This document shows positions 1-64,000 of a DNA stretch of 64,000 nucleotides, piece by piece. This stretch comes from Acidobacteria bacterium Mor1 (lineage in GTDB: Bacteria > Acidobacteriota > Polarisedimenticolia > Polarisedimenticolales > Polarisedimenticolaceae). The stretch is taken from contig CP011806.1 of assembly GCA_001664505.1 (NCBI GenBank), positions 448,609 through 512,608 of the forward strand. Reading direction: 5' to 3'. The position numbers and the translations under genes were made by a program. The stretch's first letter is position 1. Each line of letters opens with the position of its first letter. A model generated the notes under the pieces. The model was given only the letters and a program-made list of their open reading frames with translations, searched no databases and was not told where the DNA came from.

Positions 1-1196
1 CCCGCCGGGAGACCGAGCGTCTGGACGAACTGCTGGCCGAACTCGACGGACGGATCGAAGGTGCGCGGAACGAGGCCGAGTCGGCCCGGGGGCGCGGCCG
101 GGAGTCCCGGGAGCTTCAGCAGCAGAACGAGGCCAATCACGTCCGGCACCTCGAAGAACGGGAACGCTCTCACAAGGAGTCGCTGGAACTTCAGCGGGTC
201 ATCGAGGAGCGGCGCCGGGATCTCGAGGAGAAGGAAAAGGGACTGGGCAACGTGAAGGGCGAACTGGAGAAGCAGCGCGCCACCGCCCGGGATGCCGAGA
301 TGGAGCGGGCCACCCTCGAGGCCGATCGTCGTCACCTGGACGATCTGTGCCGCGAGGAACTGGGGATGAGCGCCGGTGAGGCGGTGCACGCCCTGGCCGC
401 CGAGTTGCGGGCCGCCGATGAGGAAGAGGGGGGAGCCGCCCCTCGCGAAATCTCCGACGACGAGATCCGAGCCGCCGCGGCGGGGGACCTGGCCGCTTCC
501 GCCGGCGAGGACTCCGAAACCTGTCCCCTGGCCGGGTTCGACCTGCCCGATCTGGATCTGCTCGAGGAGGAGATCGGCGGAATCAAGGAAAAGCTCGAGA
601 AGATGGGCCCGGTCAACATGATGGCCATCGAGGAGTTCTCCGAGCTCGACGAGCGCAACACTTTCCTGACCGGGCAGCGGGAAGATCTCGAGACCTCGAT
701 CAACTCGCTGCGGGAGTCGATCCGCAAGATCAACCGCCAGTCTCGCGAACGGTTCCTCGAGGCCTTCGAGGCGATTCGCAAGAACTATCAGGAGATCTTC
801 GGCCTGCTGTTCAACGGTGGCCGCGCGGACCTGCGCCTCGAGGAAGGGGAGGACGTGCTGGAGGGCGGCATCGAGATCCTTTGCCAGCCTCCCGGAAAGA
901 AGCTCGCCGGTGTGCACCAGATGTCCGGTGGGGAAAAAGCGATGTCCGCGATCTCCCTGCTGTTCGCAATCTTCCGCTACCAGCCCTCGCCGTTCTGCCT
1001 GCTGGACGAGGTCGACGCGGCTCTCGACGATCTGAACGTCGGGCGTTTCACCCGCATGCTGCGGGAGTACGCCGCCCAGACCCAGTTCATCCTGGTAACC
1101 CACAACAAGTTGGCGATGGAATCCGCCGACCTGATGTACGGGGTCACCATGGAAGAGGCGGGCGTCTCGAAGCTGGTTTCGCTGCAGCTGAACTGA
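1..1196 (+). CDS. smc: Chromosome segregation protein SMC, C-terminal part (5' truncated by window edge)
   Basis: The frame is open from base 3 and ends at TGA 1194-1196, giving about 397 residues of the C-terminal half. SMC is the ATPase core of the condensin-like complex that compacts and separates chromosomes. The first part is Glu/Arg/Lys-rich coiled coil. The head domain contains the conserved GPVNMMAIEEF segment, the ABC signature QMSGGEKAMSA and a Walker B with D-loop, PFCLLDEVDAALDD, followed by the switch histidine in VTHNK. The hinge and the N-terminal Walker A half lie outside the window. It is convergent with the next gene, 18 nt away. The identification is secure. Confidence 0.96.
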   Translation, partial: RRETERLDELLAELDGRIEGARNEAESARGRGRESRELQQQNEANHVRHLEERERSHKESLELQRVIEERRRDLEEKEKGLGNVKGELEKQRATARDAEMERATLEADRRHLDDLCREELGMSAGEAVHALAAELRAADEEEGGAAPREISDDEIRAAAAGDLAASAGEDSETCPLAGFDLPDLDLLEEEIGGIKEKLEKMGPVNMMAIEEFSELDERNTFLTGQREDLETSINSLRESIRKINRQSRERFLEAFEAIRKNYQEIFGLLFNGGRADLRLEEGEDVLEGGIEILCQPPGKKLAGVHQMSGGEKAMSAISLLFAIFRYQPSPFCLLDEVDAALDDLNVGRFTRMLREYAAQTQFILVTHNKLAMESADLMYGVTMEEAGVSKLVSLQLN

Positions 1197-1214
1197 CGGC
1201 GGGCTGCAGCCGGC

Positions 1215-2234
1215 CTAGTCCTTGTGGAACTCGACCCCGATCGTGTTGAGTCCCGCGCTGAACTTGCTCCAGACCGAAGCGCGCACCACGGTGCCCTCTT
1301 CACCGACCTCCACGCCTTCCAGTTGCGCGGCGGTCAGTGCGATGAACTTGCCGTTCACCTGCACCGCCAGGCCGAGCATCAGGTCATGGGGTTCGCCGGG
1401 GCGCTTGGGATCCAGGGACGCGATCAGCTCGCCGGGTGCCTCGAGTTCGAGAAAATCGGGGAGCTTCTCGTCGCTCGCCCGCTGACGCTCCTGGGTCATG
1501 GCGGCCACCAGGCGCTGCATCAGGCTGCGCAGGTGTGGGGCGACCTCGCCCTCTTCCAGCCTGCGGGCGCCGGAGGCGAATGCCAGCATGCGGTGGCGCG
1601 GCATGGTCACGAAGTCCCGGCCCAGAGGGGAGTTGGCCCGCCACTGGTCGGGTACGTGAGTCGCCTTGGTGCAGACGAGGAAGACGCCGATATCGCCGAT
1701 CGTCAGGCCGGAGGGGTCATCGGGCGAGAGGTTGTGGGCCTGGATCGTCGCCGGGTCGAGCAACACGCCGGGGTAGACCAGCCGGCGGGAGTCATCCTCC
1801 TCGGCGGTTTCCCCCTCTGCGGCGGCATCTTCCTCGGCGGCGGCGTCTTCGGTCTCGGCTTTCTTGTCCCGGCGGGGGATCAGCTTCACTCGCAGCTCGG
1901 GGCCGTCTATCGGATCGTCGTCCAGGACCGGTTCACCGGCGGCGGCCTTCTTCGCCTTCTCTATGGCGGCCTGGCGTTCCTGAAGCGCATCGATCAACTC
2001 GGCGGGTATGCCCGCGAGCCGCAGCTCCTCGACCATCTCCCGGGAGAGGTCGAGATCGACCTCGCGGGTGCGGATCTGTTCCAGGATCGTGGCGCGGTCG
2101 GTGCCCGAGACGTGCATGCGCACCACGTCTTCCAGGGTCAGCGGTGCGGTCTCGTTCCCATGGGGCGCGAGCCACAGCGCGGCGGCGAACACACAGACCG
2201 TGAAGATCCATCCGAACCGGACGGGACGCTTCAT
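1215..2234 (-). CDS. Hypothetical exported protein
   Basis: 339 residues that I do not recognise as a named family. The start has a basic then hydrophobic stretch (about residues 1-27), reading as a signal peptide or an N-terminal anchor. Residues 30-90 are helical and charged and could be a short protein-interaction module. An acidic, Ala/Glu-rich linker near 125-150 separates this from a C-terminal half of about 190 residues that looks globular. Its ATG overlaps the stop of the metallo-beta-lactamase gene upstream as ATGA, so it is probably translationally coupled as the last gene of the pyrKDF run. No catalytic motif is evident. Confidence 0.75.
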   Translation of the reverse strand: MKRPVRFGWIFTVCVFAAALWLAPHGNETAPLTLEDVVRMHVSGTDRATILEQIRTREVDLDLSREMVEELRLAGIPAELIDALQERQAAIEKAKKAAAGEPVLDDDPIDGPELRVKLIPRRDKKAETEDAAAEEDAAAEGETAEEDDSRRLVYPGVLLDPATIQAHNLSPDDPSGLTIGDIGVFLVCTKATHVPDQWRANSPLGRDFVTMPRHRMLAFASGARRLEEGEVAPHLRSLMQRLVAAMTQERQRASDEKLPDFLELEAPGELIASLDPKRPGEPHDLMLGLAVQVNGKFIALTAAQLEGVEVGEEGTVVRASVWSKFSAGLNTIGVEFHKD

Positions 2235-3013
2235 CGAACCTCCGAGCCCCCCTCGTCGATTTCCAGTCGCAAACCATCGTACGCGATGCGCACGTTTTCC
2301 GGCAGTTCCGCTTCCCCCTCGCTGTGCAGCACCTCGTGGCTCAGGTGGGTGAACCAGGTCCGCTCGGCGCCGATCACCCGGGCGGCTTCGACCGCCTGTT
2401 CGAAGTTCATGTGGGTCGGATGGGGCCGGCGGCGCAGGGCGCCGATGACCAGGTGCTCCAGTCCGTCAAGCAGCGGCAGGCTGCTCTCGGGGATCCGGCT
2501 CACGTCGGTCACGTAGGCGAAGCGGCCGATGCGGTAGCCGTAGATCGGCATCCGGCCGTGAAAGATCGGTACCGGAATCACCGTCTTGCCCCGCAGCTCG
2601 AAGGGGGTCTCCACGGGGCGGCGGTCGAGGGCGGGCTTGGTCGACTCGTTGGGCCCGGTGTCGAACACGTACCAGAAGGTCCGCCCCAGCTTGTCGAGGG
2701 TGTCGGCCGAACCGTAGGCCTCGATCGGGGCCGCCTGGCGCCAGTTGTAGATCCGCAGCTCATCGAGGCCGAGCACGTGGTCGGCGTGGGCGTGGGTGTA
2801 AAGGATCGCGTCCACCCGTTGGATCTTCTCGCGCAAGGCCTGCTGGCGCAGATCGGTGGAGGTGTCGATCAGGATGGAGGCATCCTCCCACTCGAGGAAC
2901 ACCGAGGGGCGCAGCCGCCGGTCTCGCGGGTCGTCGGAGGTGCAGATCGCGCAATCACAGGTCGGAACGGGGACGCCGCTCGAGGTTCCGGTGCCGAGAA
3001 AGGTGACGCGCAT
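2231..3013 (-). CDS. MBL-fold metallohydrolase, RNase Z / PhnP-like
   Basis: A metallo-beta-lactamase fold hydrolase of about 260 residues. The N-terminus has the LGTGTSSGVPVPTC pattern typical of the PhnP / RNase Z-like branch. The metal-binding THAHADH motif follows near residue 75, and there are later single His and Asp ligands (FHGR, YVTDVS, THLSHE). PhnP relatives are cyclic phosphodiesterases, but the substrate here cannot be read from sequence. I prefer the ATG at 3011-3013 over the upstream in-frame ATG at 3020-3022. The earlier one lies within a TATCAT -10-like box, and only 7 nt separate that box from the chosen ATG. It lies 44 nt downstream of pyrF and is coupled to the next gene. 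Confidence 0.88.
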   Translation of the reverse strand: MRVTFLGTGTSSGVPVPTCDCAICTSDDPRDRRLRPSVFLEWEDASILIDTSTDLRQQALREKIQRVDAILYTHAHADHVLGLDELRIYNWRQAAPIEAYGSADTLDKLGRTFWYVFDTGPNESTKPALDRRPVETPFELRGKTVIPVPIFHGRMPIYGYRIGRFAYVTDVSRIPESSLPLLDGLEHLVIGALRRRPHPTHMNFEQAVEAARVIGAERTWFTHLSHEVLHSEGEAELPENVRIAYDGLRLEIDEGGSEVR

Positions 3014-3020
3014 GGGAAAC

Positions 3021-3026
3021 ATGATA
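3021..3026 (-). promoter_or_regulatory. Possible -10 box for a leaderless MBL transcript
   Basis: On the minus strand TATCAT lies 7 nt before the preferred ATG at 3013. No Shine-Dalgarno sequence and no clear -35 are visible. It matches the spacing seen at several other starts in this window. Confidence 0.35.
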
Positions 3027-3057
3027 GCGGCCGGGGCACGGCATGCCGCGGCAGCGC

Positions 3058-3789
3058 CTACGCCTCGGCAAGCTCCCGGGCGATCGCCTCCGCCGCGGCG
3101 CGGGGCTCGTCAGCCCGGGTGATCGGTCGTCCGATCACCAGATGGTCGGCACCTCGAGCCACGGCGCCGGCGGGGGTGGCGACCCGGGACTGGTCGTCCA
3201 GGGCGGCACCGGCAGGGCGGATGCCGGGAACCATCAGGACGCCCTCGGGGAACACCTCGCGCACCATCTCGATCTCGAGGGCGGAGCAGACCACCCCCTG
3301 GGCTCCAGCCCGTGCGGCGGATTCTGCGAGGCGGCAGACGGCGCTCTCGCAGGGGCCGGCGAGTCCCAGGCGTTCGAGGTCGGCATCGTCGTGACTGGTA
3401 AGCACGGTGACGGCAAGGATCGCCGGCGGCTCGAGGCCTGCGGCCGCAGCACCTTCCCGGGCTCCCTCGACGGCCCGGGCGATCATCGCCTCGCCGCCCA
3501 GGGCGTGAACGGTCAGGAATCCTGCGCCCAGATGACCGAGCGCGGCGGCAGCCTTGGCCACGGTGTTGGGAATGTCGTGGAGCTTGAGGTCGACGAACAG
3601 CGGGCGGCCGGTCTCCTCCGCCATGCGGCGGACCACGGCGGGGCCGTGGGAGGAGAACAGTTCGAGGCCGATCTTGTAGCCGCCCACCGATGGAGCCACC
3701 GCGGCCGCCAGAGCGCAGGCGCCGTCGGCGTCGGGGGTGTCCAGGGCGACGAACACACGGCGATGGGGTTCGATATGGGGACGGCTCAA
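3058..3789 (-). CDS. pyrF: Orotidine 5'-phosphate decarboxylase
   Basis: Decarboxylates OMP to UMP, the last step of de novo pyrimidine synthesis, in the cytoplasm. At 243 residues it has normal length for a bacterial type 1 enzyme. The catalytic motif DLKLHDIPNT lies at residues 67-76 and supplies the Asp-Lys-Asp network (D67, K69, D72). Near the C-terminus VPGIRPAG and VIGRPIT form the phosphate-binding loops. No ATG is available near the start. The TTG at 3787-3789 overlaps the pyrD stop as TTGA, indicating translational coupling. It is third in the run pyrK-pyrD-pyrF. Confidence 0.96.
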   Translation of the reverse strand: MSRPHIEPHRRVFVALDTPDADGACALAAAVAPSVGGYKIGLELFSSHGPAVVRRMAEETGRPLFVDLKLHDIPNTVAKAAAALGHLGAGFLTVHALGGEAMIARAVEGAREGAAAAGLEPPAILAVTVLTSHDDADLERLGLAGPCESAVCRLAESAARAGAQGVVCSALEIEMVREVFPEGVLMVPGIRPAGAALDDQSRVATPAGAVARGADHLVIGRPITRADEPRAAAEAIARELAEA

Positions 3790-4706
3790 GATTCCACCTG
3801 CAGCGATCCGACCAGTTCACGCACACTCTCGAAGCCATGCTGTTCGAGGTAGTCCCGCAACTCGTTGACCAGGTCTGCGGCGGAGGTCGGCGTGACGAAG
3901 TTGGAGGTGCCGACCTGCACGGCCGAGGCGCCGGCCAGGATGAACTCCAGGGCGTCCCGCGCGCAGGTGATGCCGCCCATGCCCATCAGCGGGATCTTCA
4001 CGGCGTTGTAGGTCTGCCAGGTCATGTGCACCGCCAGCGGGCGGATCGCCGGCCCCGACAGACCGCCGGAGACCCGGTTGAGCACCGGCCGCCGGGCTTC
4101 GACGTCGATCGCCATGCCGACGAAGGTGTTGACCAGAGACAGGGCGTCGGCTCCGGCGTCCTCGGCCGCCCGGGCGGTCTCGCGAATATCGGTGACGTTG
4201 GGTGAGAGCTTGACCAGCAGGGGCAGGCCGGTTGCCTTGCGGCAGGCGGCGGTGACCGAAGCCAGCGCCCTGGGATCGTTGCCGAAGGCGATTCCACCAC
4301 ACTCGACGTTGGGGCAGGAGACGTTGAGCTCGATACCCGCCAGACCGGGAGCACCGTCCAGTTTCTTGCAGACCTCGACGTACTCGGCCTCGGTTTCGCC
4401 GAACACGTTGGCCAGCACCGCCATGTCGTAGTGCTCGAGCTTCGGCAGCTTCTCACTGAGGAACGCATCGACGCCGACGTTCTGCAGGCCGATGGTGTTG
4501 AGCATTCCCGCCGGGGTCTCGGCGATGCGTTGAGGCGGATTGCCGTGGCGCGGGCGCGGGGAGAGCCCCTTGCTGACGATGCCGCCGAGAGAGCCGAGAT
4601 CGAAGAAGGGCTCGAACTCGAGGCCGTAGCCGAAGGTCCCCGAGGCGGTCAGCACCGGATTCTTGAGCTTGAGCGGTCCCAGTTCTACCGAGAGATCGAC
4701 CATCAC
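3786..4706 (-). CDS. pyrD: Dihydroorotate dehydrogenase, class 1B catalytic subunit
   Basis: Oxidises dihydroorotate to orotate with FMN. It works as a heterotetramer with PyrK, which passes electrons to NAD. The protein has 306 residues. The catalytic cysteine sits in NVSCPNV (near residue 130), as in class 1 enzymes; class 2 enzymes use serine. GMGGI and the following segment form the FMN phosphate site. Two adjacent starts are possible: GTG at 4704-4706, overlapping the pyrK stop as GTGA, or ATG at 4701-4703, as TGATG. Either one couples translation to pyrK, which supports the class 1B assignment. Confidence 0.97.
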   Translation of the reverse strand: MMVDLSVELGPLKLKNPVLTASGTFGYGLEFEPFFDLGSLGGIVSKGLSPRPRHGNPPQRIAETPAGMLNTIGLQNVGVDAFLSEKLPKLEHYDMAVLANVFGETEAEYVEVCKKLDGAPGLAGIELNVSCPNVECGGIAFGNDPRALASVTAACRKATGLPLLVKLSPNVTDIRETARAAEDAGADALSLVNTFVGMAIDVEARRPVLNRVSGGLSGPAIRPLAVHMTWQTYNAVKIPLMGMGGITCARDALEFILAGASAVQVGTSNFVTPTSAADLVNELRDYLEQHGFESVRELVGSLQVES

Positions 4707-5509
4707 CAGGCCATCCGTTGGGCGGGCATCACCGGGCCGTCGACACAGACCCGCTCGAAGCGCACCTCGCCGTCGTCGCCATGGACCGGAACCACGCAGC
4801 CGAGGCAGACGCCGAAGCCGCAGGCCATGGGCGCTTCGAGAGCCAGGTCGCAGGGGACGTCGAAGCGGGAGGCCAGCCGGGCCACCGCTTTGAGCATCGG
4901 GTCCGGACCGCAGACGTAGAGGTGCAGCCGCTCACCCTCTCCCTGTTCCAGCAGGCGCTCCAGGGGCTGGGTCACCCGGCCGGCTTCACCTGCGCTGCCG
5001 TCGTCGGTGGTGAGCAACACTTCTTCACAGCTGTCTCGGAACCAGGAGAGGAGGGGCAGGTCTCCCTGACTGCGCGCTCCGTAGATCATGCGCGGTGCGG
5101 GGTGTCCCGCCTCGGCCAGGTGCCGGATGAACAGCGGGAAGGGGGCGGAGCCGATGCCCCCGGCAACCAGCAGCGCCCTGCGCCCGGTGTCCGGGAGGTC
5201 GAAGCCGTTGCCCAGCGGGCCGAGCACCTGGAGTTCGGCGCCCTTGCCCAGACCGGACAAGAGCCGCGTGCCCTTGCCGTAGACCTTGTACAGCACCTGG
5301 GCGGTGCCGCGCTGATTGTCGGGGAAGGTCCCGTTCAGGCCGCAGACCGAGTAGGGCCGGCGCAGCAGGGGCTCGGAGCCCGGGGTGCCGATCATGAAGA
5401 ACTGGGCCGGCTTCATCTGCTGGATCGAATCGGGCACGCCGAATTCGATCAGGTAGTTGCCGTGGCCGAGGTCGAGGTTCCGGATGACGGAGGTGGTCAG
5501 GTCGAGCAT
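4703..5509 (-). CDS. pyrK: Dihydroorotate dehydrogenase electron-transfer subunit
   Basis: An FAD- and [2Fe-2S]-containing partner of class 1B PyrD that transfers electrons to NAD. The N-terminal FAD-binding beta barrel includes LRRPYSVCG (the RxYS motif). The NAD-binding domain has VAGGIGSAP, and the C-terminus has the iron-sulphur cluster ligands in CGFGVCLGC plus a final Cys 17 residues later (Cx4Cx2Cx16C). The frame could begin at GTG 5528-5530, but the ATG at 5507-5509 (MLDLTTS) fits the family better. No clear Shine-Dalgarno is seen. It follows the winged-helix gene on the same strand after 54 nt. Confidence 0.95.
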   Translation of the reverse strand: MLDLTTSVIRNLDLGHGNYLIEFGVPDSIQQMKPAQFFMIGTPGSEPLLRRPYSVCGLNGTFPDNQRGTAQVLYKVYGKGTRLLSGLGKGAELQVLGPLGNGFDLPDTGRRALLVAGGIGSAPFPLFIRHLAEAGHPAPRMIYGARSQGDLPLLSWFRDSCEEVLLTTDDGSAGEAGRVTQPLERLLEQGEGERLHLYVCGPDPMLKAVARLASRFDVPCDLALEAPMACGFGVCLGCVVPVHGDDGEVRFERVCVDGPVMPAQRMAW

Positions 5510-5534
5510 GTCGAAAACACACGATAGCACGCCG

Positions 5535-5552
5535 GGGCCCGTCGCCGGGCCC
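5535..5552 (-). other. GC-rich hairpin between winged-helix gene and pyrK
   Basis: A perfect 7-bp stem (GGGCCCG / CGGGCCC) with a 4-nt loop lies between the two minus-strand genes. It has no T-tract, so it is not a canonical intrinsic terminator. It does not contain the PyrR hexaloop. Its role is unknown. Confidence 0.3.
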
Positions 5553-5563
5553 GGCCGGGGCGC

Positions 5564-7936
<2,373 letters not shown>

Positions 7937-7946
7937 GAGGCGCGCC

Positions 7947-8879
7947 TTGAGTCTCAGCAGCGGGCATCTGCTCGGCATTGCGAATCTGGATGCGGAAGAG
8001 ATCGTACGCATCCTGGATACCGCCGAGACGTTCGCCGAGATCTCGACTCGCGAGATCAAGAAGGTCCCGACCCTGCGCGGGCGAACCGTGGTCAACTTCT
8101 TCGTCGAGCCGTCTACCCGGACGCGCTCGTCATTCGAGTTGGCCGAGAAGCGGCTGTCGGCCGATTCCCTCAATTTTTCGGCGTCCAGTTCCAGCTTCAG
8201 CAAGGGGGAGTCGCTGCTCGACACGGCTCGAACCCTGGAAGCGATGGCGCCGGACTTCATCGTCATGCGGCACTCCCAGCCGGGTGCACCCCATTTCCTG
8301 GCCCGGCATGGCCAGGCCTCGATCATCAACGCCGGCGACGGCCCCCACGAGCATCCGACCCAGGCCTTGCTCGATGCCTACACGATCCGCCAGCACAAGG
8401 GCAAGATCGACGGCCTGCGGGTCGCCATCGTCGGCGACGTGCGTCACAGCCGGGTCGCGTTGAGCAACATCCACCTGCTGACCAAACTGGGAGCGACGGT
8501 GGTGGCCTGTTCGCCGCCGACGATGTTGCCCCGGGGGTTGGAGACCCTGGGCTGTGAGGTGACCCATCGCCCCGACGAGGCGCTCGAGGGGGCCGACGTA
8601 GTCATGGGCCTGCGGGTTCAGCTCGAGCGGATGACCTCGGGCTTCTTCCCTTCGCTGCGCGAGTACGCGCGGCTGTACGGGATCAACCGCGAGCGGCTGC
8701 GCCGCGCCAAGTCCGACGCCATCGTGATGCACCCGGGACCGATGAACCGGGGTGTCGAGATCGCCGGGGACGTGGCCGACGGAGAGCGCTCGGTGATCCT
8801 CGAACAGGTGACCAACGGAGTGGCCGTCCGCATGGCGGTGCTCTATCTGCTCGCGGGCGAGCGGGACAAGGCGGCCTAG
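7947..8879 (+). CDS. pyrB: Aspartate carbamoyltransferase catalytic subunit
   Basis: Condenses carbamoyl phosphate and aspartate to carbamoyl aspartate, the committed pyrimidine step. It has 310 residues, matching the usual catalytic chain. The carbamoyl phosphate site STRTR is at 56-60, within [11 protein letters not shown], and HPTQ lies near 134. The start is TTG at 7947-7949, preceded by AGGAGG (7935-7940) 6 nt before; upstream in-frame sequence overlaps pyrR. No pyrI regulatory gene is present. In such operons PyrB often associates with a PyrC partner, and pyrC follows after 2 nt. Confidence 0.96.
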
Positions 8880-8881
8880 GC

Positions 8882-10165
8882 GTGAAGCAACTCCTGTTGA
8901 AGAACGGCCGGGTGATCGACCCGGCCAACGGAATCGACGGCCAGGCCGATGTCCTGCTGGAAAAGGGCAAGGTGCAGAAGGTCGGAGCGCGGATCTCCCC
9001 GGGTGGTGCCGACGTCATCGATTGCAAGGGGCTCCTGGTCTGCCCCGGGTTCATCGACATGCACGTGCACCTCAGGGAGCCCGGTCAGGAATGGAAAGAG
9101 ACCATCGAGACCGGAACCCGTTGCGCGGCCCACAGCGGTTTCACCGCGGTGGCCTGTATGCCCAACACCACCCCGGTCAATGACTCCCGGTCGGTGACCG
9201 AGTTGATCGTCAACGCCGCCCGGGAGCGCGGGATGGTGCGGGTCCATCCGATCGGTGCGGTGAGCAAGGGGCAGAAGGGGGAGGAACTGGCCGAGATGTC
9301 GGACATGGTCGACGCCGGTGCGGTGGCCTTCTCCGACGACGGGCACCCGGTCCGCTCGAGCCTGTTGATGCGCAAGGCGCTGGAATACTCCCAGATCTTC
9401 GGCGTGCCGGTCATCGATCACTGTGAGGATCGTGAGCTGGTCGACGGCGGGGTGATGAACGAGGGGGATGTTTCGACCCGACTCGGACTCAAGGGCTGGC
9501 CCAGCGTCGCCGAGGACATCCTGGTGCAGCGGGACATCCTGCTGGCCGAATACACCGGCGGTCACGTCCATATCGCGCATATGTCCACGGGCAAGGCGGC
9601 GGAGTTCGTGCGTCGGGCCAAGAAGCAGAAGGTCAAGGTCACCTGCGAGGTCACGCCCCATCACTTCGCCCTTACCGACGAAGCGGTCGGGGAGTTCGAT
9701 ACCGACGCCAAGATGAATCCGCCCCTGCGCTCGGAAGCGGACCGCAAGGCGTTGATCAAGGCGATCGCCGACGGCACCATCGACGCCATCGCGACCGACC
9801 ACGCGCCCCATCACCCCGACGAAAAGTGTGTCGAGTTCGCCTGCGCGCCCTTCGGCATCATCGGGCTCGAGACGGCGATCCCGCTGAGCATCGATCTGCT
9901 GGTCCACGCCGGGGTCATTTCCTGGGACCGGCTGGTCGAACTGTTCACGGTCAACCCCGCCCGCATCCTGGGCATCGAGGCGGGCACGCTGACCCCCGGT
10001 GTCGCGGCGGACGTGACGGTCATCGACCCCGATCGGGAGTTCGTCGTCGACAAGTCGACGACCGAATCCAAGAGCGTCAACACCCCGTTCCACGGCTGGA
10101 AGCTACGTGGATGTTCGGTTCTGACCATCGTGGGCGGGCGGATCGTCCACAACCGAGACGAGTGA
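8882..10165 (+). CDS. pyrC: Dihydroorotase, class I
   Basis: Cyclises carbamoyl aspartate to dihydroorotate. At 427 residues it has the length of the class I zinc enzymes. Metal ligands are in [10 protein letters not shown] (H61, H63), the later HxxH-containing strands (VIDHCED, VTPHHFA) and the catalytic Asp in ATDHAPHH. The Asn in MPNTTPVND is the family's substrate-contacting segment. The start is GTG at 8882-8884, 2 nt after the pyrB stop. All expected ligands appear to be retained, suggesting an active enzyme rather than a PyrB-scaffold pseudo-DHOase. Confidence 0.96.
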
Positions 10166-10172
10166 GGCTTCG

Positions 10173-11072
10173 ATGACGGATCTACCCGAGGTCGTGTTCG
10201 AAACCGATTTCGAGGAAGTGCCCCGGATCTCCCGGGGCAAGGTGCGGGACATCTACGACCTGGGCGACTCGCTGCTGATCGTTACCAGCGACCGGCTGTC
10301 CGCCTTCGACTACGTGCTTCCCGACGCGATCCCCGAGAAGGGGAAGGTGCTCAACCAGGTCGCCGCGTTCTGGTTTGATCGTTTCACGGACATGGTGCCG
10401 AATCATCTGATCGAACTGGACGTCGACCGCTTCCCCGAGGTGCTCGCACCTCACCGGGAGACCCTGGCCGGGCGTGCGGTCATCGCGCGCAAGCTCCGGA
10501 TGCTGCCCATCGAGTGCGTGGCCCGGGGCTACCTTTCCGGTTCGGGGTGGAAGGAGTACCAGAGGGAGGGCACCGTTTGCGGAATCGAGCTGCCCGCGGG
10601 GCTCACCGAATCGGCCCGGCTTCCCGAACCGATCTTCACCCCGGCGACCAAGGCCGACAGCGGCCACGACGAGAACATCTCCTTCGAGCGGGCGGTGGAC
10701 CTGGTCGGCATCGAGATCGCCGAGAAGGCACGGGACCTGACCCTGGCGCTCTACTCGGCGGGCGTGGACTACGCGGCTGAGAAGGGCATCATCATCGCCG
10801 ACACCAAGTTCGAGTTCGGCACCGACGGAGACGCCCTGGTGCTGGCCGACGAGGTGTTGACGCCGGATTCATCCCGCTTCTGGCCGGCGGACCGCTACGA
10901 GCCGGGCAAGGCCCAGCCTTCCTTCGACAAGCAGTACGTGCGGGATTACCTGGAGTCGATCTCCTGGGACAAGCAGCCGCCGGTTCCCGGCCTACCGGCC
11001 GAGATCGTGGCCGGGACGCGGGATCGCTACCGGGAGATCTACCGCATTCTGACCGGTCACGAGCTGAGTTGA
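10173..11072 (+). CDS. purC: Phosphoribosylaminoimidazole-succinocarboxamide synthase
   Basis: Joins CAIR and aspartate with ATP in the seventh/eighth step of purine synthesis. It has 299 residues, the longer eukaryote-like form rather than the about 240-residue E. coli form. The ATP loop GKVRDIYDLGDSLLIVTSDR is at residues 22-41, followed by RLSAFDYV. C-terminal signatures are IIIADTKFEFG and LADEVLTPDSSRFW. ATG lies 7 nt after pyrC, so the last gene of a pyrimidine operon is a purine gene. It converges on nagZ with a 3-nt gap and no visible terminator. Confidence 0.95.
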   Translation: MTDLPEVVFETDFEEVPRISRGKVRDIYDLGDSLLIVTSDRLSAFDYVLPDAIPEKGKVLNQVAAFWFDRFTDMVPNHLIELDVDRFPEVLAPHRETLAGRAVIARKLRMLPIECVARGYLSGSGWKEYQREGTVCGIELPAGLTESARLPEPIFTPATKADSGHDENISFERAVDLVGIEIAEKARDLTLALYSAGVDYAAEKGIIIADTKFEFGTDGDALVLADEVLTPDSSRFWPADRYEPGKAQPSFDKQYVRDYLESISWDKQPPVPGLPAEIVAGTRDRYREIYRILTGHELS

Positions 11073-11075
11073 CGG

Positions 11076-12137
11076 CTAGCTCTCGGTCTCCGCGGTAACC
11101 CGCTGGATCTTGCCCCGGGCCTGCAACCAACCGTGGCCGTCGGGCTTCGGTGCCGGCCAGCGCGCGGCGGTGCGCACCACCGTTTCCGCCGCCTGCTGTA
11201 ACCGGCGGTTGAAGCCCGCATCCTCCTCGCCGGCCTGGATCAGGGCATCCCTGGCGCTGCGCGCCTTGGTGAGGTCGGCGCAGTAGAGGGTCATGTCGCA
11301 ACCGGCGGCGATCGCCGCGACCCCAGCCCGGCCGTCGACGTCCAGCGGGGCCACCGCACCCATCTCCATGTCGTCGCTCACGACCAGACCGCGGTAGGCC
11401 AGCTCTCGCCGCAGCAGTCCGTCGATGATCGGCGCCGAGAGGGTCGCGGGAAGCTCCGATCCCGGATCGAGTTCGGGGTAGCGCCCATGTCCGACCATCA
11501 CCATCGCGGCTTCGGGGCCGAGGCGGCGGAAGGGGAGTAGGTCCTCGTCGGCGATGCGGTCCGCGCTCCGGGTGCACACCGGAAGCTCCACGTGAGAGTC
11601 CACCGCGGTATCTCCGAGTCCCGGGAAGTGTTTGAGGCAGCCGGCGACGCCGGCACCCTGCAGTCCTTCGAGGAAGGCGCCGGCCAGCCGGGCGGTCTCC
11701 GCGGGATCGACTCCATAGGATCGATCGCCGATGCCGTTTTGCACCTCGGGTCCACAGAGGTCGACCACCGGGGCGAAGTCCACGTTGAATCCGAGACTGC
11801 GCAGTGCCTCGCCCATCGAGCGGCCCAGACCGAAGGCGGCGTCGGGACCGCTACGGGCGAGGGCGTCGGCGCTGGGGGTCTTGCCGAACAGCGGCTCGAG
11901 GCGGCTGACCCGGCCGCCCTCCTGATCGACGGCGATCAGGGTCGGCGCTTCGAGTAGGTCCTGGAGCTTCGCGATGAGGTCGGCGATCTGGTGCCCGGAC
12001 TCGAGGTTGCGGCGAAACAGGATCACGCCGCCGGGAGCGAGCTCCCGCAGCGCCTCGGCACTGTCCGCGTCCAGGGTCGGGCCGGGAATTCCCACCATCA
12101 GCACCCGCCCTGCGGCGGCCCGGAGAATTTTTTTCAC
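11076..12137 (-). CDS. nagZ: Beta-N-acetylhexosaminidase, GH3 family (NagZ-like)
   Basis: Removes N-acetylglucosamine from muropeptides during peptidoglycan recycling. It has 353 residues and the GH3 TIM barrel only, as in Gram-negative NagZ. IAVDQEGGRVSRL is at 68-80. The general acid loop KHFPGLGDTAVDSH (169-182) carries the conserved Asp-His pair. The nucleophile Asp is in VSDDMEMGA (D255). There is no signal peptide, so it is probably cytoplasmic. The start is GTG at 12135-12137, with a GAAAGGG Shine-Dalgarno 5 nt upstream. It is divergent from the M23 endopeptidase gene, another cell-wall enzyme. Confidence 0.92.
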   Translation of the reverse strand: MKKILRAAAGRVLMVGIPGPTLDADSAEALRELAPGGVILFRRNLESGHQIADLIAKLQDLLEAPTLIAVDQEGGRVSRLEPLFGKTPSADALARSGPDAAFGLGRSMGEALRSLGFNVDFAPVVDLCGPEVQNGIGDRSYGVDPAETARLAGAFLEGLQGAGVAGCLKHFPGLGDTAVDSHVELPVCTRSADRIADEDLLPFRRLGPEAAMVMVGHGRYPELDPGSELPATLSAPIIDGLLRRELAYRGLVVSDDMEMGAVAPLDVDGRAGVAAIAAGCDMTLYCADLTKARSARDALIQAGEEDAGFNRRLQQAAETVVRTAARWPAPKPDGHGWLQARGKIQRVTAETES

Positions 12138-12186
12138 GAATACCCTTTCGTCATCGCTGGAGCAACCGAATAGGCCTCTCGTGCGT

Positions 12187-12216
12187 AGTATCGGAGGGCC
12201 CGTACCCCGGTGACAA
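12187..12216 (-). promoter_or_regulatory. Putative promoter of nagZ
   Basis: On the minus strand TTGTCA (12211-12216) and GATACT (12187-12192) are separated by 18 nt. Both boxes are close to sigma-70 consensus. The predicted leader to the GTG is about 40 nt and includes a Shine-Dalgarno. Confidence 0.5.
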
Positions 12217-12252
12217 GGCCGGGGCCGCCGGAATGGGTGAATCGGGCCCGGC

Positions 12253-12282
12253 TTGACGGCGGGTGACGATACTGGCTAGAGT
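12253..12282 (+). promoter_or_regulatory. Putative promoter of the M23 endopeptidase gene
   Basis: TTGACG (12253-12258) and TAGAGT (12277-12282) are separated by 18 nt. Transcription from here would leave an unusually long leader of about 210 nt before the chosen ATG at 12500. Confidence 0.5.
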
Positions 12283-12499
12283 GCCGCCGGTTCGATGACG
12301 TTTTCGTGACCGCGGGCGGCCGACGCCCGGGAGGAAAACCGCGGTGCTGGCTCGTCTTCGCCGCCGAACTTATGTTCTAGTCCTGTCGCCCCCCGCTTTT
12401 CTCCGCAGATCGTCCGGCAACGTGCCCGGAAACGGGCGAGAGGAATCCGGAAAGCGGCCGACACGAAGTCGGAATCGGGGGACAGACGGAGCGCGATGG
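12283..12499 (+). other. Long leader upstream of M23 endopeptidase; function unknown
   Basis: About 217 nt between the predicted promoter and the start codon. The frame of the peptidase is open upstream from 12344, but that extension is Arg-rich and unlike an M23 N-terminus. The stretch contains short inverted repeats (for example CCCGGAAACGGGC near 12424, and GCCGACACGAAGTCGG near 12458). I see no known riboswitch signature. Confidence 0.3.
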
Positions 12500-13384
12500 A
12501 TGCCCGGTAAGTCTTACACGATCCTGGTTCTGCCCCATGCGCGGGCACGTTTCAAGAAGCTCCAGCTCTCGCGTAAGGCGGTCGTCGGCGCCTTCGCCGG
12601 CCTGGCGGTGCTCGCCGTTGCCGGCCTGACCCTGCCGCCGCTTCTGGTGAAGATGGCTTCGGACTCCCGGGAGATCGCGGAGCTCCAGCGTTCCAACCAG
12701 TCGTTGACCGCCGAGAAGCAGCGCTTCGAATCCTCCCTCGACGATCTGAACCAACGCCTCAGCGCCTTCGAGAACCAGGCGACCAAACTGGCCTCGGCCC
12801 TCGGCATCGAGGAATTGCCCTCGAGCCGCCCGGCTGCCGGTGGTGCCGCCGGTGCGCCGGTCGAGGTGCCCGACGCGGTGCCCTTCCGTGAAGAGTTCCG
12901 CGCCCTCAACTCCCGCGCCTCCTCCCTGGGTCTCTCCATGGAGCAGATCGACACGGCGTGGACCGAGCGCGAGAAGCTGCTGGCGGCGACTCCGAGCATC
13001 ATGCCGGTCCGGGGCTGGTTCTCTCACGGCTACGGCTGGCGCAAGGACCCCTTCACGGGCAAGCGCGCTTTCCACCGGGGCGTCGACATCGTGGCACCCC
13101 AGGGCACGCCGATCGCGGCCCCTGCCGACGGCGTGGTCAGCCGCGCCGGCCGTCTCGGGCCCTACGGCAAGTCGATCGACATCTCCCACGGCTACGGCTA
13201 CGTGACCCGCTACGCCCACCTCTCCGAGGTGCTGGTCAAGCCGGGGCAGAAGGTCTCCCGGGGCGACAAGATCGGTGCAGTCGGTTCGACCGGTCGCTCG
13301 ACCGGGCCGCACCTGCACTACGAGATGTTCCGGGACGGCCGCCGGGTCAACCCCTGGAAGTACCTCGGCGACAAGAGCTTCTGA
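12500..13384 (+). CDS. M23 family metallopeptidase (lysostaphin/LytM-type), membrane-anchored
   Basis: A zinc endopeptidase expected to cut peptidoglycan cross-links, or to activate amidases, outside the inner membrane. It has 294 residues from ATG 12500. One transmembrane segment is at about 26-50 and a coiled coil at about 54-100. An Ala/Gly/Pro linker leads to a C-terminal LytM domain from about residue 170. Metal ligands are in FHRGVDI (H192, D196) and the HLH of GPHLHYEM. All key residues are present, so it should be active. The initial MPGKSYTILVLPHARAR segment is typical of acidobacterial and deltaproteobacterial M23 proteins. The sigma-32-like gene follows after 44 nt. Confidence 0.92.
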   Translation: MPGKSYTILVLPHARARFKKLQLSRKAVVGAFAGLAVLAVAGLTLPPLLVKMASDSREIAELQRSNQSLTAEKQRFESSLDDLNQRLSAFENQATKLASALGIEELPSSRPAAGGAAGAPVEVPDAVPFREEFRALNSRASSLGLSMEQIDTAWTEREKLLAATPSIMPVRGWFSHGYGWRKDPFTGKRAFHRGVDIVAPQGTPIAAPADGVVSRAGRLGPYGKSIDISHGYGYVTRYAHLSEVLVKPGQKVSRGDKIGAVGSTGRSTGPHLHYEMFRDGRRVNPWKYLGDKSF

Positions 13385-13416
13385 TCGAGCCCCCCTCCGG
13401 CGCCGCGGCGCTCTGC

Positions 13417-13422
13417 TAAATT
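13417..13422 (+). promoter_or_regulatory. Possible -10 box directly before the sigma-32-like gene
   Basis: TAAATT lies 6 nt before the ATG at 13429. No -35 box or Shine-Dalgarno is visible in the GC-rich 44-nt gap. A transcript from here would be leaderless. Confidence 0.3.
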
Positions 13423-13428
13423 GTCGGT

Positions 13429-14409
13429 ATGGCCGAAGAGCCGACCGAGCCGACACCCATCGACCCCGAGGTCCTGACCGACCCCCTCGGCGACTCAGGC
13501 GACGACGACGATTCCACCGCCGAGTCCACGGCGTTGGCCCCCACCAGCACCGCTCTCGCACCGACCGATCCGTTCCAGCGCTACATGGCCGAGGCGCGGC
13601 GCTATCCGCCGCTGACCCGCGAGGAGGAGCAGGAGCTGGCCCGCCGTTACCGGGAGACCGGGGACCGGGAAGCGCTGTTCCGGCTGGTCACGTCCAACCT
13701 GATGCTGGTGGTCCGGGTCGCCTTCTCCTTCCGCCGGGCGGCGCGCAACGTGCTGGACCTGATCCAGGAGGGGAATCTGGGCCTCCTGGCGGCCATCGAC
13801 CGTTTCGACCCCGACGTGGGGGTGCGGCTTCCGACCTACGCGGCGTACTGGGTTCGGGCCTACATGGTCAAGTTCCTGCTGGATAACGTCCGGCTGGTCC
13901 GGGTCGGCACCACCAACGCCCGCCGCAAGCTGCTGCGCAACCTGCGCAAGGAAAAGCAGCGCCTCGAGGAGCAGGGCTACGACGTCGGCCCCAAACTGCT
14001 GGCCGAGCATTTCGGCGTGTCCGAGCAGGACGTGGTCGACGTTCAGGCCGCCCTGGACTCCCGGGATGTGCACCTGGACGCACCGGTCGACGAGGAAGGC
14101 CGCTCACGGGCCGAGGTGCTGCCCGCCGCCGACGAGAACATCGAGGACTCGGTGGCTCGCCGCGAGCTTCAGGAGCGGGTCGAGGGGATCCTGGCGGAGT
14201 TTCGCGAGGGGCTCAACGAGCGGGAGCTGGTGATTCTAGACGAGCGCCTGCTGGCCGAAGACCCCAAGACCCTCCAGGTTCTGGGCGACCGTTTCGGAAC
14301 GACACGGGAGGCGGTACGCCAGGCTGAGAATCGTCTCAAGAAGAGACTCACCGAGTTCGTCAAGGAACGGCTCCCGGACATGGGAGACATCAAGATCGGC
14401 TCTTCCTGA
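13429..14409 (+). CDS. RNA polymerase sigma factor, sigma-32 / RpoH-like
   Basis: A 326-residue sigma-70 family protein without region 1.1. An acidic, Ala/Thr-rich N-terminus (1-45) is followed by region 1.2 (DPFQRYMAEARRYPPLTREEE). Region 2 has the core-binding DLIQEGNLGLLAAIDRFDP and the -10 recognition TYAAYWVRAYM. Region 3 follows, and region 4 has the helix-turn-helix TLQVLGDRFGTTREAVRQ. The pattern matches the RpoH group, which reads heat-shock promoters, but a related alternative sigma is possible. ATG at 13429 is preceded by TAAATT and no Shine-Dalgarno. Confidence 0.88.
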   Translation: MAEEPTEPTPIDPEVLTDPLGDSGDDDDSTAESTALAPTSTALAPTDPFQRYMAEARRYPPLTREEEQELARRYRETGDREALFRLVTSNLMLVVRVAFSFRRAARNVLDLIQEGNLGLLAAIDRFDPDVGVRLPTYAAYWVRAYMVKFLLDNVRLVRVGTTNARRKLLRNLRKEKQRLEEQGYDVGPKLLAEHFGVSEQDVVDVQAALDSRDVHLDAPVDEEGRSRAEVLPAADENIEDSVARRELQERVEGILAEFREGLNERELVILDERLLAEDPKTLQVLGDRFGTTREAVRQAENRLKKRLTEFVKERLPDMGDIKIGSS

Positions 14410-14441
14410 GCAAAAAAAGTGACTTTCCCGGCACGTTTCGG

Positions 14442-14515
14442 TCTCTGGACCTTGTCTGGCTCACCTCTTGCAAATAGTGTAAGTGCTTCGACAGGGGAGC
14501 CTTTTGGACCAGAGG
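14442..14515 (+). other. Self-complementary intergenic segment, possible structured RNA
   Basis: The gap after the sigma factor gene contains nested inverted repeats. CTCTGG (14443-14448) pairs with CCAGAG (14509-14514). Inside it either CCTTGTC (14450-14456) pairs with GACAGGG (14490-14496) or GGCTC (14458-14462) pairs with GAGCC (14497-14501). A weak promoter-like pair, TTGTCT (14452) and TAGTGT (14475), overlaps it. This 346-nt gap holds otherwise only the small ORF at 14556 and the next operon's promoter. Confidence 0.3.
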
Positions 14516-14555
14516 ATGCCGAGCGGGTCACGAAGACTGCGCTCGAGAGGGCTAA

Positions 14556-14666
14556 ATGCAGTTCATGCTTGTAGTTGCGGCGGTTGTGTTGAGTCTGGCA
14601 ACGGCTCTGGCGACCGCGTCTATCCTGCTAAACCTCCTGTTCCGCTTGATGTCGAAGCTGCGATGA
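14556..14666 (+). CDS. Small hydrophobic membrane protein (36 aa), hypothetical
   Basis: A 36-codon ORF whose predicted product is a single hydrophobic helix (about residues 3-28, Val/Ala/Leu-rich) ending in a basic RLMSKLR tail. This is the topology of a small inner-membrane protein. An AGAGGG Shine-Dalgarno-like sequence lies 5 nt before ATG. The stop overlaps the promoter of the downstream two-component operon. It could be a chance ORF, but size, composition and ribosome site together make it plausible. No homologue is recognised. Confidence 0.42.
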   Translation: MQFMLVVAAVVLSLATALATASILLNLLFRLMSKLR

Positions 14667-14675
14667 CCGTGTAAT
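14646..14675 (+). promoter_or_regulatory. Putative promoter of the two-component operon
   Basis: TTGATG (14646-14651) and TGTAAT (14670-14675) are 18 nt apart. GTAA-TAT-TTAC (14671-14681) forms a small inverted repeat over the -10 and the likely start site and could be an operator. The leader then contains an AAGGCC / GGCCTT hairpin (14708-14737). Confidence 0.5.
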
Positions 14676-14756
14676 ATTTACGCGGACTGGACAGAAAGAC
14701 ACACCGGAAGGCCACGCCGCCCCGGTCCTCCGGCCTTTGGAAAAGCAGGGTGACCC

Positions 14757-16156
<1,400 letters not shown>

Positions 16157-16160
<4 letters not shown>

Positions 16161-18046
16161 GAGCTTCGCTACCAGTACGCATCTTCATCGTCCATCTCGT
16201 CTTCTCCGTGCTGGTCGCGAGCATCGCGGTCTGGCTCATCTCCGACGCCTTCGATCGATACGAGGCGGAGTGGGAACGGAGCGTCGAGACCCGGCCGACC
16301 GAAGATCTGTTCTCGCCGATGGCCAACGAGATCGCTCGTTCGATTCTCGTGCTGAAGGAGGGGGCGTCCGCCCCTGAGGTCATCGAGCGGGACCAGCGGG
16401 TGATCAGTCAGGCGCTGCGCCGCATGGTGCAGGGGCTCGACGGTATCGAGTCGCTGGTCGTGCTGGATAACGACCGGGTCGTTCGCTACTCCAACGATCC
16501 GCTGATCATCGGGCAGGGTTTCACCGACGAGGAGGCGGTCTCCCGCATCGCGTCCAACGAGGTCGTGCGCTACGAGCGCACCCTTCAGGGCCGGGAGATC
16601 ACCGAGCTGATCGCCCCGGTGTTCGACGGCACCACCGCCGACGGAGCAGCGGCGCGCCGCCGTCTCGGCACCTGGATCGTTCGTTTCACCGGCGACCCGG
16701 AACTCATGGGCCGGGTCCCCGAGGTCAACCCTCCCACCGTGGAGAAGCGGCGCTTCGTCGTTCCGCTGATCGGCTTCCTGGCGGCGCTGGCGCTCAGTTC
16801 GGTGCTGATCACCGCGTTCAGCAGCCTGCCGGTGTACCGGCTGGAACGAGCCCTGGTCGAGTTCCGCGAGCGGGACTACAAGGGGGAGCTGACCGCTGAC
16901 GACCGCCCCCTCGAGGGGCACTTCGCCGGTGCGTTCCAGGCGATCAAGGAGATGGGCGGACGGCTGGCCGCGCTGGACGACCGGGAGAAGGAACGGGAGG
17001 CCCTGCTGGCGACCCTCTCCCAGTCCCTCGAAGAGGGGATGATCGCCCTCGATCCCCAGGGGCAAGTGGTCTCCTGGAACCAGGCGGCGCTGCGCATCGT
17101 GTTGCGCCAGGCCGACGGTGACGACACCCCCGACCTGATCGCCCAGGTACTGCGGGACAACCCGCGGCTGACCGAATCCGCCAGCGACGATGTGTTCAAC
17201 GCCCGCCGGGAACTGGAGATCCTGCGGCCGGACGGAACGCGGGTTCCCGTGGTGCTGAGCATCGTGCCCTTCGAGTCCCGTCCGGGGCAGATGGGCACCC
17301 TGCTGATGATCCGGGACATGCTGGCCCTGCACAAGGTCGAGGCGCACCTGCTGGAGGCCGGCCGGTTCGCCGTGCTGGCCCATCTGGCCGCGGGGCTGGC
17401 TCACGAGATTCGCAACCCGCTCCACGCCATCGGGCTCAACGCCGGGGTCGTCGAGCAGTACGTGCTGCAGCTCGATGATTCACGGCAGCAGCACGCCATG
17501 AACGAATCGTTGAACTCGATCAAGGATGAGACCCGCCGTTTGACCGACCTGCTGAACAACTACCTGGGCCTGTTCCGGCCCGAGCAGGACACCGGTCCGG
17601 TAGACGTCCGTGATCTCTGCGAGCGGGTCCAGCGGTTGCTCTACTACCCGGCCTCGCAGTCCAGCGTGCGGATCGAGCTGCGCGGCGACGAGAATCTGCC
17701 GCCGGTGGAAGGCTTCTCGGCGCGGCTGCAGCAGGCGATCCTCAACCTGGTGATGAACTCGATCCAGGCGATGCCCGACGGCGGCACGGTGGTGCTGCGC
17801 ACCGGCTTCGACGAGGGGTTCGTGCAGATCACCGTCGAGGACAGCGGCCCCGGCGTGAGTGACGAGGTCCAGCAGGACCTGTTCAACATGCGGGTCACGA
17901 CGAAGCCGGGCGGCGCGGGGCTGGGACTGCCCCTGGTCCGCTTGATCGCCGAGGCCCACGGTGGCCAGGTGGTCTACCAGAACGGCGACTCCGGCGGGGC
18001 TGCCTTCGTGCTGCGTCTGCCGACGAGGGCCGGCGCCGCGGCCTGA
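16157..18046 (+). CDS. Sensor histidine kinase, membrane-bound with PAS domain
   Basis: 629 residues from GTG 16157-16159, overlapping the regulator stop (GTGA). Transmembrane helix 1 is at about 7-27, followed by an extracytoplasmic sensor of about 165 residues and transmembrane helix 2 at about 195-217. Then come a HAMP-like linker, a PAS domain from about 292, HisKA with the phospho-accepting H in AHEIRNPLHAIG (near residue 416), and an HATPase with N box NLVMNSIQAM and G boxes EDSGPGV and GGAGLGLPLV. It is the partner of the preceding NtrC-type regulator. The ligand is unknown. It converges with the next gene with a 3-nt gap. Confidence 0.94.
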
Positions 18047-18049
18047 TCC

Positions 18050-19765
18050 CTACTGCATCCGTTCCAGGGTCCAGGGAACGTCGATCGCTTCCCGCGCCAG
18101 GTTGTGGGCATCGAAGTGGTCCTTCATGGTGAGCACCTTTCGATACTGGGCGACCGCTTCCTCACGTTTGCCCTGGATGTCCGCAAGCCGGCCCAGGTCG
18201 AACACGGCGAACACCGGGAAGTGGGATTCCTGGGGGTCGAGCCCTTGTTCGAGTAGCTGGGTCAGGATGCGCTCGGAGAGGGCGAACTCCCGCAGCCGGG
18301 TGTTGGCCGACGCCAGATTGAACAGCGCCTGGGGGTCTCCCGGCTTGGCCTCGAGAGCGTCGCGCATGGCCTGGGCGATCCCGGCGTAGTCCGAGATGAG
18401 ATGAGCCTCGCTGGCGCGTTTCATCGCCGCCATGTAATCCACCTCGCCCTGGCGGCCGCCGGCGAACTTCCGGGCGAAGCGGGTGAGTTCGCCGTCGAGG
18501 TCCGCCGCGGGCACCCCTGCGGCACGAGCGATGTCGGCGGCGGTCAACGGTCCCGGCCGATAGATCGCCTTCAGGCCGTCGATGCCCTTGCGCTCGAGCA
18601 TCCAGCGGACCAGAAGCGCGGCGGTGCCGAACCCGGCCTGAGGTTGAATCCGGCGGAAGATCTCCTCGTCGAGGAGCTGGTCGACCTTCGGTAGCTCACC
18701 GGCATCGAGAAGCGTCCCGACCAGCAGGTCCAGTTCCATGCCGGCGAAGCGTCCCTGGTGATGCACGGCGAATCCCTCGTAGACCGCCGAGGACGCGCTC
18801 TCACCCAGGGTGCCCTGGGTCAGCAGGTGGATCTCTTCCCGGAACGAGCGGGCGGCGGCGTACTCATCGACGACGAACAGTTCACCGGTGCGGGGATAGG
18901 AGTGGGCGCGGTCGGTCACGCCGGTCAGGCGCAGCTTCTCGTCGACGTCCTTGTAGACGTGCAGCCGGAAGCGGTAGCCCTCGGCGGACATGCCCAGTTG
19001 CTTGGCGGCGTCGAGGACGGCGGCGTCTCGCTGGGCCAGGATCTGCTTGGCCCGCTCGGGAGTCATGCCTTCCCCCGGGTAGGTCATGGTGTAGTGCTTG
19101 CCGCGCAGGGTGCGCCGGGCGTCGCGGTAGACCTTGAGGTCGGAGGTGTGATCCTTCTCGGCGGTCTCGTCACGCTGGGGCGGCCAGGTCGGCTGGCGGG
19201 CGAACATCCCTTGACGCACCGCCAGATAGCGGTCGAGAACGACCCAGTCGGAACCGCGGATCGGCATGGTCATGAAACGATCGATCGGCGGATCGATGCG
19301 CGACCAGAAAAACAGCACCCGTTCCGGATGGTAGGGGGAGTTGTGGCTCAGCAGCAGGTCGAGCTGCTGGCCGGTGTGGGTCTGCCCGAGGAACTGGAGC
19401 GCGCGTCCGTCCCACTTGAACGGCGCCGGCACCTTCTCGTTGAACACCCGGTTGTTCCAGCCGAGGACCAGCATGTGCCTGGCCCGGTGCGCCGGGGTGA
19501 CGGCATCGTCGGCGACCACCTCGACCTCGATGTTCCGGGACTCGGCCAGGAACGCGGCCCTGCGCTCGGCGGACCAGCGGTTGAGGGCGGCGTTCTGCCC
19601 GGGGCCGGCGGGGTAGACCACCACCAGCCGGTCGATGTGCAGCAGGCGGGCGGCTCCGAGATCGGCGACCCCCATCTGGGCGGACGCCGGCAGGGCCAGA
19701 GCGGCGAGGCAGAGCAGGCCCAGCAGGCCGCGGGACGCCTGGCGCAGCAGGGTTTTTCGACTCAC
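18050..19765 (-). CDS. Exported gluzincin-like protein with degenerate HExxH and C-terminal TPR
   Basis: 571 residues with a signal peptide (1-29, ending in ASA-Q). The middle region resembles peptidase-MA type zincins. At the expected HExxH the sequence is REEIH (309-313), with the first His replaced by Arg, while the downstream third-ligand region VYEGFAVHHQG (E330) is kept. It may therefore be a non-catalytic peptidase homologue. Residues 450-560 contain TPR-like helices (DYAGIAQAMRDALEAKPGD and following). The start is GTG at 19763-19765 with GGAG 6 nt upstream. It is divergent from the phosphoesterase operon. Confidence 0.72.
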   Translation of the reverse strand: MSRKTLLRQASRGLLGLLCLAALALPASAQMGVADLGAARLLHIDRLVVVYPAGPGQNAALNRWSAERRAAFLAESRNIEVEVVADDAVTPAHRARHMLVLGWNNRVFNEKVPAPFKWDGRALQFLGQTHTGQQLDLLLSHNSPYHPERVLFFWSRIDPPIDRFMTMPIRGSDWVVLDRYLAVRQGMFARQPTWPPQRDETAEKDHTSDLKVYRDARRTLRGKHYTMTYPGEGMTPERAKQILAQRDAAVLDAAKQLGMSAEGYRFRLHVYKDVDEKLRLTGVTDRAHSYPRTGELFVVDEYAAARSFREEIHLLTQGTLGESASSAVYEGFAVHHQGRFAGMELDLLVGTLLDAGELPKVDQLLDEEIFRRIQPQAGFGTAALLVRWMLERKGIDGLKAIYRPGPLTAADIARAAGVPAADLDGELTRFARKFAGGRQGEVDYMAAMKRASEAHLISDYAGIAQAMRDALEAKPGDPQALFNLASANTRLREFALSERILTQLLEQGLDPQESHFPVFAVFDLGRLADIQGKREEAVAQYRKVLTMKDHFDAHNLAREAIDVPWTLERMQ

Positions 19766-19840
19766 GTCAGACTCCAGATGGTGCTGTGCAGACTCAGAAT
19801 GTTACGGGGGGATCGGGGCGCTGTCGAGGCGCCCGTCCAG

Positions 19841-19846
19841 TACAAT
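19841..19846 (+). promoter_or_regulatory. Possible -10 box for a leaderless phosphoesterase transcript
   Basis: TACAAT lies 8 nt before the ATG at 19855, with no Shine-Dalgarno between them and no clear -35. It has the same geometry as other starts in the window. Confidence 0.4.
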
Positions 19847-19854
19847 CGTGGGTC

Positions 19855-20553
19855 ATGGAACGACTTTTTGCCCTGGCGGACCTGCACCTCTCGACCTCCG
19901 GTGACAAGCCGATGCACATCTTCGGCGAGCACTGGCGGGACCATGCCGACCGGATGGCGGCGGCCTGGGACGAACGGGTGGGGGATGAGGACGTGGTGCT
20001 GTTGCCCGGAGATCTCTCCTGGGCCCGCAAGCTCGACGAGGCCCGGGGGGACCTGGATTGGATCGGAGCCCGCCCCGGCCGCAAGCTGCTGCTCAAGGGA
20101 AACCACGACACCTGGTGGTCCAGCGTCAACAAGGTCCGGGCGGCCCTGCCCGAAGGCTGCGACGCGCTGCAGAACAACGCCTTCGAACTCGAGAGATTCG
20201 TCGTCGTCGGAGCGCGGGGCTGGACCGCGCCCGAGGATCCGATCGCAACCGAAGACGACGGCAAGCTGCACATGCGGGAACTGGAGCGCCTGCGGCTTTC
20301 GATCCTCGATGCCGACCGCCGCTTCGGCCGCGACAAACCCCGGGTGGCCATGCTGCACTTTCCGCCGTGGCTTCTGGACCAGGCTCCGACCCGGGTGATC
20401 GGTCTGCTGCAGAACGGGGGCGTGAGCCTCTGCGTCTACGGTCACCTGCACGGCGACGATCATCGCCACGCCGTCACCGGCGTGCGTGACGGGATCGACT
20501 TCCGGTTGGTCGCCGCCGACGCGGTCGACTTCGCGCCGGTGGAGTTGCCTTGA
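19855..20553 (+). CDS. Metallophosphoesterase, calcineurin-like
   Basis: 232 residues with the dinuclear metal motifs in order: ADLHLS (DxH) at 8-13, LPGDLSW (GDxx) near 49, LKGNHDTWW (GNHD) near 79-87, a later His in LHFPPW and the final GHLHGD. This is a complete active-site set for a cytoplasmic phosphoesterase. The closest pattern I know is the uncharacterised YkuE/MPP group. The substrate is not deducible. The ATG at 19855 was chosen because upstream in-frame sequence contains the TACAAT promoter box. It is coupled to the next gene by overlapping TTGA. Confidence 0.9.
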   Translation: MERLFALADLHLSTSGDKPMHIFGEHWRDHADRMAAAWDERVGDEDVVLLPGDLSWARKLDEARGDLDWIGARPGRKLLLKGNHDTWWSSVNKVRAALPEGCDALQNNAFELERFVVVGARGWTAPEDPIATEDDGKLHMRELERLRLSILDADRRFGRDKPRVAMLHFPPWLLDQAPTRVIGLLQNGGVSLCVYGHLHGDDHRHAVTGVRDGIDFRLVAADAVDFAPVELP

Positions 20554-21119
20554 CGCCGACGGTCTATCGCTGCTCGGCGGCAGCCCGCTGGCTGCCCCGG
20601 GTGCTGGCGGGATCGCTGCTGGCCTGCGCGGTCGCCATCGGACGCACCCTGGACCCGGCGCGGCAGGTCCCGATTTCCGGCGGCGTCGGTCTGCTGGTTG
20701 CGGTGGCCGGCGCCTTCCTCGCTCTTCAGATCGTCCGCGGTGGCTCCGAGGTACGGGCGGTGATCTCGCTCCACGATCTGGGGGTCGAGTTCGCGGCGGG
20801 GAAACACAAGCTGACCCTGCCCTGGAGTTCGATCCGTTCGCTGGATTTCGTGCCTCCGTTCCTTTCGCTGAGGCGCTGGCTGCCCGCCGGGCGCCTGATC
20901 GACGACGAATCCCGACCGTGGCGCCTCCCGGCGCTGTTGGATGACGGAGACCGGCTGATCGAGGACCTCCTCGAGCGAGCCGACCGCAGTGACCTGCGTT
21001 CCTGGTCCGAGGCACGGGGAGTCGGACGCAAGATGGGGCGCGCCGTGCCCTACCTCGTGGCGGGCTACGGCATGGCCGGCTTGCTGCTGCTGTTGACTGT
21101 GATCTGGGTGTTGCGATGA
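20550..21119 (+). CDS. Hypothetical membrane protein, PH-like
   Basis: 189 residues from a TTG start at 20550-20552 that overlaps the phosphoesterase stop. Two hydrophobic segments near the N-terminus (about 15-31 and 42-60) and one at the C-terminus (about 168-188) flank a soluble beta-rich middle. A pattern like ISLHDLGVEFAAGKHKLTLPW followed by IRSLDF is reminiscent of bacterial PH domains. It has no catalytic motif. It sits between a phosphoesterase and an exported retropepsin-like protein and is coupled to both by 4-nt overlaps. Confidence 0.7.
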   Translation: MTPTVYRCSAAARWLPRVLAGSLLACAVAIGRTLDPARQVPISGGVGLLVAVAGAFLALQIVRGGSEVRAVISLHDLGVEFAAGKHKLTLPWSSIRSLDFVPPFLSLRRWLPAGRLIDDESRPWRLPALLDDGDRLIEDLLERADRSDLRSWSEARGVGRKMGRAVPYLVAGYGMAGLLLLLTVIWVLR

Positions 21120-22483
21120 AACACCGTCTGCTCGTGGCGCTTGCGCTGTGCATGTTGCTCTGTGCACCGTCTGCCGCGGCGGAATCGGTTCGCCGATTGC
21201 TGGATGCCGACCGTTGGTCCGAGGCCCTCGAGCTGGCGCGCCGGGCGGTCGATGCCGACGGCGCGTCTGCCGAAGCGTCGGGAGAACTGGCCGCGGCATT
21301 GCTGCGGGCCGGATTCATCGACGAGGCCGCCGCGGAAGCCGGCCGCATGGCCGAGGAGCGGCGCAGCGCTCTGGGTTGGGTGGTGCTGGCGCGGGTGCGA
21401 TCTGCCGAAGGGCGCTTCGACGAGGCGGTCGATGCCGGTGACCGCGCCCTGGAGTTGGCGCCCGACGATCGCACCATCGTCTACTGGGCGGGCACGGTAC
21501 AGCAGGGTCGCGCCCGTTCCCGGGAACTCCTGGAGCGCTATCTGGAGATGTCCGAGGGGGACGACGCCGATCGGATCGACGGTGCCGAGGGGACCCTGCG
21601 TTTCTACCAGGCCGTGGGCGATCGATTGCTCTGGACCGGCCAGGCTCGTCCCGAGAGTTTCTCGATGAAGCTGCGGCCGCTGTTCACCCCCGGGATTCGC
21701 GGGATCGAAGGGCACACCATCGACGCCGCGATGGGTCCCAGGGGCAAGCGTCTGCGCCTGCTGTTCGATACCGGGGCGACCGGTCTGTTCGTGCTGGAGC
21801 GCATCGCCAAGAAGGGCGCCTTCGAATCGCTCTCGTCGGAGACCACCTTCGGCGGTGGTGGCGATCAGCGTCACCGTACTCTGCGAGGTGTGTTTCCACG
21901 TCTGGCGTTCGAGGGCCTGGAATTCGGCGATGCCCTGGTTGCAGTCAGCTCTCGGGAGATCGATTCGACCGGCCGCTACCACGGACTGGTCGGGATCGCG
22001 CCCTTCGCCGGCTACCGCATCACCATCGATACCGGGGAGCGGAGCCTGCGCCTAGACCCCGGCGACGCCGACGCCGAGGGCGCTCCCTACTGGGTGATCT
22101 CCGGACAGATGCTTGTGCGGGTGCGGGTCAACGACGAGCAGGACGCGCTGTTCCTGTTCGACACCGGGGCGGACGGTTCGGTCATCTCCCAACATCTGAT
22201 CGACCAGGTCGAGGGAGCCGCTGCGGGAAGTCCGGCACGGGTGCGTGGCTTCGGTGGACGGATCGAGAACTCCCGGCGGGTCTCGGGCATCCAGCTGGGC
22301 TTTCAGGGGCGCAAGACCCGGCGCGGGCGGATGACCAGCGCCGATTTCAGCCTGCGCAACCGGCTGGGAGGGGTGCAGGTCGACGGGTTTCTCGGCCGGG
22401 ACCTGATCGGCGAGTCGACCGTCGTGATCGACACCGTCGCCCGCCGGATTCGTCTCGTGGACGGCGGCGAGTCGAAGGAGTAG
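21116..22483 (+). CDS. Exported retropepsin-like aspartyl protease with TPR
   Basis: 455 residues. A signal peptide (1-22, ending SAAA) is followed by TPR-like helices (about 25-130). Then come two aspartyl-protease half sites, LFDTGATGLFVL near 218 and LFDTGADGSVIS near 348, each with a downstream hydrophobic-Gly segment (FLGRDLIGES in the second). Two DTG motifs in one chain suggest an internally paired active site, like pepsins, rather than a homodimer. It is probably periplasmic. ATG overlaps the preceding stop as ATGA. The substrate is unknown. It converges with the GT39-like gene after 18 nt. Confidence 0.85.
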   Translation: MKHRLLVALALCMLLCAPSAAAESVRRLLDADRWSEALELARRAVDADGASAEASGELAAALLRAGFIDEAAAEAGRMAEERRSALGWVVLARVRSAEGRFDEAVDAGDRALELAPDDRTIVYWAGTVQQGRARSRELLERYLEMSEGDDADRIDGAEGTLRFYQAVGDRLLWTGQARPESFSMKLRPLFTPGIRGIEGHTIDAAMGPRGKRLRLLFDTGATGLFVLERIAKKGAFESLSSETTFGGGGDQRHRTLRGVFPRLAFEGLEFGDALVAVSSREIDSTGRYHGLVGIAPFAGYRITIDTGERSLRLDPGDADAEGAPYWVISGQMLVRVRVNDEQDALFLFDTGADGSVISQHLIDQVEGAAAGSPARVRGFGGRIENSRRVSGIQLGFQGRKTRRGRMTSADFSLRNRLGGVQVDGFLGRDLIGESTVVIDTVARRIRLVDGGESKE

Positions 22484-22501
22484 GCGAATGGCTTGCGGCG
22501 C

Positions 22502-24331
22502 CTAGCGTCCGAGCCGGCGCAAGGCTTCGCGGGGAGCGGGCCAGGCGGGATCGAGCCGGGCGGCCTGTTCCAGGTCGGCGATCGCCGCGGTTTGCCGGCG
22601 CTGCCGCAGATGGAACATCCCGCGCGCAAACAGGGTGCCGGCGTTGGCCCCCGGTGCGGCCACCGCAGCGTCGTGTTCCCGCAGCGCCTGATCGACGGCT
22701 CCCTGCCGTTCCAGGGTTTCCGCCAGCCGGCTACGGGTCGAGGCCTCGCGGCCTTCGGGCATGCCCGTTTCCAGGGCGCGGCGGTAGAGCCCCGAGGCTT
22801 GCGCCAGATCCCCGCGCTTCTGACGCAACCAACCGGCCTGATCGAGGGCCACGGCGTGCGCCGGTTCCCCCTCGAGGGCGGGTTCGAGCACGTCGAGCCC
22901 TTCGTCCAGACGGTCCAGGCTCGAGAGGGTTGCAGCCAAACGCACCCGTTCCCGCACGGGGACCTCGGAGCTTCGCACGAAGCTGAAGGCGCAGCCTGCC
23001 GCGACCAGTAGCGCGGCCACGATCACCCCCGTGCGCCGACGTGGGTCGCTCCATCCCAGGAGGGCCCGGTCGACGGCGAACCCGGCAAAGGGGGCGAGCA
23101 GGAAGTAGAAGGGCAGGCGCAGGCGGGTGGTGACGAAGAACAGCAGCAGCACCGCCAACAGGGCCGCGGCGAATCCGATCAGCGGCCAGGCCTTGCGGCG
23201 CTCGGGCCACGCCAGGATCCCGCCGATCAGCCCCGGGAGCAGCAGACCCCACGGGGGGAGTGCCAGCAGGTACAAGAGCGGTAGATACCGTTCCCGTTCC
23301 AGCGCGAAGGAGTACATGTCGGCGGGATCTCCCGGGTCGAGGACCCGCCGCAGCTTGCGGGACTCGAGGGCTATCCAGGCGCCCGGGTCTGCGGTGATGG
23401 CCTCGACGGCGCGGCCGCGCCAGTAGCGGTCGACCTGGCCTGGAGTGAGGGGCGCCCCGGCGGATTCCTCGGCCAGCCGGGTCGCCAGTTCCCGCTGGGA
23501 AAAAATGTCGCCGGCCTGGGGGTGAAGCGCCTTGTGAGACCCGTCGGCGCCCGGTTGGTTGCCGATGTAGAGGTTCTCACCGGCCGACAGGGCAATGCGC
23601 AGCCCGGCGCCCCGGCTCGCGTTGTGGATCAACACCGGCGCGATCACGATCAGGAAGGCGGCGCCGAACCCCGCGGCGTTGCGCAGCCACCCTGGGTCGG
23701 GGCGCCGTCCCGACCAGAGTCGCGGACCCAGGGCGAGAAGGGCGACCGGCACCAGGAGCTGCACCTCGGCCCGGGCCAGGGCGGTGACGCCGAAGGCCGC
23801 GCCGCAGAGCGCGGCGGGAAGCGGGCCCGGTTGCTCGCGACATCGCCCCAGCAGGTAGATCGAGAGGGAGAGGCCCGCCAGGGGGAGCGCCACCGGAAGC
23901 AACTTGATCTGGTGCAGGGCCAGCGGTCCGTGGAGCAGGGCTATCAGGGCCGCCGCCACGCCCGCGCGTTCGGAGCCCAGGTACTGCCGCCCGATAGGGA
24001 CCAGCAGGGCGATGGCCATACCGGCGAGCAGCACCTGAATGAAGATCGCGCTGCCGTGACCGGCTTCGCCCCGAAGCAGCGCCAGGAACACCGGGTAGAG
24101 CGGCGCCTGATGGAAGGCGGGTTCGGCGGAGAGGCCCTCGGCGGCGATCCGCGCCGACCAGGTGTCGTAGGACAGGGCGTCGGAGATCAACGCCTGATCG
24201 AAGGGGCTATCCCGGTGCTGGTACCAGAGCAGCAGGTGCACCGCGACGGCGAGCAGGGCGATCACGGCAAAACGGTTCCCGGAGAGTCGGGAACCGCTTG
24301 ACGTTCTTCGGTTGGAGGAGCGGCGTTTCAC
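22502..24331 (-). CDS. GT39-like polytopic membrane protein with C-terminal TPR domain
   Basis: 609 residues. The N-terminal part is a GT-C fold. After the first membrane helix comes the acidic segment SDALSYDTW, then HQAPLYPVFLALL, the layout of ArnT/PMT-type transferases that use polyprenyl-linked sugars, with about ten membrane helices up to residue 445. From about 460 the rest is soluble and made of TPRs. The start is GTG at 24329-24331, with a near-consensus promoter ending 8 nt upstream. Acceptor and donor are unknown. A flippase or O-antigen-ligase relative is less likely. Confidence 0.82.
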   Translation of the reverse strand: MKRRSSNRRTSSGSRLSGNRFAVIALLAVAVHLLLWYQHRDSPFDQALISDALSYDTWSARIAAEGLSAEPAFHQAPLYPVFLALLRGEAGHGSAIFIQVLLAGMAIALLVPIGRQYLGSERAGVAAALIALLHGPLALHQIKLLPVALPLAGLSLSIYLLGRCREQPGPLPAALCGAAFGVTALARAEVQLLVPVALLALGPRLWSGRRPDPGWLRNAAGFGAAFLIVIAPVLIHNASRGAGLRIALSAGENLYIGNQPGADGSHKALHPQAGDIFSQRELATRLAEESAGAPLTPGQVDRYWRGRAVEAITADPGAWIALESRKLRRVLDPGDPADMYSFALERERYLPLLYLLALPPWGLLLPGLIGGILAWPERRKAWPLIGFAAALLAVLLLFFVTTRLRLPFYFLLAPFAGFAVDRALLGWSDPRRRTGVIVAALLVAAGCAFSFVRSSEVPVRERVRLAATLSSLDRLDEGLDVLEPALEGEPAHAVALDQAGWLRQKRGDLAQASGLYRRALETGMPEGREASTRSRLAETLERQGAVDQALREHDAAVAAPGANAGTLFARGMFHLRQRRQTAAIADLEQAARLDPAWPAPREALRRLGR

Positions 24332-24339
24332 GGCCGCCC

Positions 24340-24368
24340 ATTATGGACCTTCCGCCGGCGCCGGTCAG
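24340..24368 (-). promoter_or_regulatory. Promoter immediately before the GT39-like gene (leaderless)
   Basis: On the minus strand CTGACC (24363-24368), 17 nt, then CATAAT (24340-24345) and 8 nt to the GTG start. Both boxes are near sigma-70 consensus. The expected start site falls at or next to the GTG, and there is no Shine-Dalgarno. It begins just after the pepF stop. Confidence 0.55.
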
Positions 24369-24372
24369 CCGG

Positions 24373-26220
24373 TCAGGCGTTCCTGTCGAGGAGTTCCTCG
24401 AGCAGGTCGAGCTTGCGGCTCATCGCCTCGAAGGTCGCCGCGTAGGGCTCGGGCTGTTCCAGGTCGACCCCTGCGCCCCGCAGCAACTGCAGGGAGTAGT
24501 CGGAGCCACCCGAACGCAGGAACTCTAGATAGCGAGCCCGGGCGCCGGGCTGGTCCGCCTGGACCGCAGCGGCCAGCGCAGTCGCCGCCACGATGCCGGT
24601 CGAATACTGGTACACGTAGAAGTTGTAGTAGAAGTGGGGAATGGCGGCCCACTCCACCGCGAAGCGGTCGTCGATCCGTACCGTTCCGGCATCGTGGCCG
24701 TGGTAGCGGCGCAGCAGTCCGAGATACAGATCGTTGAGGCGTTCACCGGTCAGGGCCTCGCCTCGTTCGGCGCGCTCGTGAATGTCCAGCTCGAACTCGG
24801 CGAACATCGTCTGGCGGAACAGGGTCGCCCGCAGTCCGTCGAGGTAGGAACTCAGCAGGAACATCCGCTCCCGGTCGTCGGAGGCGTGTTCGAGCATGTG
24901 GGCGTTGAGCAGCGCCTCGTTGAAGGTCGAGGCGACCTCCGCGACGAAGATCGAGTAGCTGGCGCTGGGGTAGGGCTGCGAGGAGTTGCTGAAGTACGAG
25001 TGCATCGCGTGACCCATTTCGTGGGTCAGGGTAGTCACCCCCTCGTAGTCGCCGTTGAAGTTCATCAGCACGAAGGGGTGCACGTCGTATGCGGCGCCGG
25101 TGGCGTAGGCCCCCGAGCGTTTGCCGGGGCGCGGGTGCCAGTCGATCCAGCGGCGGTCGAAGGCCTGGGCCAAGGCGCTGCCGTACTCGTCTCCCAGAGG
25201 GCGCATCGAGTCGCGGACCAGGCGCGAGGCCTCGTCGATCTCGTAGTGCATCGGGTTGTCGCTCAGCAGGGGACAGTAGAGGTCGTGGTACCCCATCTCG
25301 TCGATGCCGAGGGCGCGGCCCCGCAGGGCGAAGTAGCGGTGCAGCACCGGCAGGTTGGCGTGCACCTGCTGGATCAGGTTGCGATAGACCTGGGTCGGGA
25401 TGTTCTCGCCGTCGAGGGCGGCGTGGAGGCAGCTGTCGTAGTGCCGGGCCCGTGCTCGGAAGACGTGGCCCTTGACCGATTCGTAGAGGTTCTGGCCGAG
25501 GGTCGCCTTGAAGGATTCGTAGCTGCCGAAGTAGCTGTCGAACATGTTGCGCCGGTCCTCGCGGACCGAGGTGGTGCGGTGCTTCGAGAACAGCGACGGC
25601 GTCAGCTCGATCTCGTCGCCGTTCTGCAGCTTGACCGTGGGGCGGGGCATCTCGGCGTTCTGCATCAGGCTGAACAGGGAATTGGGGCCGCCGGTGATCA
25701 GGCCGGCCTCGGCCAGGATGCGCTCCTCACCCGGCTCCAGCACGTGCTTGCGCGTACGCAGCAGGTCTTGGAGGAAGTGCCGGTGCTCGGCCAGGTCCGG
25801 TTCGTCGTCGAGATAGGCCAGCAGCGTCGACGGTTCCATCGACAGGATCTCGGGCCGCACGAAGGAGATGCGACGGGAGAAATCGGTGACCAGAACCTGA
25901 CACTCCTGGCGAAGGGCCTGGAGCTCGCCGTCGCGGGTATCGCCGTCGGCGCCCATCGAGGCGTAGGACATCAGCCGCGACAGCTCCTTCGAAGCGTCGG
26001 AGACGCTGCGCAGGCCTCGAGCCAGGGCGGCGGCGGACTCTCCCAGGGTTCCCTGGATCGCGTCCAGCTCGGGCAGCCGCTTCTCGAACCCGGCGCGGGC
26101 TTCGATGAAGGCCGCCCGGGTCGGGTAGATGTCGCTGAGCGCCCAGGTTTCCGCTTCGGGGACGGGGGGCTGCGCCACGGTTGCGGCACTGCCGTCGGCA
26201 GAGAACGTCACGGATTTCAC
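24373..26220 (-). CDS. pepF: Oligoendopeptidase F, M3B family
   Basis: A cytoplasmic zinc oligopeptidase of 615 residues, the usual length for the family. The zinc motif HEMGHAMHSYF (HExxH) is near residue 400. The third ligand region follows in FVAEVASTFNEALL. The N-terminal half is the helical M3 lid (from WALSDIYPTRAAF). Start GTG is at 26218-26220, before which AGGGAAG lies about 10 nt away, so the initiation signal is weak. It degrades small peptides, probably in general peptide turnover. Confidence 0.94.
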   Translation of the reverse strand: MKSVTFSADGSAATVAQPPVPEAETWALSDIYPTRAAFIEARAGFEKRLPELDAIQGTLGESAAALARGLRSVSDASKELSRLMSYASMGADGDTRDGELQALRQECQVLVTDFSRRISFVRPEILSMEPSTLLAYLDDEPDLAEHRHFLQDLLRTRKHVLEPGEERILAEAGLITGGPNSLFSLMQNAEMPRPTVKLQNGDEIELTPSLFSKHRTTSVREDRRNMFDSYFGSYESFKATLGQNLYESVKGHVFRARARHYDSCLHAALDGENIPTQVYRNLIQQVHANLPVLHRYFALRGRALGIDEMGYHDLYCPLLSDNPMHYEIDEASRLVRDSMRPLGDEYGSALAQAFDRRWIDWHPRPGKRSGAYATGAAYDVHPFVLMNFNGDYEGVTTLTHEMGHAMHSYFSNSSQPYPSASYSIFVAEVASTFNEALLNAHMLEHASDDRERMFLLSSYLDGLRATLFRQTMFAEFELDIHERAERGEALTGERLNDLYLGLLRRYHGHDAGTVRIDDRFAVEWAAIPHFYYNFYVYQYSTGIVAATALAAAVQADQPGARARYLEFLRSGGSDYSLQLLRGAGVDLEQPEPYAATFEAMSRKLDLLEELLDRNA

Positions 26221-26489
26221 AGTGTTCGCTTCCCTATGTCCGGCCCATCGGGCCGGTCGGACCGCCGCACCTGGCCGGTCCTTGAATTACGTGCCCTCGC
26301 CGACGCACGCCGCCGCGAGACAGGGGGATGGCCATCCACGCTGTTCGTTGCCAAATCTAACGCATGGGCTTCCGAGGATCCAGACCTCAAATGCATCAAC
26401 TTTGAGCTTTCAAAATTGGAAAAATGCCCATGTGTGGGTGGATCGGGACAATAAAATGCCGCCAGGGCTCGGAACCGGTTCTGAGGGGC

Positions 26490-26575
26490 TGGTACCGGAG
26501 GTGGGACTTGAACCCACACGCCCTTGCGGGCGGGGGATTTTGAATCCCCTGCGTCTGCCATTCCGCCACTCCGGC
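26490..26575 (-). tRNA. tRNA-Leu (anticodon CAA)
   Basis: Read on the minus strand, a 7-bp acceptor stem GCCGGAG pairs with CTCCGGT (one G-T pair). The D arm contains TGGCGGAATGGCAGACGC. The anticodon stem GGGGA/TCCCC encloses the loop TTCAAAA, giving anticodon CAA. A long variable arm (GCCC GCAA GGGC) marks a class II tRNA, and the T arm GTGGG TTCAAGT CCCAC is standard. The CCA end is encoded at 26490-26492. It decodes UUG. Confidence 0.97.
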
Positions 26576-26756
26576 GAGGGGGTCGGATGGCGGGCATCCT
26601 ACCAGGAAAGCCCGGGAATCGCTCCGCGCCGGCGTCCGGGAACTCCGGGTATTCCGGTCTCCGAAGGGGGTCGGGGGTGTTCGCAGCCTGCCTTACAGGG
26701 CTGCAACCGAATGGTTGCGTCCGGGCCGGGCTGAGCGGCCCGATCCCAGTAAGTGT

Positions 26757-26785
26757 TTGACAAAACAGGCGGTTTACGCTACTTT
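26757..26785 (+). promoter_or_regulatory. Promoter of carD
   Basis: A perfect -35 TTGACA (26757-26762), a 17-nt spacer and a -10 TACTTT (26780-26785). The start near 26792 would give a leader of about 64 nt with a strong Shine-Dalgarno. The perfect -35 with a poor -10 is of interest because CarD stabilises open complexes at weak -10 promoters. Confidence 0.6.
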
Positions 26786-26855
26786 AAAGCTGTCTGTCCA
26801 TCCAGTTGGCCCTCGCGAAACGGCATTCCTGCGACCGGGCCTCAGGGAGGTAAGC

Positions 26856-27371
26856 GTGGATTTCAAGGTTGGTGACAAGGTCGTTTACCCGAACCATGGC
26901 GTGGGCGTCATCGAGGACGTTGCCGAGAAGACCATCGGTGGCATGGACTCGTCGTTCTACTGCCTGCGGATCTTGTCCACGGACAGCACCGTGATGGTGC
27001 CGGTCGGGAACACCACCGTCGTCGGGCTCCGCAAGGTGCTGACCAAGCGGGAAGTGACCAAGGTCATGAAGCTCCTCAAGGGGGGCGAGGTCGCGACCTA
27101 CGACGACTGGAAGGGGCGCTTCCAGGCCAACTCCGAAAAGATGCGGACCGGCGATATCCTGGCGGTCACCGAGGTATTGAAGAGCCTGACGATCCTCAAT
27201 GAGGTCAAGCCGCTCTCGTACCGCGAGCGCAAGATGCTCGACCGGGCCCGTTTCCTGCTGGTTTCCGAGCTCTCCGAGGCCTCGGGCAAGGACACCGAGA
27301 AGGTCGAGGAGCAGATCGACAACGCCCTGCTCGAGTCGACCAAGGACGTCCAGGCCAAGGTCGAGCACTAG
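26856..27371 (+). CDS. carD: CarD family transcription regulator
   Basis: Binds the RNA polymerase beta subunit through its N-terminal RID domain and stabilises open complexes, including rRNA promoters, in CarD/CdnL systems. It has 171 residues from GTG 26856-26858, with AGGGAGG 5 nt upstream. The N-terminus (VGDKVVYPNHGVGVIEDV) is the characteristic Tudor-like RID. The C-terminal about 100 residues are helical and end in a charged coil. Upstream in-frame residues overlap the promoter and are not coding. A strong terminator follows 31 nt after the stop, so it may be a single-gene unit. Confidence 0.94.
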   Translation: MDFKVGDKVVYPNHGVGVIEDVAEKTIGGMDSSFYCLRILSTDSTVMVPVGNTTVVGLRKVLTKREVTKVMKLLKGGEVATYDDWKGRFQANSEKMRTGDILAVTEVLKSLTILNEVKPLSYRERKMLDRARFLLVSELSEASGKDTEKVEEQIDNALLESTKDVQAKVEH

Positions 27372-27402
27372 GAATCATCCGCCAAGTCTAAGATCTGGGA
27401 AT

Positions 27403-27429
27403 GGCCCGGCGGTTTCCGCCGGGCCTTTT
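27403..27429 (+). terminator. Intrinsic terminator after carD
   Basis: A perfect 10-bp stem (GGCCCGGCGG / CCGCCGGGCC) with a TTT loop and a TTTT tail. It ends 5 nt before the rqcH start codon. Confidence 0.9.
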
Positions 27430-27434
27430 GCTTG

Positions 27435-29192
27435 ATGGACCTCCTGATCCTCCATCGTGTGGTCGCTTCCCTGCGGGCGTCGCTTTGCGACTGCTCGCTG
27501 GTCGAGTTGCGTTCGGATCGGCCCGATCGCTACCGCCTTCTGTTCGAAGGGGAGCGGGGCCGGGGTTCGGCGCTGGTCTCGCTGGGGCAGGATCCCTGGC
27601 TCGGCCGGCCCCGGGGACGTTTCGAGGGGCACCGGACCCTGACCTCCTTCGCCGCCTCGGCAGGCAAGGCGCTGGCAGACCGGGTGCTAGAGGAGGTGCT
27701 CCTGGCCGAGGGAGACCGGCGGGTCGCCTTCTGCTTTCGCGGTGGGGCCCGGCTGGTCGCCGAGTTGACTCCGCGGGCCTCGAATCTCATTCGCCTCGAC
27801 CAGGAGAGCAGGGTGGTCGAGTTCGCCCGAAACAGCAGGGGAGCTCTGGCCCGGCTGGTCCCCGGGGAGCCCTATGTCCCGCCCCAGACCCCCGGGGCGC
27901 TGCCCTTGTTCGAGGCCGGCGCCGGTGAGGTGGACGATGCCATCGCCGCCCATGAGGGCAGGTCTCCCGCCGACGCGCTGCGCCGTTCGGTGTTCGGTCT
28001 GTCCCGGGAAACCGCGGCCCGGGTCGTCGACGAGGCCAGGCAGGACGGACGCACTCCCGGGGAGGTCCTGGTCGAGCGGGTGGAGGCGGCGGTCGCCGGC
28101 ACCCTGGCTCCGATGGTGGCCGCTCGGGAGGATCCGCTGGAAGCCGCCGAAGAGGGGCGCTTTGCCGCGGCAGAGGCTCGGCTGCTGCCCTGGGAGCCTC
28201 GGGAGCTGGACGAGGGTTTCAAGGTCTTCCTGCAGCCCGACGCCGCAGGCACCGTCGGGCATTTCTACGAAGCGGTGGACCGGGCCGCCCGGGCGGAGGC
28301 CCGGCTCGGAGGTGCCCGCAACATCCTGCGGCGAGAGAAGCGCAAGGCCTTCGACGCCCGCCGCAAGGTCGAGAGCAACCTGGCCCGTTTCGGCGATCCG
28401 GAACGGCACAAACGCTGGGCCGAGGCTCTGTTGGCCGGACTGAACCGGGTCGAGCGTGCCGGGGAGTTCTTGCGGGTGCCCGATCCCTACGACGTCGACG
28501 GTGCGATCCTCGAGGTGCCCGCCGATCCCGGCAGCGGTGCGGCCGAGGCTGCCGAGCGGCATTTTCATCTTCACCGCCGGGCGCTTCGGGGCCGCACGGC
28601 CGCTTCAGAGCGGCTGGCGGAACTGGATCGGCGGATCGAGCGGCTGGGTCTGCTGCAGGCCCGGTTCGAAGAGGCTGAGGGGGCCGGGGCCGCGGCGGAG
28701 CTCGAGGCGTCGATGCGGGAGCTCGGCATCCCCGTCGGTCTGGAGGCCGGGACCAAACAGGGCAGGGGCCGTGCCCGGGGCGCCGCTCCCCGGGTCGAAG
28801 GCGTTCGGCTGTTCCGCAGCGGGTCGGGGGTCGAGATCCTGGTGGGCAAGGGGGGGCAGGCCAACGACCGGCTGACCTTCCGGCTGGCCGGCCCCGAGGA
28901 CTTCTGGCTCCACGCCCAGGGGGTGCCGGGCGCCCACGTCGTGCTGCGCAACCCCTCCCGGGGGGCGACGCCTCCCCAGGAGGACCTGCTGGAGGCCGCG
29001 GCCCTGGCGGCCTACTACAGCGACTCCCGCAACGCCGCCCGGGTCGACGTGCAGTGGACCCGGCGGAAGTTCGTACGCAAGCCTCGCAACGGGGCGCCGG
29101 GAGCGGTGCTGGTCAAACGCTTCGAGACGGTGCGGGTGGCTCCGGGGCGTCCCGAGGGCGTTCCCGGGGAGCGAAAAAACGCCGGCGGCTGA
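27435..29192 (+). CDS. rqcH: RqcH / NFACT family ribosome quality control protein
   Basis: NFACT proteins bind stalled 50S subunits carrying peptidyl-tRNA and add C-terminal alanine tails. It has 585 residues. The NFACT-N domain starts at the N-terminus (MDLLILHRVVASL). Central helix-hairpin-helix and coiled-coil segments occupy about 160-450. The C-terminal NFACT-R domain has VGKGGQANDRLTF and EDFWLHAQGVPGAHVVL. The chosen ATG is 27435-27437; a TTG lies directly before it. The start sits 5 nt after the carD terminator and has no evident Shine-Dalgarno or promoter. It was formerly annotated as a fibronectin-binding protein. Confidence 0.9.
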   Translation: MDLLILHRVVASLRASLCDCSLVELRSDRPDRYRLLFEGERGRGSALVSLGQDPWLGRPRGRFEGHRTLTSFAASAGKALADRVLEEVLLAEGDRRVAFCFRGGARLVAELTPRASNLIRLDQESRVVEFARNSRGALARLVPGEPYVPPQTPGALPLFEAGAGEVDDAIAAHEGRSPADALRRSVFGLSRETAARVVDEARQDGRTPGEVLVERVEAAVAGTLAPMVAAREDPLEAAEEGRFAAAEARLLPWEPRELDEGFKVFLQPDAAGTVGHFYEAVDRAARAEARLGGARNILRREKRKAFDARRKVESNLARFGDPERHKRWAEALLAGLNRVERAGEFLRVPDPYDVDGAILEVPADPGSGAAEAAERHFHLHRRALRGRTAASERLAELDRRIERLGLLQARFEEAEGAGAAAELEASMRELGIPVGLEAGTKQGRGRARGAAPRVEGVRLFRSGSGVEILVGKGGQANDRLTFRLAGPEDFWLHAQGVPGAHVVLRNPSRGATPPQEDLLEAAALAAYYSDSRNAARVDVQWTRRKFVRKPRNGAPGAVLVKRFETVRVAPGRPEGVPGERKNAGG

Positions 29193-29273
29193 CTCCCCGG
29201 GATGTCTTGCGATTCCCGGTCATAAAGGCAATACTCTGCCCGCTTTCGAGATTCGTTCGGCCCACCGGACCCG

Positions 29274-29303
29274 TTGTCCCGGTGCCGGCCCGGACCCTAG
29301 ATT
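29274..29303 (+). promoter_or_regulatory. Promoter directly before the AglD-type gene (leaderless)
   Basis: TTGTCC (29274-29279), an 18-nt spacer, TAGATT (29298-29303), then 9 nt to ATG 29313. No Shine-Dalgarno is present, so the transcript would start within a few nucleotides of the ATG. Confidence 0.5.
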
Positions 29304-29312
29304 CGCCGCGCC

Positions 29313-30371
29313 ATGAAGTCAGCGATCAAGTACCTGGCCGGTTTCCTGCTCGCGGGATTCCTGCTCTGGTGGATGTTGCGGGACAAGGACCTCGGCGCCA
29401 TCTGGGAGCAGATCCAGCAGGCCTCCTTCGCCGGTCTGGCCTTCGCCGCCCTACTCAACATCCTCCACGCGATTCCACGGGCCTGGCGCTGGGGCAGCCT
29501 GCTCAAGCCGGTCCGCAGCGGGATCCCCATGCGGCCGATGGTCTCGGCGATCATGATCGGCTACATGATGACCTGGGTCGTTCCGGGCCGCGTCGGCGAG
29601 GTGGTGCGTCCGGCGCTGCTCTCCTCCCGGGAGCGGGTGCCCCTGGGCCCCTGTCTCGGCTCGATCCTCGCGGACCGACTGCTGGACGGCATCACGGTGC
29701 TGGTGCTGTTCGCCGTTGCGCTGGTGGTGCAGCCGCTGGACCAGGGTGAGGCAGGGGATCGCATCCGCCAGGGAGCGTTCATCCTCCTCGGGCTGGTCGG
29801 CTTCGGCCTCGGCGTGCTGCTCTTCGCTGCACAGTTCCGCCGTCCGCTGGAGGTCTGGCTGGCACGGCGCAACAAATTGATTGCATGGTGTGGCCGCACG
29901 ATCCTGAGATTCTCCGAAGGGGTCGAGGCCTTGCGCCGCCCGCGGCTCCTGCTCGAGGTGGTGTTCCAGAGCGCCGTGGTTTGGATCGTGATCTGTATCG
30001 CGACCTGGATCGGACTGCGGTCCTGCGGCGTCGAGATCTCCTTCTGGGGAGTCCTGGCGTTGATGCCGCTGCTGGCTTTGGGCATCGCCGTGCCCACCCC
30101 GGGCAATGCCGGGGGCTATTCCTTCGTGATGGAGCTCGGGCTGAGCGAGATGTTCAAGGTCCCGGGGGATCTGGCTGCAACGGCCGGGTTGCTCTTGTGG
30201 ATCATGGTGGTCGTGCCGCCGATCCTGCTGGGTGTGTTGATCCTGGCGGTGGAAGGGGTGTCCTGGAGCGATCTGATGCGGGCTGCCCGCGAGGTCAAGA
30301 ACCTCGGCTCTGCCGAGGAGCAGGCCTCGCAGGCATCGACGCCGGCAACGGCGGAAGCGCCCGCGGAATAG
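29313..30371 (+). CDS. Lysylphosphatidylglycerol synthase TM region / UPF0104 (AglD-like) membrane protein
   Basis: 352 residues with about eight membrane helices, starting [20 protein letters not shown]. The family pattern [21 protein letters not shown] near 76-96 and the late segment [12 protein letters not shown] (about 260) match PF03706. Members include the flippase half of MprF and many uncharacterised lipid-related membrane proteins. There is no C-terminal synthase domain here, so lipid translocation is possible but unproven. A short Ala/Glu-rich tail ends the protein. nrdR follows after 43 nt. Confidence 0.85.
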
Positions 30372-30414
30372 ACGTTCCGTCGCGCCCGGAACCCCCGGCC
30401 GAGGAGGTGAACCC

Positions 30415-30873
30415 GTGAAGTGTCCGTTCTGCGGTCATTGCAAGGACCGTGTCGTCGATTCCCGCGAAAGCGGCCCCGGGGACTCGATCCGCCGCCGGCG
30501 GGAGTGTCTGGCCTGCGGGCGTCGTTTCACGTCCTACGAGCGGATCGAAGAGATCCCCTACATGGTGATCAAGAAGGACGGGCGCCGGGAGCCCTTCGAC
30601 CGCCAGAAGCTCATGAGCGGCCTCCAGCTGGCCTGCCAGAAACGCGCAGTTCCCGTTAAGGCCCTGGTCCAGATCGTCGATAACGTGGAACGAGCCGTCC
30701 AGGACAACCCGGACCGCGAGGTCGAGGCGGGAGCCATCGGAAAGATGGTCATGGACAGCCTGAAGGATTTGGACAAAGTTGCCTACGTGCGGTTCGCTTC
30801 GGTGTACCGCGAGTTCGAGGACGTCCAGGAGTTCATGAACGAGCTCAGGGGCCTGCTCGGCAGCCGGAAGTAG
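30415..30873 (+). CDS. nrdR: Transcriptional repressor NrdR
   Basis: A zinc-ribbon and ATP-cone repressor of ribonucleotide reductase genes, responding to (d)ATP. It has 152 residues, standard length. The zinc ribbon is CPFC (3-6) and CLAC (31-34), and the DNA-binding segment is [23 protein letters not shown]. The ATP-cone runs from about 49 ([16 protein letters not shown]). The start is GTG 30415-30417 with GAGGAGGTGA upstream. No nrd genes or NrdR boxes are visible in the window. It is followed closely by hsp20 and lon. Confidence 0.96.
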
Positions 30874-30893
30874 GGAGCTTCCCGGGAGGCAGC

Positions 30894-31340
30894 GTGTCGG
30901 AATCGTTTGGACCGTTGATGGAAGTGGCGCGGATCCAGGCGGAGATCAACCGCCTGTTTGAAAACGTGCTCGATCTGGGCCGGCCGGATGACGACGGATC
31001 CGCCGCATGGATCCCCAACGTAGACGTGATCGAGGCCGAGGAAGACCTCGTGGTTCGCGTCGAATTGCCGGGAGTTGCGCTGGAAAACTTGAACATCGCG
31101 ACCAACGGCTCAAACTTGATCATCCGGGGAGAGAAAACGCGGCCCGCCTTCGGGGGGGACTCGAGCTTTCTCGCCGCCGAACGCGGGTTCGGGGTGTTCC
31201 GCCGGGTCGTTCATCTGGCCGTGCCGGTGAACACCCGCCGGGCCGAGGCCGTGCTGGACGCCGGGCTCCTGGAGATCCGGTTCCCCAAGGTGCCGAACCG
31301 GAGAGGTGAAGAAGTGCCGATCGAGGTGAAGAACGCATGA
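30894..31340 (+). CDS. Hsp20 / alpha-crystallin small heat-shock protein
   Basis: An ATP-independent holdase that binds unfolding proteins. It has 148 residues. The N-terminal helical arm (1-40) is followed by the alpha-crystallin domain (about 42-140) with VDVIEAEEDLVVRVELPGV, and the conserved Gly-Ile/Leu segment is seen as LDAGLLEIRFPK near the end. Start GTG 30894 has GGGAGG upstream. Its stop overlaps the lon ATG as ATGA, so holdase and protease are translationally coupled. No CIRCE element is seen. Confidence 0.92.
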   Translation: MSESFGPLMEVARIQAEINRLFENVLDLGRPDDDGSAAWIPNVDVIEAEEDLVVRVELPGVALENLNIATNGSNLIIRGEKTRPAFGGDSSFLAAERGFGVFRRVVHLAVPVNTRRAEAVLDAGLLEIRFPKVPNRRGEEVPIEVKNA

Positions 31341-33739
31341 AGGCTACCGTCGCTGATCGTCCGTCCGAAGAGAACGTGCGCATTCCGGCGGAGCTGCCGG
31401 TCCTGCCGCTTCGCGACATGGTGGTCTACCCGTTCATCATCGCGCCGCTGTCGGTGGCCCGGGACATCTCGATCCAGGCGGTCGACCGTGCCCTGGCCGA
31501 CAACCGGATGATCCTGCTGACCGCCCAGCGGGACAAGGACGAAGACGAACCCCAGGACGATGATCTGTACCGCATGGGCACCGTGGCGGTGATCATGCGC
31601 ATGCTCAAGCTCCCCGACGGCCGTATTCGCGTGCTGGTCCAGGGTGTCTGCCGGGCGCGCATTACCGAGGTCTGCCACAACCGGCCGCACTTCGTGGCCA
31701 AGGTCGAGCGGGTCGACGACGACGAGCACGATCCGGCGTCGATCGAGAAGGAAGCGTTGATGCGCTCGACCAAGCGCATGCTCGAGCGCTCCTCGAGCCT
31801 GGGCAAGAACTTGCCCTCCGAGGTGATGGTCATCGCCAACAACCTGGAGGACCCGGGGCGCCTGGCCGACCTGACCGCCTCGAACCTGGACCTCAAGATC
31901 GACGAGGCCCAGGGGGTGCTGGACAGCACCGAGCCTATCGAACGGCTCAAACAGTCTCACGAGTTCCTCAAGCGGGAGATGGACCTGCTGTCGATGCAGC
32001 GGGAGATCGACTCCCTGGCCCGTGACGAGATGGATCGCAGCCAGCGGGAGTTCTACCTGCGGCAACAGATGAAGGCGATCATGATGGAGCTCGGCGAAGG
32101 GGACGAGCTCGTCGAGGAGATCGAGCAGTACCGGGAGAAGGTCGAGAAACTCAAGCTGCCCGAAGCGGCCGCCACCGAGTTCGAACGCCAGCTCAAGAAG
32201 CTCGAGCGCATGCATCCGGACTCCGCCGAGAGTTCCACGGTGCGCAACTACCTGGACTGGTTGACCGGGATGCCCTGGGATCACCGCTCCAAGGACAATC
32301 TCGATATCGCCAAGGCCCGTTCGATCCTCGACGAGGATCACTTCGGGCTGGAGAAGATCAAGGAGCGCATCCTCGAGTACCTCTCGGTGCGCAAGCTGAG
32401 CCGCAAGAGCAAGGGGCCGATCCTCTGCTTCGTCGGCCCTCCCGGGGTGGGCAAGACCTCTCTGGGCCGTTCCATCGCCCGGGCGCTGGGCCGCAACTTC
32501 GTGCGACTCTCCCTGGGCGGCGTCAAGGATGAAGCCGAGATCCGCGGCCATCGCCGGACCTACGTCGGCGCCATGCCCGGCCGGATCATCCAGGGCATCC
32601 ACCAGGCCGAGTCGTCGAACCCGGTGTTCATGCTGGACGAGGTCGACAAGATCGGCTCCGACTACCGGGGCGATCCGTCGGCGGCGTTGCTCGAGGTCCT
32701 CGACCCCGAACAGAACTCCACCTTCCGCGACCACTATCTGGCGGTGCCCTACGACCTGTCCGACGTGATGTTCATCACCACGGCCAACCTGCTGGACCCG
32801 ATCCAGCCCGCCTTCCGCGACCGGATGGAGATCATCCATCTGTCGGGCTACACCGAGGAAGAGAAGCTGGTGATCGCGCGGCGTCATCTGGTGCCGCGGC
32901 AGATCAAGGACAACGGTCTCAAGGACGAACAGATCGAAATCGTCGACAAGGCGCTCGAGACGTTGATCCGGGACTACACCCGGGAGGCCGGCCTGCGCAG
33001 CCTGGAGCGAGCGGTGGGCGCGCTCTGCCGCAAGGTCGCCCGCCAGGTGGCCGAGGGCAAGAAGAGCAAGGTTCGCATCATCGGATCCAGCGTGAAGGGT
33101 TATCTCGGGCCCTCGCCGGTCAGCCGCGAGGACATGCAGAAGACCGATCAGGTCGGCCTGGCGACCGGGCTCGCCTGGACCGCCGTCGGCGGCGATGTGC
33201 TGTTCGTCGAGGCGTCGACCATGCCGGGCAAGGGGCAGCTGATCCTGACCGGCTCCCTGGGCGACGTGATGAAGGAGTCGGCCCACGCGGCTCTGACCTA
33301 TGCACGGGCCCGGGCCTCGGAGCTCGGCATTCCCGAGGGCTTCTTCGAGCAGAACGACATTCACGTTCACGTCCCCGAGGGGGCGATTCCCAAGGACGGA
33401 CCGTCGGCGGGGATCACCATCGCCTCGGCGATGCTCTCGGTCTTCACCAACCGGACCCTGCGCCGGGACGTGGCGATGACCGGCGAGATCACCCTGCGGG
33501 GCAACGTGCTCCCCATCGGCGGGGTGAAGGAAAAGGTCCTGGCGGCCCGCCGCTCGGGATACTCCCGGGTGATCCTGCCCGAGGGCAACCGCAAGAACCT
33601 GGAAGACATCCCCAAGACCCTGCGCCGGGACGTGGAGTTCGACTTCGTCAGCCATGTCCGGGACGTGTTCCGCATCGCCCTGGGCGGTGAGGCCGGTGGC
33701 GCGGAGCCGGGGACGGAGAGCGAGGCGCTGGGGGCCTGA
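31337..33739 (+). CDS. lon: ATP-dependent protease Lon
   Basis: A hexameric cytoplasmic AAA+ serine protease removing misfolded and regulatory proteins. It has 800 residues. The N-terminal substrate domain (PVLPLRDMVVYPF near 20) is followed by a long coiled coil, then the AAA+ domain with Walker A GPPGVGKTSLG near 365 and Walker B NPVFMLDEVDK. The proteolytic domain has the catalytic Ser in DGPSAGITIA (near 690) and a Lys in GGVKEKVLAARR. All motifs are intact. ATG overlaps hsp20. A terminator follows 51 nt after the stop. Confidence 0.97.
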   Translation: MKATVADRPSEENVRIPAELPVLPLRDMVVYPFIIAPLSVARDISIQAVDRALADNRMILLTAQRDKDEDEPQDDDLYRMGTVAVIMRMLKLPDGRIRVLVQGVCRARITEVCHNRPHFVAKVERVDDDEHDPASIEKEALMRSTKRMLERSSSLGKNLPSEVMVIANNLEDPGRLADLTASNLDLKIDEAQGVLDSTEPIERLKQSHEFLKREMDLLSMQREIDSLARDEMDRSQREFYLRQQMKAIMMELGEGDELVEEIEQYREKVEKLKLPEAAATEFERQLKKLERMHPDSAESSTVRNYLDWLTGMPWDHRSKDNLDIAKARSILDEDHFGLEKIKERILEYLSVRKLSRKSKGPILCFVGPPGVGKTSLGRSIARALGRNFVRLSLGGVKDEAEIRGHRRTYVGAMPGRIIQGIHQAESSNPVFMLDEVDKIGSDYRGDPSAALLEVLDPEQNSTFRDHYLAVPYDLSDVMFITTANLLDPIQPAFRDRMEIIHLSGYTEEEKLVIARRHLVPRQIKDNGLKDEQIEIVDKALETLIRDYTREAGLRSLERAVGALCRKVARQVAEGKKSKVRIIGSSVKGYLGPSPVSREDMQKTDQVGLATGLAWTAVGGDVLFVEASTMPGKGQLILTGSLGDVMKESAHAALTYARARASELGIPEGFFEQNDIHVHVPEGAIPKDGPSAGITIASAMLSVFTNRTLRRDVAMTGEITLRGNVLPIGGVKEKVLAARRSGYSRVILPEGNRKNLEDIPKTLRRDVEFDFVSHVRDVFRIALGGEAGGAEPGTESEALGA

Positions 33740-33790
33740 TCCGGCCCCGGGGCCTGCGGCTATCCGCCGGCGTTCTCGATGAATCGAAGC

Positions 33791-33818
33791 AAAGGCGGCC
33801 TCCGGGCCGCCTTTTTTC
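33791..33818 (+). terminator. Intrinsic terminator after lon
   Basis: An AGGCGGCC / GGCCGCCT stem with a TCCG loop, flanked by A's and followed by a run of T's. It separates the lon unit from the secretion cluster. Confidence 0.9.
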
Positions 33819-33851
33819 GTCTCCGGGGGCCGGAGCCCCGTTTCCGGCGGC

Positions 33852-33880
33852 TTGACCACGCTCCCGGGCAAGCCTAGAAT
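33852..33880 (+). promoter_or_regulatory. Promoter of the ECF sigma / secretion cluster
   Basis: TTGACC (33852-33857), a 17-nt spacer and TAGAAT (33875-33880), each box 5/6 to sigma-70 consensus. It is the only strong promoter seen ahead of the 14-kb cluster. The leader before the ECF start is about 100-130 nt, in which I see no other element. Confidence 0.6.
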
Positions 33881-34019
33881 CGCCGCTTTTCCGGTGCGTT
33901 TTGCCTGTTTTTCGCCTTTCGGTCCGGGCGCTAGACGGCGGAGCCCGGTGGCCCGTATCTAGAGCGAGCCACGGCCCCGACCGTCGGTGCCCGTGAAGGC
34001 GCAACCAACCACGGGGACG

Positions 34020-34604
34020 ATGCGGGACGAGGCCGAACTGATAGCTGCGGCGACCGGGGGCGACCCGGAAGCTTTCGACGAGCTGGTGCGCATCAAGCGC
34101 GAGCAGGTCGTCCGGGCGGCTTATCAGGTGACGGGCGAATTGGAGGACGCCCGTGACGTGGCTCAGCGGGTGTTTCTCCGATTGTGGAAGATCCTCGAGC
34201 GGTATGACCCAGCCCGAAGATTCGACACTTGGCTTTACAGGATCACCGTGAACGCCGCCATCGACCACATTCGCAGCCGGGGCCCCCGGGGAGTGATGCA
34301 ACCGCTGCCCGACGACCCTTCCCTGGTGCGCGACCCCGACGAGGAACCGGTGCCCGAGGCTGAACGGGCCATGGACCTCTCCCAGCTCCAGCAGGCGTTC
34401 ATGCGCCTGGCCGAGGGGTTGGCGCCCAAGCAGCGGGCGGTCTTCGTGCTCAAGGAAATCGAGGGGCTGGAGACCGCCGAGGTCGCCCGGATCCTCGAGG
34501 TGCGTGAGTCGACGGTGCGGAACCACCTGCTGCAGGCCCGCCGGGCGCTGCGGTCGGCGTTCGAACGGGAGTACCCGTCGTTGATCCCCAAGAGGCGCTC
34601 ATGA
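34020..34604 (+). CDS. ECF-type RNA polymerase sigma factor
   Basis: About 194 residues from ATG 34020; a GTG at 33987 would add 11 residues, but MRDEAELIAAATGGD is a typical ECF beginning. Region 2 includes DARDVAQRVFLRLW and the -10 recognition segment RRFDTWLYRITVNAAIDHIR. Region 4 has GLETAEVARILEVRESTVRNHLLQARRALR. It overlaps the next gene as ATGA; that gene encodes a zinc-binding anti-sigma-like protein, so the two form a regulatory pair. Their position at the head of the secretion cluster suggests they control it. Confidence 0.93.
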   Translation: MRDEAELIAAATGGDPEAFDELVRIKREQVVRAAYQVTGELEDARDVAQRVFLRLWKILERYDPARRFDTWLYRITVNAAIDHIRSRGPRGVMQPLPDDPSLVRDPDEEPVPEAERAMDLSQLQQAFMRLAEGLAPKQRAVFVLKEIEGLETAEVARILEVRESTVRNHLLQARRALRSAFEREYPSLIPKRRS

Positions 34605-35083
34605 GCGAGCATCTGAACCGCGCGACCCTGGAGGGTTTCGACGAGCTCGGCGGCGAAGCCCGCCGCGAGGCCGTCGAGCATCTGCGCGATTGTGCGATCT
34701 GCCGGGCCGAACTGGCCGCCATCGATCCCACGGCGCTGTTCTCCCTGCTCTCCCTGCAGCCGGTACCCGAGGAGATCCTCGATCAGGTCTCGGCGGGGGT
34801 TCGGCAGGAGATCGCGGCGGAGGGGCAGGTCGAGCGGCAGCCCAAACGCTGGCTCGGCTGGGCCGGGGTGGCGGCCGCGGCGCTGATCGTCGGTGTATTG
34901 GCGGTGCGGGGTGTCGGCACTCCGGGCACCGATCCCGTCGAGCCGGAGGTTTTTCCGCCGGTAACGGTCGTTGAGCAGCAGCGGCTTCAATTGTTGGATC
35001 CCGGCGAAGGCGTTGAAGTGGTGGACCTGACCGTGGGTGACGCGCAGCTTGTGATGGTTTTCGATAAGGGGCTCGAGCTATGA
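34601..35083 (+). CDS. Putative zinc-binding anti-sigma factor
   Basis: 160 residues. The ZAS-type motif HxxxCxxC is at H27, C31 and C34 (EHLRDCAICRAEL). One transmembrane helix at about 86-104 places the last 55 residues outside the inner membrane. By analogy it would hold the ECF sigma factor at the membrane until an envelope signal arrives. The extracytoplasmic tail is short and unlike a known sensor. Overlaps of 4 nt on both sides couple it to the sigma factor and to the secretin N-domain protein. Confidence 0.82.
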   Translation: MSEHLNRATLEGFDELGGEARREAVEHLRDCAICRAELAAIDPTALFSLLSLQPVPEEILDQVSAGVRQEIAAEGQVERQPKRWLGWAGVAAAALIVGVLAVRGVGTPGTDPVEPEVFPPVTVVEQQRLQLLDPGEGVEVVDLTVGDAQLVMVFDKGLEL

Positions 35084-35814
35084 CCGCAAGTCGATATCCA
35101 GTCCTCAGAGCGATGAGCGTGCTCGTCGCCGTGGCGCTTTGTATTTCGGGCGCTGTCCAGGCCGAGACACCGGCGGAGGGGCTCAAGGTCAAGGCCTTCA
35201 AGGTCGAGCATCGTTCGCTGATGGAAGCGGCAGAACTGGCTGAAGCGGTGCTCTCGGAAGAGGGTTCCCTGCGCATCCGGCCCAACATCAAGACCCTCGT
35301 GGTCGAAGATTACGAAAACGTACTGGGGAAGGTGCAGAGCCTGATCCATGACTTCGACGTCCCTCCGCGCAACGTGAAGTTGACGTTGAACCTGATTGTC
35401 GGTACCGATGAAAGAGCGGAACAAGACGGGCGCACGACGCTGCTGGGTCCCGACGTGGCCCAGGAGATCGTCGATGCCGTCGAACGGATTCGCCGGCTGA
35501 CGAAATGGTCGAAGTACGAGATCGAGGGCAGCCGTTCGGTCCAAGGTGTCGAGGGGGGCGAGACCATCGCCCAGCTTTCCGACGACTACCGTGTCGTCAT
35601 GCAGATCGACGCCGTCGATGAGGAACGCCAGAAGTTGATGATCAAGCGTTTTGCCCTGCAGAAGATCCGCTACTCGGAGCAGTCGGAGCGCTACGAGGAT
35701 ATTTTTGTTTCCTCGGTGATTACTCCCCTCGACCGCCTGAACCAGCTGGTCGTGGCCAGCGGACCCGACGCCAGCAAGGCGCTGTTCCTGACCCTTCAGG
35801 CAGAACTGAGGTAG
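35080..35814 (+). CDS. Exported stand-alone secretin N-domain protein
   Basis: 244 residues with a signal peptide (about 1-27, ending VQA). Residues 35-100 fit the secretin N1 pattern: VKAFKVEHRSLMEAAELAEAV, then LRIRPNIKTLVVEDYENV, then VQSLIHDFDVPPRNVKLTL. This resembles residues 235-310 of the cluster's own secretin. No beta-barrel secretin domain is present. The remaining 140 residues alternate strand and helix and match nothing I know. It may be a periplasmic ring component or chaperone of the secretin. It is coupled to the anti-sigma gene. Confidence 0.75.
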   Translation: MTASRYPVLRAMSVLVAVALCISGAVQAETPAEGLKVKAFKVEHRSLMEAAELAEAVLSEEGSLRIRPNIKTLVVEDYENVLGKVQSLIHDFDVPPRNVKLTLNLIVGTDERAEQDGRTTLLGPDVAQEIVDAVERIRRLTKWSKYEIEGSRSVQGVEGGETIAQLSDDYRVVMQIDAVDEERQKLMIKRFALQKIRYSEQSERYEDIFVSSVITPLDRLNQLVVASGPDASKALFLTLQAELR

Positions 35815-35821
35815 CTTCCGG

Positions 35822-37033
35822 ATGCCCGAGTTCAACGCAAGGGTCGCCATGCCCAGCGGCGAGATCGTCGAGCGCAGCTACGTCGCCGACAGCGAATCCG
35901 CCCTGCGTCGCCAGCTGGAAGGCGACGATTGCCTGATTCTCGACCTCAAGTCCCAGAGCGCGCTGTTCGGTGCGCTCTCGACGCCGTTTCAGGGCCGGAT
36001 CTCCCAGCGGGAGTTCCTGTTCTTCAACCAGGAGCTGGCGGCGCTGATCCGCGCCGGTCTGCCGATCATCAACAGCCTCGACATCCTGATCGAGCGCCGC
36101 AAGAACGAGCGTTTCAAGCGCTCCCTGATCGACATCCGCAACCGGGTCAAGGCGGGCGAGTCGCTGAGTGAGGCTTTCGAGGCCCAGGGCGAGCTCTTCC
36201 CCAAGCTCTACTCGGCGAGCCTCGCTTCCGGCGAGCGGTCGGGTGAGCTGGCCGGCGTCCTCGGCCGCTACATCGAGTACACCCGCAGCGTGATGGCGGT
36301 GCAGCGCAAGGTCATCTCGGCGCTGATCTACCCGGTGATCCTGCTGGTGCTCTCGAGCGGCCTGATCGCCGTGCTGGTCTTCTTCATCATTCCCAAGTTC
36401 AGCAACTTCCTGAGCTACATGGATGTCGAGCTGCCGATGGCGACCCAGGCGATGGTCGCCGTGGCCAATTTCGCCACCGGCAACTGGATCGTGATGCTGA
36501 TCTCCGCCGTGGTCGGCCTGCTGGCCTTCCTGGCCTGGCGCAAGACCCCCGGCGGCCAGTACGCCCTGGATCACATCCGCATGCGCCTGCCCCTGGTCGG
36601 CTCCGTGGCCCGGGACTACGCTCAGAACCGCTTCACCCGCACCCTGGCGACCCTGCAGGCCGGCGGTATCCCGCTGGTCACGTCGCTGGAGCTCTCGGCC
36701 CGGGCGGTGGGCAACAAGGTCTACGAGAAGGCGCTGCTGGAGGTCACCGGCCACGTCCGCGAGGGCAAGCCGCTCTGGGAGTCGCTGGAGGGCACCAACC
36801 TGCTCTCGGACATCGCCGTCGAGATGGTCAAGGTGGGGGAGTCCACCGGTGCCCTGGATGAGATGTTGAACACGGCGTCGGAGTTCACCGACGAGGAGAT
36901 CGATTTCCGGCTCGCGCGGATCGTCGCGATGATCGAGCCGATGCTCCTGATCTTCATGGCCGCGGTCGTTGGCTTCATGGTGTATTCGATCTGGATGCCC
37001 ATGATCGGAGCCGTCGGCGGCGCGGGAGTCTGA
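35822..37033 (+). CDS. Inner-membrane platform protein, GspF/PilC family
   Basis: 403 residues. Polytopic platform protein on which the assembly ATPase acts. Two repeated T2SSF domains are visible, with FLFFNQELAALIRAGLPIINSL in the first and RFTRTLATLQAGGIPLVTSLELS in the second. Membrane helices are near 165-190, 215-240 and the C-terminus. The N-terminal about 60 residues form the usual extension (SEIVERSYVADSE-like). It begins 7 nt after the secretin N-domain gene and ends 1 nt before the ATPase gene. Confidence 0.95.
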   Translation: MPEFNARVAMPSGEIVERSYVADSESALRRQLEGDDCLILDLKSQSALFGALSTPFQGRISQREFLFFNQELAALIRAGLPIINSLDILIERRKNERFKRSLIDIRNRVKAGESLSEAFEAQGELFPKLYSASLASGERSGELAGVLGRYIEYTRSVMAVQRKVISALIYPVILLVLSSGLIAVLVFFIIPKFSNFLSYMDVELPMATQAMVAVANFATGNWIVMLISAVVGLLAFLAWRKTPGGQYALDHIRMRLPLVGSVARDYAQNRFTRTLATLQAGGIPLVTSLELSARAVGNKVYEKALLEVTGHVREGKPLWESLEGTNLLSDIAVEMVKVGESTGALDEMLNTASEFTDEEIDFRLARIVAMIEPMLLIFMAAVVGFMVYSIWMPMIGAVGGAGV

Positions 37034-37034
37034 T

Positions 37035-38708
37035 ATGTCAGACGACGTAAAGCTTCAAGACGAGCAGATGGCGGCGGCTGCCGCCGCGGCAGCGGCCGAG
37101 GCCGCCGGCGAGGATGCCGGCGGGGACGTCCTCTCCGAGGAGTTCCAGGCCAAGCAGCTCGCCGACCGGCTGGGTATCGAGTACATCGACCTCGAGAACT
37201 TCGAGATCGACCCGGAGTTGTTCCGGCAGATCCCCGTCGACATGATGTTCCGCTACAACTTCGTGCCGCGGCATCGTTCGGAAGACAGCCTGGCCATCGT
37301 CGTCGCCGACCCCACCGACGTGCTGATGATCGACGAGCTGGAGCTCTTACTCGGGTCCAGCGTCGAGGTCTGCGTCGGGACGCAGTCGGCCATTCAGGAG
37401 ATTCTCAAGAAGAGTGAGTCCTCCCAGCGTGTGCTGGACGAGGCCACCGAGGAGTTCCGGCTCCAGATCGTCACCGAGAACGAGGACGGCGAGGAGACGC
37501 TGTCCATCGACCGGCTGACCCAGGATTCGTCGCCGATCATCAAGCTGGTCGACTCGACCATCTTCAACGCCCTGCAGCGCCGCTGTTCCGATATCCACGT
37601 CGAGACCCGGGAACGGGAAGTGGTGATCAAGTACCGCATCGACGGCGTGCTCTACCAGGCGCTGGAGCCGATCGACAAGAAGTTCCACTCGACGATCATC
37701 TCCCGTATCAAGATCATGTCGGAGCTGGATATCTCCGAGAAGCGCATTCCCCAGGACGGCCGCTTCAAGCTGCGGGTCAAGGGACGCACCGTCGACTTCC
37801 GTGTCTCGATCGTGCCCACGGTCCACGGCGAGGATTGCGTGATCCGTATCCTCGACAAGGAGTCGGCCAACGAGGCGTTCTCCAACCTGAGTCTCGAGGT
37901 CACCGGTTTCGACAAGCGGGACAAGGCCCGTTTCCGCCGCTTCATCAAGGAACCCTACGGCATGGTGCTGGTCACCGGTCCGACCGGTTCCGGTAAGACG
38001 ACCACCCTCTATGCGGCGCTGGCAGAGATCCAGAACGACGAGGACAAGATCGTCACCATCGAGGATCCGGTCGAATACCAGCTGCCCGGGATCACCCAGA
38101 TCCCGGTCAACGAGAAGAAAGGGCTGACCTTCGCCCGCGGGTTGCGCTCGATCCTGCGCCACGACCCGGACAAGGTGATGGTCGGTGAGATTCGAGACGC
38201 CGAGACCGCCCAGATCGCGATCCAGTCGGCGTTGACCGGTCACCTGGTGTTCACCACCGTCCACGCCAACAACGTCGTCGACGTGGTAGGCCGCTTCCTC
38301 AACATGGGCGTGGAGCCCTACAACTTCGTTTCGGCGCTCAACTGCATCATGGCCCAGCGGCTGGTACGGTTGATCTGTTCGACCTGCAAGCAGCCGGCGA
38401 AGGCGACCCGGGAGCAGCTTCAGGAATCGGCCCTCGATCCCGGCCGCTACCTGGACTACACCTTCCACGAGGGCAAGGGCTGCATCGACTGCAACGGCAC
38501 CGGCTACCGCGGCCGTACGGCGATTGCGGAGCTCCTGGATATGTCCGATCGAATTCGCGAGATGATTCTTCAGCGTCGTCCCGGAGCCGACATCAAGCGT
38601 GCGGCCAAGGAAGAGGGGATGACGTTCCTGCGTGAGGCGGCGTTGGCCAAGGTGTTCAACGGCGATACCACGCTCCACGAAGTCAACAAGGTAACTTTCA
38701 TCGACTAA
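37035..38708 (+). CDS. Assembly ATPase, GspE/PilB family
   Basis: A hexameric cytoplasmic ATPase powering pilin or pseudopilin assembly. It has 557 residues. An Ala-rich N-terminus (10-30) precedes the N1E/MshEN-like domain. The core has Walker A GPTGSGKTTT near 315-324, Asp box IVTIEDPVEY, His box TVHAN and Walker B VMVGEIRDAETA. The tetracysteine zinc motif CxxC (ICSTCKQ) and CxxC (GCIDCNG) near 453-482 is typical of assembly rather than retraction ATPases. ATG overlaps nothing but follows PilC by 1 nt. No PilT homologue is in the window. Confidence 0.96.
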   Translation: MSDDVKLQDEQMAAAAAAAAAEAAGEDAGGDVLSEEFQAKQLADRLGIEYIDLENFEIDPELFRQIPVDMMFRYNFVPRHRSEDSLAIVVADPTDVLMIDELELLLGSSVEVCVGTQSAIQEILKKSESSQRVLDEATEEFRLQIVTENEDGEETLSIDRLTQDSSPIIKLVDSTIFNALQRRCSDIHVETREREVVIKYRIDGVLYQALEPIDKKFHSTIISRIKIMSELDISEKRIPQDGRFKLRVKGRTVDFRVSIVPTVHGEDCVIRILDKESANEAFSNLSLEVTGFDKRDKARFRRFIKEPYGMVLVTGPTGSGKTTTLYAALAEIQNDEDKIVTIEDPVEYQLPGITQIPVNEKKGLTFARGLRSILRHDPDKVMVGEIRDAETAQIAIQSALTGHLVFTTVHANNVVDVVGRFLNMGVEPYNFVSALNCIMAQRLVRLICSTCKQPAKATREQLQESALDPGRYLDYTFHEGKGCIDCNGTGYRGRTAIAELLDMSDRIREMILQRRPGADIKRAAKEEGMTFLREAALAKVFNGDTTLHEVNKVTFID

Positions 38709-39721
38709 TGAGCGCTCTCGATAACATCGTCGACCGCATTCGCGGGCTCGATCTGGAACGGCGGCTGGGGCTGACCCCCAACTACCCGCCGGTGGCCATC
38801 GAGTTCGACCGCCAGGACGTGACCCTGGTGCGGCTCAAGAAGGGGCGGCGCAACACGCTGTCCCTGGAAGCCCACCAGGCGTTGCCGATGCCCGAGCAGA
38901 CCGTCTCGGCCTCGGTGCTCCGTCCGACCCTCGGGGCACCCGAGGAACTGGCCAAGCGAGTGCAGGAACTGTTCACCAAGACCGGTACCAAGCCGGGGCG
39001 TGTCTCGTTGGTCCTGCCGGACAACCTGGCCAAGGTGTCGCTCCTGACCCTTCCCGAGAAGCCGGCGTCGAGCAAGCAGCTCGACGAGATCGTGCGCTTC
39101 AAGATGAAGCGGGCGGTGCCCTTCCGGCTGGAAGAGGCCTCGATGGCCTACCAGGTGCTCGAGGGGGGCGAGGGGAAGACCTGCTCGGTGCTGGTCATCC
39201 TGCTGCGCAAGTACATGATCGAGCAGTACGAGCAGATCCTTGCCGATTCCGGCGCCCAGGTGGGCCTGGTCGACCTCTCCACCACCAACGTGTTCAACCT
39301 CTGCCGGGACGAGATCGCCACCGCCTCGGCGGCGGAAGGGGATGTGGCGTTGCTCAACTGCACGCCCTCCTACTTCTCGATGCTGATCGTGCGCAACGGC
39401 CGGCTGATCTTCTACCGCTGTAAGTCCTACGCCGGCGGCGACGAGAGCGAGGCGCAGCTGCAGAGCGTGATGTCCCGGGAGATCGCGACGTCTCTCTCGT
39501 ACTACCGGGAGAAGCTGGACGGAGAGGGCATCCGCACCGTCTTCGTGCGCAGCACGGCCCAGTCCCTGGATACCCTCGAGGAGATCCTGGGCCGCCACGA
39601 GATCGAGCGGGTCGAGTTGGTCGATCCCTCCAAGGCCCTCGAGATGGTCGAGGGGATGCGGATCGACCCGGTGGTGGGGCAGCGCATGGCGCCGGCCATC
39701 GGCGCGGCGGCGGGGAGGTAG
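38708..39721 (+). CDS. pilM: PilM-like actin-fold protein
   Basis: 337 residues. A cytoplasmic FtsA/actin-fold protein that binds the N-terminus of PilN and links the ATPase to the membrane subcomplex. The start overlaps the ATPase stop by one base. AIEFDRQDVTLVRLKKG near 30-46 is the first phosphate-binding-like strand pair. SLVLPDNLAKVSLLTLPEKP is the family's typical central strand. It has no membrane segment. Assignment is by order (PilM-N-O) as well as pattern. The C-terminus is Gly/Ala-rich. Confidence 0.85.
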   Translation: MSALDNIVDRIRGLDLERRLGLTPNYPPVAIEFDRQDVTLVRLKKGRRNTLSLEAHQALPMPEQTVSASVLRPTLGAPEELAKRVQELFTKTGTKPGRVSLVLPDNLAKVSLLTLPEKPASSKQLDEIVRFKMKRAVPFRLEEASMAYQVLEGGEGKTCSVLVILLRKYMIEQYEQILADSGAQVGLVDLSTTNVFNLCRDEIATASAAEGDVALLNCTPSYFSMLIVRNGRLIFYRCKSYAGGDESEAQLQSVMSREIATSLSYYREKLDGEGIRTVFVRSTAQSLDTLEEILGRHEIERVELVDPSKALEMVEGMRIDPVVGQRMAPAIGAAAGR

Positions 39722-39724
39722 ACG

Positions 39725-40579
39725 GTGCAGTCCCTCGACCTCAACCTCGCGTCGCGGCCCTTCCGCAACAACACCCTGCTCTGGGCCTGCTACGGCCTGG
39801 CGGTGGTGCTGCTGGTGGCCTTCAGCGTCTGGAACTACCAGACCTACTCAACCGCCAGCACCGACTACGACAACCTCAAGGCCAGCGTGGCCAACGTCGA
39901 GCAGCGGATGAAGCTGCTGGAAGACCGGGACCGCAAGGCTCAGCAGGACATCCGCTCCTTCAACCTGCGGACCCTACAGACCCAGACCGACAAGGCCAAC
40001 GACGTCATCTCCTGGCGCGCCTTCTCCTGGACGCGCCTCTTCAACATTCTCGAGTGGGTCCAGCCTTACGATGTACGGATGACCTCGGTGCGGCCGGTGT
40101 TCCTGGCCTCGGAGCGTACCCGGGCGACCCGGAGGGACGAGAGTCCGATCCCCGACGGGGCGGTGCCCGTGCGGGTTCGCGGCATTGCCAAGGACCGGGA
40201 GGCGTTCCTCGAGCTGCAGCGTGAACTCTTGGTCGACCCTCGTTTCGACAAGGTCGAACCCGAACGGGTCAACACCGATCCAGCGACCAACGAACTGACC
40301 TTCGAGCTGGGTTTCCTGTACTTCCCCAGCGGTTACGGCACCTGCGAGGATCGCGCGTCCGTCGAAGCCGTACAGGCACGGGGCACGCCCCAGGAGATCT
40401 ACTGCACTGAAGGGCTCGGGGAGCCGCCGCTGGATCCGGTCGATCCGGAAGCGGAAGCGGAAGCGGAAGCCGGCGATGCGGTCGCGTCGGAAGGTGAAGG
40501 GGGCGGCGACGAGCCGGCCGAGGCGGACGACGCCTCGAGCGCCTCGGCCAAGGCCGACGACAACGAAGGGAGCGCGTGA
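39725..40579 (+). CDS. pilN: PilN-like inner-membrane protein with acidic tail
   Basis: 284 residues from GTG 39725. The N-terminal LNLASRPFRN is the PilM-binding motif seen in PilN proteins. One transmembrane helix (about 18-36) is followed by a coiled coil and a periplasmic ferredoxin-like region. The last about 45 residues are acidic and low-complexity (Glu/Ala/Asp). They are encoded partly by four tandem ggaagc units, which is unusual for PilN. The gene starts 3 nt after pilM and overlaps pilO. Confidence 0.88.
   Translation: MQSLDLNLASRPFRNNTLLWACYGLAVVLLVAFSVWNYQTYSTASTDYDNLKASVANVEQRMKLLEDRDRKAQQDIRSFNLRTLQTQTDKANDVISWRAFSWTRLFNILEWVQPYDVRMTSVRPVFLASERTRATRRDESPIPDGAVPVRVRGIAKDREAFLELQRELLVDPRFDKVEPERVNTDPATNELTFELGFLYFPSGYGTCEDRASVEAVQARGTPQEIYCTEGLGEPPLDPVDPEAEAEAEAGDAVASEGEGGGDEPAEADDASSASAKADDNEGSA
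40447..40470 (+). repeat. Tandem hexanucleotide repeat (ggaagc)x4 inside pilN
   Basis: Four perfect copies of ggaagc encode alternating Glu-Ala in the acidic PilN tail. As a multiple of three, length change would alter tail length without a frameshift. Confidence 0.8.
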
Positions 40580-41211
40580 TGGCCGGCCTGCGCAAGTTCG
40601 ATATTCGCCGCTCGGGCAAGATCATCCTGATCGTGCTCGGAGTGTGGCTGTTCATCAACGCCGGGTTCTGGCTCGGCCTGGTTTCTCCCAAGACCAAGCA
40701 GCTGGCTGCCTTCGAGCAGGAACAGCTGCCCCGGTTGACCGCCGAAAAGGCCCGCAAGAAGCAGGTCGAAGAGAGCGAGGGCTACTACAACGCCCTGGTC
40801 AAGGCCGAGGAAGATCTGGCTCATCTGCGGGAAGAGGTGCTCTCGACCAAGCGCAGCAAGCAGGTCGAGGCCCAGCTCGAGATGGATCGCATCGCCAAGC
40901 AGTTCGGCGTCGATATGGCCCGGGTTCAGTACGAGAACAGCGAGCTACTCAACGAGGCGCTGGATCGCTTCGCCATGACCGCACCCCTCGAGGGCGGCTA
41001 CGGGAACCTGCGCCGCTTCATCCAGGCGGTGGAGAGTTCCAAGCTGTTCCTGGTGATCGAGCGGGTCGACCTGGAGCAGGGCAAGGACGGCGGCGTGATG
41101 CTGCAGCTCAACATCACCGTGGCGGCCTATTTCGACTCGCCGCAGCTGCGTGAGAAGAAGGCGGGATCGACCCGCCGGGGTGGCGACGACAAACCACGGG
41201 GTCGCACGTGA
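40579..41211 (+). CDS. pilO: PilO-like inner-membrane protein
   Basis: 210 residues from ATG 40579 (a GTG directly before it is an alternative). A short cytoplasmic N-terminus precedes one transmembrane helix (about 15-36). Then come a coiled coil (about 40-105) and a periplasmic alpha/beta domain ending in VMLQLNITVAAYF, followed by a basic tail. It forms the PilN-PilO heterodimer that carries the PilP-like proteins to the secretin. It overlaps the pilN stop. Confidence 0.87.
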   Translation: MAGLRKFDIRRSGKIILIVLGVWLFINAGFWLGLVSPKTKQLAAFEQEQLPRLTAEKARKKQVEESEGYYNALVKAEEDLAHLREEVLSTKRSKQVEAQLEMDRIAKQFGVDMARVQYENSELLNEALDRFAMTAPLEGGYGNLRRFIQAVESSKLFLVIERVDLEQGKDGGVMLQLNITVAAYFDSPQLREKKAGSTRRGGDDKPRGRT

Positions 41212-41247
41212 TCGACGGGATCTACATGACGGGGCAGCGGGGGAACC

Positions 41248-41931
41248 ATGCGTAAGCTGAACAAGCGCGAGCAGGTCATGCTCGGCCTATTGGCCGTGGT
41301 GCTGCTTGGCATGCTCTATTTCGGCCAGGGGGGCAGCGGCTTCGGCGGCGCTCCGGCCGGGGTCGAGAACAAGGGGGGCGGCGGCAAGGCCGGCGATGCG
41401 CCGGTGGTGATGCTGGCCTCGATCAACTCCGATTCGACCTCCTACCGCGAGGACGGCCGGGACCTGTTCAAGTACGGCAAGCGTCCCCCGAGCCAGGCGG
41501 AGCTGGACGCCGCCCGCCGCAAGAAGAAGCAGGCGCAGCAGGATCTCGAAGCCAAGAACGCCGCGCTGAAGGAAAAGCAGAAGCGCGACCAGGAGATCGC
41601 CAAGGCCCGCAAGCGGGAGGTGCCGAAGCCCAAGGGGCCGGTGCTCCCCACCGCCAGTTTCAAGTACATCGGACATCTCGGCCCGCTGGAGTCCCGCATC
41701 GCCGTGTTCGAGGCGGGGGACGAGTTGGTGCTGGCCAAGGCCGGGGACACGATCCAGCAGGACTTCGTGCTCAAGGAGTTCGGCTTCGAAAAGGTCGTGC
41801 TCGGATTCACCGACGAAGAGTTTGCCGACAAGACCACCGAGCTGGACCTCGACCGGGCCGCGTCCAAGCGTGCCTCGGGCGCCGGAGGCAGTGGTGGCAA
41901 GCGGCCGAAGAGCCGCCGGAGTCGCCGCTAG
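41248..41931 (+). CDS. PilP-like protein, copy 1
   Basis: 227 residues. An N-terminal membrane helix (about 8-26) precedes a Gly-rich linker and a Lys/Ala/Gln helix (about 85-125). A C-terminal beta domain (about 130-205) has FKYIGHLGPLESRIAVFEAG and LVLAKAGDTIQQDFVLKEFG. This pattern, binding near the secretin gate, is typical of PilP / GspC-HR-like domains. It has no lipobox, unlike classical PilP. The tail is basic. The next gene encodes a paralogue with the same C-terminal domain. Confidence 0.75.
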   Translation: MRKLNKREQVMLGLLAVVLLGMLYFGQGGSGFGGAPAGVENKGGGGKAGDAPVVMLASINSDSTSYREDGRDLFKYGKRPPSQAELDAARRKKKQAQQDLEAKNAALKEKQKRDQEIAKARKREVPKPKGPVLPTASFKYIGHLGPLESRIAVFEAGDELVLAKAGDTIQQDFVLKEFGFEKVVLGFTDEEFADKTTELDLDRAASKRASGAGGSGGKRPKSRRSRR

Positions 41932-41962
41932 CGCGGCGGGAAGTCAGGCCCACGGAGTGACG

Positions 41963-42589
41963 ATGCTGAGCCGACGGGAACGAATCGGGCTTGGGATGCT
42001 GATGGCGCTCGGCGCCGGGGCGGCGCTGCTCGTGAACGTGCCCGAAAGCGGTCCCGGCAACGCCCTCGGCGCGGGAGCCTCGAGAGCTCCCTGGTCGGAG
42101 GCTCCGGTGGTGTTCCTCGACGGGTTGAACCGCTCGAGCGGACAGGTTGCCGCGAACCGGCGCGATCTATTCGGGTTCGCGTCGCGGCCCGCGACCCCCG
42201 GCGGCGGTACCTTGCAGCCACAACCGGCCGCCCCGGTGGCGCCGGTCAGACCTTTCGGGGGAAAGGCTGCGGTCGCGACCCCGCAGCCGGCCAGGACGAA
42301 CGTGGCGCCTGTGGTGGCGGGCCCGCCGGTGGCGAACTTCCGCTACCTCGGGTTCCTCGGCCCGGCGGATCGGCGGATCGGCGTGTTCGAGGCCGGGGGC
42401 GAACTGCTCCTGGCCCGGGCGGGCGAGTCGCTGCAGAAGGATTTCGTGGTCAAGGGCTTCGGGCACGAGGAGGTGGAACTCGGCTACGCCGATGCAGCCT
42501 TCGCCGGCCGAAGCCAGCGTTTGGAACTGGATCATGCAGGGGCCCGGTGGGCGGGCGCCTCCAAAACTCGACAGAGCCGTCGCCGCTAG
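41963..42589 (+). CDS. PilP-like protein, copy 2
   Basis: 208 residues from ATG 41963, with GGAG 8 nt before. It has the same architecture as copy 1: membrane helix (about 8-24), Pro/Ala-rich linker in place of the Lys-rich helix, and a C-terminal domain with FRYLGFLGPADRRIGVFEAG and LLLARAGESLQKDFVVKGFG. The linker is quite different from copy 1 while the end domain is close, which suggests an old tandem duplication with diverged roles. A basic tail ends both copies. The secretin gene follows after 45 nt. Confidence 0.75.
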   Translation: MLSRRERIGLGMLMALGAGAALLVNVPESGPGNALGAGASRAPWSEAPVVFLDGLNRSSGQVAANRRDLFGFASRPATPGGGTLQPQPAAPVAPVRPFGGKAAVATPQPARTNVAPVVAGPPVANFRYLGFLGPADRRIGVFEAGGELLLARAGESLQKDFVVKGFGHEEVELGYADAAFAGRSQRLELDHAGARWAGASKTRQSRRR

Positions 42590-42634
42590 AGCGGTGGATG
42601 AGATGGCAATGGCTTGCGGAAGAAGGGGAAGCTG

Positions 42635-45163
42635 GTGAGTAGGAATCGTTTCCTTCGCGCGGTCGCGCTCCTGGTGGCGGTGAGCTTCATCGTCGGATGC
42701 GCTGCGCAGAAGTCGTACCGGCGCGGTGAGATGTACGGCCGGCGCGGCAACTGGGACCAGGCCGTGATCGAGTTGACCAAGGCGGCCAACAAGGACCCGG
42801 GCAACTCTCGCTACAGCGTCGCCCTCGAGCGGGCCAAGCTCAAGGCCTCGGCGGAGCACTTCCAGAAGGGCAAGCGCCTGGTCGGTGCCCGGCAGTACGA
42901 GGCGGCGATCGCCGAGTTCCAGCAGACCCTGCTGCTCAACCCCGGCAACCAGCACGCGGTGACCGAGCTCGAGCGGGCCGCCCGGGAACTGCAGAAGCTG
43001 CGGGACGACCCATCCCAGATCCAGAAGGCCAAGGAGGCTGCGGCGCGCCGCCAGCTGGGCCCGCCGAAGCTCGATCCACAGGGCAACATCGAGATCATGG
43101 TCAAGTTCATCGACCAGCCGGTGGAGAAGATCTTCGAGGCGATCAGCAAGGCCTCGGGGGTCAACTTCATCTTCGATGAGAAGACCGATCTGGACAAGCC
43201 GCTGACCGTGGACATCGGAAGCGTCACCGTCGAGCAGGCCCTCGACATCCTGATGCTCCAGACCAAGAACTTCTACAAGGTGGTCGACGCCCACACCCTG
43301 CTGATCGCTCCGGACTCCCGGCAGAAGCGCCAGGAGTACGAAGACCACGTGATCCGCACCTTCTACCTGAGTAACGGCGACACCAAGCAGGTCGTGACTC
43401 TGCTGCGCTCGCTGCTACAGTCCCGGCAGATCGCCGAGAACACCGATCTCAACTCGGTGACCATCAAGGACACGCCGGACAAGGTCGCCATCGCCGACCG
43501 CATCATCCAGGCCAACGACAAGTCCAAGGGTGAGGTGCTGATCGACGTCGAGCTGCTCGAGATCAACCGTTCGGTGGTCCAGCAGCTGGGTCTCGACCTT
43601 TCGAGCAAGACCCTGAGTCTTTCGTTCTCCGGCGCCGACGGCGTTGCGCTGAACAACCTCGACAGCCTCAAGCAGGAAGGCAACTGGTCGATCGGACCGA
43701 TCCCCAGCGTCGTGCTGAACTTCCTCAAGAGCGATTCCGAGACCCGCTCGATCGCCAAGCCTTCGCTGCGCGTCACCGAGGGTGAGAAGGCGGAGATCCT
43801 GATCGGTGACCGGGTGCCGATCCCGACGGTCTCGTTCAACACCTCCCAGACCGTAGGCGGCAACATCGTTCCGCTGACGTCGTTTACCTACCAGAACGTG
43901 GGTATCACGGTGCAGCTCGAGCCCCGGGTGCATCACAACAAGGAAATCACCCTCAAGGTCCAGGTGGAGATCAGCTCCATCGGTGCCTTCATCGATACCG
44001 GCGGCGGTCAGAGCCAGCCGATCATCGGTACCCGCAACATCCAGACGGTGATCCGGCTGCGGGACGGTGAGACCAACATGCTGGCCGGCCTGATCCGGAC
44101 CACCGAGGAAGACTCGGTGACCGGCGTGCCGGGGCTGCTGGACGTGCCCGGGCTGAACAAGGTCTTCGGCAACAACAGTAACGACACCACCGAGCAGGAT
44201 ATCGTCCTGACCCTGACGCCCCACATCGTGCGGATTCCGGATATCACCGATGACGATCTGGTGACCCTGTGGGTCGGTACCGAGGAGAACATGCAGATGC
44301 GCGGTGCGGCTCGCACCGAGTCCGGCGTGTCTCCCTTCGGCCGCCCCGAGGACTTCGGCGGCGAAGCCGCCGGCACCGATCCGGCGTTGCTCCTGCCGGG
44401 AGGCGGGCGCAGCCGCGGGGTCCTCTCGAAGACCCTGCCTTCGCCCAGCGGCGGCGGTGGGGCCCGCTCCGGCGGCGGTGCTGCCGGCGGCGGCCGGGCC
44501 CGTCCCACCGGGGATCCCTCGGCCGGCGGGTCGACCAACGAGCAGGGCGGGGCCCTGGGAGTCGGCGGCAGCGGCCAGGGCAACAACACCGATCCGGGGC
44601 AGACCGATCCCGCCGGCGACGATCCGGCCCAGGATGACTCCCGGGACGACCGCAACGACGAGGACGACGACGATCGCGATCGGGACCGGGCCTCCAACGA
44701 TGAGCCCGGCGACGAAGGCGAAGAGGAAGAGGACGAGCCTGCCGGCCCCATGATGGTGCGCCTGGTGCCCGACCGGGCCAGCTACCGCGCCGGAGAGACG
44801 ATCAACGTCTCGATCGTGCTGGAGAACGGCAAGAACGTCGGCTCGGCGCCGTTCCACCTGCGCTACGACCGGGGCATCGTCGAGTTCGTCGGTGCCGCCG
44901 AAGGCAACGTGCTGAACGGCGACGGCCAGGGCACGATCTTCCTGGCCCAGGACGCCCAGGGCGGCGGCGAGGTGGTCGTCGGCCATTCCCGTCTGGGAAG
45001 CGGTACCGGCATCGACGGATCGGGAACCCTGAGCAGTATGCAGTTCCTGGCGATGAATCCGGGCAACGCCGGCTTCGTCTTCAGCCGGGCCAACCTGAAG
45101 AACCCCCAGGCCCAGACGATTCAGGCGGTGTTCATGGCACCGCCGGTGTTGGTCGCCGACTGA
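42635..45163 (+). CDS. Secretin lipoprotein (PilQ/GspD family) with C-terminal cohesin domain
   Basis: 842 residues from GTG 42635 with AAGGGG upstream. A lipoprotein signal ends at SFIVGC (C21 by this start). TPR-like repeats (about 35-125) precede the N0 domain (about 150-220), the N1 domain (about 235-310) and the secretin barrel. The barrel has VPIPTVSF in its core and TNMLAGLIR and LTPHIVR at its end (to about 545). A Gly-rich then strongly acidic disordered linker (about 575-705) leads to a cohesin-type beta domain to the end (LVPDRASYRAGETINVSIVL onward). Outer-membrane channel of the system. Confidence 0.93.
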   Translation: MSRNRFLRAVALLVAVSFIVGCAAQKSYRRGEMYGRRGNWDQAVIELTKAANKDPGNSRYSVALERAKLKASAEHFQKGKRLVGARQYEAAIAEFQQTLLLNPGNQHAVTELERAARELQKLRDDPSQIQKAKEAAARRQLGPPKLDPQGNIEIMVKFIDQPVEKIFEAISKASGVNFIFDEKTDLDKPLTVDIGSVTVEQALDILMLQTKNFYKVVDAHTLLIAPDSRQKRQEYEDHVIRTFYLSNGDTKQVVTLLRSLLQSRQIAENTDLNSVTIKDTPDKVAIADRIIQANDKSKGEVLIDVELLEINRSVVQQLGLDLSSKTLSLSFSGADGVALNNLDSLKQEGNWSIGPIPSVVLNFLKSDSETRSIAKPSLRVTEGEKAEILIGDRVPIPTVSFNTSQTVGGNIVPLTSFTYQNVGITVQLEPRVHHNKEITLKVQVEISSIGAFIDTGGGQSQPIIGTRNIQTVIRLRDGETNMLAGLIRTTEEDSVTGVPGLLDVPGLNKVFGNNSNDTTEQDIVLTLTPHIVRIPDITDDDLVTLWVGTEENMQMRGAARTESGVSPFGRPEDFGGEAAGTDPALLLPGGGRSRGVLSKTLPSPSGGGGARSGGGAAGGGRARPTGDPSAGGSTNEQGGALGVGGSGQGNNTDPGQTDPAGDDPAQDDSRDDRNDEDDDDRDRDRASNDEPGDEGEEEEDEPAGPMMVRLVPDRASYRAGETINVSIVLENGKNVGSAPFHLRYDRGIVEFVGAAEGNVLNGDGQGTIFLAQDAQGGGEVVVGHSRLGSGTGIDGSGTLSSMQFLAMNPGNAGFVFSRANLKNPQAQTIQAVFMAPPVLVAD

Positions 45164-45645
45164 TGCGTAAGGGTCGTTCCATGGCGGGTGTTTCGCTTGT
45201 CGAGCTGGTCTCGGTGACCGCGATCGTGCTCGTGCTTGCGGCGGTAACCATCCCCGTGGGACAGACCATGTATCAACGGCAGAAGGAGATCGAACTGCGT
45301 CAGGCGCTGCGCACCATGCGCGAGGCGATCGACCGGTTCCAGCAGGATGTGGAGACTTTCCCCGGGATCCGTCAGAACGTGCTCAACACGGTCAACGAGG
45401 ACGGCTACCCCGAGGAACTGGAGTGGCTCTACGAAGGGGTCGACATCGGCGATGCGGCGGGTACCCGAATCAAGTACCTGCGGCGGCTGCCGATCGATCC
45501 GATGACCGGCAAACGGGAATGGGGCACCCGCTCCAGCCGCGATCAGCCTGGGTCGCTCTTTAGTGATGGAGTCAATATCTTCGACGTCTACTCGTTGAGT
45601 GAGGCCACCTCCCTCGACGGAGAGACCAAGTACGCGGAGTGGTAG
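45163..45645 (+). CDS. Type II / type IV pseudopilin
   Basis: 160 residues overlapping the secretin stop. A short basic leader ends at G, and mature VSLVELVSVTAIVLVLA carries Glu at position 5, the prepilin-peptidase signature. The transmembrane helix continues into an alpha-1 spine and a globular region with YPEELEWLYEG and LRRLPIDPMTG, which recall the calcium-binding loop region of GspG. It is probably a pseudopilin of the system's stalk. It is coupled to the secretin gene and 2 nt from the next pseudopilin. Confidence 0.88.
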   Translation: MRKGRSMAGVSLVELVSVTAIVLVLAAVTIPVGQTMYQRQKEIELRQALRTMREAIDRFQQDVETFPGIRQNVLNTVNEDGYPEELEWLYEGVDIGDAAGTRIKYLRRLPIDPMTGKREWGTRSSRDQPGSLFSDGVNIFDVYSLSEATSLDGETKYAEW

Positions 45646-45647
45646 CC

Positions 45648-46070
45648 ATGACGCTAATGACATTCCGGCAAGCACGCAGGCGCCGCGATCAGCGGGGCTT
45701 CACCCTGATCGAGCTGATGATCGTCGTGGCGATCATCGGGATCCTGACCACCGTCGCGGTGGGCCAGTATCAGCGCTCGATCCAGAAGGCCAAGGAAGCC
45801 GTGCTCAAGGAGAATCTCTGGACCATGCGCCAGCAGATCAACCGCTTCTTTGCCGACAAGGGGCGCTACCCCTCGGACCTGCAGGAGCTGGTCGAGCAGC
45901 GCTACCTTTCCATGCGGCCTCTCGATCCGGTCACCGAGAGTACCGAGACATGGATCGAGATCACCGCAGAGATCACGGAACAGGACATCGCGACGGAGCC
46001 GGGGATCGCCGACGTGAAGAGCGGCGCCGACGGTGCGGGACTCGACGGAGTCTCTTATTCCGACTGGTAG
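45648..46070 (+). CDS. Major pseudopilin, GspG-like
   Basis: 140 residues from ATG 45648. It has the canonical prepilin motif RG-FTLIELMIVVAIIGIL (cleavage after G, Glu at +5). Then comes the GspG-like core LKENLWTMRQQINRFFADKGRYPSDLQELVEQRYL followed by MRPLDPVTES. The C-terminus, ending SYSDW, fits GspG. It is the best candidate for the main subunit of a pseudopilus. A prepilin peptidase needed for processing is not in the window. Confidence 0.93.
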   Translation: MTLMTFRQARRRRDQRGFTLIELMIVVAIIGILTTVAVGQYQRSIQKAKEAVLKENLWTMRQQINRFFADKGRYPSDLQELVEQRYLSMRPLDPVTESTETWIEITAEITEQDIATEPGIADVKSGADGAGLDGVSYSDW

Positions 46071-46100
46071 GCCCCGATCCGGGCGCTTTGGAGAATGATC

Positions 46101-47303
46101 ATGCATAGGTTCGCTCATACTTCCGCAGCTGCGCTTCTGCTCCTGCTCCTGATGGCCGCCTCGGTGGGCTGTGAGGACTCGGTGCTGACGGCGCCGACCG
46201 ACGCCACCATCGTGATGGCGGCCAACCCGGGCACGGTGGTCATCGACCCCAACGCCGGCGAGACCGAGGGCTCGACCACCATCGTGGCCCAGGTCTTCGA
46301 CGCCAACGGCAACCCGCTTTCGGGGGTCGCGGTGCTGTTCGCCACCTCGGGTGGTTCGCTGGCCTCGGCCGGAACCACGGTGACGACCAACGCCAGCGGG
46401 ATCGCCACCGACACCCTGACCGTGACCACCAACTCTCCCCAGGAGAGCATCGTCTCCGCCCAGTCGTCGGCAGTTTCTCAGGGTGTGTCGGTGTTCCGTG
46501 ACGTGGTCGGCGTCAACGAGATTCCCCGGGCCTCGTTCTTCACCATTCCCGCGGCTCCGCCGAACGGTATCGGTGAACAGCTCGCGGGCCAGACCGTGAT
46601 CTTCGACGGTTCGATCTCCGTGGACCCCGACGGCCCCATCGAGTGCTTCCAGTGGGACATCAACTCGAACCTCGGTAGCTGTTCGACGACCACGACTCAG
46701 CGCTGCACCACCGACGGCGATTGCCCCGGCTCCGAGACCTGCGGCGGCCGCACGATCAGCGACGAGATCCTTCAGGGCCCGGGCCTTGACAGCTTTGGCC
46801 GGGATTACTTCGACGAGCAGTCCCTGACGGTGATCCTGCGGGTCAGCGACGATCCGGCCATCGGCGCGGCCTGCGGTGAGACCGCCCCGCCGATTTCTGC
46901 CGGGGCGTTCAACGGCACCTCGTTCAGTGCGCCGTTCAACATCACCTGCAACAACCAGCCTCCGGTGGCCAACGCCGGAGCGGACCAGACCTGGGCGCCG
47001 GGAACCGCCGCGTTCATCCTGGATGCTCGCGGGTCCTCCGACGTGGAAACCGCCCGCAACGATCTGAACTTCGAGTGGAGCTGTAACACCGGGTTCGGAC
47101 CGCCGGGGGGCAACCCCCAGGGCGCCTTCCTGCCGGTAGGCTCGGTGGTTCAATGCTTCCTGCCTCCCGGTGTCTCCGACGCCACCTTCACCCCCGAGGT
47201 GCGGGTGACCGATCAGGGAACCGGGGTGATCGTGGGCGGTAGCTTCGAGTGCCAGAAGACCGTCTCCGACACGATGACGGTCACCGTGCAGGCGCTCCCC
47301 TAG
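46101..47303 (+). CDS. Lipoprotein with bacterial Ig-like and PKD-type domains
   Basis: About 400 residues. The ATG at 46101 is preferred over 46095 because GGAG (46090-46093) is then 7 nt away. The signal peptide ends in a lipobox, LMAASVGC. Residues 30-125 match a Big_1-type Ig domain (VAQVFDANGNPLSGVAVLF, TNASGIATDTLTV). Later segments with VIFDGSISVDPDG and FILDARGSSD are PKD-like. Several Cys pairs (CSTTTTQRC, CPGSETC) suggest disulphides. It lies inside the secretion cluster between pseudopilin genes and may be a pilus-associated or surface adhesin-like component. Confidence 0.82.
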   Translation: MHRFAHTSAAALLLLLLMAASVGCEDSVLTAPTDATIVMAANPGTVVIDPNAGETEGSTTIVAQVFDANGNPLSGVAVLFATSGGSLASAGTTVTTNASGIATDTLTVTTNSPQESIVSAQSSAVSQGVSVFRDVVGVNEIPRASFFTIPAAPPNGIGEQLAGQTVIFDGSISVDPDGPIECFQWDINSNLGSCSTTTTQRCTTDGDCPGSETCGGRTISDEILQGPGLDSFGRDYFDEQSLTVILRVSDDPAIGAACGETAPPISAGAFNGTSFSAPFNITCNNQPPVANAGADQTWAPGTAAFILDARGSSDVETARNDLNFEWSCNTGFGPPGGNPQGAFLPVGSVVQCFLPPGVSDATFTPEVRVTDQGTGVIVGGSFECQKTVSDTMTVTVQALP

Positions 47304-47327
47304 GGTTTGCTCGATCCGGGAGGACCA

Positions 47328-48047
47328 ATGGTCGACGGGCAGTTCATCGAAGAGCAGCAGGGCGGCGCGCAGCAGGGCGAGCCGCCCAGGCGTAACAGCG
47401 AGCGCGGCCATCTGATGGCCGCGCTGATGCTGATGCTCGCGATCATGATGATCATGTCCACGGTGGTGACCCAGAAATGGGTCGACCTGCTCCAGCGGGA
47501 GCAGGAGGCGGAGATGATGTTCCGCGCCAAGTCGATCACCCACGCCATCCGGCGCCACCGCCGGGACCAGGGCCAGACCCAGCCGCTGATCAAGCTCGAG
47601 CAGCTGATGGACGCAGGCACCCGCGGCCAGTACTTCCTGCGCCAGCTGTACGAGGACCCGCTGGTCAAGGACGGCAAGTGGGGCATGCTCTACCAGGGGC
47701 CCGGCGGGCAGATCATCGATCCCAACTCCGCTGCGGCCGAGGCGGGCTTCGTGCTCGGCGACAGCCAGCGCCAGTCGACGACCCAGAACCAGAACCCCGG
47801 CGGGGGCCTGGTCAACACCGGGGAAGGGGGCGTCCAGGAGGTCGGGGGGCTCCCGATCATCGGCGTCAAGAGCCTCTGCAAGAAACCGGCGTTCCGGGTC
47901 TACAAGGGCTTCACCGAGTACCGGGAATGGCAGTTCACCCTCTACGACGTGGACCTGCAGGCGCGGCAGCAGAACGCCCAGCAGCAGGGAGCCGGCCAGG
48001 TACCCGGAGGGGTGCAAAACCCCGCAGCCGGGGGAAGGAACCGCTAG
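47328..48047 (+). CDS. Divergent pseudopilin-like protein
   Basis: 239 residues from ATG 47328 with GGGAGGA upstream. After a 35-residue hydrophilic leader, the segment RGHLMAALMLMLAIMMIMS resembles a prepilin helix but lacks the Phe-Thr-Leu-Ile-Glu pattern and has no Glu at +5. The following LLQREQEAEMMFRAKSITHAIRRHRR is the spine pattern of a pseudopilin group often found beside GspG. The C-terminal third is Gln/Gly/Pro-rich. It may cap the pseudopilus as a minor subunit, or be an ordinary bitopic protein. It is the last gene of the cluster. Confidence 0.68.
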   Translation: MVDGQFIEEQQGGAQQGEPPRRNSERGHLMAALMLMLAIMMIMSTVVTQKWVDLLQREQEAEMMFRAKSITHAIRRHRRDQGQTQPLIKLEQLMDAGTRGQYFLRQLYEDPLVKDGKWGMLYQGPGGQIIDPNSAAAEAGFVLGDSQRQSTTQNQNPGGGLVNTGEGGVQEVGGLPIIGVKSLCKKPAFRVYKGFTEYREWQFTLYDVDLQARQQNAQQQGAGQVPGGVQNPAAGGRNR

Positions 48048-48100
48048 TCCGCCAGGTTTCGCTTTCCGGCGGCAGAGAAGCCGAGGAACCGCCGGCGGGC

Positions 48101-48130
48101 TTGTTCGGCCCCGGGCGGCCGGGCTATACT
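48101..48130 (+). promoter_or_regulatory. Promoter directly before the M16 peptidase gene (leaderless)
   Basis: TTGTTC (48101-48106), an 18-nt spacer and TATACT (48125-48130), then 8 nt to ATG 48139. There is no Shine-Dalgarno. It is the clearest example of the leaderless arrangement in this window. Confidence 0.6.
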
Positions 48131-48138
48131 CCCGCCGG

Positions 48139-49401
48139 ATGATTCGCAAAGAAACCCTCGACAACGGTTTGCTGCTGCTGACCGAATCCATCCCACACGT
48201 CCGCTCGGTCACCATCGGAGTCTGGCTCAAACAGGGCAGCCGCCATGAGCCTCCGGCGGTCAACGGCATCTCCCACTTCCTGGAACATCTGGTCTTCAAG
48301 GGCACCGACCGCCGGTCGGCTCACGAGATCGCTCTGGCCGCCGACCGGGTAGGGATGCAGCTCGACGCCTTCACGACCAAGGAATACACCTGCTTCTACG
48401 CCAAGGTCCTCGACGAACATCTCGAGGAGTGCGTCGACTTGCTGGCGGACATCGTCCAGCACCCGCGATTCGACCCGGTCGAGCTGGAGCGGGAACGGCA
48501 GGTGGTTCTGGAAGAGATCCGCATGGTCGAGGACTCTCCCGAGGAGCTGGTTTACGACCTGTTCTCCGAGGCGTTCTACGCGGGCCACGCCCTGGGGCGT
48601 CCGATCCAGGGGACCGAGCAGACCGTCGGCGCCATGAGCCGGCGGCGGCTACAGCGTTTCTTCCGGGATTCCTATTGTCCGGACCGGATGCTGATCGTCG
48701 CTGCGGGCAGTCTCAAGCATGGCCGTGTGGCGCGGATGCTTCGGGAGGGTTTCGGGGGTATGAAGTCCCGCAATGTCGGAACCCGCCGCACCCGCCCGCC
48801 GAAAGCCAAGAGCGGCATCGTCAAACGCTCGAAGAAGGAACTGGAACAGCTGCACCTGCTGCTGGGCATGCCCGCCTTCGCCGAGACCCACGACGACCGC
48901 TACGCGCTGTTCGTGATGAACACCCTGCTGGGGGGCACCATGTCCTCCCGCCTGTTCCAGAAGATCCGAGAGGAGCGGGGGCTGGTCTACAGCGTCTACT
49001 CGGGGATCAACGCCTTCAGCGACAGCGGATTCCTGATGGTCTCGGCGGCGACCAGCCCCGAGAAAGGGCGTGAAGTGCTCGATCTGACTCTCGATGAGCT
49101 CCGGGACCTGCGGGACCGCGGCGCCACCGAGGAGGAGGTCGACGTTGCCAAGCGCAATCTCAAGAGCAGCCTGATGCTCTCCCTCGAGTCCACCTCGAGC
49201 CGCATGTCGAACCTGGCCCGCCAGGAGATCTACTACGGTCGCCAGCACACCCTGCGGGATGTGCTGCGCCGCATCGACAAGGTCGATGCCGCCCGGGTGC
49301 ACAAGGTCACCCGCAAGCTTTGCGACGGGGCCCGCCCGGGACTCGCCGCCGTGGGCAAGCTCGGCCGGTTCCGGCTGCGCGAATCGGAGCTGGCGCTCTA
49401 G
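48139..49401 (+). CDS. M16 family zinc peptidase (processing-peptidase-like)
   Basis: 420 residues, the length of the short single-unit M16B enzymes (mitochondrial processing peptidase beta-like). The inverted zinc motif HFLEH is at 46-50 within [14 protein letters not shown]. The third ligand Glu falls in [15 protein letters not shown] near 127-135. The second half carries the inactive-like domain with [22 protein letters not shown]. It is a probable cytoplasmic or periplasmic oligopeptidase; no signal peptide is seen. dut follows after 16 nt. Confidence 0.94.
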
Positions 49402-49417
49402 ACTCTTCGAGGGTTCG

Positions 49418-49936
49418 ATGGAAGATCCAGCCGTTCCGACCGGCCCCGGCGCCGGGCCGTCGCCGCTTTCACCCGCAGGGGCGGAGCGGGCGGTGCGAGT
49501 GCTGATCCAGCGCTTGCCCCACGCCGTGGATCTTGAGCTTCCGGCCCGCGCTACCGGCGACTCCGCCGGGTTCGATCTGCGGGCCGCCGTGGCCGAGCCG
49601 CTGGTGTTGCAGTCCGGGGCCCGGACCCTGGTGCCCTGCGGCATCGCCATCGCGTTGCCGCCGGGATACGAGGCCCAGGTGCGGCCGCGCAGCGGGTTGG
49701 CGCTCCGCCACGGTGTGACCCTGCTGAATTCCCCGGGCACCATCGATGCCGACTACCGGGGCGAGGTCGGGGTGATCCTGATCCACCACGGCGAGGAGCC
49801 GTTCACCATCGAGCGGGGGGATCGCATCGCCCAGCTGGTGGTCCAGGCGCTGCCTGCGGTCCGTTTCGAGGCCAGCGAGTCGTTGCCCGAGACCGCGCGC
49901 GGCGCCGGCGGCTTCGGCCACACCGGAGGCCGCTAG
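49418..49936 (+). CDS. dut: dUTP diphosphatase (trimeric dUTPase)
   Basis: Hydrolyses dUTP to dUMP, supplying dTMP synthesis and keeping uracil out of DNA. It has 172 residues; the core is about 145 residues with a 25-residue Pro/Gly/Ala N-terminal extension. All five motifs are present: [28 protein letters not shown] (catalytic Asp), RIAQLV and [10 protein letters not shown]. Start ATG 49418 was chosen for length; its ribosome site is weak. Its stop is immediately followed by the next GTG start. Confidence 0.95.
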
Positions 49937-50716
49937 GTGGGCCTGCGCATCGTACCCCTGGCCTCGGGATCCAACGGCAACTCGACGCTGGTCGAGATCG
50001 GCGGCACGCGGCTCCTGGTCGACGCCGGGCTGTCGGCCAAGGCGTTGGGCGTCGCCCTCGAGTCGGTGGGGGTCGCTCCCGGATCCATCGACTGGATCGT
50101 CCTGTCTCACGAGCACCACGACCACGCCCGGGGCGCAGTGCGCTTTTCGCGCAAACACAACGTGCCGCTGATTTGCTCCTGGCCGACCCTCGACGCCATG
50201 GAGGCCTCGCCGGCTCACGTCGCCTCCTGGCAGCCGCTGGAGCCGGGACGGGTGCTCGATCTGGGCAAGGTGACCATCGACCCCTTTTCGATTCCCCACG
50301 ACGCCGTGGATCCTCTCGGGTTCGTGTTCGAGGGGGAGGGGATCCGGGTCGGGGTCGCCACCGATGTGGGCCACGCCACGGCCCGGGTGGTGGAGCACCT
50401 CCAGGACTGCCATGTGCTGCTGGTCGAGTCCAACCACGACGACGACATGCTGCGGGACGGCCCCTATCCCTGGCACCTCAAGGAGCGGGTGCGGGGCAGG
50501 CTCGGGCATCTTTCCAACTACGAAGCGGCGTGGCTCCTGGAGCAGGTGGTCGGAGACAACTGCTGCAACGTGCTGCTGGGCCATCTGTCGGAGCAGAACA
50601 ACACACCGGAACTCGCCGTGGAGTCGGCGCGCAAGGCTCTGGCCCGCGGGGGCCGTGATTCCATCGAGGTGCGGGTCGCCGAACGGCGGCGCCCCAGCCC
50701 TGCGGTGGAACTCTAG
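49937..50716 (+). CDS. MBL-fold hydrolase, WalJ/YycJ family
   Basis: 259 residues from GTG 49937, directly abutting dut. The N-terminal LASGSNGNSTLVEIG matches the YycJ/WalJ branch. The metal motif is LSHEHHDHARG (H58, H60, D62, H63). Later ligands are in TDVGHAT and LGHLSEQNN, and VESNHDDDM is characteristic of the group. In Firmicutes WalJ acts as an exonuclease linked to cell division and repair; the role here is inferred only. purB follows after 11 nt. Confidence 0.9.
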   Translation: MGLRIVPLASGSNGNSTLVEIGGTRLLVDAGLSAKALGVALESVGVAPGSIDWIVLSHEHHDHARGAVRFSRKHNVPLICSWPTLDAMEASPAHVASWQPLEPGRVLDLGKVTIDPFSIPHDAVDPLGFVFEGEGIRVGVATDVGHATARVVEHLQDCHVLLVESNHDDDMLRDGPYPWHLKERVRGRLGHLSNYEAAWLLEQVVGDNCCNVLLGHLSEQNNTPELAVESARKALARGGRDSIEVRVAERRRPSPAVEL

Positions 50717-50727
50717 GAGATACGAGG

Positions 50728-52023
50728 ATGATCGCCCGCTATACACGCCCCGAGATGGGGCAGCTCTGGAGCGAGCAGGCCAAGTTCGACAGCTGGCTCG
50801 AGGTCGAGCTCGCCGCCTGCGAGGTGATGGCCACCCGGGGGTTGATTCCCCCCGAGGATCTCGCGACCATCCGGGAAAAGGCCTCCTTCGATCTGGAGCG
50901 GATCGAGGTGATCGAGGCCGAGGTCAAACATGACGTCATCGCCTTTCTGACCAGCGTGGCCGAGAAGGTCGGGCCGGCGTCCCGCCACATCCACTACGGG
51001 CTGACCTCGTCGGACGTGGTCGACACCTCCCTGGCCATGCGCACCGGCCGGGCGATGGACCTGTTGCTCAGCGGCCTCGACGAGCTGCTGGCGGTCCTGC
51101 GCAAACAGGCCCACGCCTACAAGGACACGGTCATGGTCGGCCGGACCCACGGGATCCACGCCGAGCCGTACACCCTCGGACTCAAGTTCGCCTCCTGGTA
51201 CGCCGAGGCCCGGCGAAACAAGGAGCGGCTCCAGTCGGCCCGGGAGGAGATCCGGGTGGGCAGCATCTCCGGTGCCGTCGGCACCTACGCGCACCTGGGG
51301 CCCGATATCGAGGCCGAGGTGCTGGAACGGCTGGGGCTGCGGGTCGAGACCATCGCGACCCAGGTCATCCCCCGGGACCGCCACGCGACCCTGATGGCCG
51401 CCCTCGGTGTGCTGGCCTCATCCTTCGACCGGATCTCCACCGAGATCCGGCACCTCCAGCGCAGCGACGTCCGGGAGGTCGAGGAGCCGTTCAGCAAGGG
51501 GCAGAAGGGGTCGTCGGCCATGCCCCACAAGCGCAACCCGGTGGGCTGCGAGAACATCTCCGGGCTCTCCCGGGTGGTGCGTTCCAACGTCCAGGCGGCG
51601 CTGGAGAACGTGGCGCTGTGGCACGAACGGGATATCTCCCACTCCTCGGTGGAGCGGGTGATCGTCGCCGACTCGACGATTCTCTGCGACTACATGATGG
51701 CCCGGCTGACCCGGGTGCTGGGCGGGCTTCACGTCTACCCCGAGCGGATGCTGCAGAACATGCAGATCACCCGGGGGCTGGTCTTCTCCCAGGCGGTGCT
51801 GCTCGAGCTCACCCGGCGGAACCTGACCCGGGAGGCGGCCTACGAGATCGTCCAGCGCAATGCCATGGAGACCTGGGCGGGTGAGGGCAGTTTCCGGGAG
51901 CGCCTGGGCGCCGATCCGGCCCTGGAAGGGGTGCTGACCGCCGAGGAGCTGGACGGCCTGTTCCGGCCGGAACACCTGCTGCGGCACGTCGACGGCATGT
52001 TCGAGCGGGTCTTCGAGGAATGA
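50728..52023 (+). CDS. purB: Adenylosuccinate lyase
   Basis: Catalyses two fumarate-releasing steps in AMP synthesis (SAICAR to AICAR, adenylosuccinate to AMP). It has 431 residues, normal length for the Bacillus-type enzyme. It starts MIARYTRPEM with AGGAGATACGAGG upstream. Substrate motifs are HYGLTSSDVVDT near 88-100, GRTHGIHAEP (catalytic His) and the fumarase-superfamily signature SSAMPHKRNP, which holds the mobile-loop Ser. It converts the SAICAR made by PurC, whose gene lies 40 kb away. Confidence 0.97.
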   Translation: MIARYTRPEMGQLWSEQAKFDSWLEVELAACEVMATRGLIPPEDLATIREKASFDLERIEVIEAEVKHDVIAFLTSVAEKVGPASRHIHYGLTSSDVVDTSLAMRTGRAMDLLLSGLDELLAVLRKQAHAYKDTVMVGRTHGIHAEPYTLGLKFASWYAEARRNKERLQSAREEIRVGSISGAVGTYAHLGPDIEAEVLERLGLRVETIATQVIPRDRHATLMAALGVLASSFDRISTEIRHLQRSDVREVEEPFSKGQKGSSAMPHKRNPVGCENISGLSRVVRSNVQAALENVALWHERDISHSSVERVIVADSTILCDYMMARLTRVLGGLHVYPERMLQNMQITRGLVFSQAVLLELTRRNLTREAAYEIVQRNAMETWAGEGSFRERLGADPALEGVLTAEELDGLFRPEHLLRHVDGMFERVFEE

Positions 52024-52058
52024 ACGAGACAGGACGGGACGCCCCGGCTTCCCTCTGG

Positions 52059-52064
52059 TAGAAT
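52059..52064 (+). promoter_or_regulatory. Possible -10 box of purF
   Basis: TAGAAT lies 23 nt before ATG 52088, with a poor -35 (GGGACG at 52036). The implied leader is about 17 nt, pyrimidine-rich and without a Shine-Dalgarno. Confidence 0.4.
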
Positions 52065-52087
52065 CCCGGTTTCTCTTTCTGGCGACT

Positions 52088-53473
52088 ATGTGCGGAATCG
52101 TTGGAATCTTCGGTCATCCTGAGGCGGCGAACCTGGCCTACCTGGGCCTCTACGCCTTGCAGCACCGCGGCCAGGAGTCGGGCGGCATCGTCACCGAGTC
52201 CGGGCGCAGCCTTCATCGGCGGGCCAAGATGGGCCTGGTGGCCGACGGCTTCGACCGGAAGATCCTGAAGGATCTGCCCGGCGAGTGCGCCATCGGCCAC
52301 GTGCGCTACTCGACCTCCGGCGACACCAACCCGGCCAACGCCCAGCCCTTTCTGCTGCAGCATCACCGGGGCCCGATCGCCGTGGCCCACAACGGCAACC
52401 TGGTCGACGCCGCCGTGGTCCGCGCGGATCTCGAGGCGGACGGCTCGATCTTCCAGACGACCACCGACACCGAGACGATCCTGCATCTGGTGGCGAGGTC
52501 CAAGGCGGCCGACGTCGCCGATGCCATCACCGAGTCCCTGGGGCAACTCCACGGAGCTTTCTCCCTGGTGTTCCTGGTGCCCGGCCGGCTGATCGCCGTC
52601 CGCGATCCCATGGGTTTCCGCCCGCTCTCCCTGGGCAAGGTCGACGGCACCTGGGTCGTGGCCAGTGAGAGCTGCGCCTTCGACCTGATCGGCGCCGAGT
52701 ACGTCCGCGACCTGGAGCGGGGCGAGATGGTGGTCATCGACGTGGCCGGGGTCCATTCGTTCCGGCCCTGGGGCCCGGAACGGCCGGCCCGCTGCCTGTT
52801 CGAGCATGTCTACCTGGCCCGGCCCGACAGCAAGCTGTTCGGGCACTCGGTCCAGCGGGTGCGCAAGCGGATGGGCGCGGAGCTGTGGGAGGAGCATCCG
52901 GCCGACGTGGATGTGGTCATCCCCGTGCCCGATTCCGGCGTCTACGCCGGTATGGGCTACGCCAATGCCTCGGGACGCCCCTTCGAGATGGGGTTGGTGC
53001 GCAACCACTACGTGGGCCGCACCTTCATCGAGCCGACCCAGCAGATCCGCAACTTCGGCGTCCGGGTCAAGCTCAACCCGGTTCGCGAGTTGATGCGGGG
53101 CCGCCGGATCGCCCTGATCGACGACTCCCTGGTCCGGGGCACCACCAGCAAGAAGATCGTCCAGCTCTGTCGCGAGGCGGGAGCGACCGAGGTGCACGTG
53201 CGCATCTCCTGTCCGCCCACGGTGGCGCCCTGTTACTACGGAATCGACACTCCGGTGCGTGACGAGTTGATCGCCGCCAACAAATCCGTTCACGAGATCC
53301 GCGACTTCATCGGTGCCGACAGCCTGGGTTACCTGAGCCTCGACGGCATGACCCGGGCGGCGGAAACCAAGGAAGACGAGGTCTGCACCGCGTGCTGGAC
53401 CGACAAGTACCCGGTGGCGCTGCCGCCGGCCCAGTCGGAGCAGCTGCGGCTCTTCGAGAAAACCAAGCGCTGA
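52088..53473 (+). CDS. purF: Amidophosphoribosyltransferase
   Basis: First committed enzyme of purine synthesis, converting PRPP and glutamine to phosphoribosylamine. It has 461 residues. The N-terminal nucleophile Cys2 directly follows Met (MCGIVGIFGH), so there is no propeptide of the Bacillus kind. The glutamine amidotransferase half runs to about 230. The PRPP site is IALIDDSLVRGTTSKK near 345-360. C-terminal Cys residues (DEVCTACWTDKYP) recall the Fe-S-containing B. subtilis type. It is 64 nt after purB with its own possible -10. Confidence 0.97.
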   Translation: MCGIVGIFGHPEAANLAYLGLYALQHRGQESGGIVTESGRSLHRRAKMGLVADGFDRKILKDLPGECAIGHVRYSTSGDTNPANAQPFLLQHHRGPIAVAHNGNLVDAAVVRADLEADGSIFQTTTDTETILHLVARSKAADVADAITESLGQLHGAFSLVFLVPGRLIAVRDPMGFRPLSLGKVDGTWVVASESCAFDLIGAEYVRDLERGEMVVIDVAGVHSFRPWGPERPARCLFEHVYLARPDSKLFGHSVQRVRKRMGAELWEEHPADVDVVIPVPDSGVYAGMGYANASGRPFEMGLVRNHYVGRTFIEPTQQIRNFGVRVKLNPVRELMRGRRIALIDDSLVRGTTSKKIVQLCREAGATEVHVRISCPPTVAPCYYGIDTPVRDELIAANKSVHEIRDFIGADSLGYLSLDGMTRAAETKEDEVCTACWTDKYPVALPPAQSEQLRLFEKTKR

Positions 53474-53570
53474 TCCCGGGGTTGTGCGCCGGCAACCGGT
53501 TCGCGCCGTGAACTGGTTTCGCGGCGCCCGCAGACCCCATCATGATGCCGGGTCGAAACCGGAGGATGCC

Positions 53571-54617
53571 GTGTCGAACGAAGACCAGAAACCCCTCAGC
53601 TACCGGGATGCCGGCGTCGATATCGATGCTCAGGAAGAAGCGCTCTCACGCATCGGCAAGGTGGTGGCCTCGACCCGCACCCCCGGTGTGATGGCGGATC
53701 TCGGATCCTTCGGCGGCATGTACGACGGCCGCTTCCCGCAGATGCAGCACCCGGTGCTGGTCTCCTCGGCCGACGGGGTGGGCACCAAGCTACGGGTCGC
53801 GGTCCAGATGGGCATTCACGACACCGTCGGCCGTGATCTGGTCAACCACTGCGTCAACGACATCCTGGTCCAGGGCGCTCGTCCGCTCTACTTCATGGAC
53901 TACGTGGGCACCGGTGTGCTCGAACCGGGAGTGCTCGCCGCGGTGGTCGAGGGGGTTGCCGCCGGTTGCCGGGACGCGGGCTGCGCGCTGCTCGGCGGCG
54001 AGACCGCCGAGATGCCCGGGTTCTACGGCGACGGCGAGTACGACGTGGTCGGCTTCATCGTCGGCGTGGTCGATCGGGACCGGGTTATCGACGGGGCCAG
54101 GATCGAGGCGGGGGATTCGATTCTCGGCCTCCACGCCGCCGGGCTGCACACCAACGGCTTCTCCCTGGCTCGCAAGATTTTCTTCGAAGTCGAGGGGCAC
54201 GCCGTCGACTCGGTGGTTCCGGAGCTGGGACGCAAGGCAGGCGAGGTGCTTCTCGACGAGCACCGCTCGTACCACAACGTGCTGCGGGATCCGATCGACC
54301 GGGGTTGGATTCGAGGCCTGGCCCACATTACCGGGGGCGGACTGACCGACAACCTGCCCCGGGTGTTGCCGGCGGGTACCGCCGCCGAGATCCGGCTGGG
54401 TAGCTGGGAGATCACTCCGGTCTTCAGCTACCTGCAGGAGAAGGGCAAGGTCGCGGCCGACGAGATGTACCGCGCTTTCAACATGGGGGTCGGCATGGCC
54501 GTGATCCCCGAGCCCACCCATCGCGATGCCCTGGTGGCGCATCTCGAGGCGGCCGGAGAGCGCCCGGTCGAGATCGGAAAGATCGTCGCCGGCGACGGCC
54601 AGGTGTCCTATGTCTGA
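53571..54617 (+). CDS. purM: Phosphoribosylformylglycinamidine cyclo-ligase
   Basis: Closes the imidazole ring of AIR using ATP. It has 348 residues from GTG 53571, with GGAGG 5 nt upstream; the open frame extends to 53484, but that part is Arg/Pro-rich and precedes the ribosome site. Family motifs are SYRDAGVDIDAQEEAL, SSADGVGTKLRVA, VNDILVQGARPL and GGETAEMPGFY. The stop lies 8 nt inside purN, giving tight coupling for two neighbouring purine steps. Confidence 0.96.
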   Translation: MSNEDQKPLSYRDAGVDIDAQEEALSRIGKVVASTRTPGVMADLGSFGGMYDGRFPQMQHPVLVSSADGVGTKLRVAVQMGIHDTVGRDLVNHCVNDILVQGARPLYFMDYVGTGVLEPGVLAAVVEGVAAGCRDAGCALLGGETAEMPGFYGDGEYDVVGFIVGVVDRDRVIDGARIEAGDSILGLHAAGLHTNGFSLARKIFFEVEGHAVDSVVPELGRKAGEVLLDEHRSYHNVLRDPIDRGWIRGLAHITGGGLTDNLPRVLPAGTAAEIRLGSWEITPVFSYLQEKGKVAADEMYRAFNMGVGMAVIPEPTHRDALVAHLEAAGERPVEIGKIVAGDGQVSYV

Positions 54618-55257
54618 CGGGGGACGCCCCGGCCGGGTCGCGATCCTGATCTCGGGGCGGGGCTCCAACATGGAGGCGCTGCTGCGGGGCATGCGGTCCG
54701 GGGCCATCGCCGCCGAGCCTGCGGTGGTGCTGAGCAACAAACGCAGCGCCAAGGGGCTCGAAACCGCCGCGGCCGCAGGTATCCCGACCGAAGTGGTTCG
54801 CCGTCGCAAGGGCATGACCCACGAAGATCACGACCGGCTGGTGATCGAGGCGCTGGACCGCTACGACATCGACCTGGTCTGTCTCGCCGGGTACATGCGT
54901 TTGCTCTCCCCCTTGATGGTGGCCCGCTTCCCCGACCGCATCCTGAACATTCATCCGTCGCTGCTGCCCGCCTTCCCGGGGCTCGATGCCCAGCAGCAGG
55001 CGTTGGACTACGGGGCCCGCTTCTCGGGCTGCACCGTGCACTTCGTCGATGAGGAATGCGATCACGGACCGATCGTGACCCAGGCGGCGGTATCCATCGA
55101 ACCCGGCGATGACGCCTCCTCGTTGTCCGCGCGAATCCTGGAACAGGAGCACCGGATCTATCCCGAGGCGGTCGCCCTGTTCTTCCAGGGCCGGCTCTCG
55201 GTGGAGGGCCGCCAGGTGCGCATCGCACCGGCCACGGGGACTCCCGCGGCAGGATAG
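54610..55257 (+). CDS. purN: Phosphoribosylglycinamide formyltransferase (folate-dependent)
   Basis: Transfers a formyl group from 10-formyl-THF to GAR. It has 215 residues from ATG 54610, overlapping purM by 8 nt. The phosphate site is ILISGRGSNMEALL at 11-24. Catalytic Asn/His are in LNIHPSLLPAFPG, and the catalytic Asp is in EECDHGPIV. Length and motifs match PurN rather than the formate-using PurT. radC follows after 37 nt. Confidence 0.96.
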   Translation: MSDGGRPGRVAILISGRGSNMEALLRGMRSGAIAAEPAVVLSNKRSAKGLETAAAAGIPTEVVRRRKGMTHEDHDRLVIEALDRYDIDLVCLAGYMRLLSPLMVARFPDRILNIHPSLLPAFPGLDAQQQALDYGARFSGCTVHFVDEECDHGPIVTQAAVSIEPGDDASSLSARILEQEHRIYPEAVALFFQGRLSVEGRQVRIAPATGTPAAG

Positions 55258-55294
55258 TTCGTCGGTTCCCGAGCCTCCAAAGCAGGGGACACCC

Positions 55295-56041
55295 ATGGAC
55301 GACGACCGTCGGGCGGCTGAGGCCGCTCCCGCCCTGATGTTTTCGCGGGACCGCCCCGGTTCGAATCTCGACCCTCCGCCGGCCCTCCCTCGGCGGCTGC
55401 AGCCCCGGGAGAAACTGGCGGCCCGGGGTGTCGAGGTGCTCTCGCTGACCGATCTGGTCGCGCTGGTTCTCGGATCGGGAACCAGGGAACATCCGGTGGA
55501 GCGGCTTTCGCGGCGGCTGGTGGCGACTCACGGTCTCGACGGCCTGGCCGGGCTCTCGGGCAGCGAGTGGCGCAACCAGGCGGGGCTGGGACCGGTTGCC
55601 GCCGGTCGGCTGGCCGCGGCGTTCGAGCTGGGCCGCCGAGCCTGGGACCGGGAAGGCCGGCCCGAGCTCCCGGCGATGACCCGGCCGGCACGGGTGTTCG
55701 AACAGGTCAAGGGTCTTTGCACTGCCCGCAAGGAACAGCTGGTCGGGCTCTACCTCGACGCCCAGAACGGACTGATCCACCGGGAGACTCTTTCGGTGGG
55801 TTCTCTCAACACGACCCGAACCCATCCCCGGGAGATCCTGTTCCCCGCCATCGAACATCTCGCCGCGGGTTTCATCCTGGTACACAACCACCCCAGCGGC
55901 AGTCTCGAACCCTCCGGCGAAGATCTGGACTTTACCGAGGGGGCACGTCGGGCCGGTGAGTTGTTGGGCATCCCTCTGCTCGATCACCTGATTGTGAGTC
56001 GACGGGGCTACGTCAGCCTGCGGGAGCGGGGGTTGATGTGA
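55295..56041 (+). CDS. radC: RadC family JAB/MPN-domain protein
   Basis: 248 residues. The helix-hairpin-helix region (about 30-105, ending in VAAGRLAAAFELGRRAW) is followed by the MPN+ domain with the JAMM metal motif, His-x-His in VHNHPSG and Asp in SGEDLDFT. The name comes from an old and doubtful DNA-repair link, and the biochemical role is not established. A Pro-rich N-terminal 30 residues is specific to this copy. Start ATG 55295 was chosen by domain boundary. About 246 nt of non-coding sequence follows. Confidence 0.92.
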   Translation: MDDDRRAAEAAPALMFSRDRPGSNLDPPPALPRRLQPREKLAARGVEVLSLTDLVALVLGSGTREHPVERLSRRLVATHGLDGLAGLSGSEWRNQAGLGPVAAGRLAAAFELGRRAWDREGRPELPAMTRPARVFEQVKGLCTARKEQLVGLYLDAQNGLIHRETLSVGSLNTTRTHPREILFPAIEHLAAGFILVHNHPSGSLEPSGEDLDFTEGARRAGELLGIPLLDHLIVSRRGYVSLRERGLM

Positions 56042-56287
56042 AGAAGCGTCGCGCGGTGTTGGGTCTCCAGCGGCTGGATTATTGCTGCAACGCCAAAGAC
56101 CTTCGTTGTGCTTGCGCAATTTGATGCTGCACCGATCGAAAAGGTCTCGTTGAAGCCGAAAGTTTCAGCGGAGGCCGCGGGCGCCAGGGTTAGACTCCCG
56201 TCACAAACTTGTTTCGCCAGCCGGCGGGATGACTGGGGAGTCGACCGGGGGGTTGACGATCGTCCCGCCTTTCAAGAGGGGGATTCT

Positions 56288-58480
56288 ATGAGGCGCACCG
56301 CCTTACGTGTTTCCATGACCACCATCCTGGCGCTTGCGTTGGGGTTTGCCGGGCCGGCGGTTCTCGCCGAAACGGAGTATTCGCCGATCGACAACGACGA
56401 TCAGCCCGGCGGCCTGCGGCTCAATCCGCTGGTCGAGATCGACGACAGTCGTGAAGCGATCGAGGCCAAGATCCTCTCGGGCCGCAGCGCCGCGGCGGCG
56501 TCGACGGCCAAGGCCGAGAACCTGTTCGCGACCGCGCAGCAGCAGGAGAAGGAGGGGGACCACGACCTCGCCATGGCCTCGCTGCAGCAGCTGTTTGCGA
56601 TGGACCTGCCCGAGAGCGGGTTCGTCGATGCGCTGATGGTCGATGCGTACCTGCTGATGGGCCGGCTCTACGAGGCCGGCGAAGAGGGGATCCGCTACAA
56701 GGCCGCCAGCTTCTACATCGGCGCCCTCAACCACATGGGGCCGGGGCTCGAGAGCCTGATCGAGAGCACCGCCAACCGCGCCGCCGAGTTGCTGGCGACC
56801 CGGGGAGAAGAGGTCGCAGCGTCGGATCTGCGGGTCTACGCCATCGAGCAGACCGGCGACGTGCCGGCTCAGGACTTCGGTCCGAAGCTCGATAGCGATG
56901 CCCCTCAGACCGAGGATGCCGGAGACGATACCTGCGACGCCGCGGTGCCCGTGTCGCTGCCCAGCAGCGAGATCATGAGCGTCGCCTTCGCCGGAGACAA
57001 GAACTGGCGCAGCTTTACCCTGAGCGGCAACCAGACGGTCCGCATCGAGACCCTCTCGTCGGATACCTTCGGCGACGACACTACCCTGAACCTCTACGGG
57101 GGTTGCGACGGCTCCAGTCCGACCGACTTCATCGAGTTCGACGATGACGACGGCCCCGGCCTGCTCTCGCTGATCGAGTCCGAGTGTCTGGCCGCCGGCA
57201 CGTACTACGTCGAGGTCGGTGGGTTCTCGACCCGGACTCCCGACGACTTCGAGCTGGCCATCACCGAGACCGGGGATTGCATCATTCCGGAGCCCGACGC
57301 CTTCGAGCCTGACGACGAGATCACCCAGGCCCAGCGCCTGTTCCTCGGCAGCACCGGCCCCAACAAGTTCGAGAAGGTCCAGAGCCACTCGATCTTCCCC
57401 CGGGGCGATATGGACTTCTCGTACTTCGACGTCTACGCCGGTCCGACGATCAAGGGCCGCCTGATCCGGGTCCAGACCGGTTCGATCAACCCTGACAGCG
57501 GCATCGGCAACCCGGACACCGAGATCGGCCTCTACCACGAGGCGGGGGTGCTGATCGCCGTCAACGACGACGCGGGACCGGGCAACCTCGGCTCCGAGCT
57601 CGAGATCTGCCTGCCGAAGAACCGTTACTTCGTCGGCGCCATGGCCAACTCATCCAACGACACCTTCGTCTACGAGACCGGAGCGTACCTGCTGGCCAAG
57701 TGCGCCGCCGAGTACGAGCCCAACAACAACTTCGCCCAGGCGACCGCGTTGCTCGAGGGTGAGATCAAGGCCGGCGTGCATCTCAGCGTGGGCGGCAACG
57801 ACGAGGACGACTTCTACGTCCTGACCGTCGACGAAGCCCGTCAGCTCGAGATCGAGACCGACGGCTACGACACCTTCGACGTCGACACCGTGCTCGAACT
57901 GTACGACGCTGCGGGCAACCTGCTGGACAGCGATGACGATGGCGGCGAGGGCTTCCTCTCGCGCATCGAGTTCACCGTCGGTGCCGGCACCTACTACGTC
58001 AACGTGACCAACTCCTCCTTCGATTCCGGCGACTCCTGGCCCTACACCGTGGTGTTCAACACCTCGGAGCCGGGCCTGGTCGAGATCGAGCCCAACGACG
58101 ACTGCGCCTCGGCGCAGCCGGTGATGCTCGGCGACAGCGTCGATGCCGGCATCAGCTTCGTGGGTGACCGGGACAACTTCCGCCTGTCGGTGCCGGCGGG
58201 CCGCTTCGTGCAGATCGACACCAACGGTTCCTCCGGGGACACGGTGCTGCAGATCAGCGATTCCACCGGTGCGATGGTGATCGGTTGCGACGACGACGGT
58301 GGTCCGGGCCTGTTCTCCGAATGGAGCTGCTGCCTGGAGGCCGGCGACTACTGCGTCACCGTCCGCGACTTCGGCGACAACGGAACGGTCAACTACTCGA
58401 TCAACTTCCGTGACATGGGTGAGTGCGATCCGACAGATCCGCTGGATTGCCCGGTCAACGGACTGGGCTGCCCCTTCTAG
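56288..58480 (+). CDS. Exported protein with four PPC-type beta-domain repeats
   Basis: 730 residues from ATG 56288, with GAGGGG 6-7 nt upstream. A signal peptide (1-27, ending VLA) is followed by a helical region (about 45-190) with a TPR-like look. Four bacterial pre-peptidase C-terminal-like domains follow, beginning near 215, 335, 475 and 595. They are recognised by repeated EPNDD/EPDDE openings, LYDAAGNLLDSDDDGG-type Asp turns and AGTYYVxV endings. No peptidase domain accompanies them. The C-terminus is Cys/Pro-rich. It is likely secreted or on the cell surface; the function is unknown. A strong hairpin follows the stop. Confidence 0.82.
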   Translation: MRRTALRVSMTTILALALGFAGPAVLAETEYSPIDNDDQPGGLRLNPLVEIDDSREAIEAKILSGRSAAAASTAKAENLFATAQQQEKEGDHDLAMASLQQLFAMDLPESGFVDALMVDAYLLMGRLYEAGEEGIRYKAASFYIGALNHMGPGLESLIESTANRAAELLATRGEEVAASDLRVYAIEQTGDVPAQDFGPKLDSDAPQTEDAGDDTCDAAVPVSLPSSEIMSVAFAGDKNWRSFTLSGNQTVRIETLSSDTFGDDTTLNLYGGCDGSSPTDFIEFDDDDGPGLLSLIESECLAAGTYYVEVGGFSTRTPDDFELAITETGDCIIPEPDAFEPDDEITQAQRLFLGSTGPNKFEKVQSHSIFPRGDMDFSYFDVYAGPTIKGRLIRVQTGSINPDSGIGNPDTEIGLYHEAGVLIAVNDDAGPGNLGSELEICLPKNRYFVGAMANSSNDTFVYETGAYLLAKCAAEYEPNNNFAQATALLEGEIKAGVHLSVGGNDEDDFYVLTVDEARQLEIETDGYDTFDVDTVLELYDAAGNLLDSDDDGGEGFLSRIEFTVGAGTYYVNVTNSSFDSGDSWPYTVVFNTSEPGLVEIEPNDDCASAQPVMLGDSVDAGISFVGDRDNFRLSVPAGRFVQIDTNGSSGDTVLQISDSTGAMVIGCDDDGGPGLFSEWSCCLEAGDYCVTVRDFGDNGTVNYSINFRDMGECDPTDPLDCPVNGLGCPF

Positions 58481-58491
58481 GAACCCAGCAA

Positions 58492-58535
58492 CCCGGAGGC
58501 TGCCGGTTCGCTCCGGCGGCCTCCGGGCCTTTCGG
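58492..58535 (+). terminator. Strong hairpin after the PPC-repeat gene, probable terminator
   Basis: A 15-bp stem (58492-58506 with 58513-58527, one G-T pair) and a 6-nt loop, followed by a weak T-containing tail (CCTTTCGG). The tail is poor, so some read-through into the beta-helix gene is possible. Confidence 0.6.
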
Positions 58536-58553
58536 CCTCCTCGAGGTGCAGCG

Positions 58554-60224
58554 ATGAGACGACCCCGAAAGAGCCTCCTGAGAGCCGCCGCAGGCGTGCT
58601 CGCCGGTTGCCTGGTGTTGCCGGCCGCCGCGGCGACGATCTACGTCGACGTGGCCAACCAGACCGGGTTCGAGAACGGCAGCGATATCCTGCCCTACAAC
58701 ACCATCCAGGAAGGGGTGGACAACGCCCAACCGGGTGATCTTGTGATGGTGGCCGCCGGGACCTACGCCGAGAACGTGGTAATGCGGGAGGGCATCGACG
58801 TCCAGGGTGCCGGCCCCGGCGTGACGATTATCGACGGAACCGGGATCGAAGCATCGGTGGTGACCTTCGACACCCTGCTCCCCGGACCGACGCTTTCCGG
58901 GTTCACGATCACCGGCGGCCAGGGGGATGTGGTCGGAGATGTCGCAGGGGTGGAGATCATCGTCGGCGGAGGGATCCGGATACGGAACTCCTCGCCGACC
59001 ATCACCCGCAACCTGATCACCGGGAACCTGATCGAGGAGGGCTACGCCCGTGGCGGCGGGATCTACGTCTACACCATCGGCGAGGCTCCCAAGATCAGCG
59101 AGAACGTGATCTCGGGGAACCTGGCGGTTTCCGGCGAATTGACCGACCAGGGAGAAGGGGGTGCGATCTACGTCAAGAGCAAGAATTCCGACGCGCTGAT
59201 CCTGGACAACCTGATCGAGAACAACGAGGCGGTGGACGGCGGCGGGATCTACGTGGAGAACTCGGCGACGTCGGGCGTGCTTATCGAGCGCAACCGGATC
59301 CGCCTGAACGTCGCCGCCGACGGCGGGGGAGTGTTCGCCACCGGGACCGACGATTCCTTCGCCCAGATCCGCAACAACCTGGTCGAGAGCAACGGCACCA
59401 CCGCCGGCGCCGGGCGGGGTGGCGGCTTCTGGCTCGAGGCCCAGGACCAGGCGGGCTTCAGCGTGTTTCATAACACCCTGGTCGAAAACGAGGTCAGCGG
59501 CGGGCAGGGCGGCGCCCTGTGGCTCGATGACCGCACCTCGTCGGGGACGACCGAGGTGGGCAACAACGTGATCGCCGGGAACAGCGCGATGGATGGGGGA
59601 GGAATCGACCACACCCTGTTCGACGGGGCGATCACCGTTAACGGGCTGTTCGACAATACCGGCGGAGACTTCTTCGACGGCGGAGGAAGCGGCGCCACGC
59701 TGCTGGACAATATCTCCGCGGATCCATTCTTCATCGCACCGGGCGGAGGGAATTTCCGGCTCGGCGCCGGATCGCTCCTGATCGACGCCGCCGACGAGAG
59801 CGCGGCTCCCAGCGAGGATCTCGACGGTTTCCTGCGCCCCTACGACGGCGACGCGGACCTGACCGGGAGCAGCGACATCGGCGCCTACGAGTATCCCGGC
59901 GGCGAGGTGTTCTCCCTGATCGTCGACGGGGACAGCCTGACCTGGCAGCTCGACGGCGAGGCGGACGCCTATCACCTCTACCGCGGATCCCTGGCGGTCC
60001 TGGCCGGGAGCGGCAGCTACATCCAGGATCCGGCGACCGAGCCGCTGGCGGCCCAGTTCTGCGAGCTGAGCGGCGGCGATCTGCCGTTCGCCGATTCCTA
60101 CATCCCGCCGGTCAACGAGGGTGTCTTCTACCTGGTGACCCTGCGAGTAGGCGGCTGGGAAGGACCTCTCGGCATCGACTCCGGCGGCGGCATTCGGCCG
60201 GGCGGGGTGGATTGCACGCCCTAG
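58554..60224 (+). CDS. Exported right-handed parallel beta-helix protein
   Basis: 556 residues from ATG 58554 with CGAGGTG upstream. A signal peptide (about 1-28) is followed directly by TIYVDVANQTG and YNTIQEGVDNAQPGDLVMVAAG, the start of many right-handed beta-helix (pectate-lyase-fold) proteins. Rungs continue to about 440 with repeated N-x-I/V-x-x-N patterns (ITRNLITGN, ISENVISGN, LLDNISADP). No clear lyase catalytic residues were identified. The last about 100 residues form a separate FN3-like tail ending GPLGIDSGG. That tail resembles the one on the cytochrome at 61.9 kb. Confidence 0.85.
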   Translation: MRRPRKSLLRAAAGVLAGCLVLPAAAATIYVDVANQTGFENGSDILPYNTIQEGVDNAQPGDLVMVAAGTYAENVVMREGIDVQGAGPGVTIIDGTGIEASVVTFDTLLPGPTLSGFTITGGQGDVVGDVAGVEIIVGGGIRIRNSSPTITRNLITGNLIEEGYARGGGIYVYTIGEAPKISENVISGNLAVSGELTDQGEGGAIYVKSKNSDALILDNLIENNEAVDGGGIYVENSATSGVLIERNRIRLNVAADGGGVFATGTDDSFAQIRNNLVESNGTTAGAGRGGGFWLEAQDQAGFSVFHNTLVENEVSGGQGGALWLDDRTSSGTTEVGNNVIAGNSAMDGGGIDHTLFDGAITVNGLFDNTGGDFFDGGGSGATLLDNISADPFFIAPGGGNFRLGAGSLLIDAADESAAPSEDLDGFLRPYDGDADLTGSSDIGAYEYPGGEVFSLIVDGDSLTWQLDGEADAYHLYRGSLAVLAGSGSYIQDPATEPLAAQFCELSGGDLPFADSYIPPVNEGVFYLVTLRVGGWEGPLGIDSGGGIRPGGVDCTP

Positions 60225-60265
60225 GCCCGCTTCGGGGGCGGGATCCAGCTGGATCGGGAAAGAGG

Positions 60266-61822
60266 CTACTCCGACGATCGGGATCCGGTATCGCCCCGTG
60301 CGAGATCGGCCTCGATCGCCCTGATGGTTCGTCTTGCGCGGCGCGACCGATCCGAGTCCCCAACGGCAAGAGCGCGAAGGCGCGGAAGTGCGGGCTCAGC
60401 CCGTGCGCCCGCGTCATGGAGGATGTTCATCGCGGATTCTTGCCGGTCGTCACGGTCCAGGAGCGAGACCAACTCCGCGATTGCCGCCTCGTTCTCCAGG
60501 GCTCTCAGGAATTCCATCGCGGCGTACCGTTCCGTGGATGAACCGGAGTCCTGCCAGGTCCGATACCAGGTCCAGCCGCTTCCTGGTTCGATCCGTTCGA
60601 TTGCCGCCGCGATGTTTCTGCGCACGGTCCAGTCCGGATCGTCCATCGCGGTATTCAGGCGGTCAAGGACGGCTCCCCCCTCGCTCCCGAGGTAGAGCAA
60701 TCCGAAAGAAGCTGCTTCGCGTAGTTTCTCGTCGGTGGAGCGAAGCAGTTCGCTCAGGGGCAGGGCGGCGTCGGGGCCGGCGTACCCGAGGGTCCATGCA
60801 GCGAAGGGGATCTCCCCGGCAGCGTGTTGTTGCCTGGCCAACTCGAACAGCATCGGGACCCACTCGGGTGGTGTCTGTTTCAAGTCAAGCAACGCTCTGA
60901 CGGCGTGCCCTTTGTCGAGCAGTGTGCCGTTGCCAAGGATCTCTCCGAGCAAGTCGTGCGCATCGGCAGGCCGCGGGTGCTTGCTGGCCCAGAGTCGCAG
61001 CAGGTATCTCTTGTCCTCGGCTCCGTGGATCGCGTCGCGCAACAAATCCAGCAGGCCAGGCGATGGCCGGCCTCCTCCCAGTATGCCGAGGGCACGCTGG
61101 GCGACGCGCGAGTCCGGTCCGAAGTAAGCGGCGCGAAGGTAGGGCAGTGCTGCTGCGATATCGCCGTCGAGAGTCTCGTCGAGCAGTTCGAGAATAGTCA
61201 GCAACTCCGCGGTGGAGCGCTCAGTTTCAGAGGTCTGAACGAGTCTCAACAACTCGTCGGGCGCCAGGTCTCCTGCGGAGAGCTGCCCCCAGGCCAGAAG
61301 CCGAGCGGCTCCGTCCGCTGAGCGGCGGACTGTGTCCACATTCTCCGCAGTTGTCGGGGCTTCGTGGCCTCCGGGTCTGGAGCGATCGACAGGCGCCGAG
61401 GGGAGATCCGGGATTGCCGCGTCGTGGGATTCCAACTCTCGCACGCTGCAGCGGCCGACGATCCAGGCTTCATTGGAGGTGTCATAGACCGTGAAGAGAT
61501 AGGCTTGGTGCAGGGTCAGTTGCGGCGCCTCGGAGACCGACAGGTTTCCCAGTACGGTAGCCTGTTCCCGTCGAAGGGCTCCCTTCCAGGCGCGGTGGAT
61601 ACGGACGGTCCAATGACCGATGGTATGGCCCCAGTCATTTTCGGTTTCTCGATAGGACTCCGGGGTTCCGACGAATACGGCATCGTTCGCCGCAAGCGTC
61701 ATCGCCGGCGGCTCTTCCCAGCAGATCGACGCGCGTGCCTGCGGGATATGGAGGAGGATGCAGAGGCAGAGGCCTACCAAGGCCGGACGGTGTAGTGCCG
61801 AAACGCTGGCGGAAGACCTCAA
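60266..61822 (-). CDS. Exported HEAT-repeat protein
   Basis: 518 residues. The start is TTG at 61820-61822 with GGGAG 8 nt upstream. A signal peptide (about 1-32, ending ARA) leads to a first domain with FVGTPESYRETEN and a Cys pair (C34, C124). It resembles a TIMP/netrin-like extracellular module common before HEAT arrays. From about residue 165 the chain is alpha-helical with HEAT units (ALPYLRAAYFGPDSRVAQRAL, DEKLREAASFGLLYLG, DPDWTVRRNIAAAIERI). It has no enzyme motif. It is convergent with the beta-helix gene. Confidence 0.78.
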   Translation of the reverse strand: MRSSASVSALHRPALVGLCLCILLHIPQARASICWEEPPAMTLAANDAVFVGTPESYRETENDWGHTIGHWTVRIHRAWKGALRREQATVLGNLSVSEAPQLTLHQAYLFTVYDTSNEAWIVGRCSVRELESHDAAIPDLPSAPVDRSRPGGHEAPTTAENVDTVRRSADGAARLLAWGQLSAGDLAPDELLRLVQTSETERSTAELLTILELLDETLDGDIAAALPYLRAAYFGPDSRVAQRALGILGGGRPSPGLLDLLRDAIHGAEDKRYLLRLWASKHPRPADAHDLLGEILGNGTLLDKGHAVRALLDLKQTPPEWVPMLFELARQQHAAGEIPFAAWTLGYAGPDAALPLSELLRSTDEKLREAASFGLLYLGSEGGAVLDRLNTAMDDPDWTVRRNIAAAIERIEPGSGWTWYRTWQDSGSSTERYAAMEFLRALENEAAIAELVSLLDRDDRQESAMNILHDAGARAEPALPRLRALAVGDSDRSRRARRTIRAIEADLARGDTGSRSSE

Positions 61823-61863
61823 TGCTCAACTCCCTGCTGCAACCAGGGTACACCGGCTCCCAC

Positions 61864-61890
61864 AAAAAAGGGCCCGCACAAGGCGGGCCC
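61864..61890 (-). terminator. Intrinsic terminator after the diheme cytochrome gene
   Basis: On the minus strand a GGGCCCGC / GCGGGCCC stem with a 5-nt loop is followed by six T's. It lies 25 nt beyond the stop of the cytochrome gene. Confidence 0.92.
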
Positions 61891-61915
61891 TCCGATAGGT
61901 TGACTGACTCGGGTA

Positions 61916-64000
61916 CTACGGGCAGTTCGGCCCGTCGATCGCCTCGCGGCCCACGCCCCAGGTGCTGGGCCCGCAGGCGTTGCGGCTACGCACCAGGTAG
62001 TAGTTGGCCTCGCCGACCAGCGGATCGGGCTGGGTGTCGGTGAAGCTCTCGGTCAGCACGTTGGTCGCCAGGCAGTCGGTGGCCGCCTGGATCCCGTTGG
62101 CCTTCAGGTCGCTGAGGTCGCCACCCGAAAGCTCGTAGGTGATCAGGTCGGCGTTGGGGTCGATGGTCGCGTCCCAGGAGATCTGGGTCCGGGTGTCGAA
62201 GCGGAGGCCGCGGGCCTCGGCCGCGAACAGGTTGTCCGGATCCGCCGGTGCGCAATCCTGACCGTCGAGGGTGTCGTCGTTGTCCCGGTCACCGCCCAGA
62301 CGGCGGCCGTTGTCCCGGGGCGCACACATGAAGGTGATCGGCGCCGTCGCCTCTTCACGCAACTGGGTGGTGCTCAGCCGCGGTTGGCCGAGGATGTCGG
62401 TGCGCCACAGCCCGCCCGAGAGGCGGAAGCGGCGGACGCCGCCGTCGTGGATCGTGGCCGCGGTCAGCTCGCAGTGCCGGTTGCGGTCGTCGATGTCCGC
62501 GATCGGAATCAGCGTGGCGAGCAGCGCCTCTTCGTCGGCGGTTCCGGTCGGCGGCGTGCCCTGGGGCACGGTCAGCGACTGACCCACCGAAGGCTTGTGC
62601 TCGGTCGGGAAGTAGTTCTGGAACGCAGCGATGTCCCGGGCGTCCTGGGGCAGCGCCGAGTCGAAGCCGAACTTACGGCCGGCGAGGAAGGTCAGCATGT
62701 TCGGCACCGAGCCGTCGTGGATCAGGCCGAAGCCGGTCTTGGCGTCGGTCGGGTTGGCCGTGTCGCCGAAGATCGGGCCGCTCTTCTCGTAGATGTTCCG
62801 CAGGTGCGGAATCAGCAGGTCGTTGTGGTTCGAGGTGAAGTCGGCGTCGTTGCCGTTGAACATGCCCGAGGCCTCGGGAGCGGTGGGCTCCATCGGCTGC
62901 ACGCCGCCCATGGTTCCGTCGGCAGTCCCGAAGGAAGAGAGGGCGTGGCAGCCCGCGCAGGGCGCGGTGCCGCGGATCGGCATGTTGAGGAACAGGTCCT
63001 CACCCCGGGCCGGGTTACCGGAGTAGTTCTCGTGAGGGAAGAACACCAGCTCGTCGGGCAGGGTATCGTCGACGTTGCGGTAGGGGTTCGGCGGGAAGTT
63101 GATGCCCAGGGCGAACTCCCGGAACAGCGTCATGTCCTCGTCGGTGAAACCCTTGTGGCCGCCGAGGTCAGCGGTACCGAGCAGGCCGATGAAGGCGCTG
63201 TTGAAGTCGACGAAGGTCGGCTTGTCGCCGCGCCAGTGCAGCGGCTCCATCATGCCCCGCAGGGTCTGGGTCTGCATCGGGCCCTTCTGGGGGTCGAAGC
63301 CGCTCTTGGAGGCGCAGATGGCCGGGTCGCAGTCGACGGGGCCGTCAGGCGTCTGGGTCACGAAGCGGATGTTGTCGTTGGGGGTCGAGTACCCGATGAA
63401 GTCCTCGGCGGGGGTCCCGATATCCCAGGCGTTCATGTCCGTGTCGCCGAAGGGGTGGCAGCTGCCGCAGGCGGCGTCGCCGTGACCCGAACTGATGATG
63501 CCGTCGTACAGCAGGCGACGGCCGTCCTTGATGAAGTCCGAGCTGGGATCGTGCATCTGCACGTGGCCCATCACCGAGTTGTCGGTGGTGTCGACCAGCG
63601 CGATGTTGTTCTCGAAGCGGTTCAACACGTAGAGACGGTTCTGGGACTCGAGCAGCGCGACGCCCGAGGGGCCCTCGCCGGACTCGATCACTTCGGGGTT
63701 GGCGCGGTCGGGTCCGAACAGGCAGTCGGCGGTGGTGCAGTTGCCGTCGAGGACGAAGACCTTGCGCGAGCCGAAGGCGGTCAGGTAGGCGGTCGACCCG
63801 TCGGCGGTGAAGACCAGTTGCCCGGCCTGGTGGATGCTGGCCATCCGTTCGGCCAGGTTGGTCGCCGGGTCGCTGCTGCGATCGATGTGATCGTTGAGGT
63901 CGATCCGGTTCACGCTGGGCGCGGTCAGGTCGACGATGGTCAGCAGGTTGTCGATCACGTGGCCTTCGATGCCGTTGGGGTGCTCGAAGCGGAGCAGGTT
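61916..64000 (-). CDS. Diheme cytochrome c / peroxidase-like protein with beta-propeller, C-terminal part
   Basis: The frame is open to the window edge, so the N-terminus is missing; 694 codons are visible. The first part carries beta-propeller (YVTN/YncE-like) signatures (TADGSTAYLTAFGSRKVFVL, NRLYVLNRFENNIALVD). Two covalent heme motifs follow, CGSCH and CAGCH, in the arrangement of MauG / bacterial cytochrome c peroxidases. Calcium-like Asp-rich turns come next (GDRDNDDTLDGQDC). The last about 110 residues are an FN3-like tail (YYLVRSRNACG...). It is likely periplasmic or extracellular, with a redox role. Confidence 0.88.
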   Translation of the reverse strand, partial: NLLRFEHPNGIEGHVIDNLLTIVDLTAPSVNRIDLNDHIDRSSDPATNLAERMASIHQAGQLVFTADGSTAYLTAFGSRKVFVLDGNCTTADCLFGPDRANPEVIESGEGPSGVALLESQNRLYVLNRFENNIALVDTTDNSVMGHVQMHDPSSDFIKDGRRLLYDGIISSGHGDAACGSCHPFGDTDMNAWDIGTPAEDFIGYSTPNDNIRFVTQTPDGPVDCDPAICASKSGFDPQKGPMQTQTLRGMMEPLHWRGDKPTFVDFNSAFIGLLGTADLGGHKGFTDEDMTLFREFALGINFPPNPYRNVDDTLPDELVFFPHENYSGNPARGEDLFLNMPIRGTAPCAGCHALSSFGTADGTMGGVQPMEPTAPEASGMFNGNDADFTSNHNDLLIPHLRNIYEKSGPIFGDTANPTDAKTGFGLIHDGSVPNMLTFLAGRKFGFDSALPQDARDIAAFQNYFPTEHKPSVGQSLTVPQGTPPTGTADEEALLATLIPIADIDDRNRHCELTAATIHDGGVRRFRLSGGLWRTDILGQPRLSTTQLREEATAPITFMCAPRDNGRRLGGDRDNDDTLDGQDCAPADPDNLFAAEARGLRFDTRTQISWDATIDPNADLITYELSGGDLSDLKANGIQAATDCLATNVLTESFTDTQPDPLVGEANYYLVRSRNACGPSTWGVGREAIDGPNCP

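What the first reader, a model, noticed from the sequence alone, without database searches (positions are those of the whole stretch)
48101..48141. Recurring -10 box 6-9 nt before start codons without Shine-Dalgarno: widespread leaderless mRNAs
Six gene starts show the same geometry: M16 peptidase (TTGTTC-18-TATACT-8-ATG, 48101), AglD-like (TTGTCC-18-TAGATT-9-ATG, 29274), GT39-like on the minus strand (CTGACC-17-CATAAT-8-GTG, 24340-24368), phosphoesterase (TACAAT-8-ATG, 19841), MBL on the minus strand (TATCAT-7-ATG, 3021) and sigma-32-like (TAAATT-6-ATG, 13417). Initiation about 7 nt after the -10 would put the start codon at or next to +1. Genes inside operons, and carD or PPC, keep normal ribosome sites. 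This looks like a general feature of the host.
Basis: partly seen in the sequence, partly recalled or inferred. Interest (0 to 1): 0.7.

Follow-up and report, generated by a model that had tools for sequence, protein, structure and literature searches.

The report
Leaderless-mRNA promoters in an Acidobacteriota genome
In this bacterium (by its nearest relatives an acidobacterium) about one in ten first-of-operon genes has its promoter so close to the start codon that the messenger RNA should begin at, or within a few bases of, that codon; this is real and found across the genome, but it is a known bacterial habit rather than a new one.

Summary
The proposed genome-wide count was run on 1.26 Mb of the same 5.99-Mb chromosome with a gene finder that ignores upstream sequence. 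TANNNT sits 6-10 nt before the start codon in 56 of 506 operon-leading genes (11.1%), against 10.8 +/- 3.0 in dinucleotide shuffles. The positional peak (6, 9, 10, 12, 19) falls to 1 once the spacer drops below 6 nt, where transcription would start inside the codon. These boxes have TTG at -35 spacing far more often than coding TANNNT (17/56 vs 10/671), almost never a Shine-Dalgarno, and no TTG starts. Operon-internal genes show 2.2%; E. coli is depleted; Salinispora, of a known leaderless group, gives 9.1%. Orthologues keep the box in 8/8 family/order relatives (sigma-like) and 7/9 (AglD-like) although surrounding DNA has diverged. Corrections: Shine-Dalgarno remains the main mode; the excess is 7-9% of leading genes (a lower bound); the GT39 case (CATAAT) is unsupported and M16's box is not conserved in the family. 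The phenomenon is known: Zheng et al. 2011 reported 9.7-19.4% leaderless genes in Acidobacteria. No RNA 5' ends were available.

The parts
48101..48106 (+). -35-like TTGTTC of the M16 peptidase gene
   Evidence: not conserved in family relatives
48125..48130 (+). -10 TATACT, 8 nt before the ATG at 48139 (M16 peptidase, PF00675/PF05193)
   Evidence: box absent in 7 family/order relatives, some of which carry GAGG instead; a similar arrangement recurs elsewhere in the class, e.g. L152-L154
29274..29279 (+). -35-like TTGTCC of the AglD-like (PF03706) gene
   Evidence: relatives carry TTGACC/TTGATT/TTGAAC at the same place
29298..29303 (+). -10 TAGATT, 9 nt before the ATG at 29313
   Evidence: conserved in 7 of 9 family/order relatives with 0.36 identity in the 17 nt before it
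13417..13422 (+). -10 TAAATT, 6 nt before the ATG at 13429 (sigma-70-family factor with regions 1.2, 2 and 4)
   Evidence: TANNNT 6-8 nt before the start in 8 of 8 family/order relatives
19841..19846 (+). -10 TACAAT, 8 nt before the ATG at 19855 (calcineurin-like phosphoesterase)
   Evidence: conserved in 3 of 6 relatives
3021..3026 (-). -10 TATCAT, 7 nt before the ATG at 3013 (metallo-beta-lactamase-fold hydrolase)
   Evidence: 1 of 6 relatives has the arrangement
24340..24368 (-). CTGACC-17-CATAAT, 8 nt before a GTG at 24331 (GT39/PMT_2-like with TPRs); doubtful
   Evidence: 0 of 5 relatives, start codon itself uncertain; CANNNT not enriched genome-wide

Best explanation
In this chromosome a minority of operon-leading genes, about 7-9% above background and probably more once start-calling errors are allowed for, are transcribed from sigma-70-type promoters whose -10 box (TANNNT, preferring TAnAaT) lies 6-10 nt before the start codon. 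RNA polymerase initiating about 7 nt after the box makes an mRNA that begins at the start codon or a few nucleotides before it. With no room for a Shine-Dalgarno, such an mRNA would be bound through its 5'-terminal AUG/GUG and initiator tRNA, as for known leaderless mRNAs. The promoter placement is shown statistically and by conservation; the exact 5' ends and the ribosome mechanism are inferred from established knowledge.
For: Offset peak -16..-12 with a cut-off at -11. 56/506 vs shuffles 10.8 +/- 3.0; 50/15551 at internal codons; in an unbiased screen of 3-letter gapped words TANNNT is the best signal apart from Shine-Dalgarno-like purine words. Most rearrangements of the same letters (ATNNNT, TNANNT, ANNNTT and others) are not enriched; aligned boxes show TAnAaT and TTG peaking at 17-18 spacing. 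-35 TTG in 17/56 vs 10/671 for coding TANNNT, p = 5e-14, similar to other upstream TANNNT (42/185). Only 1 of 56 has a Shine-Dalgarno vs 212/450 of the rest, p = 3e-13, whereas TANNNT at -45..-26 is positively associated with one. ATG 46/56 vs 298/450 (p = 0.015), TTG 0/56 vs 35/450 (p = 0.02). Operon-internal 2.2%, E. coli 4.4% against a background near 12%, Salinispora 9.1%. Orthologues: 19/41 at -16..-12 against 1-7/41 in equal windows elsewhere; sigma 8/8, AglD 7/9, with only 0.31-0.36 identity in adjoining DNA.
Against: No transcript data. The exclusion of Shine-Dalgarno is partly geometric, since several other AT-rich hexamers in the same slot also exclude it. My gene finder gets about 74% of starts exactly right on one E. 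coli stretch (29 of 39), so the percentage is rough. The 200-kb samples of single relatives are too small to be significant one by one. With 9-10 nt spacers a leader of 2-4 nt is possible rather than none.
Confidence: 0.9

Rival explanations
1. Chance: TANNNT is a short motif and the reader picked favourable cases from about 50 genes.
For: CATAAT of GT39 and the M16 box are not conserved in the family; CANNNT not enriched.
Against: Fivefold excess over shuffles with a sharp positional peak, still 53/483 without the discovery window, and conservation in orthologues.
Confidence: 0.04
2. AT-rich start context: the region before the start is kept AT-rich to avoid mRNA structure, and TANNNT is a by-product.
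For: Many high-GC bacteria have A/T-rich translation starts (general knowledge).
Against: Most rearranged words of the same letters are not enriched at the same offsets, the spacer between box and start is GC-rich, and a -35 accompanies the box at 17-18 nt.
Confidence: 0.02
3. Wrong start codons: the true start lies downstream, so these are ordinary promoters with short leaders.
For: The gene finder miscalls about a quarter of starts; TANNNT at -45..-26 goes together with a Shine-Dalgarno.
Against: For AglD-like, phosphoesterase and M16 most alignments in relatives run from residue 1-3; the hard edge between -12 and -11 is expected only if the real start is the codon called; the genes lack a Shine-Dalgarno.
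Confidence: 0.04

Closest known systems
Leaderless genes with TA-like (TANNNT) signals about 12 bp before the start (Zheng et al. 2011, PMC3160421)
   Same: Same motif, same position (about 12 bp, counted from the first T), coexistence with Shine-Dalgarno genes; Acidobacteria listed with 9.7-19.4% leaderless genes.
   Different: Only three Acidobacteria genomes were covered there; this lineage and the orthologue-level conservation are additional.
-10 region adjacent to ORFs in Deinococcus-Thermus (Zhong et al. 2025, PMC12340547)
   Different: Nearly one third of D. radiodurans genes there, against about one tenth of leading genes here; the most frequent word is TACACT there, TAGAAT-like here; experimental support only there.
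Actinobacterial leaderless transcription
   Same: Salinispora, processed with the same pipeline, gives a similar fraction (9.1%) and position.
   Different: Other phylum; signal there more tightly at -14..-12.

Membership tests
Bacterial leaderless genes (promoter-adjacent start codon) | -10 box (TANNNT) about 12 bp before the start codon, enriched over background | tested here: met
Bacterial leaderless genes (promoter-adjacent start codon) | The box belongs to a sigma-70-type promoter (-35 at proper spacing) | tested here: met
   TTG at 16-19 spacing in 17/56 vs 10/671
Bacterial leaderless genes (promoter-adjacent start codon) | No Shine-Dalgarno before the start | tested here: met
   1 of 56; partly geometric
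Bacterial leaderless genes (promoter-adjacent start codon) | Concentrated in first genes of transcription units | tested here: met
   11.1% of leading vs 2.2% of internal genes
Bacterial leaderless genes (promoter-adjacent start codon) | Mapped 5' end at or within a few nt of the start codon | not testable with these tools
   needs dRNA-seq or 5'-RACE
Bacterial leaderless genes (promoter-adjacent start codon) | Translation by recognition of the 5'-terminal start codon (initiator tRNA, IF2-favoured) | not testable with these tools
   established elsewhere (summarised in PMC10783764); inferred here

The most novel reading that the evidence does not exclude
In this order the leaderless arrangement is kept by selection at particular regulatory genes, above all the sigma-70-family factor at 13429 (8 of 8 relatives), so that leaderless translation is itself a regulatory device, for example favouring that sigma factor when the initiation-factor balance or ribosome state changes under stress.
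Probability: 0.15. Interest if true: 0.5.

Novelty: new member of a known kind. Interest (0 to 1): 0.3.

Why it matters
It adds a little-studied lineage to the bacteria that mix leaderless and Shine-Dalgarno initiation, and means that start codons here should be annotated with a leaderless model. The conserved cases (sigma-like, AglD-like) give concrete genes on which to test whether leaderless translation is kept for regulation.

Tried and rejected
Chance, AT-rich start context and start misannotation were tested and judged unlikely for the class as a whole. The GT39-like example was dropped as unsupported. 16S rRNA and its anti-Shine-Dalgarno tail were sought by Rfam model and by exact pattern and not found in the held genome, so the tail could not be read. 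Relatives sampled at 200 kb each point the same way for G007 but are not significant on their own.

Full report
Observation. Pfam supports the gene names: M16 peptidase, LPG_synthase_TM (the AglD-like protein), PMT_2 plus TPR, calcineurin-like phosphoesterase, metallo-beta-lactamase fold, and a sigma factor with regions 1.2, 2 and 4. carD and the PPC-domain gene do carry Shine-Dalgarno sequences.

Host. The window is bases 448609-512608 of a single 5.985-Mb contig, 67% GC. The closest named relatives of its M16 protein are Acidobacteria MAGs and a MAG named only 'bacterium' (the latter, L061, shares the upstream sequence of L146 from the same-family genome G004). The phylum is therefore taken as Acidobacteriota; the class was not settled.

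Genome-wide test. Sixty 20-kb stretches spread over the chromosome plus the window (1.264 Mb) were taken. Genes were called with a Markov coding model that picks starts by coding potential and codon prior only, so that no upstream motif is built in. On one E. coli stretch this finder reproduces 29 of 39 annotated starts, so real signals are blurred and the counts are lower bounds. Of 506 operon-leading genes, 56 have TANNNT starting 16-12 nt before the codon (spacer 10-6 nt). Counts by offset are 6, 9, 10, 12, 19 for -16 to -12, then 1 at -11 and 0 at -10. This edge is what leaderless transcription predicts: a shorter spacer would cut into the start codon. Shuffles give 10.8 +/- 3.0, and internal in-frame ATG/GTG codons 0.3% against 11.1%. 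Without the discovery window, 53 of 483 remain. The excess is 7.2% (95% interval 4.5-10.0) over far upstream positions and 9.2% (6.4-12.2) over near ones.

Are the boxes promoters? Aligned on the box, the positions between TA and T prefer A (TAnAaT), and TTG peaks 23-24 nt before the first T, that is a 17-18 nt spacer. TTG at 16-19 spacing is found in 17/56, against 10/671 for TANNNT inside coding sequence (p = 5e-14) and 42/185 for other upstream TANNNT. Most other orders of the same letters are not enriched (the partial exceptions, TNNANT and TNNNAT, overlap the TAnAaT consensus), so AT-richness is not the cause. The genes lack Shine-Dalgarno (1/56 vs 212/450, p = 3e-13), while TANNNT further upstream goes with a Shine-Dalgarno (odds ratio 2.6). 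Some of this exclusion is geometric, since several control hexamers in the same slot also show it. Starts are ATG more often and never TTG.

Controls in other genomes, same pipeline: E. coli K-12 is below its own background (5/113 vs about 13); the actinobacterium Salinispora, of a group known for leaderless genes, gives 8/88 with the same position. With alternative starts allowed, the order relative G007 gives 12 against 2.5 expected and Latescibacterota 7 against 1.5; these samples are small.

Conservation. In family and order relatives (proteins 41-71% identical over the five better-aligned genes) TANNNT stands at -16..-12 in 8/8 sigma-like, 7/9 AglD-like, 3/6 phosphoesterase, 1/6 MBL, 0/7 M16 and 0/5 GT39 orthologues; in all 19/41, against 1-7/41 for equal windows elsewhere. 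The 17 nt before the box are only 31-36% identical between copies, so box and distance are kept while their surroundings drift. In the AglD-like gene the -35 (TTGACC, TTGATT, TTGAAC) is kept too. For M16, two same-family copies (L142 and L143, from G001 and G005) use GAGG at -10 instead, and another family of the class has TACCAT/TAACAT boxes 7-9 nt before an ATG: the gene seems to have switched mode, as Zheng et al. describe in general.

Novelty. Zheng et al. 2011 (PMC3160421) found the same TANNNT signal at about 12 bp in 207 of 953 bacterial genomes, with 9.7-19.4% of genes in three Acidobacteria and 36-46% in Deinococcus-Thermus. Zhong et al. 2025 (PMC12340547) describe the -10 box 6-7 bp before ORFs in Deinococcus as a working promoter. 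A GeneMarkS-2-based survey cited in PMC9581028 predicts leaderless transcription in 21.6% of bacterial species. This genome is a new member of that known kind. What may deserve follow-up is the strict conservation at the sigma-like gene.

Noticed in passing
window 13429-14409 and L248-L255: The sigma-70-family factor keeps a TANNNT box 6-8 nt before its start in all 8 family/order relatives, the most conserved leaderless arrangement seen; in more distant class members it is mostly not found, though many alignments there do not reach the N-terminus.
   Followed up: partly
window 42731-45163: A secretin (T2SS/T4P type) with TPR, STN and a C-terminal cohesin-type domain, near a T2SSM_b-like gene at 40579-41211.
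   Followed up: no
window 52058-52088: GATase/phosphoribosyltransferase-like gene with TAGAAT about 29 nt before its ATG and no Shine-Dalgarno in between: possibly a short leader without a ribosome site.
   Followed up: no
G000, whole contig: The 16S model (RF00177) and an exact 16S 3'-tail pattern found nothing in the held genome although it is listed as 99.98% complete; perhaps masked or missing from the held copy.
   Followed up: partly
L322-L331 (Latescibacterota): TANNNT near starts also looks enriched (7 vs 1.5 expected with alternative starts) in a Latescibacterota MAG; small sample.
   Followed up: no
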